This document shows, piece by piece, positions 1-64,000 of a stretch of 64,000 nucleotides of DNA. The position numbers and the translations under genes were made by a program. The stretch comes from Lepisosteus oculatus (Eukaryota; Chordata; Actinopteri; Semionotiformes; Lepisosteidae). The DNA lies in the NCBI RefSeq assembly GCF_040954835.1, contig NC_090723.1, positions 8,318,001 through 8,382,000 of the forward strand, written 5' to 3'. Position 1 is the first letter of the stretch. Each line of letters starts with the position of its first letter. Under the pieces are notes generated by a model that saw nothing but the letters and a program-made list of their open reading frames with translations, did not search any database and was not told where the DNA came from.

Positions 1-1099
1 TTGTGGTTTAGGGTTCCTACAGGAATTCCCAGACATGCAAGATTGCACACATGCTTGAAAGCTGAGGGAGATGGGGGAAGCTAATTTGAAACTTTAATTG
101 CAACTTTGCAAAACGTCACACAGCGACATCTGTGCACAGTAATTAATTGAAATTGTCATTATTTGTTATGGTGTTTAACTTTCTTGTGTGTTGGTATTTC
201 ACTTTTACAACCGGCACACCACATGCTAGATGGGACTATAATTACATTGCCCAGTGCTGGTGCATTTCAGTAACTAAACTACTTAGCTGGCCAATTCACT
301 GGTCTGAGAATGAAGGCGAATGCCTTACTCAAAATAAAAATATGTATTTTTTTATTATTACTCAAAGATAGCCTGATGGGCTTCTTAAAAACATAAACCA
401 GAGTACATAGAGATGGATTTGCATTTAAAATTAGAGGGCATTGAAAATGGAGAAGGGGGGGGAGAGGGAACTTCTTTACACAAAGGGTTGCGGGGGTCTG
501 GAACAAGATCCGTTCTTGAAACTGAAGCTCTGGTTTCTTTCAGGACACAGCTGGGTGACATCCCCTGATCAATTAGCCATAATTCATACCAGGTGCACCA
601 GATGGAAAATCTTTTTTTACTTGTATTTTTTTTATAATCTTACAAATCAGAAATAAAAAACAATCGACAGTCATCTCAAAACATCAAGTATTACAAATAT
701 AAATGAGTATAAAGTGTCGTTTATCATTGTGACAGAGGGTATAGTTCTGGGGAGAAAGGAGGGCGGAGTAAAAAGAACAAACTTCAAAAACATAAAATCA
801 TTGTAATTAGGTAATATAATTGATCCACCTCTCCTGAAATCTCGCAAAGACCTCCTTCTGGAGTCTTAACTGGTTAATTTTTCCATTTCATAAATCTCTG
901 AAACAATAACAATCAAGTTTTCTTTGGTTGGGGGATCTCTTTGTAGCAATCTATGTGCTATAGCTAAAAATACCTTAAGCAAGTATTTATCTCTTCCAGC
1001 TTCCCCTACTCTCATCAATGTGCTGCTTAGGGGCCAACCCCCCCTTAGAAACCTGTACACATCTGGAGCAGTCTGAGTGAAATCCCTTTAAAACCACAA

Positions 1100-1185
1100 C
1101 AGCAGAGCCCAGCGCATGATTCCAACCCACACCTGCCCCTTTTACAGTACACAGACCTAACCACTACTCTGCACTCCTGCCTAGT
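1100..1185 (-). mobile_element. SINE head fragment (tRNA-like), reverse orientation
   Basis: Read on the minus strand, the stretch contains an A-box-like segment (TAGTGGTTAGG) followed about 35 bases later by a B-box-like segment (GGGTTGGAATC). This is the arrangement of an RNA polymerase III promoter in tRNA-derived SINEs. The body beyond it is too degraded to assign to a family. Confidence 0.4.
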
Positions 1186-1269
1186 GCAGAGTTTGAAATA
1201 GTTCCTTTTATACCTGATTTGTTAAGGGAGCACTACTTCCAACCTGAGTGGTGCAGTACCTTGCAGTAC

Positions 1270-1440
1270 TCCTGGAAAGGAACAAGTAATAGGTTTATTC
1301 CCTGCTGAAAAGAGAAGAAAGAAAACACAACAAGAAAGACAGGGCAGTAGGCAAAGGTAATGTAGCAGGAGAACAAGAGCTGGGAGAGAGGAGGAGCAGG
1401 AGGCAGGAGCAGGGGACAGACAGAGTGGCCAGTCAGGTAG
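1270..1440 (+). repeat. Dispersed repeat, copy 1 (shared with 5300-5480 and 27280-27450)
   Basis: The segment GGTTTATTCC followed by a GCTGAAAAG motif, then a purine-rich run with AAAACACAAC, recurs near 5325-5370 and, in related inverted form, near 27310-27440. The purine-rich tail (AGAGAGGAGGAGCAGGAGG) is low complexity. It is probably a fragment of a non-autonomous transposable element; the family is unknown to me. Confidence 0.4.
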
Positions 1441-1809
1441 TGTGAAGGCAGGATAGGTGAAGAGGGGTGTGAAATGAAACCTACGATGAATAGAGAGAAT
1501 TTAGAAGAAAATCAGTCTTGTCATTGAGAGAAGGGGAAAGGTGTGATCCTAGCTGCAGGATCATTTTAGTTTCTGCAGTCTTTCTGATGTGGGAGTTAGG
1601 AAAACCATCTTTGAGAACACAGACAGAGAGATCAGTGTGATCATGGCCGTCAGAGGTGAAATGAGAAACAATAGGCTTGGAGAAATACCTCTGGAAAGCC
1701 AGCACCATTTAATAATCTTTTGAAATGGATATTAATATGCTCTGTATGAGTCGATAAAGATTGGGCAGGAATGTCCTTGAATTCTGACTGAGCCACTACC
1801 ACTCCTCGG

Positions 1810-1823
1810 CCAGTAGAGGGAGC
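1810..1823 (+). promoter_or_regulatory. Possible CTCF-like motif
   Basis: CCAGTAGAGGGAGC resembles the vertebrate CTCF core (CCASYAGRGGGC) with a mismatch at the end. It lies in the presumed FAM171A2 intron. Single-motif evidence only. Confidence 0.25.
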
Positions 1824-4564
1824 TCTCCGTAGACTTGTGCGTGTGTACTGTGTTCCACAGAGTTAAAACTAGGGGCAGACTCACATTGCCTCTGTCATCT
1901 GAAGGCAAGCTTTTGTGCATTTTCTTTGAGCAAGCACAGATTGTGCAAAAGGGAAAAAGATCTAACCTAGGCCTGTCCTTAAGATATTCAATACCGGAAG
2001 AGTTTGGGAAAACCCCTGGCTTCTGCTGACAAAGAGCTTCCTACTTAGTGGTGCACAGCACCCTCATGTGGTGGGTTTCTGAAATAGCAGCCTTCAGAGC
2101 ATCCTCACAGGTCTCTGACATGGTTTCCTGCTCACACTGGGAGATATTATTTTACTGTATTGCCACAATGAGGTCGTGGTGAATTGAAGAAGACTGCCCT
2201 TTCTGCAAAGGTAGAGCTTATATTTTGCTCCTCCCAATTAGAAGCTTTCTCTCTATGTTTAGGAACACCTCAGAAAAAAAGAGTGACATTTTGTGAAGGT
2301 GTGTAGACTAGACCCGAGGCGCAGTCACAGGAAAACAGTGTCCCTAGTGGCCAGTCTGCCTTTCCAACAGAAGCGTGAGCAGTGAGGGTGTGAAAGAGCC
2401 CAGTCTGTGGTTCTGCTGTTCAGTGTGTGTCTGGTATGACGTACATAGTGGCTACAGACACCGATACAGGTAGCCCGAGCACGCACCTGGCTTTATTTGA
2501 CATTTCTGTTGTATATAATTTTGAGTTGGCTTCATTCCCTTATTCACTTCCTAGATTGTAAGTTTCAGCTAAAAAAACATGCTATGAAGAATACAGTGGA
2601 CAGTGGCTGAATGCCTTCATGCATGAAACAATTGTATTTTACCATATCTCCTACAGCACAGTGAAAGGACCTGTCCTTTCTCCGGTACAGTGTCAGACTG
2701 GTTCCAGCTCTCTAGAACACACTTCATATTCACAGCCCCTGCTCTGCACACGACTGGCCTGACCAGCACTCCTGCCTGCAACTGTTGGGCTGATTGCAAA
2801 AAAAATAATGATGGCTTTGCGAGAGGAACCGGAATCACACTGAAAGATATTTGTGCTTCCATATCTTTTTTTTTTTCTGGAAATGATTGCAGTGCTGCTA
2901 GGGGAGTGGGTGGAGGAGTTTAACCATTTGCTGCCTGGGGAGATGTCAGCAGCCTGAGCCAAATTTTATTATAAATCTGGATTTTTTTATGGCAAGTTAA
3001 TTGCATTGATCTCGCAGACAGGGAACCTGTAGGGGCTGTATTGTCTCAGACAGGGGAACTTCACCGGTAGATGGATGGGAGATGTTAGCAGAGACAGTCT
3101 GGTATCTGAGGAGACCGGCACATAGATTTTCCACTGTGAAAGCCACGGTGAGTGATCATATGAGATCAGATGTGCGTTTAGCAGCCGATATAAAACCCAC
3201 TACTGGTTTAATAATGCAAAACAAGATTGTTCTTTGCACTATCAGGCCTTTAGTGGTGTTTCTTAAAAGTAGGTGTTGGGAAATTGAGAAGCACCAAGAC
3301 AGGTTTTCTAGTACCAGATAAAGGAACATAATTATGTTTTATTAATGAGTTATTATGCATTGTCAAATGGATTATGTCAAGTATTTATGAAGTAACATTA
3401 ATGTTCTCCATTTACTTTAAGCACTGTAACAAGGGCGACCTGACAATACAAATTAAGCTGCTGCTCATCGTTTCACAAGACACATCCATGGAAATTCCTG
3501 GCTGACCACTAGCTCTTGCGCCTTCAGATTCTGTGGTTAGACCACATTCTCTCTCTGCCTTTTTCTTAACAGGCATCGCTCATCGTACCTCAAAATTCTT
3601 CTGTTAAGCTGTGTGCAGGAGCCTTATAGTTAAAAAAATACATACAAATCTTGACAGTTCGAAATTCATTTGCTTACTGTCTTTCACAAACCACAAAATC
3701 TTCCATTTTGTGATTCAATGTTAATGTATCCTGTCGTCCAGCATGGTCTGATTCACTGAGTTTGACTTTTTAACAGGATCACCTTAATCGCATTGGGTAA
3801 AATAGATTGCAGATATTTTTCTTCTGGGAAAAAAAGTACTGATTGGTTACGTTTTACTAGTGCCGAAACAGGGACAGTGCAGTCTCCATCTTTTTAAAAC
3901 CTGGATGGTTTCACCCTGTTTTTTTTTTTTTTGTCTGTGAGCTCAGGTCCCATTTCTTTCAGTTTTTCTTCTAAAATCAGTCGTTTTCTGAAATAAATAC
4001 GTTGGAATAAGAATGAAACGTTTTATTTTTAAAATACAAAAATCCCTGGGTGCTCTTGTCTTTGTGAACGACAAAGTACAGCATGTTCATCATTCCTCTG
4101 GTTGTGTTGTTCAGGCGTTTTCCATTCTGTCTTTGAAGTGTTTCTCGGAGAGTTGCACCTGAACTGCTGTTATCCTGAGGGAGAGCACTCAGTCTCTCTT
4201 CCATCACTGTTCCTTAAGCAAGGCTGAGATTAGGGGAAAGTGGAGCTGGCAGGCTGGGGGAGAGCAGACAAGGCTCTTGCAACGATGGTGTCTCCTTTTG
4301 CTATATGGACGGCTAATTTTCAGCCAGGGATTGGGGCAGCCATAGAGTAAACCAGAGTTCTCCCTGAGACTCATCTACACCCACCTTTACCTAAATTCCA
4401 CCCCTGAGATCACATGGCCTGCGTTCAGTTTGCTTTAAAGAGAGACGGCTTTCTACTCTAGAGTCATCACATTCTTAAGACAGTGTACATTTCAAAACGG
4501 CAAAAGGCTTTTTTTTCTTGCGCGCACTCAGTAGAAGCAGTTTATTGAATCCGTTCCCATAGAT

Positions 4565-4739
4565 GAGATCGTTTGGATTAGTTAGATTATTAATAATGGC
4601 TGTTGTTAAAAGCAACTGGAATCTTTTCTCATGGATGAGTCAGTTTGGATGAGTCTGATATTAATAATGGCTGTTGTTAAAAGCAACTGGAATCTTGGAT
4701 TAGTCTGATATTAATAATGGCTGTTGTTAAAAGCAACTG
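4565..4739 (+). repeat. Three-copy direct repeat with unequal spacing
   Basis: A 28-base core beginning TTAATAATGGCTGTTG and ending AAAGCAACTG occurs at 4590, 4661 and 4711. The spacing is 71 and then 50 bases, the longer one carrying an extra segment (TTTTCTCATGGATGAG). The copies are nearly identical, so the local duplication is recent. Confidence 0.8.
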
Positions 4740-5299
4740 CCTCTTTGTTTTTACCTTTTCATTTCTGTTTCTCTTCTACAGTGTTCCTCCTGGCATTGCT
4801 GGCTAACTCTTACCAGTCACTGTGCACAGTCAGAATCATGGTCTCAGCTCTATTGCTTGAGAACAGCAACCTTAACTTACCTGCCTCTTGGAAAAGAAGG
4901 GCAGTTGTGACTTTACAGCTATTAACTGCAATAAATTTAGAACCATTTCCTGGCTCAGTTGGAGTACTTTGTGCTAAGATCTTTACTACAGTCACTGTTA
5001 AGACTTATTAATGACCTTCCCTTTATGATGCACCTTTGCACCAGGTATATTGGGTTCTGCTTTATCACAGAACAATTGAAAAACTCAAGCAGTATTTAAC
5101 ATATTTCATCTTTTGTTGCCAAGAGCTTCTGGATAATATCTTGGGACAAATACCCTCTGGATGCACAGCCCTCTCCTGTGTTCGACAGCACCTGAGGCCA
5201 GAGGCACTGTTGATTTAGACCTAGATCTTGTTGTGATTCAGGTCTTGTTTTTTGGCTATTCAACTTTTTTTTCTGTGCCCATGATAGAGTTTTAGTACG

Positions 5300-5480
5300 T
5301 ATATCATTACCGAGGTTAATTACATGCTGAAAAGTAGAAAGATAAAACACAACCATTTGGCTGTGGAGTCTCTTCGGATAAGAAAGAGAGAGAGAAAAGC
5401 TTCAGGGATATGAGACAAAGGAAATTGGAAGAAAGCTCATGGGAATGGGCTGGGCAGGTGAGACAGACTGTGACTCCCAT
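5300..5480 (+). repeat. Dispersed repeat, copy 2
   Basis: It contains TGCTGAAAAGTAGAAAG, AAAACACAAC and TTTGGCTGTGGAGTC. These match segments of the copies near 1290 and 27350 in the same order. It is a degraded transposable-element fragment with no coding potential. Confidence 0.4.
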
Positions 5481-6795
5481 ATCAACCCATTACTTGTCAC
5501 CTGCTTTTTATACTGATAGGATAAGATGGGAGACTTCTGATCTTTAATAAAGTTTTGTTTTAAATCGTTTCTCCGAGCCCTTTGTATTGGCACAGCTCTG
5601 TTCTTCCCTTCACTTTCTAAATTTATCCTTCTCACTTTAAAATCCTCTTGCCAAAAATGCTCGCACACACTCAGCCCTGTTAACAGTGTGGATGAACGAT
5701 ATCAGAAGATCCTAAGGGGGGGGGGGAGCGTGCAGACATCTGCGTCTTCCTTTTCCTCTGCAGAATGGGAATGGCGTTATCTGGTCTGGTTTGGAGAGGC
5801 GAAGACGATTGCATGCTTTCATTAGGAGCAGCCAACCGGCAGCCCTGGTCTGAAGCTGTGTTTTCCCAAGCGGCTGCTTGGCCAGACCATGTGCAGCCGA
5901 CTGAAGGCAGAGACAGGAACGCCAGCCATGTGACCTTGTTTGTCACCGAGGAATACCGATCAGAAACAGAGCAGGGCCTGTCTCCCACACAGCGCGGCAC
6001 GCAGGCAGGAGCAGCTGTTACCTGTGGGGCATCTAATCTCCTCTGGCTCCCATCTGCTTAAATTAAACTGTGACAGGACCAAGCCTTTTCTTCTTGGTAG
6101 GTCTGTTCAGCTATATCAAGTTTTGATTTGGGTAATTTTAAGCTCTGGGAGTGTTCTGTGATATTGCTTGTGTTGGGTCCTCTTTGTTTTAATGATGATC
6201 TCCCAGGTGTTTTTGCCCCGATATCTGGTTCCATTCTGAATTCGGGGGAGGTGGGGTGCGCATGTCACGTTTGCCAGAGGGTGGTTAGGTTCCGGCTCTC
6301 TGTGTTGAGGTGGTGTTGTTTTTCCTGAGATTGGTGCAGTGTCCTGATTGCATTCGTCAACCCCACGGGTAAGAAGTGGGATGTGATCTTAAATGAAATG
6401 CCGTCTGAAGGGGTGTCTCTGGTGCTCTTTGCTCACTGAACGCTGCAATCGCTGGGCTAAGCCCAGGCCCTGTGAGCCAGCTAGGCATTGCGAATGACCA
6501 TGAACTTTGACAGGATTTCCCAGCAAGTTTAGGCTACATGTTCTCAGCATGGCCGACCAGTTGCTCAGACGGTTATTTCGCTTTTCGAGTGGCAGCAACA
6601 AAGTAAACCCGCTTTGTCAGATCCTGCGTGAATACGCTGAAATGGAGCCGGGGTCTCCTGCCTCAGACAGAACATCCGTCCCTTGTTCTTCTTGCCCTGG
6701 CAGGAGGAAGGAAAGACGGAACTGGAAAAGGGGGCATCGCCTTCAGGAATCGCGGTTTCTTAGCACTCCTGATGCGAGCGTCCGGGCTGTTCTGA

Positions 6796-9269
<2,474 letters not shown>

Positions 9270-12250
9270 GCCCGGAGGCCTGGCGTTCTCCTGTTCCAGA
9301 AGCGGTGGGGAGGGGGGAGGTCGCATCCCTTGACACAGTTACCAACCCATTTCCTTAACCGGCGTCACTATACATCCTTGTGGGGGGGAGGGGTGGGTAA
9401 AAGGAAGAGACAAGCACAAGCTGGGCACGGACCGCGTGAGACCCGCTATGTTCATAGTCGCCTCCATCGTTTCAAAGTGAACGTTTCCATTTCCTTCGTA
9501 GTACTTTTAATCCACATTCATTCGGCAGCGGTGGATTATTGAGTTGGCATCCCTGGCATTTGGTCTGGACTTGAAATTGGCGAAACCTTTTGACCTTTTG
9601 AACTTGAAAGCCGCGTCCTGGGGGAGACTAGCCAGCTCGGGGTGTCGTTTACCAAGGCTGGAGACGTTTGTGCCCATGAGTACTGAGCTGTGAACCTCTC
9701 TCGTCAGCTTGCCAAAGGACTGTCGTCCTTATATATTCCTGTTACCAGAAAAATCTACGGTGAGCCATTTTGTATTGACTTTTGGAATGATCCAGCAGGT
9801 TTTATTGAACTGCTTTATTCCTATGGAAAGCAGGTGAAAGGGACCGGGGTGAGGCAGGGCAGAGCGCGGGCGTGGTGTAAATATTGCTCGATTCCTCCTC
9901 TTGGTCGGACCCAGGTGCAACAGCCCGGCAGTCGGGTGGGCTGGACCAGTTCTGAGCACGTTCCTTGCCAGTGCAGTTTGGGGACGAGATCAGAAAAGGG
10001 AGGAAATAGAATGGACTGGACTGGCAACGTGCAGAGGGGCGTTTCTGTTTTGTAGGTGAACGTTCATTTTATTTGGAGCAGAGGAAGCCCCCCTCAGCAG
10101 AACAGCCTCTCCGTGGAGCAGCTAACGCTGTTTGTCTCCAGGAAGTTGCTCTTTTTGCCCGCCTGGGCTGCTGAATCCCGACCTGATGGAGCGGCTCGGC
10201 GCTTTGCAGCTGGGCGTGTTTTGCCACTTGGGAAGGATGCAGGGGAAAAGGGACGGAGAGACTCTTCTCAAATCTCAGCAGCTGTTGCAAAAGAGGATTC
10301 TTTTTGTTTAGTTTTGTTTCGGAGTTTTTTTTTTGCAGTGCTGTGAATGAACCGTGTGGCTGTTTGGAGTTTTTTGGTCAGCAGTTTTTCTAACCTGTGG
10401 ATTTAATGACTAGACTGTACAGCGTGTAATATAACCTTTGTTAAAGCATACACTGAAAAAGAAATGTTTAACAGCTCATCTCAGCCGTTCTGTAGGCAGT
10501 GTTTCTAAGGGGCGCCTCATTAATATGTTATAAGAGGGCAGCTCTTATGTTCAGTGCAAAATCTGGATTACGTCATTGTTGACCGTCCCCAGGAGAAACA
10601 TATTTGCAAATGACGGAGATTTGGAATGCATCCTGTAAGGTCTGGATTGTGAAAAAAAATCAGCAAAACAAATATGATTGGTAGATTGCAGTTTCTATTG
10701 CAAACCTTGCAATGTAAAGATGATAAAGGTTTTGTGCTGAACATTCAAGATTCAAGAAACAGTTGTCCCTACCTCTCATATGCATTTATTTAAAGCACAA
10801 TATAAAAATGTCCGTAGCCGAATTACTTCTGTAGGTTTGAAAGCAGGGGTTCTTTCGACTCAGTCCAAAAAATATTTGAATCACTAAAAATGGACTCCTG
10901 ATTGCAAACAACAAGGCACATTCACTTAACTGTCTGATTGTTTCTAGGCAGATAGTGAATGGGGATTAATTAGGATCAATGAGAAAGGTGCACAGAAACC
11001 AGAATAACTGGTTATTCAATGCAGTAGTAGAGCATCTCTGCCTATATCCTTTCAGCTGCACGTGTGTGTGAGGTCAGAGGAATCAGCTTTTTGCCCTGCT
11101 TATAACATGTAAATGAACGTGGAGGAAGAGCTTGCACCTGATCCCTCTCACTATCCGCTTGCTGAAGACAGATCTTAATCAAGTGCCTTCTTTGCATAGA
11201 TCTTCTGGATTCTGAAGGCCCTTTCTAGCATGCAGTGAACTGATTTTGTGTTTCTTGCAACCAAAAAAAAAAATTCATCGGTAAAACAAAACATGTCAGT
11301 TCATGGCTACATATTTGCGAAAAAGGTCACAGATTTAGCAGACGTGCCAAACCAACTGACTTTAGCCCAATTTATAAAGTGCTTTTTTTTTTACCTGCAT
11401 TCTTTCCAAAATCTAAACTATGTGATAAAGTTTTTTTAGAAGAAAAAAGTAATGGAATTATAAAAAAGTACTATCTTGCATGCACACTGTAGAGTAGAGA
11501 TAAAAATGGTATAGGACATGTCTTTGGTGAAGATGAGGGAAAGTTTCAATTTGAAGATAAATTTGTACGGGAATATTTTTTTTAAATTACAGTACCAGTT
11601 CAGTGTCCTTCAGGACCACAAAGCTGTTTTAATTATTTTCTTAACAAAAACATAAGTATCTTCCTTAGTATAAGTATAATAACTTCCATTGCACAATAAG
11701 CAACAGCACTGCCTATGACCACTCTACACAAAATGCTTTTAAAAGGATGCTCACTCTGTGAATGGAGTTATTATCCTCGTTTTTTTGGTTAGGTTTGTTT
11801 TTGCAATTTATTGAAACACTATTTGCCAGTTTTACTAAAAAATGCTAAACCTCACACTTTCTGCTACCATGTCTCTGTGTTTTATAAGTAAAAATGAATA
11901 TGAATATGTTCTTTTTACATTTAAGCCATAATTGCCTGCTCATTTAATCTCAGAACTATTCCTCCAGCATTGGGTTTATACCTGTTACCCAGAATGTACT
12001 TCTGATTTATATTGAAAGCAAACCTCATCCCTTTTTTTTATAATCAGTGCTTATTGCTGTGCGGAGTCAATGAGTGAGAGTTTTTAGAGGAAACTGGTTT
12101 ATTTAAAGATGTTGTGAAGCCACTGCCCTTGTGTACTAGTCTGTAGGAAAGGAGTTCATTTCATAGGGTGTTTGGGACAGTGTTGGCCCTAATAGGTCAG
12201 CCTTCATTTTAAGATGGAAATAAAAAAATAAAGAAAAATGTACATAAAAC
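9270..12250 (+). other. FAM171A2: Probable FAM171A2 3' UTR
   Basis: No splice-compatible coding exon follows the TAG stop. The first canonical AATAAA signals I see on this strand are at 12219-12224 and 12227-12232, which would give a 3' UTR of about 3 kb. That length is plausible for a FAM171 gene, but an earlier non-canonical poly(A) site cannot be excluded. Confidence 0.35.
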
Positions 12251-13965
12251 AAAAACAAAGACACCTCTTTGTTAAATACTGGCTACACAATATCTGTTTT
12301 TTTTCCCCAATTTGTACTAATTATGATTTCATTTGCAGATCACTGACCTGTTCCTACTCTTTCCATTTGGAATATCCTTTGCCAAGAGAAGCAGAAGGGA
12401 GGGTTCTCAGAGTGTTTCAGTAAATCAATGTAGGATTAAAGCCTTCGACTACATTGCTGTCCAGTCTACAGGGCCCTGCCAACATCCCAAGTAGTTACAC
12501 TTTGAAATAATCAGTTTGCTCGTCCCATGTTGAGATATCTCTGCCTTAAAGAATCTTTTGACCTTCATTGAGAGGCATTTGGTGTCAGGAATTAACCCAA
12601 TAGGTTAAATATAGATTTGGTAACTTTTGGAGGTATGTATTCTATTGAGACTACCTTCAAAAACAATCATGCAGACCAGCAAAATGATACTTGGTTTGGA
12701 GCATTTCCCTATTGAAGTTGATCTTCTTCGACGTGATTAAAGATCTGAAGCTGGACAAATTTATTTCAGCTGCAGTATTTGAACATGAGACTTGAAGATT
12801 TTGAGGTGCCTGTTAGATTTTGGAAGTGCAAAGAATTTGCTGGGATTAGATCCAAGATGCCTGTTTCTCTAAATTCATTCCCTGTGCTTTTATTCTTCTG
12901 GTATTTACTCGTGTGTTTTATTTGCCAGTTTGTATTCGTTTCTACCCGTCTTGCTTGACACATGACGTTGGAGACGCGTGTCCCAGTGTACTACACTTTG
13001 CTTCTTTTTCCACGACTCGCCATAGCACGGGTTTGTGAGGGATCAGCTTCCTTGCTGATCTGCTTTTACTTCCTGTGCATCCCACGGAACACACCCTCAG
13101 CCGATCTGAGCTCCACCTCAGTCATTCCTCGGGATTTACCTTGGGCTGCGATGATGGAAAGGCACGTTGATGACCAGACCCTGCAAGAGCTGCAGTATAT
13201 TGTTGCAAAAAAAAAAATCCCACCTCAAGGTCTCCTGATTAAAAGATAACATTCCTGGTCATTTTATGGCTAAAATCAGGTCTTAAAAACCAGCCCATGC
13301 TCTTCTAGATGATGCACAACTGTGAAATATTTGTGCCTTAGCTCTGCTCCGTGCATATTCCTTAGGCGTCCATTGTTATCCTGTGTAGACACTTTGGGGT
13401 GATTTTTCTCTTTTAAAACATGATCGCACAAAAGGGTCAAATTTCCTTTTGCCTTGCCCTGTATTGTGTGGCTCAGGTGTTAATGTCCAGCCATATTCTC
13501 CCCTTGGCGCACATGCGTGGAAGTCCTGGCAAGACTGCTGTGCCATCGTCTGACCCAGTTTAACCCTGTGTGCGCTCCGCACGTGTCATTGTGTTTCTCC
13601 AGCAGTCTTGCAGGGTCGGCACACATGGATGAGTTTAAAGAAGAGGTTGCTAGACTATGAATAATAAAGCCAGTCACATGCCAAAGTGGGTATTACACCT
13701 ATATGCTCTAGTTCTGCCAGGAATCTACTGCCCTGCATGAAGCTGGACATGAACGAAATGCAGTTGATGCTCTCAGAAGTGTGATTTGGCGTACTATCGC
13801 ACAATACTCCTAAAAAAATCTGAGACCTTTTTTTTATGTTTGTTTTTGGAAATTTTGCTTCCCAGGTCTTTTATTTTTTGAGGTCGCTTCTTTGTTTAAC
13901 CAACCGCTTTAGAAAGGACCGAATTTTTGTTTTGAAAAGCGATTGGTGTCGAGCATCTAATCTCT

Positions 13966-13979
13966 CCACAAGGTGGCAG
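13966..13979 (+). promoter_or_regulatory. CTCF-like motif
   Basis: CCACAAGGTGGCAG matches the vertebrate CTCF core consensus (CCASNAGRKGGCRS) at essentially every position. It lies between the convergent FAM171A2 and SLC25A39 genes, where an insulator would be plausible. Binding is inferred from the motif only. Confidence 0.45.
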
Positions 13980-14507
13980 CAGTTTGCAAATGATTGAAAA
14001 GGCCGAATAAGCAGGGCTGAGAAATGCTATGTCATCCCTTAAGGCTGTTTTTTTTGTGTGTAATGAACGTGCAGCAAATCCATTCCTCTGTGGCTAAGTA
14101 GTAGGTTGTAGTTTCTTTTGGTTCATACTAAAACATACCACCCCCTTGACTGAAAGATGCCATTTTCTTCTGTTTCTCTGATTTTCTTTCTCCTTTCTGT
14201 TTTTGTGCAATCTTTTATGCTTGTTCTTAATGATGTTAATATACAAAGCTGATTAAAGAATTTAACAAGTGATGCGTTTGTTCTTTCCTTCCTACCAGAA
14301 CTGACATATGCAGGTGTTGTGGTTTATTAACAATGCAGTGTCTTAACAGGGTTGCTGTTTTTTGTTGTGCACTGTCAAGCTTTATTATAGTTGGCATTGA
14401 GCGAAATCAGGAAATGGATAAACTAAGGCTTTCGAGTGGGTTTGCAACTGTGCAGCAAGGCCCTGTAGTCCGCAGATTGGTAATAATATACACCGGAAAT
14501 GCTGGTG

Positions 14508-14807
14508 TCATGATGGCGCAGTGGTTAAAGCATTTCCACCTTGGAGTGCTGGGGCCCTTCAATCAATTCCAGGTGCTACCTGCAGTTTGTATCCTCTCCG
14601 TTTGCGTAGGTTTCCTCCCGCAGTCGAAACACATACTGGTAGGTTAAATGGCTTCTGGGAAAATTGGCTCTGGTGCGAGAGGGTGCATCCGTCTGCTCTG
14701 CAGTGAACTGGTGTCCCACCCAGGGTGTAACTGCTTGTGGGGATGGGCTCTGGCTCCCCCTGACCCTGTACTGGAAGAAGCTGTTAGGAAATGGATGATG
14801 GATGAAG
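14508..14807 (+). mobile_element. tRNA-derived SINE (family A), nearly full length
   Basis: The head has an A-box-like GATGGCGCAGTGGTTAAAGC at about 14511. The body contains TTTCCTCCCGCAGTC, ACATACTGGTAGGTTAAATG and CTGGTGTCCCACCCAGGG, and the 3' end has the tail ATGGATGATGGATGAA. The same body and tail recur at 26630-26950. This body type is widespread in fish genomes. Confidence 0.8.
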
Positions 14808-15339
14808 TGTTGTTACATGTTCTTTACGCAGAAAGCAACATTCTGTGGTGATCCTTTACAGAAATGTTATCCATTTTAACATTATTCCAACAGACCTGCA
14901 TGTTGTAATTCACAAAAGCTATGTAATATCCCTGTAGCTTTATGGATGTGTAGAGAATAACAATAACAAATGTTAACACCTTATTGGGTGATTTGATCCA
15001 ACAGGTAAAGGTGGTGGTTTAGCAGCTCCAATACTGCCTAGCGCTAGTGTATGATTTACTTTGTTGTGATCGATTTTATGAAGGTTCTTATCAATATGTA
15101 AAGATTGCTAAATAACCTGCTTAACTTCCTCTCATAAGTTATAATCCTAGAAGAGACAGAGGAAATCTTGGATTTAAATTGTTGATGTGCCTCAAACTAC
15201 TGGTGTTACCCAAGACTTTTGCACAGCACTGTATAAACAAATATAACCTTTGGTGGAATAAAATGGAATTTTGTTAAAATTACCACAAAACCCACCTCAC
15301 CATTGTGTGAAACGAACACACTACAGATCAAATAAAGTG

Positions 15340-17667
15340 TTTATTAATCTTTGCTTCTTACATTCAGGTAATGGTAAAGTACAAAGTATTGGAAACATAA
15401 AAAGTATAAACTGAACAGAAAACGTTCTGACAAACAAATACAACCACCAAGTGTATTTCCAACCCCATTAAGAGAAAATTCACAGTCTACAATTCAATGA
15501 GAACCTGATTGCAAGCCAATCAGAACATGCTGTGTCTTATAGACACAGAGGAAAGAGGAAAACTGAAGCACTTTCTTCAAACATAATTGTGTTTTGAATT
15601 TTATTAAATGCTAGAAAATGAACTAATACCCATCTGGATTTGATCTAATGTAGTTTTGTAGGCCAACTTTTTAAAAACTAGTCTGAAATGAAGAACGTAG
15701 CACAAATGCAACATACTATGCACCGGTGCACACATTGACATACTGATGTCTGCTAAAACCTGTAGAGGATTCTAGTTGAAGGTGACGTATATAGAGTTTG
15801 GTAAAGAGTGAAGTAGGTGCCGAGGGCTACAAGCCGTTACCTCTAGCTTATCAAAACACTAGTATTACAATCGAGTGAAAGTTATTGCAGTTTCACAGTA
15901 GAGTGTTTATCCCATGTGATCAGAAGCCGAGTAAAACTGATGTGCATCTGAGTGGTCACTACCTCCGATTACAGCTATGGCAGTGACATTCGGCCTTGCA
16001 AGACCCTGCCTGTTCCCCGTTTTTACAGCCTGTCGTTTGCTGGTTTTGCAACCCTTTCCAGCTCAGCCCTTTCGAAGGCTTACTGCCATACAGGCGCACG
16101 GCCCGTGCAGGCTTCATCAGGTACGTGCTCTGGCCTGGCTCTTCATCAATGACGCCGTCCCACTTCCCTCAAGGCTGTGCTACACATACTGAAGGAGGCG
16201 GTGAGTATCAAACCAGTCGTGTTTGTTTTACTGCTAGGTCGAGCTCAGCGGCAAACAGGTTTAAATACTCCGCCCTCTACATGCTGGACTACCTGTTCTG
16301 CTGAAAGGACAGAGGAAAGAGTTGCATGGAATGTGAGCTACTATTAGGTGCCACAAACTGTCACACAGCAAGTCCAGCTGAAAGCGTTTTGGGCTTTTCC
16401 CTGGCTTTATGGCTACTGGGCAATGAGACTTGGCAGCAGTGATATAGATGAACTAATCCCGGGAAAATTAAACAGGAAAACAAAAACACAGAAGGTGCAA
16501 CACAACTGAAAAAGCCTTGTGTGACCTTACTGATCTGTTTTTTTTTCCCCACTCCTAAATCCATGCAAGTCCCTTTTTTCGTCCCCCAAGCCTGAAATGT
16601 CAACTTACCTGGTGAAAGATCTCTGCCTCATTCTTGCTTTACAAGGAGAAATGCAGCATGCCTGTGTGATTTCAGTCTTCCACCCCACCTCACCCTGGCC
16701 TGCGGCTGAGCACCCACAGGGCTCAACAGTCCTCTGCACTGGCCAGGCTCTCGCAAGAGTTACTACCTAAAGCCGTGTCCACTGTCCTCTGCCTGCAGCA
16801 CGTGCACGTGGGGAATGGGTCCATCACAGAGTCTATGACCTCCTGCAAGCACACTGCCCAGACCCGAGCCAGGCTGAGGGGGCTGTTCTGATGAGGTCTG
16901 TCCCCCCGTTTCCTCCATCCACCCAAGGCAACTTTTCAACTCCCCCTCCAAAACCCCACCGCAGGTGGTGCGGTTCGGCAGAAGCAAACGGAAAATGCTG
17001 TCCTGGCTCTTAAAGGCTGACCGCGCCAGTGACCCCCCCCCAAAAAAAGGCACATTTCTCGGCTGATGCGACTAAAATCAAAAAAGGGGTCCTCTGGGTT
17101 CTGGGTGGGGAGGGTTGATCTAGCAGCCAAGAACGACCTGAGCCAGGGAGTTTGAAAAACAGATCTGTGACAGCTAACGTGCAGAAGTATTAACAGAATG
17201 GGGGGGGGGTCGGTCTATCCAATGCAGGACCGCATGTTATACTCTGTGTTGGGGAAAGAAAAGAAAGCATTTTCTTTCTGATGCTCACCTGCTTGTTAAA
17301 AGCAGTAGCCCTACACACTAATACCCAACAATGGATATCAATAATCCTATTGCAGCACAGAGTCTCTCAGCAATACACTATCCAGTGGGGTTGGAGGGGT
17401 TAAGCCTGCACACAATAAAACATCTGTAAAGTAGGAATTTTCTGCCTTTAACGAATCTTTGGAATTCCTGAAAAACTAGTTTGGGATTAGAAATTCTCTT
17501 AAAATGTACTGTAGCTCTCTGGAGGAGATGAGCAAGAGCTCACACAGGGACACGGGCTGCGGTCAGGAATTAGGGGTGTTTCAAACTGCCTGGATCGTGG
17601 AGGCCGCTTGTGCGTTTCTGCCGTCTGCGTGCGTGATGCTCCGCTTGCGCGCGGCCGGAACGAGGCC
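15340..17667 (-). other. SLC25A39: Probable SLC25A39 3' UTR and downstream flank
   Basis: Downstream of the SLC25A39 stop (at 17668) no further coding exon is seen on the minus strand. Minus-strand AATAAA signals are visible at 15605-15600 and 15345-15340. I see no open frame with homology; the small ORFs near 16000-16300 and 16700-17100 look random. The transcript end cannot be fixed from sequence alone. Confidence 0.35.
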
Positions 17668-20600
17668 TCACAGGCCCTGCAGGTCCCGCTCCTGGTTGTG
17701 TTTTTGGAAGAAGGCCTTTCCAAATTCGTAGGTGCTGATCATAACCGCACAGGCCGGGGCAACTTTGATCACCCGCGGTAGGAAACCTGGGGCAGAAATG
17801 CACCGGACTTTAATATTTCCTTGCATTCACACTTTTTTATTTTTTTTGAGGCTCAAGGATCCCAGAGTGTTTTACGTCAAGAAAGGGAGCCATCGATCAC
17901 TGATCATAGATCACTGATCACCGTAGCTCCGCGGGGGTGATGTGTGGCGATCAGACCAAAGGCACAACAGATCAGGTAGGAAAGTCAGCCTTCGCATCAC
18001 CTAGTGAATGAAAGGGGAGCTTCACGAAGGCCAGCCTGCTGCTTAAGTGCACCAGTTTAGGTGCAGACTGGCATTTATCCAGGACATCAGGGTTCACACC
18101 CCCTACTCTCATGGAAACTACCCTGGGATCTCATAATTACTAATTAAATCAGGACCTCAGTTTAACATCTTTTTACCTGCAAAGAGCCCACGGTATCCAG
18201 CCTCTGCCCAGATTCTGTTCATGAGGAGCCAGGTGGAGGACGGCTTCAGTGCTCCAGCTGTAAGAAAGGGGAAGATCACATTGGGTATTCACTCAGCTCT
18301 CTTAGCCCAGCATGTCGACAGGAAGAAAGCAGCTGGAGGGAAACTCCTGAGCCTCTCTCGTCTCCCAGCTCGATTCCTTCTTTTATCCCTTTTGTAGACT
18401 CTGGAACAGCACAGGCAGAGAATGACAGTTATTAGCTAGGAAAAAAAAAAGGAAGCAATAGAGAGCAACAGACGACCTGACTGTCATCCTCTCTGAACGC
18501 CCCCCCACCCCAGAGTGTCCAATGTCAGGAGCAGCGTCATCGTTCCTGAGGTGGTGGTCAGTCCAGGGGAAATCTTCCCTTTTCCCCTCCAGAAAAAAGG
18601 AAATGAGCACAGGCTTTAGTGCCTGCCAAAAAACACCACACGCAAGCCAAAAATTGCCGTCTTCGCATGAATGAATCCAGTGGGTACACAGCAGTCTTAT
18701 CTAGCACTGCAGCATTGAGGTCAGGTGCCCGACCGTCTCCGTGAAGCTAGTTAGTCGAGCCGCTGGTCTTCGCCGTCTCGCGCCGCAGCCTGCCTCTGTC
18801 TGAGCCGAGGAGAGAGCCGACCTGAGAGGAGGGGGGAAAGTACAACTCCAGATCCCCTCAGCACCCCCCCACACTACATCACACCAGACCATCCAGCCCG
18901 AGTCGTCCTGTTTCCAAGAAAGGGGATAAAACCGGGAGAGATTTAAATAGTGGTGTCGCGGAAGGTGTTGAGAGAGTTTAGAGGGGGCAGCTGGCGAGAC
19001 AGCGTGCACCTGGGTGCTGCTGCTGGTGGTGTCACCCCGCCCCCCCGCCCCCTTACCTCGCAGCGTCTCCATCTCCCCCAGCTCGATCTGCCGGCGGGTC
19101 TTCACCACGTCGAAGGGGAGCGTCATGACAGCTGCCACCTGCGACCGGGTGACAGCCTCGTTTAGCCACCGCCCCCGGCAAGATCGCTGAAGCCCCGCTC
19201 GAGTTCGGAACGGAAAAGCATCTGGATCCGATCACACAGTGGCAACAGGGGACTGGGGTTCTGTTATACTAATTACAATGTACTACTGTGGTTTGTGCAA
19301 AAACTGGAGCTTACTGGACTTTGGGCCCCTGTATCTCTCAATGTGCATCACATGCATCTTTCAGAATACCAAGGTATAACACTGTATATAACACGAACCC
19401 TGTATATGGTATAACAAGGTATAATACTTTTCTCACACTGCTTGTCTGACTTCTCTTTTAAGTTGTATGTTATTTAACCCAATGTTGTTGCTGCTGTTCT
19501 GTTTGTCTTTGGTGATTCTTTTAATGTCTTTGTATTGGAGCACACATGCAGATAAGCATTTCATTGCACTTGTGCCTGTGACAAACCAAACTGAACGGGC
19601 TCAAAATCTGCACCTCTCCCGATTTTCCCTGTCAGAATGTGGCCACAGCATGGCTCTTCCATTGTTGTGACAGGCAGTGCACGGGGAGGTATACTCACAG
19701 CGCCTGAAACTGCCCCAGCGGAGAAGCTCATTGTGAACGTGGCTTCATGAACTCTGTAGCCCTTGCACAGCTGGGCTTTAACTAGCTCGTAGTTGAACCA
19801 ATAAAGGGCTGTGAAGAGAGAGACAAAATCAGTGTTAACAGCTCGTGCTCCTACCCTCTCATCCAGCTGTTTGTTGAAAGAAGCCAGGGCATCAGCTCCA
19901 TTGGCAAGCTTGTTCCAGACACCCACAACCCTTTGTGTAAAGGAAATTTGGCAAAGGCAACTGACTGTCTTGTAATTGACACTCTATGCAAAAACTTTCT
20001 GGGCAAAACTACACTTTTGGTTTTATGCCTTCAAATGGACAACCCCCCCCACCACCTTCAATGAACTGCTTCATTGCACAGGAAGTCACGTCAGCAGATC
20101 TAGAGGAGTGTGGAGGTGTCTAAACCTCTACAGTTAGCGCTCTGGAAGATGGCAAATCACAAGCAGCCGTGGTCAAGCCAGAAGGTGGCGTGAGGTGAGC
20201 ACACCAGAATGCAATCAGCAGAGCCAGCCGTCACGAAACAGCGGCTGCAGAAGTGGGGCCCCTGGCAAGACGGGTGGAGCTGTACGCGTCTGACGCCCCT
20301 TTGCTCGAGAACAAAGGCCTACCTGAGAAGGGCACATCCCTGAGTATAGTGGGCCCCCAGCCCCTCCAGAGGGAGAGCCAGCCATCCTGGGCCACCGCCG
20401 ACTGGATACAGACCCCCAGCTCTCGGTACGACAGCTGCCTGGACTGCATCTTGGTCCGGACCAGCTCCAGAGGGCTGATCACAGTGACGGCGCCCACTGG
20501 GACACAGGAACACGGCAGGCAGGTAAGCACAAAACTGCGGCACAACAGATCTACACCACTTCCGGTTATGATAGGAATGGCTGGGAATGAACACGACACT

Positions 20601-23600
20601 ACGTGCGAAGACAGTCTCTTCTTGTCCAGGAATATGTGCAGGAAAAATCTCTCGAGCTCTGGGCATTATAATTTCTGACTACCGAGTCTTTATCAGTTTG
20701 AGTCCGCAGGCATGTCAGTCACGATAACACCAGCACAGTTAAGGTGATCAGGTCTGATCTCTTTACTGCTTTTGCCACTACAATATATTAATAAAGATCC
20801 CCCTGCCTATAATCTAATGCACAAGATTCACATTATAGCAAGAGTGTCATGCATGTATCCTTCTCAGTATAGCTAGATGTAACATGAACTGAGGACCTAA
20901 ATGTGTTACCCATTTGTGGACTGCAGAACCCCACCCACCCACGCCAGCGCTGACGCACGCGCCACTCACATCTGGCAAGCCCCCCTGCGACGAGGGGCAC
21001 GTGGCTGCCTTGGTACCCCATGCCATACCGGAGGAAGTCCCTCAGCTGGTCGTAGCAGGTGAAGTAGATCACTGTGGCGGGCACTGCCATCACCCTGCGG
21101 GCAAAAAAACAGCACAGCGCGAAGGGTCATAAGCCAGCCTTCGCCCACGTAAACTCACTGCTGCATGACCAGCATGCGAGTATCTCATGTTTCAGCAGAA
21201 TATGCAGGCCAGAGTATTTGTACAGCACAGAGACTGAAGCGCGATTTTTGTTTGTATTCAACTTTTGCACTCCATGTGCAGAAAACTACTGATTTCGATA
21301 TTTGTAACTGCTCTTCTATTTCCATCTCATTCACTGTTCTAACCTCTGTACAGTAACAGGACAAGCAGAATTAAAACAGATGCACCAGTTCAGAGGGTGG
21401 AGAGATTACTGTAAAGAATCTTCTTCTGATCCTGCCTCTGTAAATGTAACCATTTTAAGTACAGTGGATTGAAAAGGTTTTAAAGCAACAGCCTAGGTGC
21501 TGTTAAGTTTTCTTGGCAACTTTTGGTCCAGAAATTCCATTACAGCTCGCTGAAGCTTTAATGAAGTCCAGTGATGACAGAAAAAAGCATTTTAATTCAG
21601 GTCCCTTGCAGCTAAATTATGTGCTCTGTTTGTGCTGGCTCTGTCAGGGCCTAAACTATGTCAGCCAGCTGTAAATGATGTCCCCTACATTGCCCAGGTG
21701 TAGCAGAACAGGACAACGAAGCATGTTTCTTCTCAGCACATTGCCATCTATAATCACTTTCTAACCACTGGAGCTGATGGTCCAGCAACAGGTCAATTCT
21801 ATGGATTTTTGTTTCCTGTCTCGGCCTTGTTTCCAGTTTGCTTTAGAAAGAAACGGACCTCTAGCGTTTCAACACTACTTCCTGTCCACTGAAATGTATT
21901 TTTTGGAGTTACAAGAAAATGCACCATCAAGTCAGCCTGCTTGATTTCCTCTAAACTCACAGTGTGGGTGGCAGTCCGCTCCACAGGGACCGGATCCCCT
22001 CGTAGCGCGTGATCTTCACAAAGGCGTCCTGAAATTGGAACACACATGCTGAGCAACTGAACCACGCAGCGACGCGTCGCTGATGATTAAGCCCGCTTTT
22101 TTACCAGAGACGCCGCTGCACGCCTTACCTAACCCTTCGCCACTACACCTGGGCAGCACAGTTCCTGGGTTTGCAGCATCACCATTCCTTCAGTGCAACA
22201 GACAAGTTGCAAGGAAAGCATTTTGGTTCAGCTGCAGCCGGCTTACACAGGTCTATTCCCAATAACAGACAATCTGTCTATATATACTTTCAAACCCCCA
22301 CTTTTAGACTTTTCTTAGGAGTCAGAAAATTCCTTTCCCTTTCAAACATTTTTTTTACTTTTGAGATCAACACTGTGCTGTAATCGTACTCTGATCATCA
22401 CATTCCTTGAAGCATCCATGATGGAGCCCTGCCTACCACATGAGAGCCTGGACTCCGCGCTGGAATCGAGACAGACGCCCAGGAGGTACCCCACTGCAGG
22501 CAGGGCAAAAGAGGAAGCAGGCTGCCTTCCACTGCTCAAACGGGGAGCTACACACTGTCTGCTCGACATGCACCCAGGCCGTATTCCAAGGCCCCAGTGG
22601 TAACTAGGGTTGTTACAGGCCGACATGATGAGAGGCTTTCAAAGGTGCTAGGTTATATAAGGGTGTCTTTATTGCTCTCCTTAGGCATTGTAAGGCCTAA
22701 TGAAAGTAAAAATTACTCTGGATAACCACAATGTCATGGGGCAAAAGTCAGATGCTGGAATAAAGAGAACCATGCTGGTTCCCAACCCACATCTCCCTGC
22801 AGTAATACAGAGTGAGATCTTCCCCCATGGAAAATTCTGATCCTTTCCTGGGGACCGGTTCCTAAGCTGTTTCGATGCCTGGGGATTGTTCCTAGCTCCA
22901 TCGTTTGTGCATTCGAGCACTTTGTGACTGCATTGGAAACGGGGGAGGAAATAAACACACCCACCTCCCAGGTTAATTCAGGCTTTAACCCTAAGCAATT
23001 CCTTCCTCTGCCACAGGTAAGGAAACTGAAATTCTTCTGTAGCGCCCCCTGCCCCCACCCCCGACAGAGAAAAAAATCCCCAGAACATTCCGCTGGGCAT
23101 CCGTTCAAAATCCCAGAAATCCAAGCGTGGAAAGTCCGCCCAGCCCTTGCATCACAGCCCCAGCAGGCCTTACCAGGGTCCCTCGGAAGTGTGTGGGGGT
23201 CTTGTACCAGCTGACACAGCTGGCTCCATTCCGGCACACATAGAGGTGGTCCATCAAGCCATTACAATACAGGAAACATTTCCCTGAAAATGCAGATCAC
23301 AATGACTGCTAATGCCCCCACTTTCGCAAAAGAGAGGGAGAAGGGGGCTCGGGGGGGGTCACCTTTACCCTTTATTGTACAAATAAAACCCCTCAATCGC
23401 CCCTCAGAAGCTATCGAACAGAAAGGCTTTAAAAACAAAACAGGTTTGGCAGATGCGTTTCGTAAGGTATCCCTACAAAGCGAGCAACAGATTTCGGTCC
23501 AGGAACATAATGTGTGTTTTATTTATCCAGTTCTTTATGAGAGAACATACAACCAATCAGGACGGCGCCTGTTCCTAACTGCACTATAAATAGCAGCACA

Positions 23601-26490
23601 TCGGCCATGACCTGGAATAGACAAATAAAAATGTCAGGGTTGTTCAAACTACCTATCACCACATATAAGCGGGTGAAGAAGGGGGTAGCTTAAAGGCACG
23701 ATATTAACCACAGTGGGATAACACATTATCAAAATGTGTTTCATTGTCTTGCAGCGGTTTAGATTAAGCAATGAATTATGTTTCAGTTCACCAGTTCTTA
23801 AATCAAACAAAGCCTTTGCATACGAAGAAGAGGCATCAACTGTCTTATATTCAGAGCTATATTATTAGATGTCTACATTTCAGGAAAAGAGACTGTGCTC
23901 CTGCTGTTGTACGAGATTCATACACAATGGGTGCAACAGATTACATTAAGACGTGTTAATTTAAAAAGCAGAATGTAGGGAGGGATGGGATATCATGTAG
24001 AGCTAATGATGATGAAGCAATCATCCTCCAAAACCCACACTGTGGCTCCTTCTTCAAAGGATATGCAGCAGCTGGCTACATTGCTACACTGGCTACATTG
24101 CTGTTAATCGCGCTAGTGCACATTTAAAATTAATAAAGAAAGGGGTTGCACTGGGCTTTTTCTCACCCTGAACAGAAACGCTCTGCTTTGTGAGATGGCA
24201 CAGGAAAGTGGGTCAAATAGATTTTCCCCGTCGATAACCATCTGCTGTTTTTACAGGCGCATAAAAGACCAATTCAGAACTAAGACGACAGAATGCATTC
24301 ACAGCAAAAACCTAAGCTCAGAAGGGTTTGAGATGCTACATGTGGAAAGAGTTTCCTCATATTGCATATTCTTGATTTAACAATGTATAGATAATGCTTT
24401 GGGTTAGTGCACAATTGTGCTAAGCAGTGTGACAGTGTTGCTGGGACAGCATGCTGGGCTTCGGAAATGTAAGCACTCACACATTTCGACATGCTTTGTC
24501 CCTGGATCTTTGATAATTACTGCAGCATCTACACTGTATATCATCCTTGCCCATCAATTACTGCTGCCTGCTGTTTATAGACGTTCCTGAACATTTCAGT
24601 GGAGACGTGCATCTATCCAGCCACAATGACCCAGGTTTATAATCCTCAAGCATAAGACATGTTCCTCTGTATATCCCTGATGCATTTTCATGCCATTTAA
24701 CGTGCTAGTTTATATGTGGAATTAAACAAATCCTAGCAGACAACTGTTGTGCTTACATTAAATAAAATCCCAGAGAACACTATGCAGAGTTAAGACAGTC
24801 TCTCTATGCGACAAGTGTTTTGCACGTTAGCGTGTGAGCTGAGCTTGGCAACTGCAGGAACTCTGTGTTAGCATCACCAGAGGGTGATGTGGCGAGAGGG
24901 AAATACTCACACTTAGATTGACGAATAACATTGCTCCAGGGCACTGATTCTACAGCCAAAGCTACAAACAAACAACAGCATAGGTAAGCAAAACCAAAAC
25001 ATGCTTTCTTAACAGCGAGGTTAGCAGAAGCCATCAACAAGGCGAGTTTGGTTAATAGGCCTAGGTCTTGCTAAGCACTCTTTCAGACTTTCACAATCGA
25101 ATGAAAGCCATAAAGACCATTCTTTTGCGCTGCTTGGAATATTACTTCGCTCAAGTTCAGGCTGTTAGGTTGTACTGATATTTCCACACTCATTGTCTCG
25201 TTCAAAGATGAGAGGGCAAAACCAGGGAAAAGCTGGAGTGCAGGGCTGAGAGTTAAAAACAGAAATCAGGCAGAGGAGATGCAAAGGGTATATGTATCAG
25301 GCAAAGGAGATGCAATGCATTCCTGAAACACACAGGTGGAAAACAGCTGTGTTTTTATACGAAAAGACATGCAAGCTGCACCAGCCAGTTTTCCTTTTAA
25401 AAAGGCCAAAGGCCGGTGGGTAGGACACAGATACACGCACACTCGTCTGAAAACAATCATGCGGTTTTTAAGAAACAAAGAAGCACCTTGATAGAATGGT
25501 GTCCTCTGGGCTTGCAGTCTTATCTTGACTACATCCAGTGGTGTGACTGAAATGAAGAACAGCTTTTAATACCATCAGGAGAAAAGTCAAACAATACAAA
25601 ACAAACTCAGCTGGTTGGGCTGGGTCTACAACTGTATGTGCTAACAAAGCGCACCTCTGGGACTTTGTATCTGGAACTGACGTTACTAAGAGCGCAGCCA
25701 TAAAGGTCTTTATTCAAAAAGACTGACATGTAATTTGAGATGAAGAGTTAAAAATCCAGGCTGAGAGAAAGAAAGCATTAGAGCTATTACATGGGGGAAG
25801 GTGGGGATTAGTATTAATCTTCGCCTGCTGAAACTCTGAGCCAAGCATGATGAAACTACCAGAAAGTCCGCATGACCTGCCTTTTCATTACCCAAAGAAA
25901 TGTGTGTTGAACTGGTCATATGAGATTGTACACCCTCCTCAGCCCAGAACTCTATCTCACTTTAGATTTTCTTAAATTAACCATATTTTACTTACTGTTT
26001 ACTTACTGATTTTTAACACGATTTAAAATGAAGACTTGAACCATTACTTTTCCTTCAGAAACTGGGCATTGAGCAGTGCAGTGGCTCTGTGGCTCAGGAT
26101 CTGCGTCTGTGGCTGGGAGGTTGCCGGCTCAAATCCCACAGCCGGCAGAGGAATCCTACTTCATTAGGCCCCTGAGCAAGGCCCTTAACCCCAGCTGCGC
26201 CAGGGGCGCCATATAAATGGCTGACCCTGCGCTCTGACCCCAAGCTTCTCACTCCCCACCTGTGTGTCTCATGGAGAGCAAGCTGGGGTATGCGACAAGA
26301 CAAATTCCTAATATAAGAAATTGTATATGGCCAATAAATTGATCTCTCTTATCCATCACACACAAGACAAGCTAGGCTCACTTCCAAACTCACCGAACAG
26401 GGATGTGAAGAGGGCCCCAGTCCCAGAGGCCAGCATCTGCTGTACTGGGGTGATGCTGGCTGAGGGGGTCACAGCAGCCCTGTCCCCCAT
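17668..26490 (-). CDS. SLC25A39: SLC25A39, mitochondrial glutathione carrier, complete coding region
   Basis: SLC25A39 sits in the mitochondrial inner membrane and is needed for glutathione import into the matrix. Eleven coding exons in transcript order: 26490-26394, 25546-25487, 24949-24911, 23283-23174, 22028-21961, 21094-20970, 20496-20323, 19808-19699, 19138-19057, 18257-18177, 17786-17668. All have AG/GT borders and consistent phases, totalling 1065 nt or 354 aa plus stop (human 359 aa). The three carrier repeats show their signature motifs: [13 protein letters not shown] (about residue 34), [11 protein letters not shown] (about 174) and [11 protein letters not shown] (about 268). The loop exon 23174-23283 has four cysteines at about residues 68, 72, 82 and 88, with the same 4/10/6 spacing as the human loop reported to sense iron-sulfur status. 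ATG 26490 gives MGDRAAVTP and then the conserved [17 protein letters not shown]25A40 is the paralogue; the SVPWSN and [11 protein letters not shown] segments fit A39. Confidence 0.95.
18060..18170 (+). repeat. 3' fragment of dispersed repeat family C
   Basis: The segments TATCCAGGACATCAGGG, ACACCCCCTACTCTCATG, ACCCTGGGATCT and AGGACCTCAGTTTAACAT match, in order, the right part of the repeat at 55295-55625. It lies in the SLC25A39 intron between 17786 and 18177 and abuts the donor of the 18177-18257 exon. Confidence 0.55.
19400..19620 (+). mobile_element. LINE/SINE 3'-tail-like repeat (shared with 38535-38700)
   Basis: The segments CACACTGCTTGT, a TTATTTAACCCA motif, GCTGCTGTTCTGT, TTGTATTGGAGCACAC and CATTTCATTGCACTTGTGC recur in the same order at 38535-38700. 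The arrangement looks like a retrotransposon 3' UTR. It lies in the SLC25A39 intron between 19138 and 19699. Confidence 0.55.
26068..26347 (+). mobile_element. tRNA-derived SINE (family B), nearly full length
   Basis: The head contains an A-box-like GTGGCTCTGTGGCTCAGGA and a B-box-like GGCTCAAATCCC. The body has GAGGAATCCTACTTCATTAG, TGAGCAAGGCCCTTAACCCC, CAGGGGCGCCATATAAATGG and ATGGAGAGCAAGCTGGGG, and the tail GTATATGGCCAATAAATTGA. A close copy lies at 41597-41867 and a 3' fragment at 40200-40278. It inserted just upstream (in plus coordinates) of the first SLC25A39 coding exon. Confidence 0.85.
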
Positions 26491-26629
26491 CCTGCACACC
26501 TGAAACACACCATGGGACACCAGCATCAGCATCAGAGACGGGGACATGGGCCCCACATGGAGCTGTGGAGCAGCCACAGTGTGTTAGGAGGGTAAAGGGC
26601 ATACACAATTTACTGTCGTAAGCGGCACA

Positions 26630-26950
26630 TGGGTCAGCATTGTTGCCTTGCAACGCTGGATCCCCGGCTTCTATTCCTGCATGCTATCTGCATGTTCTTT
26701 GTACGTTTCCCCATGTTAATGTCCCTTATGAATGCTTCCCTAATGAGCGCTTCCTCCCACACTCCAAAGACATACTGGGAGGTTAACTGGCTTCTAAGAA
26801 AGTTGGCCCTGGTGTGAGTCTGTGTGCCCTGCGATGGACTGGTGTCCCATCCAGGGTGTATCCTGCCTTGGGCCTGTTGCTTGCCCGGATAGTGTCTAGC
26901 TCCCCCGCGATCCTGAATTAATCAGGCGGTTAGAAACTGGATGGATGAAT
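26630..26950 (+). mobile_element. tRNA-derived SINE (family A), second copy
   Basis: It shares with the copy at 14508-14807 a CCTCCCACACTCCAAAG segment, CATACTGGGAGGTTAACTGG, GGACTGGTGTCCCATCCAGG and a 3' end of short ATGGATGA repeats. The tRNA-like head (GTCAGCATTGTTGCC) is still recognisable. It lies just upstream of the first SLC25A39 coding exon, so within its 5' UTR intron if the promoter is near 31 kb. Confidence 0.8.
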
Positions 26951-27279
26951 GGAAACAATTAAGATTCTCACTGCACTGACTGGGACTTTCAGACTATGTC
27001 AGCCACAAGGCTTTTTTTCTCCCATTTTGGAGCAACAGTGTGGATGTGGATGTAGGTCCAGATCTCAGGTGCAGCACTCCTGTTACACTCTCAAGCAAGG
27101 AACTGTAGCCAGACGCGTTCAGGTGTGTTTTAACATGCTCCACTGTTTAAACATGCAAACTCCAGGTCATTATAGTAAATTACTTTGTAATTCACTATGT
27201 ATTTTATCTCAATTGGCCAATCTGCTGAATAAAGGTATCCGATAGTCTACACCAAGCACCTGAAAATCATGTTCTAGTA

Positions 27280-27450
27280 GGGAGCTGTGTCAGCAGGCGT
27301 AGGCTGCAAAGGACAGGTAAAGGTTTATTCCACGCTGACAAGAAACACGTTTCGGCTGTGGAGCCTTCTTCAGGTGTGAAAGAACTCTCCTGTGTCCCTT
27401 TTCTTTTCAGCAAGGAATAAACCTTCACATGAACCACTTCAACATCATGC
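27280..27450. mobile_element. Short palindromic (MITE-like) element
   Basis: The left arm GGTAAAGGTTTATTCCACGC and the right arm, read on the other strand as GTGAAGGTTTATTCCTTGC, are imperfect inverted copies about 100 bases apart. They enclose the motif GTTTCGGCTGTGGAGCC and TTCTTCAGGTGTGAA. The internal motif also occurs, degraded, near 5375. There is no coding capacity. Confidence 0.5.
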
Positions 27451-28639
27451 CTGTTGCCTTGTTTTGAGCACACAAGCCTAGCCTGACAAGTGGATCTAGA
27501 AACGGTATGAGTGCATGTATGCATTTATATATGCAGGTCAGTGGAGCTATGCGACTCTCAAGGAAAGCACAAAATGGTTCAGGCAATTGTCCTGCAGTAA
27601 CCTGCTGTCAATAATTAATGAAGTACAGCAGACTCTTATCTGCGCAGTGAAAAAGACTCATTAGTCCTGCAGTTATAGTCACTGGAAATGTTCGAATCCT
27701 TAAAAGCTTCATTGATCCCTTATAATAAAACTCCCGAGATGCAAGAAAATGTCATGAAAGCTCTATGTCCGGTGAAGCTGTTCTCTGGTAAATGTGCTGA
27801 AACCGAAAAAGAGAAGACACCTAACCTAAAATCGAGAGAAAATCAATTCTGTAGCGCTGTAAATCAGTTACAGGTTTTTTCGACCCGAAAACTGACAAAC
27901 GTTTCTTCCGCTGGCTGAGTTTTACAGCAGGAGGGGAACTCGGGTGAGTGCAGTTTCCATCTGTGGCCAGTTTTGTGGCCCCACTGTTTGGATCTCTTTT
28001 GTCTAGGGTTTGTTTCCAAGGTGAAGGTGTCCCTGAAGCTACCTCGATTCTCACAGGTACAGGGCCTGATCAATGGGAGGTGTAGCACAGCCCTGAGGAG
28101 TTTACCTTTACCTGGGTGTTTGTGTCACTGCAAACACCTGCAAGTGAGGGCTGAATCCTACACTAGCCATCTAAGTGGTTTAGGTCACCTGTGGGGGGGG
28201 GGGGTGGTTCTGTGGAATGAGGGTACAAAGATTAGCACAGATCTGCCCACTCGAATTTAAACTCCAACATCAATACGTAACACGATGAAGAATCGTGCTC
28301 TGCTCAGCAGCAGTACACTGCTCCAACAGGACTGTTATCTTCAGTCCACAGTGAGGAGGGTGTGGATATACTCACGCCCGGCAGTGCAGTTAGAAATGAA
28401 GGACATGTTTCCCTGACAGATATCTAAAGCCCTGCCCATTTCAAACATGCATGCAAGCGAGCTCTGAAATTTACAATAACGACACCGTCCTTCAGCTGAG
28501 ACAAAACTGAGCTCCTGACTCTCTGTGGTCATTATAAATCCCAGGGCGTTTCTAAAAAGATTCGGTATGTTTACCCTGGTGTCCTGGCCACTTTTCCCCC
28601 TGGCCTTTACCAATCATGGCCTCCTAATAATCCCCATTC

Positions 28640-28815
28640 CTGAACTGGCTTCATCACTCTGCTCTCCTCCCCACTGAGAGCTGGTGTGTGGGGAGAGTAC
28701 TGATGCATCATCCAGGTGGGGCTGCACACCAGTGGTGGTGGAGGGGATCCCCATTGCCTGCAAAGCGCTTTGAGTTGAGTGTCCAGAAAATATCTAAGCT
28801 ATATAAATGTAGGGA
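28640..28815 (-). repeat. Dispersed repeat family C, 5' part, reverse orientation
   Basis: Read on the minus strand it begins with an AGCGCTTT-type segment and continues through GGGGATCCCCTCCACC, GTGTGCAGCCCCACCTGG and CTCTCAGTGGGGAGGAGAGC. It is the same order as at 38690-39180 and 55295-55625. It lies in the region between the first SLC25A39 coding exon and its candidate promoter. Confidence 0.7.
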
Positions 28816-29149
28816 TATTATTATTATAATCACATTCTAATGTAGTTATCAATTGAAAATCCGTTCTCATGCATGTGAATGTGATACAGCTATATGCGAC
28901 AAAAAAATAAGATCTTCAAAACATCGTTATTTTTTTGCAAAATGATTTGCAAATGATCTTCTTAAGACTGCAAAGCAGTTTTTGTTTTTAATTTGTATAA
29001 CCGCAAAGGCTGCTATTCCTGAGCATTGGAGAAAACACCGCGAAAAAAACTTTGTTGGCAAGGGACACTGAAATCGTTTCTTTATAACCATATAGTAACA
29101 AAATCTTACAAATAACACGTTTTTTTTTGGGGGGGGTTACGTTAAAATA

Positions 29150-30990
29150 TCAATCTTACAATTGCTGTAATTGCATATTTACATTGTGGTAGTTTAGAAG
29201 CCCGCAGCCAATAATGACTATATCCGTTTCTGATCGGAGTTCCAGGTTAAAACGTGCAGGAAGAATCCAACAGACCTTGTTTACGATTCGACAAGTCAGG
29301 TTCAAGCGCAAAGGGGGTTTGTCACACGGGGGGGGTAGCTGTCTAGAGGTTTGCACCCCACCCCCACTCCAGAGAGCAGAGGGAGACTCGCACATGCGTG
29401 AAACGGAAGGACAGTCGGCCTCCCACCCCACGGACAGGGCACCCCCTTCCCCCCGCGCTCTCACGAGAGCGCACCCACGAACACGGGGGGGGCTTTGTCC
29501 CTTTGTCTGAGCGTCAGTGAGACCCCCACCCTGCTCGTGCACCCGCTGCAAAACAGCGCCCCATGAATGAAGAGCACCAACCGGAACACAACAGCTCCGC
29601 GGATTCGCCGCTGTGGGTCTTTGCGTATTTCAGCAAAATGGAATAAAATCTTTCAAGCAGCCACATCTCAGCGTCCGTACGTTCACTGCTGCAGGGCGTC
29701 TTTCAATTGCACGACTCTGGCTATTTAACACGCTCTCCCCTTCGATCTTGACCGACTTGAATATCGCACTCCTGTCAGAGACGGGCGAAGGCAGCAGACC
29801 CGAAATCGATCAGGTCTGCAGACTTCACAGGATTTGATGCCAGTCCATGCCGGCCACTCTCCACGGCCCGCTTGTCGTGGTGCGCGTTTTAAGACAAAGG
29901 ATTTCTCACTCTGCACTTGACAAAAACAGCTCAGCAATCGCCATGAAGGGGCAATTAAGGTGCAAATGTATCGACCTCCTCAATAGGATACAGGATGCGT
30001 TTTGCAAGAAGACTTTTCTCCGCTTTTGTGGGGGTCTGCCCTGGAAAATCTGGCTAGCAAATTTTAGATGGCGCAGCACGCAGCTAAAGCCTCAGAGCCC
30101 AATAGCATGTTTGTCCTTTCAACTACAGATTTCCTAACCGGGACAAGGAACAAAGAGCGCTGTTAGCACAGCCTCCTAACTTCCTATCCGACTGCAAGTA
30201 GAGTATTAGCCGCTGATTTGGAAGCGCCTGGAAGAAAATACTGCGATGCTATTTTAGTGTTGTTGCATCCGTTTTATGTAACATGAACCTATCCGTTCAG
30301 ATAACTAATCCCGGTTTCTCGCTAAAAACATGCATCATAAGGGGGGAAAAGAATACACGACGGTGCATTTTGCAATGAGCAAAACGAAGAGAGGGATTCC
30401 ATCTTGCAGAAGATAAACCTCTCCCCCCCCCGAAATGTTAAGATCTGGATATTGTTGTAGGTCGATTCTTGTGCTCTTATACGCTGTCGTTAAATTATTC
30501 TCTGTGCATCACATCTTAAAACGTTAAGACATTCCTAGGTTATTTATATAATTTTGCTTAGCGCGACTGTGTTTCCACAGAACGTGCAGATACAGTATAT
30601 GGAAAGTATAGGAGCTGTCCCATAGCAACATTATTTGAAAAACACTCAGTTACAAAAACGTTCATTTTTCTGCGTCAGTTACATTTACACGTTCAAATCT
30701 TTAACTGCCAGCTGCAGAAAAAGCCAAAAATTCAAGGACAGTAAAAACCGCATGCAACGAGACTCAACTTTTCCAACACATGGTGCTCCCACGTTCTATC
30801 ATTTCAAATTAAAAAAAATGAAGTTCGTGTTTTTTTTTTATTTTATTATTAAACTCGATGTCCGTTTTTAGGGATTGTACTGTACCCGCAACCCCCTCGG
30901 CCGGGCCACGAGAAACGCACCTCAAAAACAAAAAACAACCTGAACGCCATATTACAGTCCGAGCCTTAAACCTGAGCCTCGAACGTGCCT
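29150..30990. other. Non-coding region within the presumed SLC25A39 5' intron
   Basis: No exon is recognised. G-rich and C-rich runs (29310-29500) and some CpG-containing sequence near 29800-29900 make this an alternative promoter candidate for SLC25A39, weaker than the one near 31.1 kb. Confidence 0.3.
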
Positions 30991-30993
30991 TAC

Positions 30994-31290
30994 CTCGGTC
31001 TCGGTTCAGTCTAAGAGGAGATGATTCCTGTTTTGTAATTGTCGCCCTTCATGTTTTTAAAACCCGAAACAAACTCATGCTCCCGGAGCCCACCGGGACC
31101 TCGCACCGCCCCAGCTGCTCGCCCGGCCAGCGTCTGCCTGCCAACCACTCGGGGGGCTCGCGCTCCTCCGCAAACACGTCACCGCCCGGGCTTATGCGCC
31201 GAAGCCGCAGTCAGGCCGCTCGCCCGGCCTTCGGCCGTTCCCGGAAAGCTTCGTCGGTTTCCGACTGGGGAGGCGCAGCTCTCCCGCAGT
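30994..31290 (-). promoter_or_regulatory. SLC25A39: CpG-rich candidate promoter and 5' non-coding exon of SLC25A39
   Basis: 31080-31290 is clearly richer in CpG than its surroundings and on the minus strand contains a CRE-like GGTGACGTG. Further along that strand a good splice donor (GACCGAG then GTAAGG) falls with its last exonic base at 30994. This suits a non-coding first exon spliced to the acceptor (TTTCAG) 12 bases before the SLC25A39 ATG at 26490. The transcription start is not determined. The link to SLC25A39 is inferred from position and orientation. Confidence 0.4.
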
Positions 31291-31674
31291 AATGACATTG
31301 ATTCCCACAGGCCGCGACTGGCTGTTCTGGAGACCGATGTTTGTTTGTTTTTAAGTACATGAAAAAGACCGACTTCTGTGATGGTGACTGACGCACGATA
31401 CCTTAGTGGTTGAATGCATTACAATTTCTGAACATAACATGATAATAAATTTATAAGAAGTCTCTTGTCCACCCTGCGATAAACCAGCTCAATGAATGCA
31501 TGTAAATGTAGCCCACCCACTTACCTAAATGTTTATCTATACCGTTGATGTGATTTCAAGTACTTCATGTGACTTTTATGTTTTTGCTTGTGTGTTTTGT
31601 ACTTCTATGGCAAAAGTCAAAGACAGAAACACATTTCCACAGTTTAATTCTATCCTCTATAATTGCTTTACAGG

Positions 31675-31930
31675 TGTGCCAGTACACTCACCACACACCA
31701 GCTCTCAGTGAGGAGGAGAGCAGAGTGATGAAGCCAGTTCAGAGATGGGGATTAATAGGAGGCCATGACTGGTAAAAGCCAGGGGAAAAAATTTGGTCAG
31801 GACGCCGGGGTAACACCCCTACTCTTTTTTTAATGACCACGGAGAGTCAGGACTTCGGTTTTAAGGCTCATTGGAAGGATTATATTTACAACATAGTTTC
31901 CCCATCACCCTATTGAGGCATTAGGAGCCA
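31675..31930 (+). repeat. Dispersed repeat family C, middle and 3' part
   Basis: ACACACCAGCTCTCAGTGAG, AGAGCAGAGTGATGAAGCC, GGACGCCGGGGTAACACCCC, GACCACGGAGAGTCAGGAC and a CATTAGGAGCCACACAGACTG segment run in the order of the fuller copy at 38690-39180. Confidence 0.75.
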
Positions 31931-32039
31931 CACAGACTGTAGATGTATGACAGATCTATCTAGATTATATCAACATACTGTAAAAAATTATATAACAATT
32001 TATTCAAAAACAGAAAGAGATATTTGTTAGATGTTTGAT

Positions 32040-33590
32040 CATTCAAATTTAAGGCTTACTTTAACTAAGGGTGACTGGACGGAATATATCTCAGCCAAAT
32101 ATGAACTGCGCTCCGCAGGGAGGAAAGGTAAGAGTAACTACAGTAAAAAACTAGAGGAACAATTTGCTGACAACAACTCAAGACCAGTTTAGAGGAAAAT
32201 TCAGGAAATGACCAACTACAAGGAAAAAAAACTCCCATCACCTTACTGGATGATGACCCCAGTCTCCCAGATAAACTGAACCAGTTTTATTGCTCCCTTT
32301 GGAAAACCTGATGTGAAGGCCTCCTCATTACCTTCATTTTCTTTCACCCCTTTGCCTCCTCCTTCCTCCATCCATACTGACAAAGTAAGAGCAATGTTCA
32401 GAAAAGAAAAGCTACAGGCCCCGACAATTTGTGAGTTGCAACCCTCAGCTACTGTGCTGATCGATTGGCTCTTGTGTTTGCCAACATTTAAAATGCTTCA
32501 CTTCAGCAGAAAGTCCCTCACAGGTTTAAAATATCCACTATATTCGGTGGCTGTGAAAGCCTTTGAGTGTCTCGTGCTTAAGCCCCTCCAGCACTGTACA
32601 TCTCCTCTGCTGGATCCTCACCAGTTTGCCTACAGGGCCAACTACTCTGTTGAAGATACTGTTAACCTGGCTCTCCATTGCCCACTCCAGCATGTGGAGA
32701 AGGCAAAATCCTATGCCTGCTTATATTTTTTGGGTTTTCAGCTCAGCATTCAATACCATTAATCTACATAGATTATTCAGTAAACTGATGGACATCAACC
32801 CTGCTATGTGTCATTGGATCGCCAACAGACTGTCAGGGTGAATAATGGGACATCTTGCCCTCTGCCTCTCAGGTGCACAGGTGCTCCCCAAGGCACTGTC
32901 CTATCTCCACGGCTCTTTTCCCTTTTCACATACAACCTCATTAATTATCTTCCTATAGAAACCACAAACTCCTTTAAATTTCTGGGTACATAAACACTGA
33001 TCTTAAATGGAGCATCAACACTGACAACATCGTTAAAAAAGCACAGCAACTTAAAGGCAACTCTTAGGCAACTCCTTCTTTAATTTTACACAGCCATAAT
33101 CCAAAGTTCTGACAACCTCTATTACAGTCTGGTATGGGAGCTTGGACAACGACTCAAAAGGCAAACTGGAAATATTTGTAGTCCAAAACTGCAAAAAAAT
33201 TGTAGGCTGTGATCTTCCTTCCACTTCATCTCTCTACTCAAGTCGTGCCAAGACAATCACCTCAGAACCCTCTCACCCAGCTCATCATCTCTTTCAGCGT
33301 GTCCCTTCTGGAAAACGTTTCAAATCCTTCCTGTCAAGGACTGTCAACCTCAGCTTCTTTCCCGCTGCCATACGAGGTCTGAATTCACATTAAACTCTGA
33401 ATTTCCACTGTATTATGCTGCTACATGAATAGTTGTTTACATATCTATGTGACGATGTTTGTCTTCTGTCCCGATTTAAACTTGTACTGTATATGTTGTA
33501 AGTGTGTCTCATCTGTGTTCTTTGCTGTGCCGAAAGCAAATTCCACCAACTATTGTTGTGTGGGAAGAAAGAATGATCTTATCTAATCTG
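32040..33590 (+). mobile_element. Degenerate non-LTR retrotransposon (Jockey/CR1-like LINE), 5'-truncated
   Basis: Translation in shifting frames gives a reverse-transcriptase series: KAFECLVLKPLQ, then LDPHQFAYRANYSVEDTV, then FSSAFNTI, then GAPQGTVLSPRLFSLFTYN, then SFKFLGT. The usual C-terminal end follows (HPAHHLFQRVPSGKRFKS, then FFPAAIRGLN). Stops and at least three frameshifts interrupt it. The catalytic YADD block is absent: the sequence passes from LFTYN directly towards the FLGT block, indicating an internal deletion. The 3' UTR-like tail ends with AATGATCTTATCT at 33572-33584. It is inactive and lies upstream of the GRN promoter. Confidence 0.85.
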
Positions 33591-33641
33591 AAAAAAAACA
33601 AGGTTAAAAATATGCTCCCTTTAGTGGCTCTCAGCCCGGGA

Positions 33642-33651
33642 GTCACGTGAC
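33642..33651 (+). promoter_or_regulatory. Perfect CLEAR/E-box palindrome (TFEB/TFE3-type site)
   Basis: GTCACGTGAC is the exact consensus of the CLEAR element bound by TFEB and TFE3 in lysosomal gene promoters. It lies about 500 bases upstream of the candidate GRN exon 1 and just 3' of the LINE relic. A GCCATGGCGGC segment (YY1-like) follows at about 33658. Progranulin is a known lysosomal/CLEAR-network gene in mammals; use of this site here is inferred. Confidence 0.55.
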
Positions 33652-33984
33652 ACGAAGCCATGGCGGCTGAACGGTTTGAAAAGCAGAACCGTTAGGGGGC
33701 GTCCTGGAGCTTCTCCGACAGAACCATTGAACGGCGGAATTAATAAAGGCAAACCAGTAACAGAACAGCGGCAAGCTCGGTCTTTGCCATGAAACCCGGT
33801 CCTTCGTTACGAATGTATTAAATTGAGAGATAAACACACCGCAAACTATTTTTATTTTTGAAAACGAAAAATCCACTGATCACAACCTCCCCCCCCCCAC
33901 AGACACACACTATAGACTAAATACCATTCGGTATTTTAGTGATCCAGCATAACACTGCCGCTCAACAAACACGCAATTTCCGTA

Positions 33985-34150
33985 TTTCTAAAACCCTTTA
34001 TTGTTGTTAAAAGCATGACTGACCCGATAAGCATCATCATATGATACGTATCATGTGACCACGTTGATTGACAACGCGGCAGGACCACTCACGAACGCCA
34101 GGTGAGCGCTGTAGCCAATAAGGATGTGAGGTGGGCGGGTCCTACTTAGG
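33985..34150 (+). promoter_or_regulatory. GRN: Candidate core promoter of GRN
   Basis: Within 170 bases upstream of the candidate exon 1 are an M-box/E-box TCATGTGAC (34051-34059), a CCAAT box (34115-34119) and a GC box GGGCGGG (34133-34139). No TATA box is evident. The arrangement suits a housekeeping, TFE/MITF-responsive promoter. The start site is not resolvable from sequence. Confidence 0.5.
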
Positions 34151-34229
34151 CAGTTATTAGTGCTGGTTTAAGTTGTAAAGAGAAAGCAAGGCGGCTCGTT
34201 GATTTGGGATTGAGATATCGCCTCAGGAG
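34150..34229 (+). other. GRN: Candidate non-coding exon 1 of GRN
   Basis: A strong donor (CAGGAG then GTAAGA) ends at 34229, just downstream of the promoter elements. Human GRN also has a non-coding first exon spliced to the exon with the start codon. The 5' limit is a guess placed after the GC box. Confidence 0.4.
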
Positions 34230-35104
34230 GTAAGATGTCATATTTATCAACAACGCCTTTTGAAAAAGGGAGATAAAATGTTTCGCGGCGGAGGACGTTA
34301 GCGGGGTTTTGTCGCTTGTTTCGTGCGGGTGAATTGTACCTGTTCTGTTACTTCCTTTCTTTTTAATTATTAACTGGAAAACACACACACACAGGTGTTG
34401 CTAAAGTGCAGTTCCTGCGCTGTCGTCCAGCAGTTTTCAACGACACTTTCGTGAATAATCGCCCTTTCGGGATACATGGATAACGTTTAGCTCTTTTAAT
34501 GCAGAATTGCATTAAAATGTTCTCGTAAAACATCGCTGGCAAGGAGCCAACAGTGTATTTGAACCCAGGTTTCAAGTTTTCCCCTGATTCTTGTTTTAAG
34601 GATGGAGACCAATTAGTTTGCGGGAGTTATCGGCTTCTCATTTTGTTTTTGTGGATTTCCATTCCTAATTGTTGGGAAAGTGGATCTCCTCTGGTCCCGC
34701 TGTACACCGATTTAAGCCGCTGTTGTATTTCGCCTCCCGAGCTACTAACGTGCTGTTTTTTTTTTTGTGAAACCTCCTTTTTTGTTACCCTTTTGCTAAT
34801 TAGTATTTGAATCCCATACCAACACGTGTTTAGCTGTGCGAGTGGATGAACGTTTGTTGTACAACATTGCATTTCTATGATGTACCATGGCGCTCAAAAT
34901 ACACGAAATATCTTGGTGCCCGGGAGTCCGTCCAGAGAAGAACAACCGAATCCAATCCCGGACTCAAAAGACATGTTTTGCTCTGACAGGCTTTAAGAAC
35001 TCAAGCGCGTTTTTGGGCTTGATCGCCAAATACTCTGATTCCGAAGTCGGGGATGATTAAGCACTTGAATTGGCAATGCCTTCAAACTTCAAAGTAAGGG
35101 TGTC

Positions 35105-35335
35105 CAGTCGTGGTCCTGCTGTTCAAGGCTGCCTCTATTCTATCTAATTGCATCTCTGACATAAAAACTTGGACGACTCAAAATCTCCTTCATCTTAACT
35201 GTGACAAGACTGAAGTCATGCTTATTGGCACCCCCCATCAACTTCGTAAAGCCAATCCTGTAACCTTGTCTGTAGATGGTCCTGTACTTGAGCTTCAGTC
35301 TAAATTGAACCCCTCCCCCCCCCAGTCTGCAGGTG
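35105..35335 (+). mobile_element. LINE fragment (L2-like reverse-transcriptase region)
   Basis: The frame gives SDIKTWTTQNLLHLNCDKTE followed by VMLIGTPHQL, which is the segment just downstream of the catalytic block in L2-type reverse transcriptases (usual pattern: W, then LLxLNxDKTEVLLIG). Both ends are truncated. It is a different family from the relic at 32040-33590. Confidence 0.7.
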
Positions 35336-35702
35336 TACCAGGTCTGTTTTAGAGCAGGGAGAAGCAGTTAACATGGTTCGGTTAGGACAACGAGCTCTGT
35401 TTGGTTTAGAGACGCACTTGCACTCAGTCTGTAGAGACACTGGCCTTTCCAGTCCGGGACTGCTACACCTGGCCTAGGAGAGTGTATTCTGTTAGCATTA
35501 GTGAGGTAAGGGTCCAGAGACACAGCTGCCTGAATCCAGGAGAGGAGCTGCATTTGATCTCCTTGAATGAGCAGCTCCAGATCCATTATCTGCAGGATTG
35601 CCAGGTGTTTTTAAAGACGGCAGCACCTGAAGAGCTGTTCAAGTGGCCCAGTGAAAACTATTGTGGAGTCGGGTCGCTACCAGCCCAGCTGCATTGAAAA
35701 CC

Positions 35703-35828
35703 TCAAGAGACCCCATCCCAGCAGAGACAGAATGGGGGATCCCCCTCAAGAGACCCCATCCCAGCAGAGACAGAATGGGGGACCCCCCTCAAGAGACCCC
35801 ATCCCAGCAGAGACAGAATGGGGGATCC
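35703..35828 (+). repeat. Minisatellite, period 43, about 2.9 copies
   Basis: Units start at 35703, 35746 and 35789, each beginning TCAAGAGACCCCATCCCAGC and ending in GGGGGATCCC or a one-base variant. The near identity indicates recent expansion, so copy number may vary between individuals. Confidence 0.9.
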
Positions 35829-38534
35829 CTGCTTTATCTGAATGCTCCTTTTCGTACTGCACCTCCCTTGACATTCTTTAACTTCAGCCCTCGGCCTGGA
35901 CAGCCCCAACCAGTTAGTTTAGTACATCGCTGTGAATCACCTGAATTTCTACATGAGATATAATTTGTTGATCTGAATGTCGGGGGGGTGCTTGGGCATT
36001 CTGTTACAGGCTGTTACATTCCTTTTAATTTCAGTAAAACAGTGGCATTGTTCCAAGTCTCTAGGTCATGGTTACCTGTAAAATGAGACCTGTTGGACCA
36101 GGTGTGCAGGCCTGACTGCAAAATCATGTTGGTATTTTTTATTTTAGTTTGAAAATGCAAAAACGTGTGTGTATGTATATATATATGAAGGCCAGACTCA
36201 GGAATTGTTTTGTTGTAAATATGCTAAACGTTTTTTTTTGCACTGTTAAAATGAGGCACAGAAAATATGGTTGTCTGGCGTGATGTTTCTCTATTGAGAC
36301 ACTGACTTTGTCCAATTGGTAAATTGTTAACGCTAGTAAATAAAACTAACCATGTCAATCATTTATTACAAATAAGATGTTAATACCATGAATTATCATA
36401 ATCCAAGAATTTAAAATTCCAACATAAGAGTTTATTGCATTTGGTGTTGGTTTGTCATATGCTTTGCATTGCTAAGTGATATACTCTTAAGTTTTATATG
36501 CATATTCTTCATAAAGATATCACTGAACTGAAGGTCAGCTAAACTCGCACAATAGACAGTCTGATTACTCTTCCTCATTTTACATTTCACTTATTGTTTT
36601 CTATCAAACCTTGGGGAAAAGGCTGCCTCTTTGTTTTTCACTTCTGCTTTCAAGAATGCATCAGTCAGAAACATGCTGTCTTTATCTAATGCCCGTCTTT
36701 GATCAGCATTAATTAGTTGCTGATGTAAGGTGAATGTCTAGGACATTGTCACAAAACTTACATTGCACGGTATTGCGTTAGTCGGGGTGTAACCTGTTGT
36801 GGTTTTCAGAGTTACTTGGACTTTCCAGAAAAGTTGCTATGGAGGATTCTAGTGAAAAGTGATGAAATCAAATCATTTGTTTTTCCAATAGTCTAGACTG
36901 CTCTTCTGGTATGAGTACCCAGAGCAATGAAGAAATGCACATCTTAAAGGGGATTTTGTTAGGTTTTGCATGGAGACCTTCAGAGTCACCAAGGGGTGTT
37001 CTCATTTTTCAAAGAGATCCTGTTAGTCAAATGTGCTTCTTATCACGCATGTCGGTACTAGTTCCTGCGTCTTCAGCTGCCCTTCTGAAACGTCCCACCT
37101 CCAACAATAATTCAAGAGCATATTCGTACTTGATAATTGGATATCACTTCATAACAACTGTGTGTTTTCCTTTGTCTTGATTTGCTTTAGCCAATCGCCA
37201 AACTTAAGCAATATCATAAACCAGTGCTACTCAGTCCTGGCTCTAGAGAGCCTCCAACCGCTAAAGACTTGGGAAAGGAGCTAATCAAGGCGAAAGGAGC
37301 CTGTGGTGGAAAATGAAACATCTCTTGTTTCTTGTTCCACTTTTGTTTGAAGTATGTTGTCTGGAGTATGGTTTAGGCTGCAACCTCTCTGTGCTCAAGT
37401 GATATTTCCCGCACCAGCTTTCAAACCATAACGGAATCCAAGAAATAGCACTGCATATCAATGTGAGTGGTGTTGAAAGTTTTCCGATCCAGTGCTCAGC
37501 TCCCTCATTGTCAGCGCTGCTCAGTCTGTTTAAAAAGTGGTTTTAGTTCTTCACTGTGACTGGGGGAACTTTTCTTTTTGGCTCTCCGACAAGGGGGTTT
37601 CCTTGAAAAAATGGAACAAAGAAGCGAATACAGAAGTACTTTCTGTATGCCTGCTTCTGCTGAATCGGTGAACCGTAGGTTCGGTGTAACTGGCACCGGG
37701 GCGTTGTTGGGGAGAAAAAGTCCTGCAGAAACATGTGCCACTGATCACACAGCCCAGTTTTGCCTTGGTTGTGCAATGAGATTAATGTTCTGATCCTCCT
37801 CTTTAACTAGTTATCATAGCTGAAGCGAGAGATCCCTATAGCAGGAGCAATCTCGCTTCAGGATATCGGTTTGCCTTTAGAGGTGTTGGTGTTAAGTGTG
37901 GCTATGGTAGAGAGTGAAAGAGGAAGTTCCTTCTTGCAGTCATGTGAGAGTGAGTCAAGCATGAAAAGGTTTCCAGGTGGTTTGAGTGAGGTTAAGTCTC
38001 TTTGCCCTGGTTTTTGATTGCACCTGTAGTTAAATCATTTTTAAAAGTCGGTTCTGTGTGTTGGGTATGGCCTCCGTTTGGGATCAAAAGCCCTGGGTAC
38101 CAGTTCTTGACTTGTTGACCTCTTTCAGCAGTCCCAGTGAAGCCCGTCGGCCTAGGGAAACATAATCGAGACCTTTACTGTGAAAAGCAAAGTACCAAAA
38201 TAATAAGCATCATTGCCGTTTCTGCATAGAGCATTGCTCCTCTAGCTGTGCTGCTGTTTATTTATGGAAACCTGTTTGACAGCTGTTGTGCTCGAAAGCA
38301 CTTCCCTGAAACGGTCTTCACTTGTGAACAACAGGATGAAAGAACATGAAGTGAAAATGAGAACAAAGCGTGACTTTGATTTATTTATATCTCCTGACTT
38401 GAAATTCCTAGTGTGTGATTCAACTTTTCGGCCTGCGATAAGCTTTCCTTTCAGCCTTAATAAGATTAAAATGATGGGCAGACTCTCGTTCTCTGCAGGC
38501 TACCCTCTTGCCAAAAACAGCCTTTTCTCCCACA

Positions 38535-38700
38535 ATTTTTTTTTTTTTACACACTGCTTGTGCTGAGTTTTTAAGTTGAGTGTTATTTAACTTTATTGCT
38601 GCTGCTGCTTTGTGTTTAAGTTGGTGTTTCCTTAATGTATTTGTATTGGAGCATACGTACTAATCAGCCTTTAATTGCGCTTGTGCAAATAATTCCTTAC
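38535..38700 (+). mobile_element. LINE/SINE 3'-tail-like repeat, second copy
   Basis: ACACACTGCTTGTGCTGAG, TTATTTAACTTTATTGC, TTGTATTGGAGCATAC and AATTGCGCTTGTGCA correspond in order to the copy at 19400-19620. Repeat family C starts directly after it. Confidence 0.55.
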
Positions 38701-39180
38701 AGTTGTATAGCACTTTTCGGGACACTCCACTCCAAGCGCTTTAAAGGTAATGGGGATCCCCTCCACCACCACCAGTGTGCAGCCCCACCTGGATGATGCA
38801 CTGGCGCACTATGGCTGCTGTCGCACTCGCCACACACCAGCTATCAGTGGGGAGGAGAGCAAAATGATGAAGCCAATTTATATATGGGCATTATTAGGGG
38901 GCCATGATTGGTAAAGGTCAATTGGCAATTGGCCAGGATTTTACCCAAGGATTTTAATGACCACAGAGAGTCAGGACTTTACATCTCATCCAAAGGACGT
39001 CACCTTATTACAGCATAGTGTCCCCCGTCACTATACTGGGGCATTAGGAACCACACAGACTGCAGGGTGAGCGCCCCCTGCTGGCCCCACTCACACCTCT
39101 TCCAGCAGCAACCTTAGTTTTTCCCAGGAGTCTCCCATCCAGGTACTGACCAGGCTCAAACCAACTGAGCTAAAGTGGGG
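38690..39180 (+). repeat. Dispersed repeat family C, nearly full length
   Basis: It begins with a GTATAGCACTTTTCGGGACA-type end, runs through CACTCCACTCCAAGCGC, GGGGATCCCCTCCACCACC, GTGTGCAGCCCCACCTGG, ACACACCAGCTATCAGTGG, GACCACAGAGAGTCAGGAC, GGAACCACACAGACTGCAGG and GCGCCCCCTGCTGGCCC, and ends near CAGGTACTGACCAGGCTC. Other partial copies lie at 18060, 28640, 31675, 44109 and 55295. This is the most complete one, about 490 bases. No terminal inverted repeats or coding capacity are seen, so the class is uncertain. Confidence 0.8.
39071..39086 (-). promoter_or_regulatory. CTCF consensus motif carried by a dispersed repeat
   Basis: GCGCCCCCTGCTGGCC is the reverse complement of the canonical CTCF core (GGCCAGCAGGGGGCGC) without mismatch. 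It is part of repeat family C and lies about 320 bases upstream of the GRN start codon. Confidence 0.5.
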
Positions 39181-39408
39181 CTGCCAGTTATACGTTGCAG
39201 GGTGACAGAGCTGCTGGCTGAGAAATGATGAATATGACCCGTGACGGACAAACCGAACTCTGCGTATCTAGTTCATAACGGATTGTCGGCTTTCTGAGCT
39301 CCTCTAGTGTAGCTGGTGGTCTGTGCAAATAACCATGCATTTCTCTTGCCTTTAGAGGTGCACCGGCTGTGTCTCTGTGCTCACGGCTGCTCCCTCTCCC
39401 TGCTGCAG

Positions 39409-42400
39409 ATGCTGAAGGGGGGAGTCCTCTGCCTGTGCTGGCTGGCCCTGGCCTCGGCCCTCAGGTGTCCCGATGGGGGGCTGTGTGAAGACGGAAGCAC
39501 GTGCTGCCGGAGCCCCTCGGGCAGATACAGCTGCTGCCCCCTGCCTCACGTACGTATGTCCCCTCGCTGGTGCGGTCGTCGCCGGGGGCGGGCCTGCGTG
39601 CACGTGGCCGTCCCAAACGAGGAGGTCGTGTGCACGCCGGCCGGACTCGGGGTGGGGGGGTGGGGTTTCTCCTCCGCTGGTCCTGGGGAGCCGGTGTTAC
39701 GGGTCGCGATCGATAGATTCAGAAGACCTGAAAAGGTCGGAGGTGGGTGATCCCTTTAATCATAAAGGGGAGATCATTACCGCCCAAAATCAGAAGACCT
39801 ACTCGCGCCCGGGACTGGAGTTCGCTATACTGAACCGAAGGCTTAATTAATTAACGATGCGGTCATTCCCAATCTTTACAAACAAGTGACCTATAAAACC
39901 ATCAGGTCTGTGGCTCTCGAGGGCCCAGCTTGTCGGTACTGCACCGGGGTTCTGTTGATCTAAATCGTACCAGGCGTATAATGTATTCTGCCGTGGGGGC
40001 AAACCAGGACTCTGAGCTGCCTGACTTATTTTAACAGCTTCTGCATTCCTGTTTCAAAGGAGGAAATCAGATGCGCTTTGAAGCACAGTGTAAACAAGGT
40101 GTACAAAGACTTTTTTTCCCCCCTCCCAACTCCTTCTTCCTTATTGCTGCGGTGTTGCGCAAAGACATTTGACTGCTTTGTTTCATTTAGTGCATAAAGC
40201 TTGTGTGTTGAATGGAGAGCAAGCAGGGGAGTTTGCATTCCTAACCCAAGAATTTGGCCAATAAAATGATCTTATCTTAAAGTCAGACATTCAACAGAAG
40301 TACCTTTTTCATTGTGCTAATTTCCCTGCACTTCAGGTTTCTTTATCAGAGTAAACATAATTGAGCCCTGAAAAAGAGGGGTTTTCAACTTCTTAACTCA
40401 GACGGCAGTGTGGCATAGCGTTTTGGGGTTGAAATTGAAAGGATGTGGGTTTGAATCCGAGTTGGGGTACTGCCAATCTACTTTTGAGTTGGTGGCATCC
40501 CTTGGACTGCTTCAGTCTGGCAGTACAAATTGGTGCAAAAGTTTGTTTTTCTGCCAATTCCATCCAAACCGTAGTATTTTTAATCACTCTTCTGCTAGCT
40601 GTTCAGGGGAAAAAAATTAAGGAAATAGATTTAAAGGGGAACTACAGTCCCAATTTTGTGGTAACAAAATAAATTAATAAACGGTATAGAAAAAGTTTAA
40701 AATTTCGAATGAAGCACAAAATTGTGGAAAATGCTGTAAAGTCACCGAGAGCAAGAGTTCTCCCAATCCGTGACATGATGCAGCCCTTCCTGCTCACTAG
40801 TCCCTGTAGTGACTAATGTAATGAGATGCCTGCTGCACAATCTGTACTCATTCGCTTCTACATTTCACTGTAGAAATGTTTGTGATCTGCAGGCAGGGTT
40901 AACAAATTAGTATTTGTCCGCAAAACCATCTCCAAGTTGAAAGCAATATTTCTATTGGATTAAAAGAGATGTATTCACACGCCTGCTTGTTTATAGTGTA
41001 ATAGGGCAGCTTCACCTCACTGGAAGCTGAGTTGCCTCGTTCTGAATCGCAGAACTTGGTGTTGCACATACCTGGAAGTTTAATCTATTTGGTGATTGGA
41101 TTGGAGGTTTTACATGTAATGTGTGCGTTTGACTTTTATAGTGGTTTGAAATCAGTGCTGATTCTTTCTAAACCCAAAATATAAAAATAGCATTGAAGTT
41201 CCCCTTTAAATGACTAGATGGTTACCAGCAAAGTTTTTCAAGAAGTCTGTTTGATGGATCGCGGATCTGTATATTTTTAAATCATCTGTGGCCAATTGGA
41301 TCATGTTTTCAGGCCGTGTGCTGCGAGGACCACAAGCACTGCTGCTTCGAGGGCACGGTGTGTGATGTGAAACACTCGGAGTGCCTCAACAAGACCTCCT
41401 CCGTCCCCTGGGTGGAAAAAGTCCACGCGCAGGTACCCGAGTTTCCACTGGTAAAGACACGATTAGCATTTTTCTTTAACTAGTTATTTTGATAATTAAA
41501 ATCAATTTGATCAATTAAAAAAAAAAAGTGGTCTTTGTGCACCAGTTTGCACGTGTTGTTTTGCACAGACTTTTCAGTAGTGTTGTCTTGTACAACTGGA
41601 ACAGTGGGGTGGTGCGATGGCTCTGTAGCTAAGGAAGGTTGCTGGTTCGTATCCCGCGGCCGGCAGAGGAATCCTACTCCGTTGGGCCCCTGAGCAAGGC
41701 CCTTCACCCCAGCTGCTCCAGGGGCGCCGTATAAATGGCTGACCCTGCGCTCTGACCCCCAGCTTCTCTCCCTGTCTGTGTGACTCATGGAGAGCAAGCT
41801 GGGGTCTGTGAAAAGACAAATTCCTAATACAAGAAATTGTATATGGCCAATAAAGTGATCTTATCTAAATGTAAGCCAAAAAGAATATGTATGGTCAGTA
41901 CCGTTAATGGCTCACTATTACCTAATAAAATGCTCACTTTCCTTTCCTTTGAATTTACCAGCTGTCCAGTTGTTTTTTGCGAAAACTTTGTGAATACATT
42001 TTTTTTGGTTTGTTTTACAGAGTGTAAGCTCTTTCCCCATGTTCCACTCTGGCCCAGAAGACAACAATTATCAGAATGTCTGCCCAGATAATACAAGGTG
42101 CCCCTGGGAATACGCCTGTCTGCAGACTGCTGCAGGGTCCTATGGATGCTGCCCCTTACCCCAGGTGATTATGGTTGCCTTTTTCGGTTAAAGAATTGCT
42201 AATTATATTTATCACCCATTCCTGCAGGTGCTCCAGGCTCTCCCAGTTATTAAAGATCTGTCAGGAGGTTGGTAGTGTGACACTATGAAGAATGGAAATG
42301 AGCAAGAAGGTGAAGAGGCTGTGTTTAGAGACCTGGCCTTCAGCAGCTGATATGAGGCTGATGAGGACTTTCCACCAAGAACAGTTCCTTTCCAGACAGA

Positions 42401-45400
42401 CTCCACAACATTTGCATGATGGGGTGACAAAAGCAACTTGGAGCGGTTTTAGCATTCCCTCACCTGGCTGAGGAAAATCAATCCAGGGCACAGTTATCCG
42501 ACCACTCGGTGGAGCCAGCTGCTGCAAGGGCACAGATGACTTTGATCTGTATTTGATAAATATCCTGCTTGATATTAACTTGGGATATATACTCCCGACA
42601 GTGGATTTCTGTCTGTAGGACTGGAATAAGTAAGTCCTAGAGGGTGGTCAGTAGTGCAGTGTGCTGATGCTTCGTATCCGACACCTCTTCAGGTGAGAAG
42701 GGGTTTGAGAATCCAGGTTGTCAAACGGTGACAGTTTAATGTATGCAACAGTCATTTTAGGACTTTCAATGCTGGGAGCAAGGGGGCATTAGAGTTGACA
42801 CTCGTTGCAGAAGAAGTCCCCCACCCACTTATTCTTGGGAAGGGGGGCTACAGCAAGTCGGAGGACTCGAGAGCAAGAGCTGATCCCAGGGTCCCAGCGC
42901 TGCGGGGCAGCAATGCTAAACACTGTGCCATCCTAGATTTATTCTTTTATAAAATGAATGTGTACTTTTATACTGAATAGCATTCTTCTGCTGATCATCC
43001 ATGCACTTTCACACACAGTGCACCATTCTTGCAAGCAGCTAAATCTCAATGCACAGCACTGAAAGACATTTTAAACCACAAAACTGGAAACGGATGCATT
43101 GCGTTAAAGAATTAGTCCTGGTGCTCTTCTACGTTCATCCAACTCGCCCTTCCACGAAGTGCCAGTGGTTTAATAGTGCAAGGCACAAGTGTTAACTGCC
43201 ACCTGCTCAATACTTCTAGTCTATTACTACACTACAGAACTGCTAGGACAGGACCTCGTGTTGCCCTTTTCTCACTGGCTGCTGGAAGCGTCAGCCTGTG
43301 ATCTCAAAGGGTAAAAGGTCATCTTAATCCTCATTGTAAGCAGAGGGTGGACATTGTATTGACTCAACGTCCGGTTAGTCTCTTTGGATCTTCTTTTCTA
43401 GCTTCTAATATTCTGGGGTTTTATTAGTATGTTCTGCATTCTTATTTATCTAGCCTCCTTCTTTTTCTAGGCTGTCTCTTGTGCTGATGGCAGACATTGC
43501 TGTCCTGAGGGCTACCAGTGCAGTGAAGATGGGACCTCCTGTACTCGGAGCAAAGGTGTGCATCCATTGACTTGGATTATACTCAAGACAGTGGATTCTA
43601 GTCTTTGATAAAGGAAATGCTTTAAAAGCACAGAAGTAACTTAATGAAAGCCAGGTTTTTCCATGGTGGAATTGTTCCTAAATGCCTAATGCTGACGTAG
43701 TTCTAAAATGTCCATTAGCAGCCCTGAACCTAATTCTGTGGGTTAATATTATTTCTAACTTGATTGGTAGAAGTGGCAGTACTTAGAGCTCATGTCTGAG
43801 AGGGGGTGGGGAGGATCGTGTCTTGTAACTGGAGACTTAACCCTGCACTTAACGTGAGCAGAACAAGCATTTTGCATTTGTACTGATCTTGGTCTTTGGC
43901 TTCTCTGGCACTTGATTCTGCAGAGCTGTCTGGAGCGCGGGCGATTATCTGTCCCGATGGGGAGTCGGAGTGTCCCAGTCATGCAACCTGCTGTCCACTT
44001 CCTGATGGCTCATGGGGCTGCTGTCCCTTAGTGCAGGTATGGAAGCCCCACGCAGAGGCTTCATTTAAGCTCTCAGCCTTTGCACTTTGTGTTGGCTCTC
44101 GGTTTCAGTGAATGTCATCCAGGCAGGGCTGCACATTGGTGGTGGAGGGGATCCCCATTACCTGTGAAGCACCTTGAGTGGAGTGTCCAGAAAAGTGCTA
44201 TATAAGTGTAGGCAGTATTAGAAGTGCTTGTTGTGTATGCAAGCCAAGATTCCCCAAGCAGTGGCTCACAACAGGGAGGCTGACACATGAGAGGTCTGGT
44301 GTGTGTTGCCCAGAATCCTGTCTGGGGAATAACGGCTGTGACCTGCTGGATTGCATTGAGGTTGGCTTGACACACTTGGATCGGTGAATGGGTGTCTTTT
44401 TTTTTTTTTTTTTTAGTGAGTTAGGTTGCCTGGAAAATGCGGTATGTGGGTGTTGACTTGTGCATAAGCGGGCATGGATCGTGCCGATTTGCATTAGGGC
44501 CTAATCCGACCCCCGGTCTGTCGTCCTGCCTCAGGCAATCTGCTGTGATGACAAGAAGCACTGCTGTCCCCAAGGCACCAGATGTGACATGCAGCACTCC
44601 CGGTGCTTGTCTGGGACCAAGGAGATGCCCATGTGGAGCAAGATCTCAGCAAGGAAAAGGGCTGGAGGCCAGCGAGGTGACCTGTCCCGCTTTTCCCCCT
44701 TAGGCCTGGATTCAACAAAAATGTGTTCCATATGCCAGTCGCAAATTACAAGCTACTGCTTTATTAAGACTTTTAAAAAGGGGCAGAAAAAAGACAGTGT
44801 AATGTTATCTTCAGGTTTTACCTGAACAGTGATTCTGTGGAGCTGCCAGTGCGTGGTTCGAGACGGTGCTGGATGTACACTCGCCACCTATGTGCTTTAA
44901 GCCCTCCAGTGGGAATGTTTTGGGCTTTTGCTGGCCATGAAAGTCGTTGATTGATATGGCATGTTTTCCATAATTTGCGACTCCCTTGTTATAGCACAGG
45001 AATGGACAGGGCTCGTCCTGGAGGACTGGTATGTCTGCAGATTTTCTAGGTGTCTTCAAAGCAGTAGAATGTTAAGAGCTGGAAGGAGCTGTTAAGTGGG
45101 GTCCGTTAAACCAGCAAATATGTTTAATACCAGTTTGTTCTTAAGAGTAGGTTTTGAACGGTAAGCTGCTGGCCCCCCCTTATTTCTTAGTTTCCTTCCT
45201 CTGTGTTCTGTACAGTTCTGGATGTGAACTGTCCAGACGGCGTGTCCAAGTGTCCAGATAACACCACCTGCTGCCAGAAGGAGGGCGGTGGATACGGCTG
45301 CTGCCCTTTCCCTGATGTGAGTGTCTGATAGTTCCTCGCCGCGCTGCAGCCCTTCTCACTCTAAAGGCTCCCAAAGAGCTTTACGTGTCGGAGCTGATGC

Positions 45401-48400
45401 ACCTGCAGCTCCAGCCCCTCTACAGCAGCATCCTCATGACCCCGCAGGCCAGGGGGAGGGGCGAGAAGCTGCTCCACCAGTGGGGCTGAGCGGGAGCTTC
45501 AGGGAGGCCCGACTCCCAGCCCAGAGCGGGACGGAGCCAGTGTTGCTCATGCGAGTGTCTGCTGTTCCCAGGCTGTGTGCTGCACTGACCACGTGCACTG
45601 CTGCCCCAGCGGTACGACCTGCGACCTGGAGCACGGCATGTGCTCGTCTGCCGAGAGACAGACCCCCCTGCAGAAGAAGCTCCCTGCTCTGCTTGAAGTC
45701 AAGGAAGGTGAGGTCTCCTCGTTCCTGATCAGCCTGTCATCACCTGTTCCACTTCTGTCTTGAGAGCTTGCAGATGAGAGAGAAGGCCATTCTTCTCCGT
45801 AACCTACAGACACCCAGGTTTATCCACCCCTGTTCTAGGAGGATCACCTCCAGTTGAGCTTGTAATGAGGGTGATGGTGTGTGGTGCTAAACTGCACACT
45901 GCTCTGGTTCCACCATTCTGCAGCAGAAGTGAGATTGGGGCTCTCTAGTGCCATGAAGAGAACATGGCTTCTCTAGAGGTAATGAAGATTGTAGCTTGTC
46001 TTCACCATCACTTTTATTCCTGTGTTCCACGTTTGAAGGTGGCCTGCTCTTCTGCTCAAAATTATAGGTAGGGCTGACCTCACTGTGAAGGTGGTGTCTT
46101 ATATTAAACTCCTCTGATGTGCTCAGTGGCTTTTGTTAGGCTACCTTGTATTTTGGCTCTGGTGCCTCTAACTATACTTACCACTCGGTTAAATTCTTGG
46201 CAAAACTTTTACATTTTGGGATAAAATTAATCTTATCCCGATCTGTGTTTTATATTTCTTTACTGTTTTATTAATAAGAATATAACATGGATATTTAAAC
46301 AAAACAACTTCCTCTGTTCTGTTTAGCTCTGACCGAAGGAGATGTGAACTGTCCAGACGGCGTGTCCAAGTGTCCAGATAACACCACCTGCTGCCAGAAG
46401 GAGGGCGGTGGATACGGCTGCTGCCCTTTCCCTGATGTGAGTGTCTGATAGTTCCTCGCCGCGCTGCAGCCCTTCTCACTCTAAAGGCTCCCAAAGAGCT
46501 TTACGTGTCGGAGCTGATGCACCTGACTCCCAGAGCGGGACGGAGCCAGTGTTGCTCATGCGAGTGTCTGCTGTTCCCAGGCTGTGTGCTGCACTGACCA
46601 CCTACACTGCTGCCCCAGCGGTACGACCTGCGACCTGGAGCACAACAGATGCACGTCTGCCGAGAGACAGACCCCCCTGCAGAAGAAGCTCCCTGCTCTG
46701 CTTGAAGTCAAGGAAGGTGAGGTCTCCTCGTTTCTGATCAGCCTGTCGCCACCTGTTCCACTTCTGTCTTTTGAGAGCTTGCAGATGGGAGAAAAGGCCA
46801 TTCTTCTCCGTAACCTATGGACACCCAGGGTCCTCCACCCCTGTTCTAGGAGGATCACCTCCAGTTGAGCTTGTAATGAGGGTGATGGTTTGTGGTGCTA
46901 AACTGCACACTGCTCTGGTTCCACCAGTTTGCAGCAGAATTGCAATCTAGGAAATTGCTGGTATGTCTCTAGGAGCCAGGAAGTGAACATTGCTACTCTG
47001 GGAGGAATGAAGATGGTAGCTTTGTCATCGCCATCACTTTTATTACTGTGTAAACGGTTTAAAAGTGGGGTGATCTTGTACTCAAAACAAATGATAAGGC
47101 CGAGCAGTATGTGAAGGTGATGTACAATATTAAACTTCTCTTTGCTCACTGGTCTTTGTTAGGCTTGCGTATGTTGTTACAATTATTGAAGAGTCAACAT
47201 TTTCAGTTCTTGTGGCTTTAAAGCAACAAGTAGGAGCTAAGGTGCTTACCAAGTTGTCGATGGTGGGAGCCGGATAAGTTGAACAACACTGTCACTCCCC
47301 ACAAACAACCATTTGAGTTCTACAGGACACTAAAAAGACAATACCCACTTGCCGAATATCAGACCAGGTAAGAAATGGCAAAGAGAAACGCACGCTGATG
47401 AAGTACAGGCTTGATGACCACAGTCTGGCCATAGAAACTGGGTGGCACAGGCAGACCTGGCTTTCCAGAGAAGACCGCTGTTTTTCTCACTTCCAGTGGG
47501 GAGAAGCAGAGACGGAGAAGCACTGTGAAAAATACCATGGGGTTAGACATTCTTCACAAAAATAAATCACAATCCCACACCTGTCAGACTCAGAATTATT
47601 TCCAAACCTCCTCCTGGGAGAGGGAGGAGGAAACTCAAGCTGCAGCCCAGAATGTGATCTCCTCCTGTCAGGGCCTAAGGATCAGTTGGCCTGACTCCCC
47701 ATGTTTCCCTAGTTAAATAGCTCCTTGGTGAATCATTGAGTTCTTATCAGCCTAGAAACATAAGATAAAGGATGGATAGGGAGAAGCAGGAAGGGTTGAG
47801 AAGTGTGCCAGGCAAGAGGACCTTGTTCTGATCAACCTTAAGATTCCAGCTAAGTATTTGAACCCATTTAAGAGAGTTTTAGTAAACCCTGATTTCCTTT
47901 ATGAGGAATCCCTAGGCTAGAGATGTTCTCTCCTGGTTAGGGATGCATTTTTAGGTTTTAGATTCCCATTCACTTTGGACAATCTGGATTTATAGGAAGG
48001 GGGATTTAGCTCAGAATTGTGTTTTTTTGAAGCACAGGTTTCTCTCTTGTGGCCTGTTTAGATATTGTATAGGATGGCTAATACTAGGTTAGCAGTGGAG
48101 GGATCCTGAGTAGTTAGGTTTGTAGGCCTCTGAAACACCTTGTCTGTAAATACAGTAATCTAGTGTGTCGTAACTAATCCAGTAGAGTTTAGTTTCTCTA
48201 GATATTGTTACTTATCGTAGTTTGGCACAGCTCAGGCAAAAGATTAATACATGAGGTTGAGGGCAAACAAGTTGTGTGCCTCCAACTATACCAACAATTT
48301 GGCTATATTCTTGGCATTTCTTTAACAATTCATAATCATTTTAAATCATTCTCCTCTATATTCTCCCCCTTTTCATAATTTTAACATGGAAGGTTAAATA

Positions 48401-51400
48401 ATTGAAACAATTTCCACTTGCTCCGTTCTGTGCAGCTCTGACCGAAGGGGACGTGAACTGTCCAGACGGCGTGTCCAAGTGTCCAGATAACACCACCTGC
48501 TGCCAGAAGGAGGGCGGTGGATACGGCTGCTGCCCTTTCCCTGATGTGAGTGTCTGATAGTTCCTCGCCGTGCTGCAGCCCTTCTCACTCTAAAGGCTCC
48601 CAAAGAGCTTTACGTGTCGGAGCTGATGCACCTGCAGCTCCAGCCCCTCTACAGCAGCATCCTCATGACCCCGCAGGCCAGGGGGAGGGGCGAGAAGCTG
48701 CTCCACCAGTGGGGCTGAGCGGGAGCTTCAGGGAGGCCCGACTCCCAGCCCAGAGCGGGACGGAGCCAGTGTTGCTCATGCGAGTGTCTGCTGTTCCCAG
48801 GCTGTGTGCTGCACTGACCACGTGCACTGCTGCCCCAGCGGTACGACCTGCGACCTGGAGCACGGCATGTGCTCGTCTGCCGAGAGACAGACCCCCCTGC
48901 AGAAGAAGCTCCCTGCTCTGCTTGAAGTCAAGGAAGGTAAGGTCTCCTCGTTCCTGATCAGCCTGTCACCACCTGTTCCACTTCTGTCTTGTGAGAGCTT
49001 GCAGATGAGAGAAGGCCATTCTTCTCTGTAACCTACGGACACCCAGGTTTATCCACCCCTGTTCTGGGAGGATCACCTCCAGTTGAGTTTATATTGAGCG
49101 TGATGTGTGATGCTAATCTGCACGTTGCTCTGGTTCCACCATTCTGCAACAGAAGTGAGATTGGGTGTCTCTAGTGCCATGAAGAAAACATGGCTGCTCT
49201 AGAGGTAATGAAGATTGTAGCTTGTCTTCACCATCACTTATTCCTGTGTTCCACGTTTGAAGGTGGCCTGCTCTTCTGCTCAAAATTATAGGTAGGGCTG
49301 ATCTCACTGTGAAGGTGGTGTCTTATATTAAACTCCTCTGATGTGCTCAGTGGCCTTTGTTAGGCTACCTTGTATTTTGGCTCTGGTGCCTCTAACTATA
49401 CTTACCACTCGGTTAAATTCTTGGCAAAATTTTAACATTTTGGGATAAAATTAATCTTATCCCGATCTGTGTTTTATATTTCTTTACTGTTTTATTAATA
49501 AGAATATAACATGGATATTTAAACAAAACAATTTCCACTTGCTCCGTTCTGTGCAGCTCTGACCGAAGGGGACGTGAACTGTCCAGACGGCGTGTCCAAG
49601 TGTCCAGATAACACCACCTGCTGCCAGAAGGAGGGCGGTGGATATGGCTGCTGCCCTTTCCCTGATGTGAGTGTCTGATAGTTCCTCGCCGCGCTGCAGC
49701 CCTTCTCACTCTAAAGGCTCCCAAAGAGCTTTACGTATCGGAGCTGATGCACCTGCAGCTCCAGCCCCTCTACAGCAGCATCCTCATGACCCCGCAGGCC
49801 AGGGGGAGGGGCGAGAAGCTTCTCCACCAGTGGGGCTGAGCGGGAGCTTCAGGGAGGCCCGACTCCCAGCCCAGAGCGGGACGGAGCCAGTGTTGCTCAT
49901 GCGAGTGTCTGCTGTTCCCAGGCTGTGTGCTGCACTGACCACGTGCACTGCTGCCCCAGCGGTACGACCTGCGACCTGGAGCACGGCATGTGCTCGTCTG
50001 CCGAGAGACAGACCCCCCTGCAGAAGAAGCTCCCTGCTCTGCTTGAAGTCAAGGAAGGTGAGGTCTCCTCGTTCCTGATCAGCCTGTCACCACCTGTTCC
50101 ACTTCTGTCTTGTGAGAGCTTGCAGATTAGAGAGAGAAGGCCATTCTTCTCCGTAACCTACAGACACCCAGGTTTATCCACCCCTGTTCTAGGAGGATCA
50201 CCTCCAGTTGAGCTTGTAATGAGGGTGATGGTGTGTGGTGCTAAACTGCACACTGCTCTGGTTCCACCAGTTTGCATCAGAATTGCAATCTAGGAATTTG
50301 CTGGTATGTCTCTAGGAGCCAGGAAGTGAACATTGCTACTCTGGGAGGAATGAAGATGGTAGCTTTGTCATCGCCATCACTTTTATTACTGTGTAAACGG
50401 TTTAAAAGTGGGGTGATCTTGTACTCAAAACAAATGATAAGGCCGAGCAGTATGTGAAGGTGATGTACAATCATTCTCCTCTATATTCTCCCCCTTTTCA
50501 TAATTTAACATGGAAGGTTAAACAATTGAAACAATTTCCACTTGCTCCGTTCTGTGCAGCTCTGACCGAAGGGGACGTGAACTGTCCAGACGGCGTGTCC
50601 AAGTGTCCAGATAACACCACCTGCTGCCAGAAGGAGGGCGGTGGATACGGCTGCTGCCCTTTCCCTGATGTGAGTGTCTGATAGTTCCTCGCCGCGCTGC
50701 AGCCCTTCTCACTCTAAAGGCTCCCAAAGAGCTTTACGTGTCGGAGCTGATGCACCTGTAGCTCCAGCCCCTCTACAGCAGCATCCTCATGACCCCGCAG
50801 GCCAGGGGGAGGGGCGAGAAGCTGCTCCACCAGTGGGGCTGAGCGGGAGCTTCAGGGAGGCCCGACTCCCAGCCCAGAGCGGGACGGAGCCAGTGTTGCT
50901 CATGCGAGTGTTTGCTGTTCCCAGGCTGTGTGCTGCACTGACCACCTACACTGCTGCCCCAGTGGTACGACCTGCGACCTGGAGCACAACACGTGCACTT
51001 CTGCCGAGAGACAGACCCCCCTGCAGAAGAAGCTCCCTGCTCTGCTTGAAGTCAAGGAAGGTGAGGTCTCCTCGTTCCTGATCAGCCTGTCACCACCTGT
51101 TCCACTTCTGTCTTGTGAGAGCTTGCAGATTAGAGAGAGAAGGCCATTCTTCTCCGTAACCTACAGACACCCAGGTTTATCCATCCCTGTTCTAGGAGGA
51201 TCACCTCCAGTTGAGCTTGTAATGAGGGTGATGGTGTGTGGTGCTAAACTGCACACTGCTCTGGTTCCACCAGTTTGCAGCAGAATTGCAATCTAGGAAT
51301 TTGCTGGTATGTCTCTAGGAGCCAGGAAGTGAACATTGCTACTCTGGAAGGAATGAAGATGGTAGCTTTGTCATTGCCATCACTTTTATTACTGTGTAAA

Positions 51401-54400
51401 CGGTTTAAAAGTGGGGTGATCTTGTACTCAAAACAAATGATAAGGCCGAGCAGTATGTGAAGGTGATGTACAATCATTCTCCTCTATATTCTCCCCCTTT
51501 TCATAATTTAACATGGAAGGTTAAACAATTGAAACAATTTCCACTTGCTCCGTTCTGTGCAGCTCTGACCGAAGGGGATGTGAACTGTCCAGACGGCGTG
51601 TCCAAGTGTCCAGATAACACCACCTGCTGCCAGAAGGAGGGCGGTGGATACGGCTGCTGCCCTTTCCCTGATGTGAGTGTCTGATAGTTCCTCGCCGCGC
51701 TGCAGCCCTTCTCACTCGAAAGGCTCCCAAAGAGCTTTACGTGTCGGAGCTGATGCACCTGCAGCTCCAGCCCCTCTACAGCAGCATCCTCATGACCCCG
51801 CAGGCCAGGGGGAGGGGCGAGAAGCTGCTCCACCAGTGGGGCTGAGCGGGAGCTTCAGGGAGGCCCGACTCCCAGCCCAGAGCGGGACGGAGCCAGTGTT
51901 GCTCATGCGAGTGTCTGCTGTTCCCAGGCGGTGTGCTGCACTGACCACCTACACTGCTGCCCCAGCGGTACGACCTGCGACCTGGAGCACAACACGTGCA
52001 CGTCTGCCGAGAGACAGACCCCCCTGCAGAAGAAGCTCCCTGCTCTGCTTGAAGGTGAGGTCTCTGGAAACGAGGGGTATTCAGCAGATTAAGTCTTCTA
52101 ATCCCTTGTGCCCAATGGACTCTTATTAATAAGGTTTAATGCTTGTCCACCATTCCATCATGGGTCACTCATGAATGATCAGTTTATCAAAATGATGCTG
52201 AAAAGCATTCAAAGCGGGGACTTGTTTATATTAGATAGCTTGATGAGAAGGACTAAATATCCTGCTGTCCAGGTTTTAGTTTCTCATGTTCTTGGATTTC
52301 TAAATAAATGTGTTTGATTAGCAAACCTTCTTTTCATTAATTATATTGTAAATGAAGTTTTTTATTTTTACCAAGTTCAGGTGTGATCTGAGGTTATTAG
52401 GATGCACTGTGACGTTGTCGTGTCCTCCACGTGGTACTGAATAGTGTCCACCTCAGCTTGGATTGATATTGAAGTAAATCGAAGTTCCTTCCTCGGTCAG
52501 ATGGTTAGAGGTTGTTCATCATAAATGTGTTTTGCACAACCACCATGGAATACTGGAGGGGATCAATAGTGTAACTGAAATGAAAACATCGGTCACTGGG
52601 TGTCGGGAAGCAAAAGATTGCAGATCCTACGAGCAAAATCATTCATGTGATGTCTACCCACTAGACCTGACTAGCCTAGAAATCCTTCTTTTCTCTCGTA
52701 GTCAAAAGTGTGAAGTGCAACGATACTGCATACTGTCCCCATGACACTACCTGCTGCAAAACTGCAAAGGGAGAATGGGCATGCTGTCCATTCCCCAAGG
52801 TAAGCACTTTTAATGGTACGGAGTAAAGTAACTGTTCAATATCCATTTACATGGGATAGGGTTTGGGGTCTCAATTGGCTAATAGACAAGTGATGTGAAA
52901 GTGACCGTTTAAGGCCTTTGAGGAATAGTTGTGGCTGTAGGGTCGAAAGTTCTTATTTTAAAGCTTTTTGCCCTCGGGACACGAGCTGTTGATATTTTAT
53001 CGATATCTGTAGAAAAAGGCTAGCATGTAGCATTCGGTTAAATGATGGGGGACCCTTCTTGACAGGCAACCAAGAGCTTCTGCATGCATTAATGATGTGT
53101 TATTCCAAATAGTGTAAAGTTAGACTGGTCGATTTACAAGTGGAGCTCTCAAACATTAACATTTTGACTGTTTCTAGGAACCAGATGCGTTAATTTAGTT
53201 ATCCTCTTCTCCAAGATGAATCTGAGTGTTTTGCTTAAGGATAGTTCTGAAAAACAAACTGTTGTCCCCATATGTTTGGAGTTTTCCAGACTTCTGTAGA
53301 GGCTTTGATCCATCTGTGGTTTTACACTGTGGCCAAAACCTATATTTTTCTGCTGTAGTAACCAAAATGCTATTCATCTAACGGCACAACTGAGATTGTT
53401 GCATATAATTAAGAAGCTCAGATTTGATGCTTCCATTTTCTAGATTTTATTAACTCCAGTCATTGAGAAACCAGGTTCTACAAGTTTTTGTTTTAAAAAA
53501 AAAAAATTCTGAACTAAAATTTAGTTCCTGCTGTTGAGATGGGAATTTTTCCTGACCTGTGTTCTAAGGTATTCAGTCCCTGGATCAGGATCTATGCAGA
53601 GTGAAGGGAATCTCTGGAATAAATCCAGAGAATTGCAGTGGAGTCATCTCTGGGGTGATTGAGGGTGTTCCTCTGTGTGCCCTTCCTCCCCCAGGCTGTA
53701 TGCTGTGAAGACCACGCTCATTGCTGTCCACAGGGCACCACCTGTGACCTTACCGCTGGCTACTGCAAGTCCTCCACCCTGTCCGTTCCCTGGTTGGAGA
53801 AGGAGCCCGCCAAGACGGGGGAGCCCATCGGACCTGGGGGTGAGAAGGGTGTGAAGTGTGACCCCGAGACCAGCTGCGCGGCTGGAACGACCTGCTGCCA
53901 GCTGCCCACCGGCAAATGGGGCTGCTGTCCCCTGGTCAAGGTAAGGCAGGGCCAGAGAGTCCTCCATCGTTACAGCAGGTTTGAGTTGGCCAAACTCAAG
54001 ATGTCCGACCCTCCCCGTCCACCAACAGGACCTCGAGGTGCTCCCTCAAGGTGGCTGACAAAGTCTCGGCTGATCGCATCTGTCCTTAAATCTTAAAAGG
54101 TTTGCCAGCTGCAAATGATCTGAAGTTTAGTGTAAAAGTTTTGATCACGTTGTTTTCTGGCCAAGAATGTGCAGGCTACCCGCTAGTGATATCCAGTAAT
54201 GATATGGGGGGCTTCAGAATAGTGTTAACCATGTTACAGGTTCTGGACCACCACAAGAGGAGTTTAAATTGCCCGTCCCCTATAAATAATTAAGTCAATT
54301 TTGAAGGATAATTGACCACTTTGATACCAATGCAATTTAAAGTTTGTTTTTAATATTGCTTTAACGTGTTTGATTTTTGTGTTCACCTGTGGGTGGGCGT

Positions 54401-55895
54401 TTTGAGGGTCATGTTCGACTCATCCACTGACGACGTGCTGCGCTTTCTTTGGCTTCAGGGGGTGTGCTGCTCGGATCACGAGCACTGCTGCCCACAGGGC
54501 TACTCCTGCAACATCAAGGCCGGCACCTGCGAGAAGCGCCACGAGGGCGTCCCCTGGGTGTCCCGGAGCTTCCCCGCGGTCCTCGTGTCCCCCTCGGAGC
54601 AGCGCCCCAGGAGGGACGTGCAGTGCGATGAGGAGCATCGCTGCCCCGACTCGCAGACCTGCTGCAGGACCTCCTCCAGTTCCTGGGGCTGCTGCCCTTT
54701 CCCCAAGGTACCCTGACACTTCCAGTGCAGAGCGCATCTCGGGAGTTGCAGTATCCAAACATTTTCCGTGTCTCGCACTCCAGTGCAAATGCAAGGAGGA
54801 GAGGGGCAGGAAACTATAAATGTAAAGAAAATGACTTGCAGTTGTTTTCTGAAATACCCTTGTGTAAGAAAGTCACGGTGAGAACAATGTAGATATATAT
54901 TCGTGCAAGGTGTTCATGTTCTTGTGCACATGTGCTTTCACTTTAGCACTTCAAAAACTTTAAAGTGCAGTTTTAGGCCTTAGTCTAAAAGGAGTGTCAA
55001 TATGACATCTCACCATCGCAGTGGTACACCTTACTGGAATGTGGGTGCTTGTTGCTTACCAGCCAAACAGCTCTCCAGTTTACATGGTGCACCATGGAGC
55101 TAAATTTATGTGTGCATGGGGAAACCATGTGTCCCAGGGCTTGAGTCAAACCATCACCTCAGACTGGAGCAGTTCTTGTGCATTCTCTTCTAGCAGGCAC
55201 TATTTGCAGTGCCCTCTGCTGCTTACCATTACTGTCCAAAGATGGGACCTTTTTCCTTAATTCCCCACGAATCAAACATAATTGCTCAGCAGTATTGCTT
55301 TCACTTATATAGCGCTTTTCTGGACACTCCACTCAAAGCGCTTTACAGGTTATGGGGATCCCCTCCACCAGCACCAGTGTGCAGCCCCACCTGGATGATG
55401 CGCCAGTACTCTCCCCAAACACCAGCTCTCAGTGGGGAGGAGAGCAGAGTGATGAAGCCAATTCATAGATGGGGATTATTAGGAGGCCATGATTGGTATG
55501 GGACATTTGGCCAGGACGCCGGGGTTACACCCCTACTCTTTTCGAGAAACACCCTGGGATTTTAATTGACCACAGAGAGTCAAGACCTCGGTTAAAATGC
55601 TGTACGCGTGGGGACGTCATGTCATCTTAATTTTTAATTCCCCGCACTCGGCCGATGAGTGAGGCTGCAGCAGTATGGTGGCACTGGGTGCGCTTGTGCT
55701 GTTCAGCTCTTCTGGGCTCCAGCTGACCGAGCGGTGGTGTCTCTGCAGGCCGTGTGCTGCGACGATCAGAAACACTGCTGCCCCTCTGGATACTCCTGCG
55801 ATGGCGCTGGAGGGTCGTGTGTCCGGGATGGGCGTCTGACCTGGGATATGTTCTTCACGGAGAGGGAGAGAGCCTTAAACCACAACACTTTGTAA
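39409..55895 (+). CDS. GRN: Progranulin (GRN) with 12 granulin modules, complete coding region
   Basis: Progranulin is a secreted, lysosome-delivered glycoprotein cleaved into granulins. Exons: 39409-39549, 41313-41450, 42021-42164, 43471-43555, 43924-44036, 44535-44676, 45216-45316, 45572-45707, 46327-46436, 46581-46716, 48436-48545, 48801-48936, 49557-49666, 49922-50057, 50560-50669, 50925-51060, 51563-51672, 51928-52054, 52702-52799, 53695-53940, 54459-54707, 55749-55895. Phases are consistent, giving about 986 aa (human 593). A signal peptide covers about residues 1-18. Granulin modules start near residues 20, 114, 180, 260, 342, 424, 506, 588, 670, 746, 828 and 911; most have 12 cysteines with four CC pairs. 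Module 2 has only ten, like human granulin G ([10 protein letters not shown]). Modules 4-9 are near-identical. The ATG directly follows an acceptor. The second exon could instead end at 41432 (also in phase). Downstream modules share whole exons (53695, 54459). Confidence 0.93.
40200..40278 (+). mobile_element. 3' fragment of SINE family B
   Basis: GAATGGAGAGCAAGCAGGGG, then CCTAACCCAAGAATT, then TTGGCCAATAAAATGATCTT match the 3' end of the copies at 26068 and 41597. It lies in the GRN intron between 39549 and 41313. Confidence 0.7.
40395..40530 (+). mobile_element. Degenerate tRNA-like SINE head
   Basis: GTGTGGCATAGCG (A-box-like) is followed about 35 bases later by GGGTTTGAATCC, an excellent B box. 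The rest resembles no other element in the window. Confidence 0.5.
40631..41209. mobile_element. TTAA-flanked MITE (T2/Kolobok-like)
   Basis: TTAA duplications at 40631-40634 and 41206-41209 flank a 571-base element. Its ends are AGGGGAACTACAGT (left) and AGGGGAACTTCAAT (right end read on the other strand), matching at 12 of 14 positions. The TTAAAGGRR-type ends are typical of T2 MITEs, placed in the Kolobok superfamily. It has no transposase. It lies in a GRN intron, upstream of the second coding exon. Confidence 0.75.
41597..41867 (+). mobile_element. tRNA-derived SINE (family B), second full copy
   Basis: It shares GCCGGCAGAGGAATCCTACT, GAGCAAGGCCCTTCACCCC, TATAAATGGCTGACCCTGCG, ATGGAGAGCAAGCTGGGG and the tail TATATGGCCAATAAAGTGAT with the copy at 26068. 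The B box (GGTTCGTATCCC) is well kept. It lies in the GRN intron between 41450 and 42021. Confidence 0.85.
42850..42937 (-). mobile_element. SINE head fragment, reverse orientation
   Basis: Read on the minus strand: AGGATGGCACAGTGTTTAGC, then ATTGCTGCCCCGCAGCGCTG and GGACCCTGGGATCAGC. This matches the tRNA-derived head of SINE family A type elements (A box and B-box-like end). The body is absent or degraded. It lies in the GRN intron between 42164 and 43471. Confidence 0.5.
44109..44225 (-). repeat. Dispersed repeat family C, 5' part, reverse orientation
   Basis: Minus-strand reading gives TTATATAGCACTTTTCTGGA, CACTCCACTCAAGGTGC, GGGGATCCCCTCCACC and TGTGCAGCCCTGCCTGG. It lies in the GRN intron after the exon ending at 44036. 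Confidence 0.75.
45216..52054 (+). repeat. GRN: Tandem array of six granulin two-exon units inside GRN
   Basis: Each unit has a first exon of 101-110 bases ([15 protein letters not shown], then GYGCCPFPD), a 255-269-base intron, a second exon of 136 bases (AVCCTDH, then [13 protein letters not shown], then [13 protein letters not shown]) and an inter-unit intron. Units: 45216-45707, 46327-46716, 48436-48936, 49557-50057, 50560-51060, 51563-52054. Each cycle adds exactly 82 codons and keeps frame. Unit 1 has a shorter first exon; unit 2 lacks about 110 bases of its internal intron; unit 6 has a shortened second exon (127 bases). Exons and introns are both nearly identical between copies, so the duplications are recent or homogenised. 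In human GRN the matching position has a single granulin (B by linker sequence). Confidence 0.92.
47120..48350 (+). other. Extra segment in the intron between array units 2 and 3
   Basis: This about 1.2 kb segment lies in the long-B intron and is missing from the two short-B introns (50058-50559, 51061-51562). Its first part resembles the class A introns (shared ATATTAAAC, GCTCA and TTTGTTAGGCT segments), so it is ancestral rather than inserted. No exon is recognised within it. Confidence 0.6.
55295..55625 (+). repeat. Dispersed repeat family C, 5' and middle part
   Basis: It begins TTATATAGCGCTTTTCTGGA and continues CACTCCACTCAAAGCGC, GGGGATCCCCTCCACC, CACCAGCTCTCAGTGGGG, GGACGCCGGGGTTACACCCC and GACCACAGAGAGTCAAGACC. 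It lies in the last GRN intron, ending about 125 bases before the final exon. Confidence 0.8.
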
Positions 55896-57205
55896 ATCTC
55901 TTCTCGGCCTGCAGCACATATCCACACCCTCCATAATCGGCAACGTGTTAAGGAGGGAAGGGGAATGTACAATGAGACATAACTGACCTGTTATTTGTGA
56001 CAAATACTGTTTATTTGGTAGGGGGTCTGCGATGAAGTGGAAACAGATTTAAAATGGGGGACATCAGCTGGAACCTGCTGAATGATTTTTTTTTTGGAAT
56101 GTTTGTGCTTTGCAAGACTTGCTTTATTGTGCTCCACTAAAGGAGCTTCAAGCCTGTACCTTTTTGTGTTTAACGATGTGCTGTGACCTGAAAAGTGACG
56201 TTAGATTTCTGCAAAACTGACCACTTCATTAGATCAAGGGCCCTTGCCTGTGTGCTCTGCACTAACTGACATTTCAAAGCAACTAGATTCACCCCCACAT
56301 CTTTGGAATAAAAGGATTCAGATTTCAAGAGAATTGATTTTAAGTGAAATTTAGTTTTAAAGAACGCGTTGTTAAACCCAGTTTTTCTATGCAGTGAGAT
56401 AATAGCATAATGGAGGAGGATGATGTCGAACTCTTCTCGGGGCTTTACAAACCATTGGCAAGCGGAGTTTCTGCTGCTTGGCCAGGTGCCTGCAGGCTCG
56501 CGAAGACATCATGCTGCTTTTCCAATTGGCACTGCCTCTTGTTGGCTACTGTGGTGCCCCCTGCAGACGAGCATGAAATTGACACCCTGAAAAGACAAAC
56601 CTGTTTTAAGAAACGTATGAAGGGCTAGATGGCGGTGATGAAGCAGCTGTTCTAGAAAAAGAAGCACACTTTTGTAGATGCTGACACAAGGTAGCAAAAT
56701 CTAATTGTCTTCGGCCTTGCAATACTGTCTGGTACAGAAGAGGATTTTTACACTTATTTGACCCAAAGTGAATTGTAAACTGAGGAAAAACCAGGGAGAA
56801 CTGTTCTCTAGGAATGTTTTACTGAAGCACTAACCACATTTCTCTCTGGAACTAGAAAATGTGAACTACAAAAAGCATTTGTTTTGTCCTTTTGTGCGGG
56901 TTTGGTTTTAATTGTACTCTATCCTTGCAAACAAGCCAGAGAATCACAACATCACAGTTCAATTATACAGTCCACTTATAAATCCCTTGATACTTGCAGT
57001 CTGCCTGTAAGCATAAAATCCGTACGATTTTGTAAATTTGCACTTTTTTTTTAGTTGAGTAGTGTGAAATTGAATTTATTAATGTTTTATCTTTGACTTC
57101 AAAAGGGGGCATTAAGGCTTCTTTTTTTGTGGCCTTCTGAACAAGAACTGATTTAGACCCCATTTATTATTGCTGTAAATCTCAATAAAACCTAAATGCA
57201 AAGAA
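55896..57205 (+). other. GRN: GRN 3' UTR
   Basis: The TAA stop at 55893-55895 is followed by AT-rich unique sequence. AATAAA signals are at 56307-56312, 57184-57189 and 57298-57303. The second, followed about 20 bases later by a T/G-rich stretch (TTTGTGCCAATGTG), is the best candidate end. Confidence 0.55.
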
Positions 57206-58600
57206 CCAGCTTTGTGCCAATGTGCTTTAGTTTTGCTTACGGTTTTAAAATATTGATCAAACATCCGTTACCATTAATGCAACAAGTGTAACTTCATAAT
57301 AAAATTGGTGCTCTTTTTTTATTTAGTGCACTTTTACAAAAAGGTATGGAATTTTCATTCCAGTAGATAATTTGTATGACAAGAACATCTTGTTCATACC
57401 CATAAGCATAAGGGAGATGCTGTATTTCAAAGTGCATTTGGGATGTGTTTAAAAGATTGTGCTACATAAGAATTTACTTGCACCATCTTAATGGGACCTT
57501 GCTAGAACTACCACTGTTGCTCCTCATATGTCCAAACGTGGTTTTGTACATGCCGATTTCAGAACTGAATAGAAGGGTTCTGTCTTTGTAGACTTAAAAC
57601 ACCTGTGCTTTTTGTATGGGGAGATATGAAAGGAAAATCACTTCACGGTAACTAAAGAAAAGGCCAAACAGATTAAATAAGAAAAAGAAAACTCTTTCTT
57701 TGCAATTCTTTAACTTCAGCATCTTGTCCTGTGAACCACATATCTAACCAAGCATCATGTAGCTTTTCCATTAATCTTCATAACTAATACACACCACTGG
57801 ATTCTCCCTTCAGACTATTTGCACTGGAGGCTTTGCCCTGCTATCTTGATTGAAAAGGGATTTTACTCTATTAAAGACAATTGTGTGTGTATATACAAAT
57901 TAAAATAAATCATTTCTATAAGTCGTCTTGTTCGTTCTTTTGCTTTAATGACGATATTTGTAATTTTGCTTCAGATTTAAGGCCAAGAAAAAAAGACAGC
58001 ACCTTCTATAGAAAAGCATGTGTAGTAAACAAAATGATGTATTGAAGATGAAAGTTATTCCTTAAGACATAGGTTTTGTTACACAAACAACACATTCACA
58101 ACATTTTGGATAGGCAATACATGATCACACGTGTAGGTTTATAAGTATATTTAAGTCAAATATTTCCAGCTGATGCTTGAAGGAATTGAGAGTATTGATG
58201 GAGTATCTTAGCCTAAATAGATGATGGTACCTAATTTTTTGGACAAATGTAGAGCTATGAGTAGGTAATTCTGGGATCTGGACTTGTAAAGCATGTTTAC
58301 CAAAATGTCATTTTCACTACACGACTTGGGTTTCTGGTGTTTTTACTCCTACTGCAAGTGTGCTATTTTTGTCACTTTAAAGACTTGGGAGTAACAACAT
58401 CCATTTGTGGGTACAAAGGACACCCCTGGGACAGCAGTATTCAGTACCTATGTTTAAAAACAGACGTGTTTTCAATACAACATAATAGTTAACTTCAGGA
58501 ACACAATCCCATTTATCATTTTTCCACGAATTTATATTCACTTAAGACTTAAAATTTTTTTCTGAGCCAAGAAGTAACCACCTGCCTGAACATACACCCC
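57206..58600. other. Intergenic region between GRN and KAT7
   Basis: AT-rich sequence without recognisable genes or repeats. A further AATAAA is at 57904-57909 and could serve a longer GRN transcript. Confidence 0.5.
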
Positions 58601-58614
58601 TATTCGTCTTACCT

Positions 58615-58930
58615 CTACCAAGATGGCCGCCTAATGTACTACGTCAAGGTCGCTCTAGCCTAAATATTCCTCTCGATGTTCCTTTCCGAGATTCCGAACA
58701 AACAAGACCTAATCACGTGAGTCCCCTCCCCTCGCCACAGTAGACCGGAAGTGCGGGTGGGGGGGGGAAGCTGTGGCCAGTGTGTGGCGCGAGTTCCTGC
58801 CAGTCTCTTCTGTGTACATATGAATTTTGGAAGTCGCGGCGCGTTTTCCATTAATACCTGCAACATTTATCGACCTTGAGATTCACTGCTGCCCTCGCAA
58901 AATCAACGCCGCACTACCGCCAAACGAAGT
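58615..58930 (+). promoter_or_regulatory. KAT7: KAT7 promoter and 5' UTR
   Basis: The region has a YY1-type element AAGATGGCCGCC (58620-58631), an E-box CACGTG (58714-58719) and an ETS site ACCGGAAGTG (58744-58753). It then becomes CpG-bearing up to the ATG at 58931. No TATA box is seen. This combination is typical of housekeeping chromatin-factor promoters. Confidence 0.6.
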
Positions 58931-61900
58931 ATGCCCCGCAGGAAGGTAAGAATGTATCTGTCTTTGAAGACGCCTGAATTGTTTTATTTTTAATGGTCAT
59001 GGGCAAAAAGCCTTTTGCACAGCCCTCAGGACTGTCAGGGCTGTGTTAAAGATGGTTGCCTTGTTTTGGGGAATTTACGTGCAAATTGTATCCCGTTTCG
59101 TCTTCGCCGACGCTTACATTTAGGCATTTCCACCCAAAAAACAACTTGGGGATTCAAAATATTTTGAAGAAAATCGTAAAACACGCCTCCCGTCGGCTTC
59201 CATCTTGGCTTGCTCGGCTGGTCGCAGTTGGCGCCCCCGCGGCTGAGGAAACTACTAGAAGCCGAGGCTGCAGTCGGGGCCTGAGGATAAGAACGGAACC
59301 TCCGCCAGCTGTGTTAGGATTGGTGGATCTGCGGGCTGGGGGGCTTGTTCATTGGTGCTGGAGGCTGCCTGTCAAGGATTACTCCCGCCTTCGATCTCTC
59401 CTGATTGGTCGGTGTGTTTTGGAGCGCTGTAACTGGCTCCTTTTGCTAGGAAGAGCCTTTGTTATGGAGTAAGCGGGGTTCCGTTATTGTAGTAGGTGGT
59501 GGTTTGTTTTTTGCGGAAAGGATGCACAAGTTATGGAATTCGTGATTGGTGACCACTAAACGTTTGTTTTTTCTGTCCTGAGCGTTTTCTACCTCGTTTA
59601 ACCCATCTATGCAAAAGGTGCACTCTGGGATCGGTGCGGGCGGAAGTGAGCAGCTCCCGGAGGCAGCGTGTTTCTTGTGCTCCCAGCAGCTGGTTGTTAC
59701 AGTGTGGGGGGGGGGTTCTAGACGCCCACATCTATCCGGGTGGGGTTGTGTTGCTAAGGATACTGCTCTTCCGGCCAAACATTAGCTGAACAAGTTGTGC
59801 ATTTCAGTAAGGAAAGGTAAAAACAGATTACAGTCGGTAAACATGACGTGAAGTCTCCCCTCTGTATTTGGGAGAATACTTCTTGTGTGAGTTGTGCGGA
59901 CCTTTTGCAGCGTGAAATGATTCACTCTGAATTTGCGGACTCTGAACGCACTGGCACAACAAAGAAGGAAAACTTCCCTTTCTCCACCCGTTGGTAATTG
60001 CGGAACTTTATAAGTGCTTTTCCGCTGGGGCTTTCTGGACTCGATCCTTGTTCTCGGATTAGGGGAGTGTCTTTCTTGTGTACGCTATTGGCGAGTAAAT
60101 CGCAGGCCATATTCGTTTACACGGTTACCGTGGTAACCGCTACCCACAATCCCATTGTGCTGAGTATTTCGGTTCACTCCATTAGTGACAATGTACTGTT
60201 GTTACTCTTTGAGACCAACCGGTCACAAATTCCAGTTGCACCACACGTACTTAATACAGGGCGATGTGTTAGTTTATTCCTAGGCAAGGCGAGATGGAAC
60301 CTGTTTTCAATGCGGATGTCGCAGTGGGCTTGGCCAAGAATGTGGGAATAAAAATAAAATGGTTTAAATTAAATTGTATAGAACATACAGTAGACTCGCC
60401 ACGCATATCTCTAGATCTCTTGGTTTGGCTGGGTTTGATCAACTATTTTGTTATAATTATTTCATCAAGTCAGTTGAGCGGCAACGGATATATAAATCGT
60501 TGCATATTTACATTCGCTCTGTTGCTCTGAATATAGATGTTCAGGAGCTACAACCATAAAATTCAGGCTTCTATCTCTTGTTTCTGGTCACTTATTAAAA
60601 TTTAGTTCTGGGTTAACAGGGCAGCGGTAGTCCGACTATGACGAAAGAATGTGTTTAAATTATAGCTGCTGGAAAGATTTAGGCAATCTTGCAGAGGCTG
60701 ACACCCAAAACATTGATCCGAATCGACCGAACCCAAGAGAAATTCGCCCTGTGCGCTCGGGTCTGAAGACACCGTGACATAAGGAGGCACTTCATGTTAA
60801 ATGTTAAAGCAAAATTCTTTAAACGGGTTATTCTCTCACTATCGTGCATCCATTTTAAACAGGTGCTATGTTTTGTGCTACGGCAGTTGTACAGTAGGTA
60901 ACACTAACCTCTGGACAAGAATTTCCAAACTAGTGCCCTAGTATGGTGACACTGAGAGACCGCAGTGTTGAAGGAGGTGACATGAGGATTTTGCTTTCCA
61001 TTCAGATTAGAACACAAGAAATATAGCAAACAAGAGGTGGCCATTTGACCAAGCCAACCAGTGTAAATCGAGGCATCGAGGCAGCAGGTAGCCTGGCCCT
61101 GTCCATTACCCGAGAGAACTATTAACTGTGTGTGGAGAGAAGGGAGCGAGGAAGCAGAAAACCTGTGGGAAATAGAGGGCAGAGGACAGTATCTCAAGAC
61201 GCTGTGAAAAACGATGTCATGTTAAAGTAAAGAGTGGGATTTGCATCGGAACAAGATAAATTGTTGCTATGTAACTGTTACTGTGTTGAAACTTAATGAG
61301 ATGTGATCATATATACTGTTTTAAGTATGTATATTAATGTAAAGCTCTCTATTTTGTGATTCCCTGTATTTGTGAAAAGAAAATAAAGTTCTTAAAACTC
61401 AAAAATGGGAATGTGGTGGATATACCTGTATAGCTAACCATGCTTTTTTTGGTGTAGAGGAACGCAGGGAGCAGCTCTGATGGGACGGAGGACTCGGATT
61501 TCTCTGCCGACCTGGAGCACACGGACAGCTCGGAGAGCGACGTGAACTCGCGCAGGAACACGCGCCTGACCCGCGCCTCCGTGCGCCTCAGCCAGAGCTC
61601 ACAAGGTACCGCCGGGCCCGGCTGCCTTTGAGGGGGAACCAATCGACCCGACAGAGCTCGCTCCAGGAAGGCACGGCGCGAATTGGGCTGTGCGCCGAAC
61701 TGAAGGCACCCAAATTGCTAGGCAGGGTCCGATGGCTAGAGAATTGCCATTGGAGTTTCTGTAAGGGGATGTGAATTGTGCTTCTGAAATGCATCTGAAA
61801 AGTGAATGTTCTCTTCTTGAAAATTCGTTAATGAGTTGTACCTTGAAGTACAGTGGCATTCCTTACCTGACTTTTGGGATTAATGATTGAATGTGCTTTG

Positions 61901-63554
61901 GAAACTAGTAAGTCACAGTACGTGTTTTGTGGGGAGCAAAAGAGTCATCTGGAGTTTTCTGCTCAAAGGTGGGAAACAAAGCTGTGGTTTGTATTTCAGG
62001 CACCTAATCCCTCACTTGTAAAGTACACGTAGTTCCACGTCAACACCCAAACACCCCTTTTTGTAAGAAACATTGTTTCTTATAAAAGAAACAATAGGAG
62101 CTCTGCAGTTGCACTGCATTGTGTTTAATAGATTGAAAAGCAAGTTATTTGAGATGACATGCCTTTTCATGTATAGTCCTTGGATAGGACTAACTGCTCA
62201 GCGGTTTTGCTTTGTCAACATTGTTCTTAATTCTGTCTTTGCAGCAGAGTTAGGAAGATCTTTCCCATAAAGAGAGTCATTTGTCATGCGATGTTTGTGG
62301 CACAGCCTTGCAGAGCTTTGTGAGGTGCATAGGCTGGGGTTCCAAGTCCTACTCTTGTAGGGTACATCTATTCTGCTTCATTGGTGGTCAGTGAAAATAA
62401 GAGGCCTTTTTTTGGCCTCAGTTTTCTTGGCCCAGATCAAATGAACTTGGGTAACTTATTGCGTTTGAGACGCCTGGTCGATATTATGCTGTTAAAGATC
62501 CTTTTCATGCATAAAAGTTCTCCAGGTCCATGGGTTTGTGTAACTTGGGGAAAAATATATAAAAAGCGTGGCATGTAAATAATATACCTGACAATAAGAT
62601 CTGGTATTCGTCCTGTGCTCCAAACTGAAGTGAAATGTCCTATTTGTCTTGCTTTTTAGCAACATTTATCATGTGATGCTAGAGAGCATTTCTAATATAC
62701 ATCTGTAATCATTTCAGTTATTGTCTGAAACCTTTTCATGTGGTATTGATGGTGAAGATTTATAATACAGTTGCAAATCCCTCCGAATATGCAGCATAGA
62801 CTCGGTGCAAAAGCCTGCCGTTTCTAGATTGGGTTTCGGCTGACTAAAGAGGCTTCTTTCTTTGCTGCAGCAGTTGTGACAGTAAATTGTAACCGATAGA
62901 CCAGAAAATGGGCAGCAGATAGGAACTATCGGGGTGACTAGTTTTTTCAGGGTCCCACCCAACAGTTGAATCCGTTTTTTATGTGTTTGGGCTCCTACCA
63001 GAATGTAGTGTTCTGTGAAAGACAAAGGCATGTTTAATCTTCATTAGATCTTCCGTTTTAGCACTACTTGGAAATTGTGTTGAATGTCTAGTTTAGTGTT
63101 GAGTTGATGTCTACAAGTTATAAAGAAGCTTTCTGGAGTTACTCTCTCGCTGCAGCAGCTTGTGTTTTTTTTAACCTTTGAATTGTTTTTGGATCTCTGG
63201 CTCCCTAACTTCCTGGGGACTGGAATAGTTCCCTTAAAAACAATGAGCTATTTAGAGGATTTTTTTCGTCTTTGACTTTTTCCCCCAGCTGTCGCTGACA
63301 TTTGTCCCTCTTTAATCCCTAAGGTTGGAAGCAGAAGACTGTGGCTCTCTGTAAAATGTAAAGGCTTTTGTTTTTAGATTCCAGTCCAGTTCGGAACCTG
63401 CCAGCCCTGGGTTCGGATGATGCCGCCTATTGCACCAGGCGTGTGACCCGTAGCCAGCAGCAGGGGGCGCCAGTCACCCCAAAGAAATACCCCTTGCGTC
63501 AGAGCCGTTCCTCCGGATCGGAGACGGAGCAAGCCATGGACTTCTCCGACAGGG
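58931..63554 (+). CDS. KAT7: KAT7 (HBO1/MYST2), first three coding exons (gene continues beyond window)
   Basis: KAT7 is the MYST-family histone acetyltransferase acting on H3K14 and H4 in BRPF and JADE complexes, with roles in replication licensing and transcription. Exons here: 58931-58945 (MPRRK), 61458-61605 and 63378-63554, all with AG/GT borders and matching phases (0, then 1, then 1). The visible 113 or so residues are the disordered Ser-rich N terminus: [38 protein letters not shown], then [48 protein letters not shown] and DFSDR. They agree closely with vertebrate KAT7. The zinc finger and MYST domain would follow to the right of the window. The first intron is about 2.5 kb. Confidence 0.95.
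58946..61457 (+). other. KAT7: KAT7 intron 1
   Basis: No further exon is seen. The 5' part (to about 59800) is CpG-containing and may extend the promoter. A degraded dispersed repeat lies near 60990-61100. An AATAAA at 61382-61387 could mark either a retroposed 3' end or an unused signal. Confidence 0.5.
60990..61100 (+). repeat. Degenerate dispersed repeat (fish-type)
   Basis: The segment AGAACACAAGAAATATAGC followed by AACAAGAGGTGGCCATTTG resembles a repeat very common in ray-finned fish genomes (AGAACATAAGAAA, then GAGAGGAGGCCATTCGGCCC, recalled from knowledge). The copy is old and I do not assign a named family. Confidence 0.4.
61606..63377 (+). other. KAT7: KAT7 intron 2
   Basis: 1.8 kb without recognised exon or repeat. 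The acceptor TTTTTAG at 63371-63377 precedes the third coding exon. Confidence 0.6.
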
Positions 63555-64000
63555 GTAGGAGACGGGGCTTCAGTGTGCGCCTCACTGTCACCCCAGTCCA
63601 GTCCGCTCCATACTCCAGTCTCTCAGCTCTACCGTTCCAGAACTCAGTTCTTGATCCCCCAAATTGTCCCGTTCACTTTTATTTTTTCTTGTTTTGTTTT
63701 TGTAACCAAAATAAGTATTTTTTTTTTTAAAGTGAGACAAAAAGAAACTAGTTCAGTTCTAAAATGCCGGTGTCGGCACATCCCTCGCTAAACCTATAAA
63801 TTTATTGAACTTTAAAATCCGTCTTGATTTATCAGTGCATTGTGATGCTGTAATCAAGGGAAGAGTGAGTTTCTCAGCTTTGTTACTTTATTAGAGCTTT
63901 TGCTATTGTGTTAAAGAGCATTGTTCATGTGTTAAAGAGCATAGAATCTCTGAAATTCCTAATTTAACTTGGGAGTGTCCTGACCACAGTGTTCTTTATT
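63555..64000 (+). other. KAT7: KAT7 intron 3 (5' part)
   Basis: It begins with the donor GTAGGA. The next exon, expected to start in phase 1, is not reached before the window ends. A small direct repeat (GTGTTAAAGAGCAT, twice) is at about 63909-63942. Confidence 0.6.

Follow-up and report, generated by a model that had tools for sequence, protein, structure and literature searches.

The spotted gar, a non-teleost ray-finned fish, very probably carries a GrnA-type progranulin in which one granulin module has been expanded to six, the units descending from at least two old copies and their core having since been homogenised by gene conversion or unequal exchange, and the product would be a precursor of nearly equal granulins. 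One form of human dementia traces back to progranulin dosage, and how the protein is converted into granulins is under active study. With six nearly equal granulins in one natural precursor, it could be tested which of the two matters, module identity or module number.

The progranulin gene and its six array units

The window analysed here, a stretch of 64,000 nucleotides (C31:8318001-8382000) from a 1.2-Gb, 813-contig genome, contains the progranulin gene on the + strand at 39409-55895. A splice model drawn up manually from the genomic sequence has 22 coding exons and 21 introns, all of them GT-AG, and its spliced frame of 2961 nt encodes 986 residues with a stop only at the end. The model bears out the original prediction of a progranulin of about 986 residues and about 12 modules: 11 modules contain 12 cysteines and module 2 contains 10 (5+5), and these 142 cysteines together with two in the signal-peptide stretch make up a total of 144. 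By gene model, splice sites and cysteine counts, exons 1-6 (39409-44676, + strand) encode the signal peptide and modules 1-3; the array supplies modules 4-9 (residues 255-740); and exons 19-22 (52702-55895, + strand) encode modules 10-12 and the stop, two of these exons combining a C half with an N half. A Pfam scan of array forms V and L-NT (two of three, described below) and of both parts flanking the array found PF00396 (Granulin) at 59.2 and 59.3 bits and at 150.4 and 157.3 bits, respectively, against a curated cut-off of 20.9. The best solved relatives of the array module, for which five sequences matched, are human granulin A (2jye, E 4.2e-18) and granulin-2/F (2jyv, E 4.4e-17).

At its C terminus (55749-55895) the protein reads ...NHNTL and so ends in leucine; the C-terminal leucine of progranulin matters for sortilin binding in mammals. 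Two SINE-like stretches, alike by eye, lie near the gene ends (38700-39150 and 55290-55600). Descent of intron 1 of the units from the SINE-like repeat at about 55300 was rejected, the local score of 22 being matched by 22 of 300 shuffles.

Six consecutive two-exon units occupy 45216-52054, as had been predicted, each formed of an N exon and a C exon on the + strand and placed by the gene model and alignments. Unit 1 (module 4, 45216-45707; exons 45216-45316 and 45572-45707) has C-exon form V and is followed by an intron 2 of type I. Unit 2 (module 5, 46327-46716; exons 46327-46436 and 46581-46716) has form L (NR) and a type II intron 2, and unit 3 (module 6, 48436-48936; exons 48436-48545 and 48801-48936) has form V and type I. 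Unit 4 (module 7, 49557-50057; exons 49557-49666 and 49922-50057) is a mosaic that joins form V to a type II intron 2. Form L (NT) occurs in unit 5 (module 8, 50560-51060; exons 50560-50669 and 50925-51060), with a type II intron 2, and in unit 6 (module 9, 51563-52054; exons 51563-51672 and 51928-52054). Tandem Repeats Finder, whose longest period is 500, returned no row for the array when run on the window.

Unit lengths are 79, 82, 82, 82, 82 and 79 residues, so the predicted 82-residue repeat describes four of the six; the two shorter units are each three residues short, unit 1 near the start and unit 6 at the end (nine fewer coding bases at the 3′ end). N exons of the array enter in phase 1 and exit in phase 0 and C exons enter in phase 0 and exit in phase 1; a whole unit is thus a phase 1-1 cassette, and its gain or loss does not shift the frame. 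The reading frame is kept, as proposed earlier, with phase-1 introns bounding every unit and a single terminal stop, and splice sites, cysteines and linkers are intact in all six units, consistent with the view that the array is functional.

The likeness of the array exons is far beyond chance. Comparing the units in all 15 pairs gives 0-3 differing positions for the N exon (101-110 bases) and 0-8 for the C exon (127-136 bases). The array had been thought to raise the molar yield of one granulin peptide; it encodes three slightly different core peptides in 3+2+1 copies, namely V (units 1, 3 and 4), L-NT (units 5 and 6) and L-NR (unit 2). These vary at four residue positions, all within 54 bases of the C exon, and the other variable codons of the cores are silent. 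Excess divergence of the C exon over the rest of the core appeared in units 1 versus 5 (p 1.9e-3) and 4 versus 5 (p 1.7e-3) and was absent from the other six of the eight pairs tested, three of which have identical C exons; we therefore set aside diversifying selection on this exon.

GrnA assignment and genome context

A 10-cysteine variant in the second module, as found here, is the mark of the GrnA group given in the Fig 4 legend of PMC4527844. A genome search with the PF00396 profile, which scored 53 of 53 candidates, matched at least 15 places (the counts are lower bounds). They fall at two loci, the array gene and a short gene on another contig, C10, and no second long-form granulin gene (GrnB) was among these matches. 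The short gene (L009, about 5275-8474; C10:5.0 Mb) has about three modules in an apparent SN-CN-C-N-C layout and is GrnC-like; its contig also holds a Hox cluster.

A Hox13 query gave at least 80 matches (150 of 171 candidates scored), four of which, on C10, C1, C31 and C12, stand apart (E 8.8e-34 to 9.9e-29; next 4.1e-16). They indicate four Hox clusters and so point away from a teleost. Possible synteny with the human GRN region was judged from the surroundings of the gene. The progranulin gene shares its 10.9-Mb contig with one of the four, about 0.9 Mb away, which may be HoxB. Neighbours of the gene may be SLC25A39 and KAT7: the candidate for the former matches Mito_carr at E 0.042, under its cut-off, and a frame at 61458-61631, which seems to resemble the N terminus of the acetyltransferase KAT7, has no Pfam match.

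The unit count is that of the assembly, and over 1 kb units 4 and 5 agree at about 98% of positions, as might be seen if the assembly had expanded the repeat, or collapsed and re-expanded it, and the true number of units differed. This seems very unlikely, given that every unit pair differs (units 4 and 5 at 17 positions), that the 6.8-kb array lies in a window free of N within the 10.9-Mb contig, and that PF00396 matches fall at two loci only, with counts that are lower bounds.

The intron mosaic and the probable origin of uniformity

The introns of the array combine near-identity with deep divergence. Intron 1 is 255 bases long in five units and 144 in unit 2, whose copy (46437-46580) lacks 111 bases found in the other five, and it differs at 0-4 bases in all 15 pairs. 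The ten pairs that units 1-5 form differ at 1-19 positions in the first 200 bases of intron 2. Identity over unit positions 1-690 is 94-99% in the eight pairs examined, lowest where unit 2 is involved. Distal intron 2, by contrast, comes in two types, type I in units 1 and 3 and type II in units 2, 4 and 5. Pairwise alignments place the types 19-22% apart and a multiple alignment 27-30% (positions 691-900) or 33-36% (691-1085), so that the spacer divergence of 19-36% varies with alignment and stretch. The earlier description of copied introns thus holds for intron 1 and only in part for intron 2. The intron after unit 6 has no match to intron 2 of the other units, and the five pairs with unit 6 were left out of this comparison.

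In all six type I/II pairs, intron 1 differs at 0-3 positions (of 144 or 255) and distal intron 2 at 58-80 of 268-392 (Fisher p 1.7e-10 to 6.1e-17); the four within-type pairs give p values of 0.022, 0.71, 1 and 1. Units 1 and 4 show the boundary clearly, with 6 differences in 690 core positions and 56 in the 194 just beyond. Correspondingly, the nearest neighbour of unit 1 is mostly unit 4 up to position 684 and almost wholly unit 3 from 701. By permutation, 0 of 2000 arrangements were as extreme in six of seven triplets and 9 of 2000 in the remaining one, figures that, given the dependence between neighbouring sites, are descriptive. At its very end intron 2 is shared again, unit 3 following unit 4 rather than unit 1 from position 1093 on. 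Intron 2 of unit 2 also contains a stretch, delimited by alignment, of about 1.1 kb (47180-48276, edges approximate). The type I introns lack it, and units 4 and 5 lack it together with flanking sequence; GTTGT occurs near both of its edges, and no second copy lies within the window.

This juxtaposition of a uniform core and a diverged distal intron 2 is best explained by exchange within an older array, and the mosaic, as read from sequence, suggests concerted evolution as the cause of the uniformity. One N-exon plus C-exon module would have multiplied to six, with units descending from at least two old copies that we see as the two distal intron 2 types. The core would since have been made near-uniform through gene conversion or unequal exchange between units. 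It would comprise the last bases of intron 2, the N exon, intron 1, the C exon and the first ~200 bases of intron 2, about 0.7 kb altogether, and the spacer, distal intron 2, would have kept its older divergence while the core exchanged.

The homogeneity pointed out in the original prediction is no plain sign of recent six-fold duplication, for we find old divergence in distal intron 2 beside the homogenised coding core. If one unit had lately been copied five times, homogenisation would be superfluous; the starts of units 4, 5 and 6, exactly 1003 bases apart, and the introns 2 of units 4 and 5, with 4 differences in 502, fit such a history. It leaves unexplained, however, both the distal intron 2 types (19-36%) beside intron 1 (0-3%) and unit 4, where a V exon precedes a type II intron. 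For the whole array, recent duplication is already disfavoured, and we give it very little weight. The exact 1003-base steps do indicate that some whole-unit duplication was recent, and from the mosaic we infer that units 4-6 underwent it in addition to exchange in an older array.

As to the means of exchange, conversion tracts are usually shorter than 300 bases (cited in PMC3484663), and the greater length of the ~0.7-kb core would count against gene conversion; the pattern is read here as the work of either conversion or unequal crossing-over. Constraint could in principle account for the likeness of intron 1, although 111 bases of it are gone from unit 2. In five units the GC content of intron 1 is 62.7-63.9%, and in unit 2 it is 58.3%; the gene's ten introns outside units 1-6, including the one after unit 6, range from 39.2 to 50.4%, and of the window's 1054 non-coding stretches only 22 have 63.5% or more. 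GC-biased conversion is nevertheless a weak candidate: the rise in GC that repeated biased conversion should bring is absent from third codon positions, GC3 being no higher in the array exons (71.2%) than in the rest of the gene (72.0%) despite the GC-rich intron 1. Spacer divergence would translate into an age of 57-417 My at K 0.25 and chosen rates, an illustrative range only. We put forward only tentatively, as possible but the less probable case, that the array is tens to more than 100 My old and has been held uniform throughout by conversion or exchange, with the V and L forms (at most four residues apart, within 54 bases) both kept. If true, it would show in a worked example how near-identical granulin arrays arise and persist.

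Proposed precursor processing and relation to known arrays

All six units carry the linker PLQKKLPAL and an NTT sequon, and KKLPA-type linkers stand on both sides of units 2-6. In the human F-B linker ITPTGTHPLAKKLPAQR (...HPLAKKLPAQR), cathepsin L peptides end before KK and start at KKLPA and KLPA, and for human linkers G-F and B-A the same source reports no cathepsin L site (PMC5526245). The closeness of the PLQKKLPA linkers to this mapped site makes release of the repeated granulins plausible. The product would be a secreted, glycosylated precursor whose linkers are probably cut by lysosomal proteases, and, judging from the linker motif and human biochemistry, cutting would free up to six near-identical granulin F/A-like peptides; a yield of up to six near-equal granulins is thus plausible. 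Human cathepsin L is reported to be unable to free granulins F and B whole, and asparagine endopeptidase to free F (PMC8330050), which leaves the enzyme uncertain for the array. Because KKLPA-type linkers flank units 2-6 on both sides, the hindrance reported for human progranulin may be absent here.

In Grn-/- mice, human granulin F or A on its own is enough for rescue, and a shared lysosomal function has been proposed (PMC11773623). Such sharing of function would fit a history in which six copies were favoured since each precursor gives more of one granulin peptide, as would the intact cysteines, linkers and frame of all six units. Yet pS is 0.018-0.090 and pN 0-0.035 over the 15 unit pairs, and pN is below pS in 14 of them (the exception being units 1 and 2, pN 0.035 versus pS 0.028), all on tiny numbers; exchange plus purifying selection suffices, and selected dosage appears unlikely; the copy number may instead simply drift.

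Near-identical tandem modules recur in progranulins, being described in lamprey, Xenopus, coelacanth, elephant shark, zebrafish and Aplysia (PMC4527844), and this makes less of a rarity of the gar array, which shares with them both family and tandem layout. PMC4527844 records 11 identical modules of 13 in Aplysia, six similar modules in lamprey, a run of seven in Xenopus, strings of like modules in elephant shark and coelacanth, and modules 4-7 of zebrafish GrnA; its figure for zebrafish is that neighbouring modules differ at no more than five residues, and the gar cores differ at no more than four positions. Modules are likewise coded by split exons in zebrafish GrnA, oyster and Aplysia (PMC4527844). 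Its main text has no occurrence of words starting 'gar' or of 'gene conversion', and among titles and abstract openings we found no paper on the spotted gar progranulin array and, in the granulin literature on concerted evolution, gene conversion and unequal crossing, no mosaic of uniform core and diverged spacer.

Zebrafish progranulins A and B have 10 and 9 modules, and human granulin G is a 10-cysteine module (PMC1310530), as is gar module 2. Human GRN has 7.5 modules and 593 residues (PMC9338584), against 12 modules, six of them near-alike, and 986 residues here; its granulins F and A resemble the array in their 12-cysteine modules and cathepsin L-cut KKLPA linker (PMC5526245). Amplification of a zinc-finger exon in teleost Piccolo b likewise multiplied an exon unit in frame in a fish gene, but in another gene and domain and with repeated exons of varying length; its author favours unequal crossover, with gene conversion still possible (PMC3484663). 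The authors of PMC4527844 call the origins of near-identical granulin modules unclear. This kind of array is already known; the gar gene adds the intron mosaic, which makes the question of repeated near-identical modules raised in the Conclusions of PMC4527844 testable across gars and bowfins.
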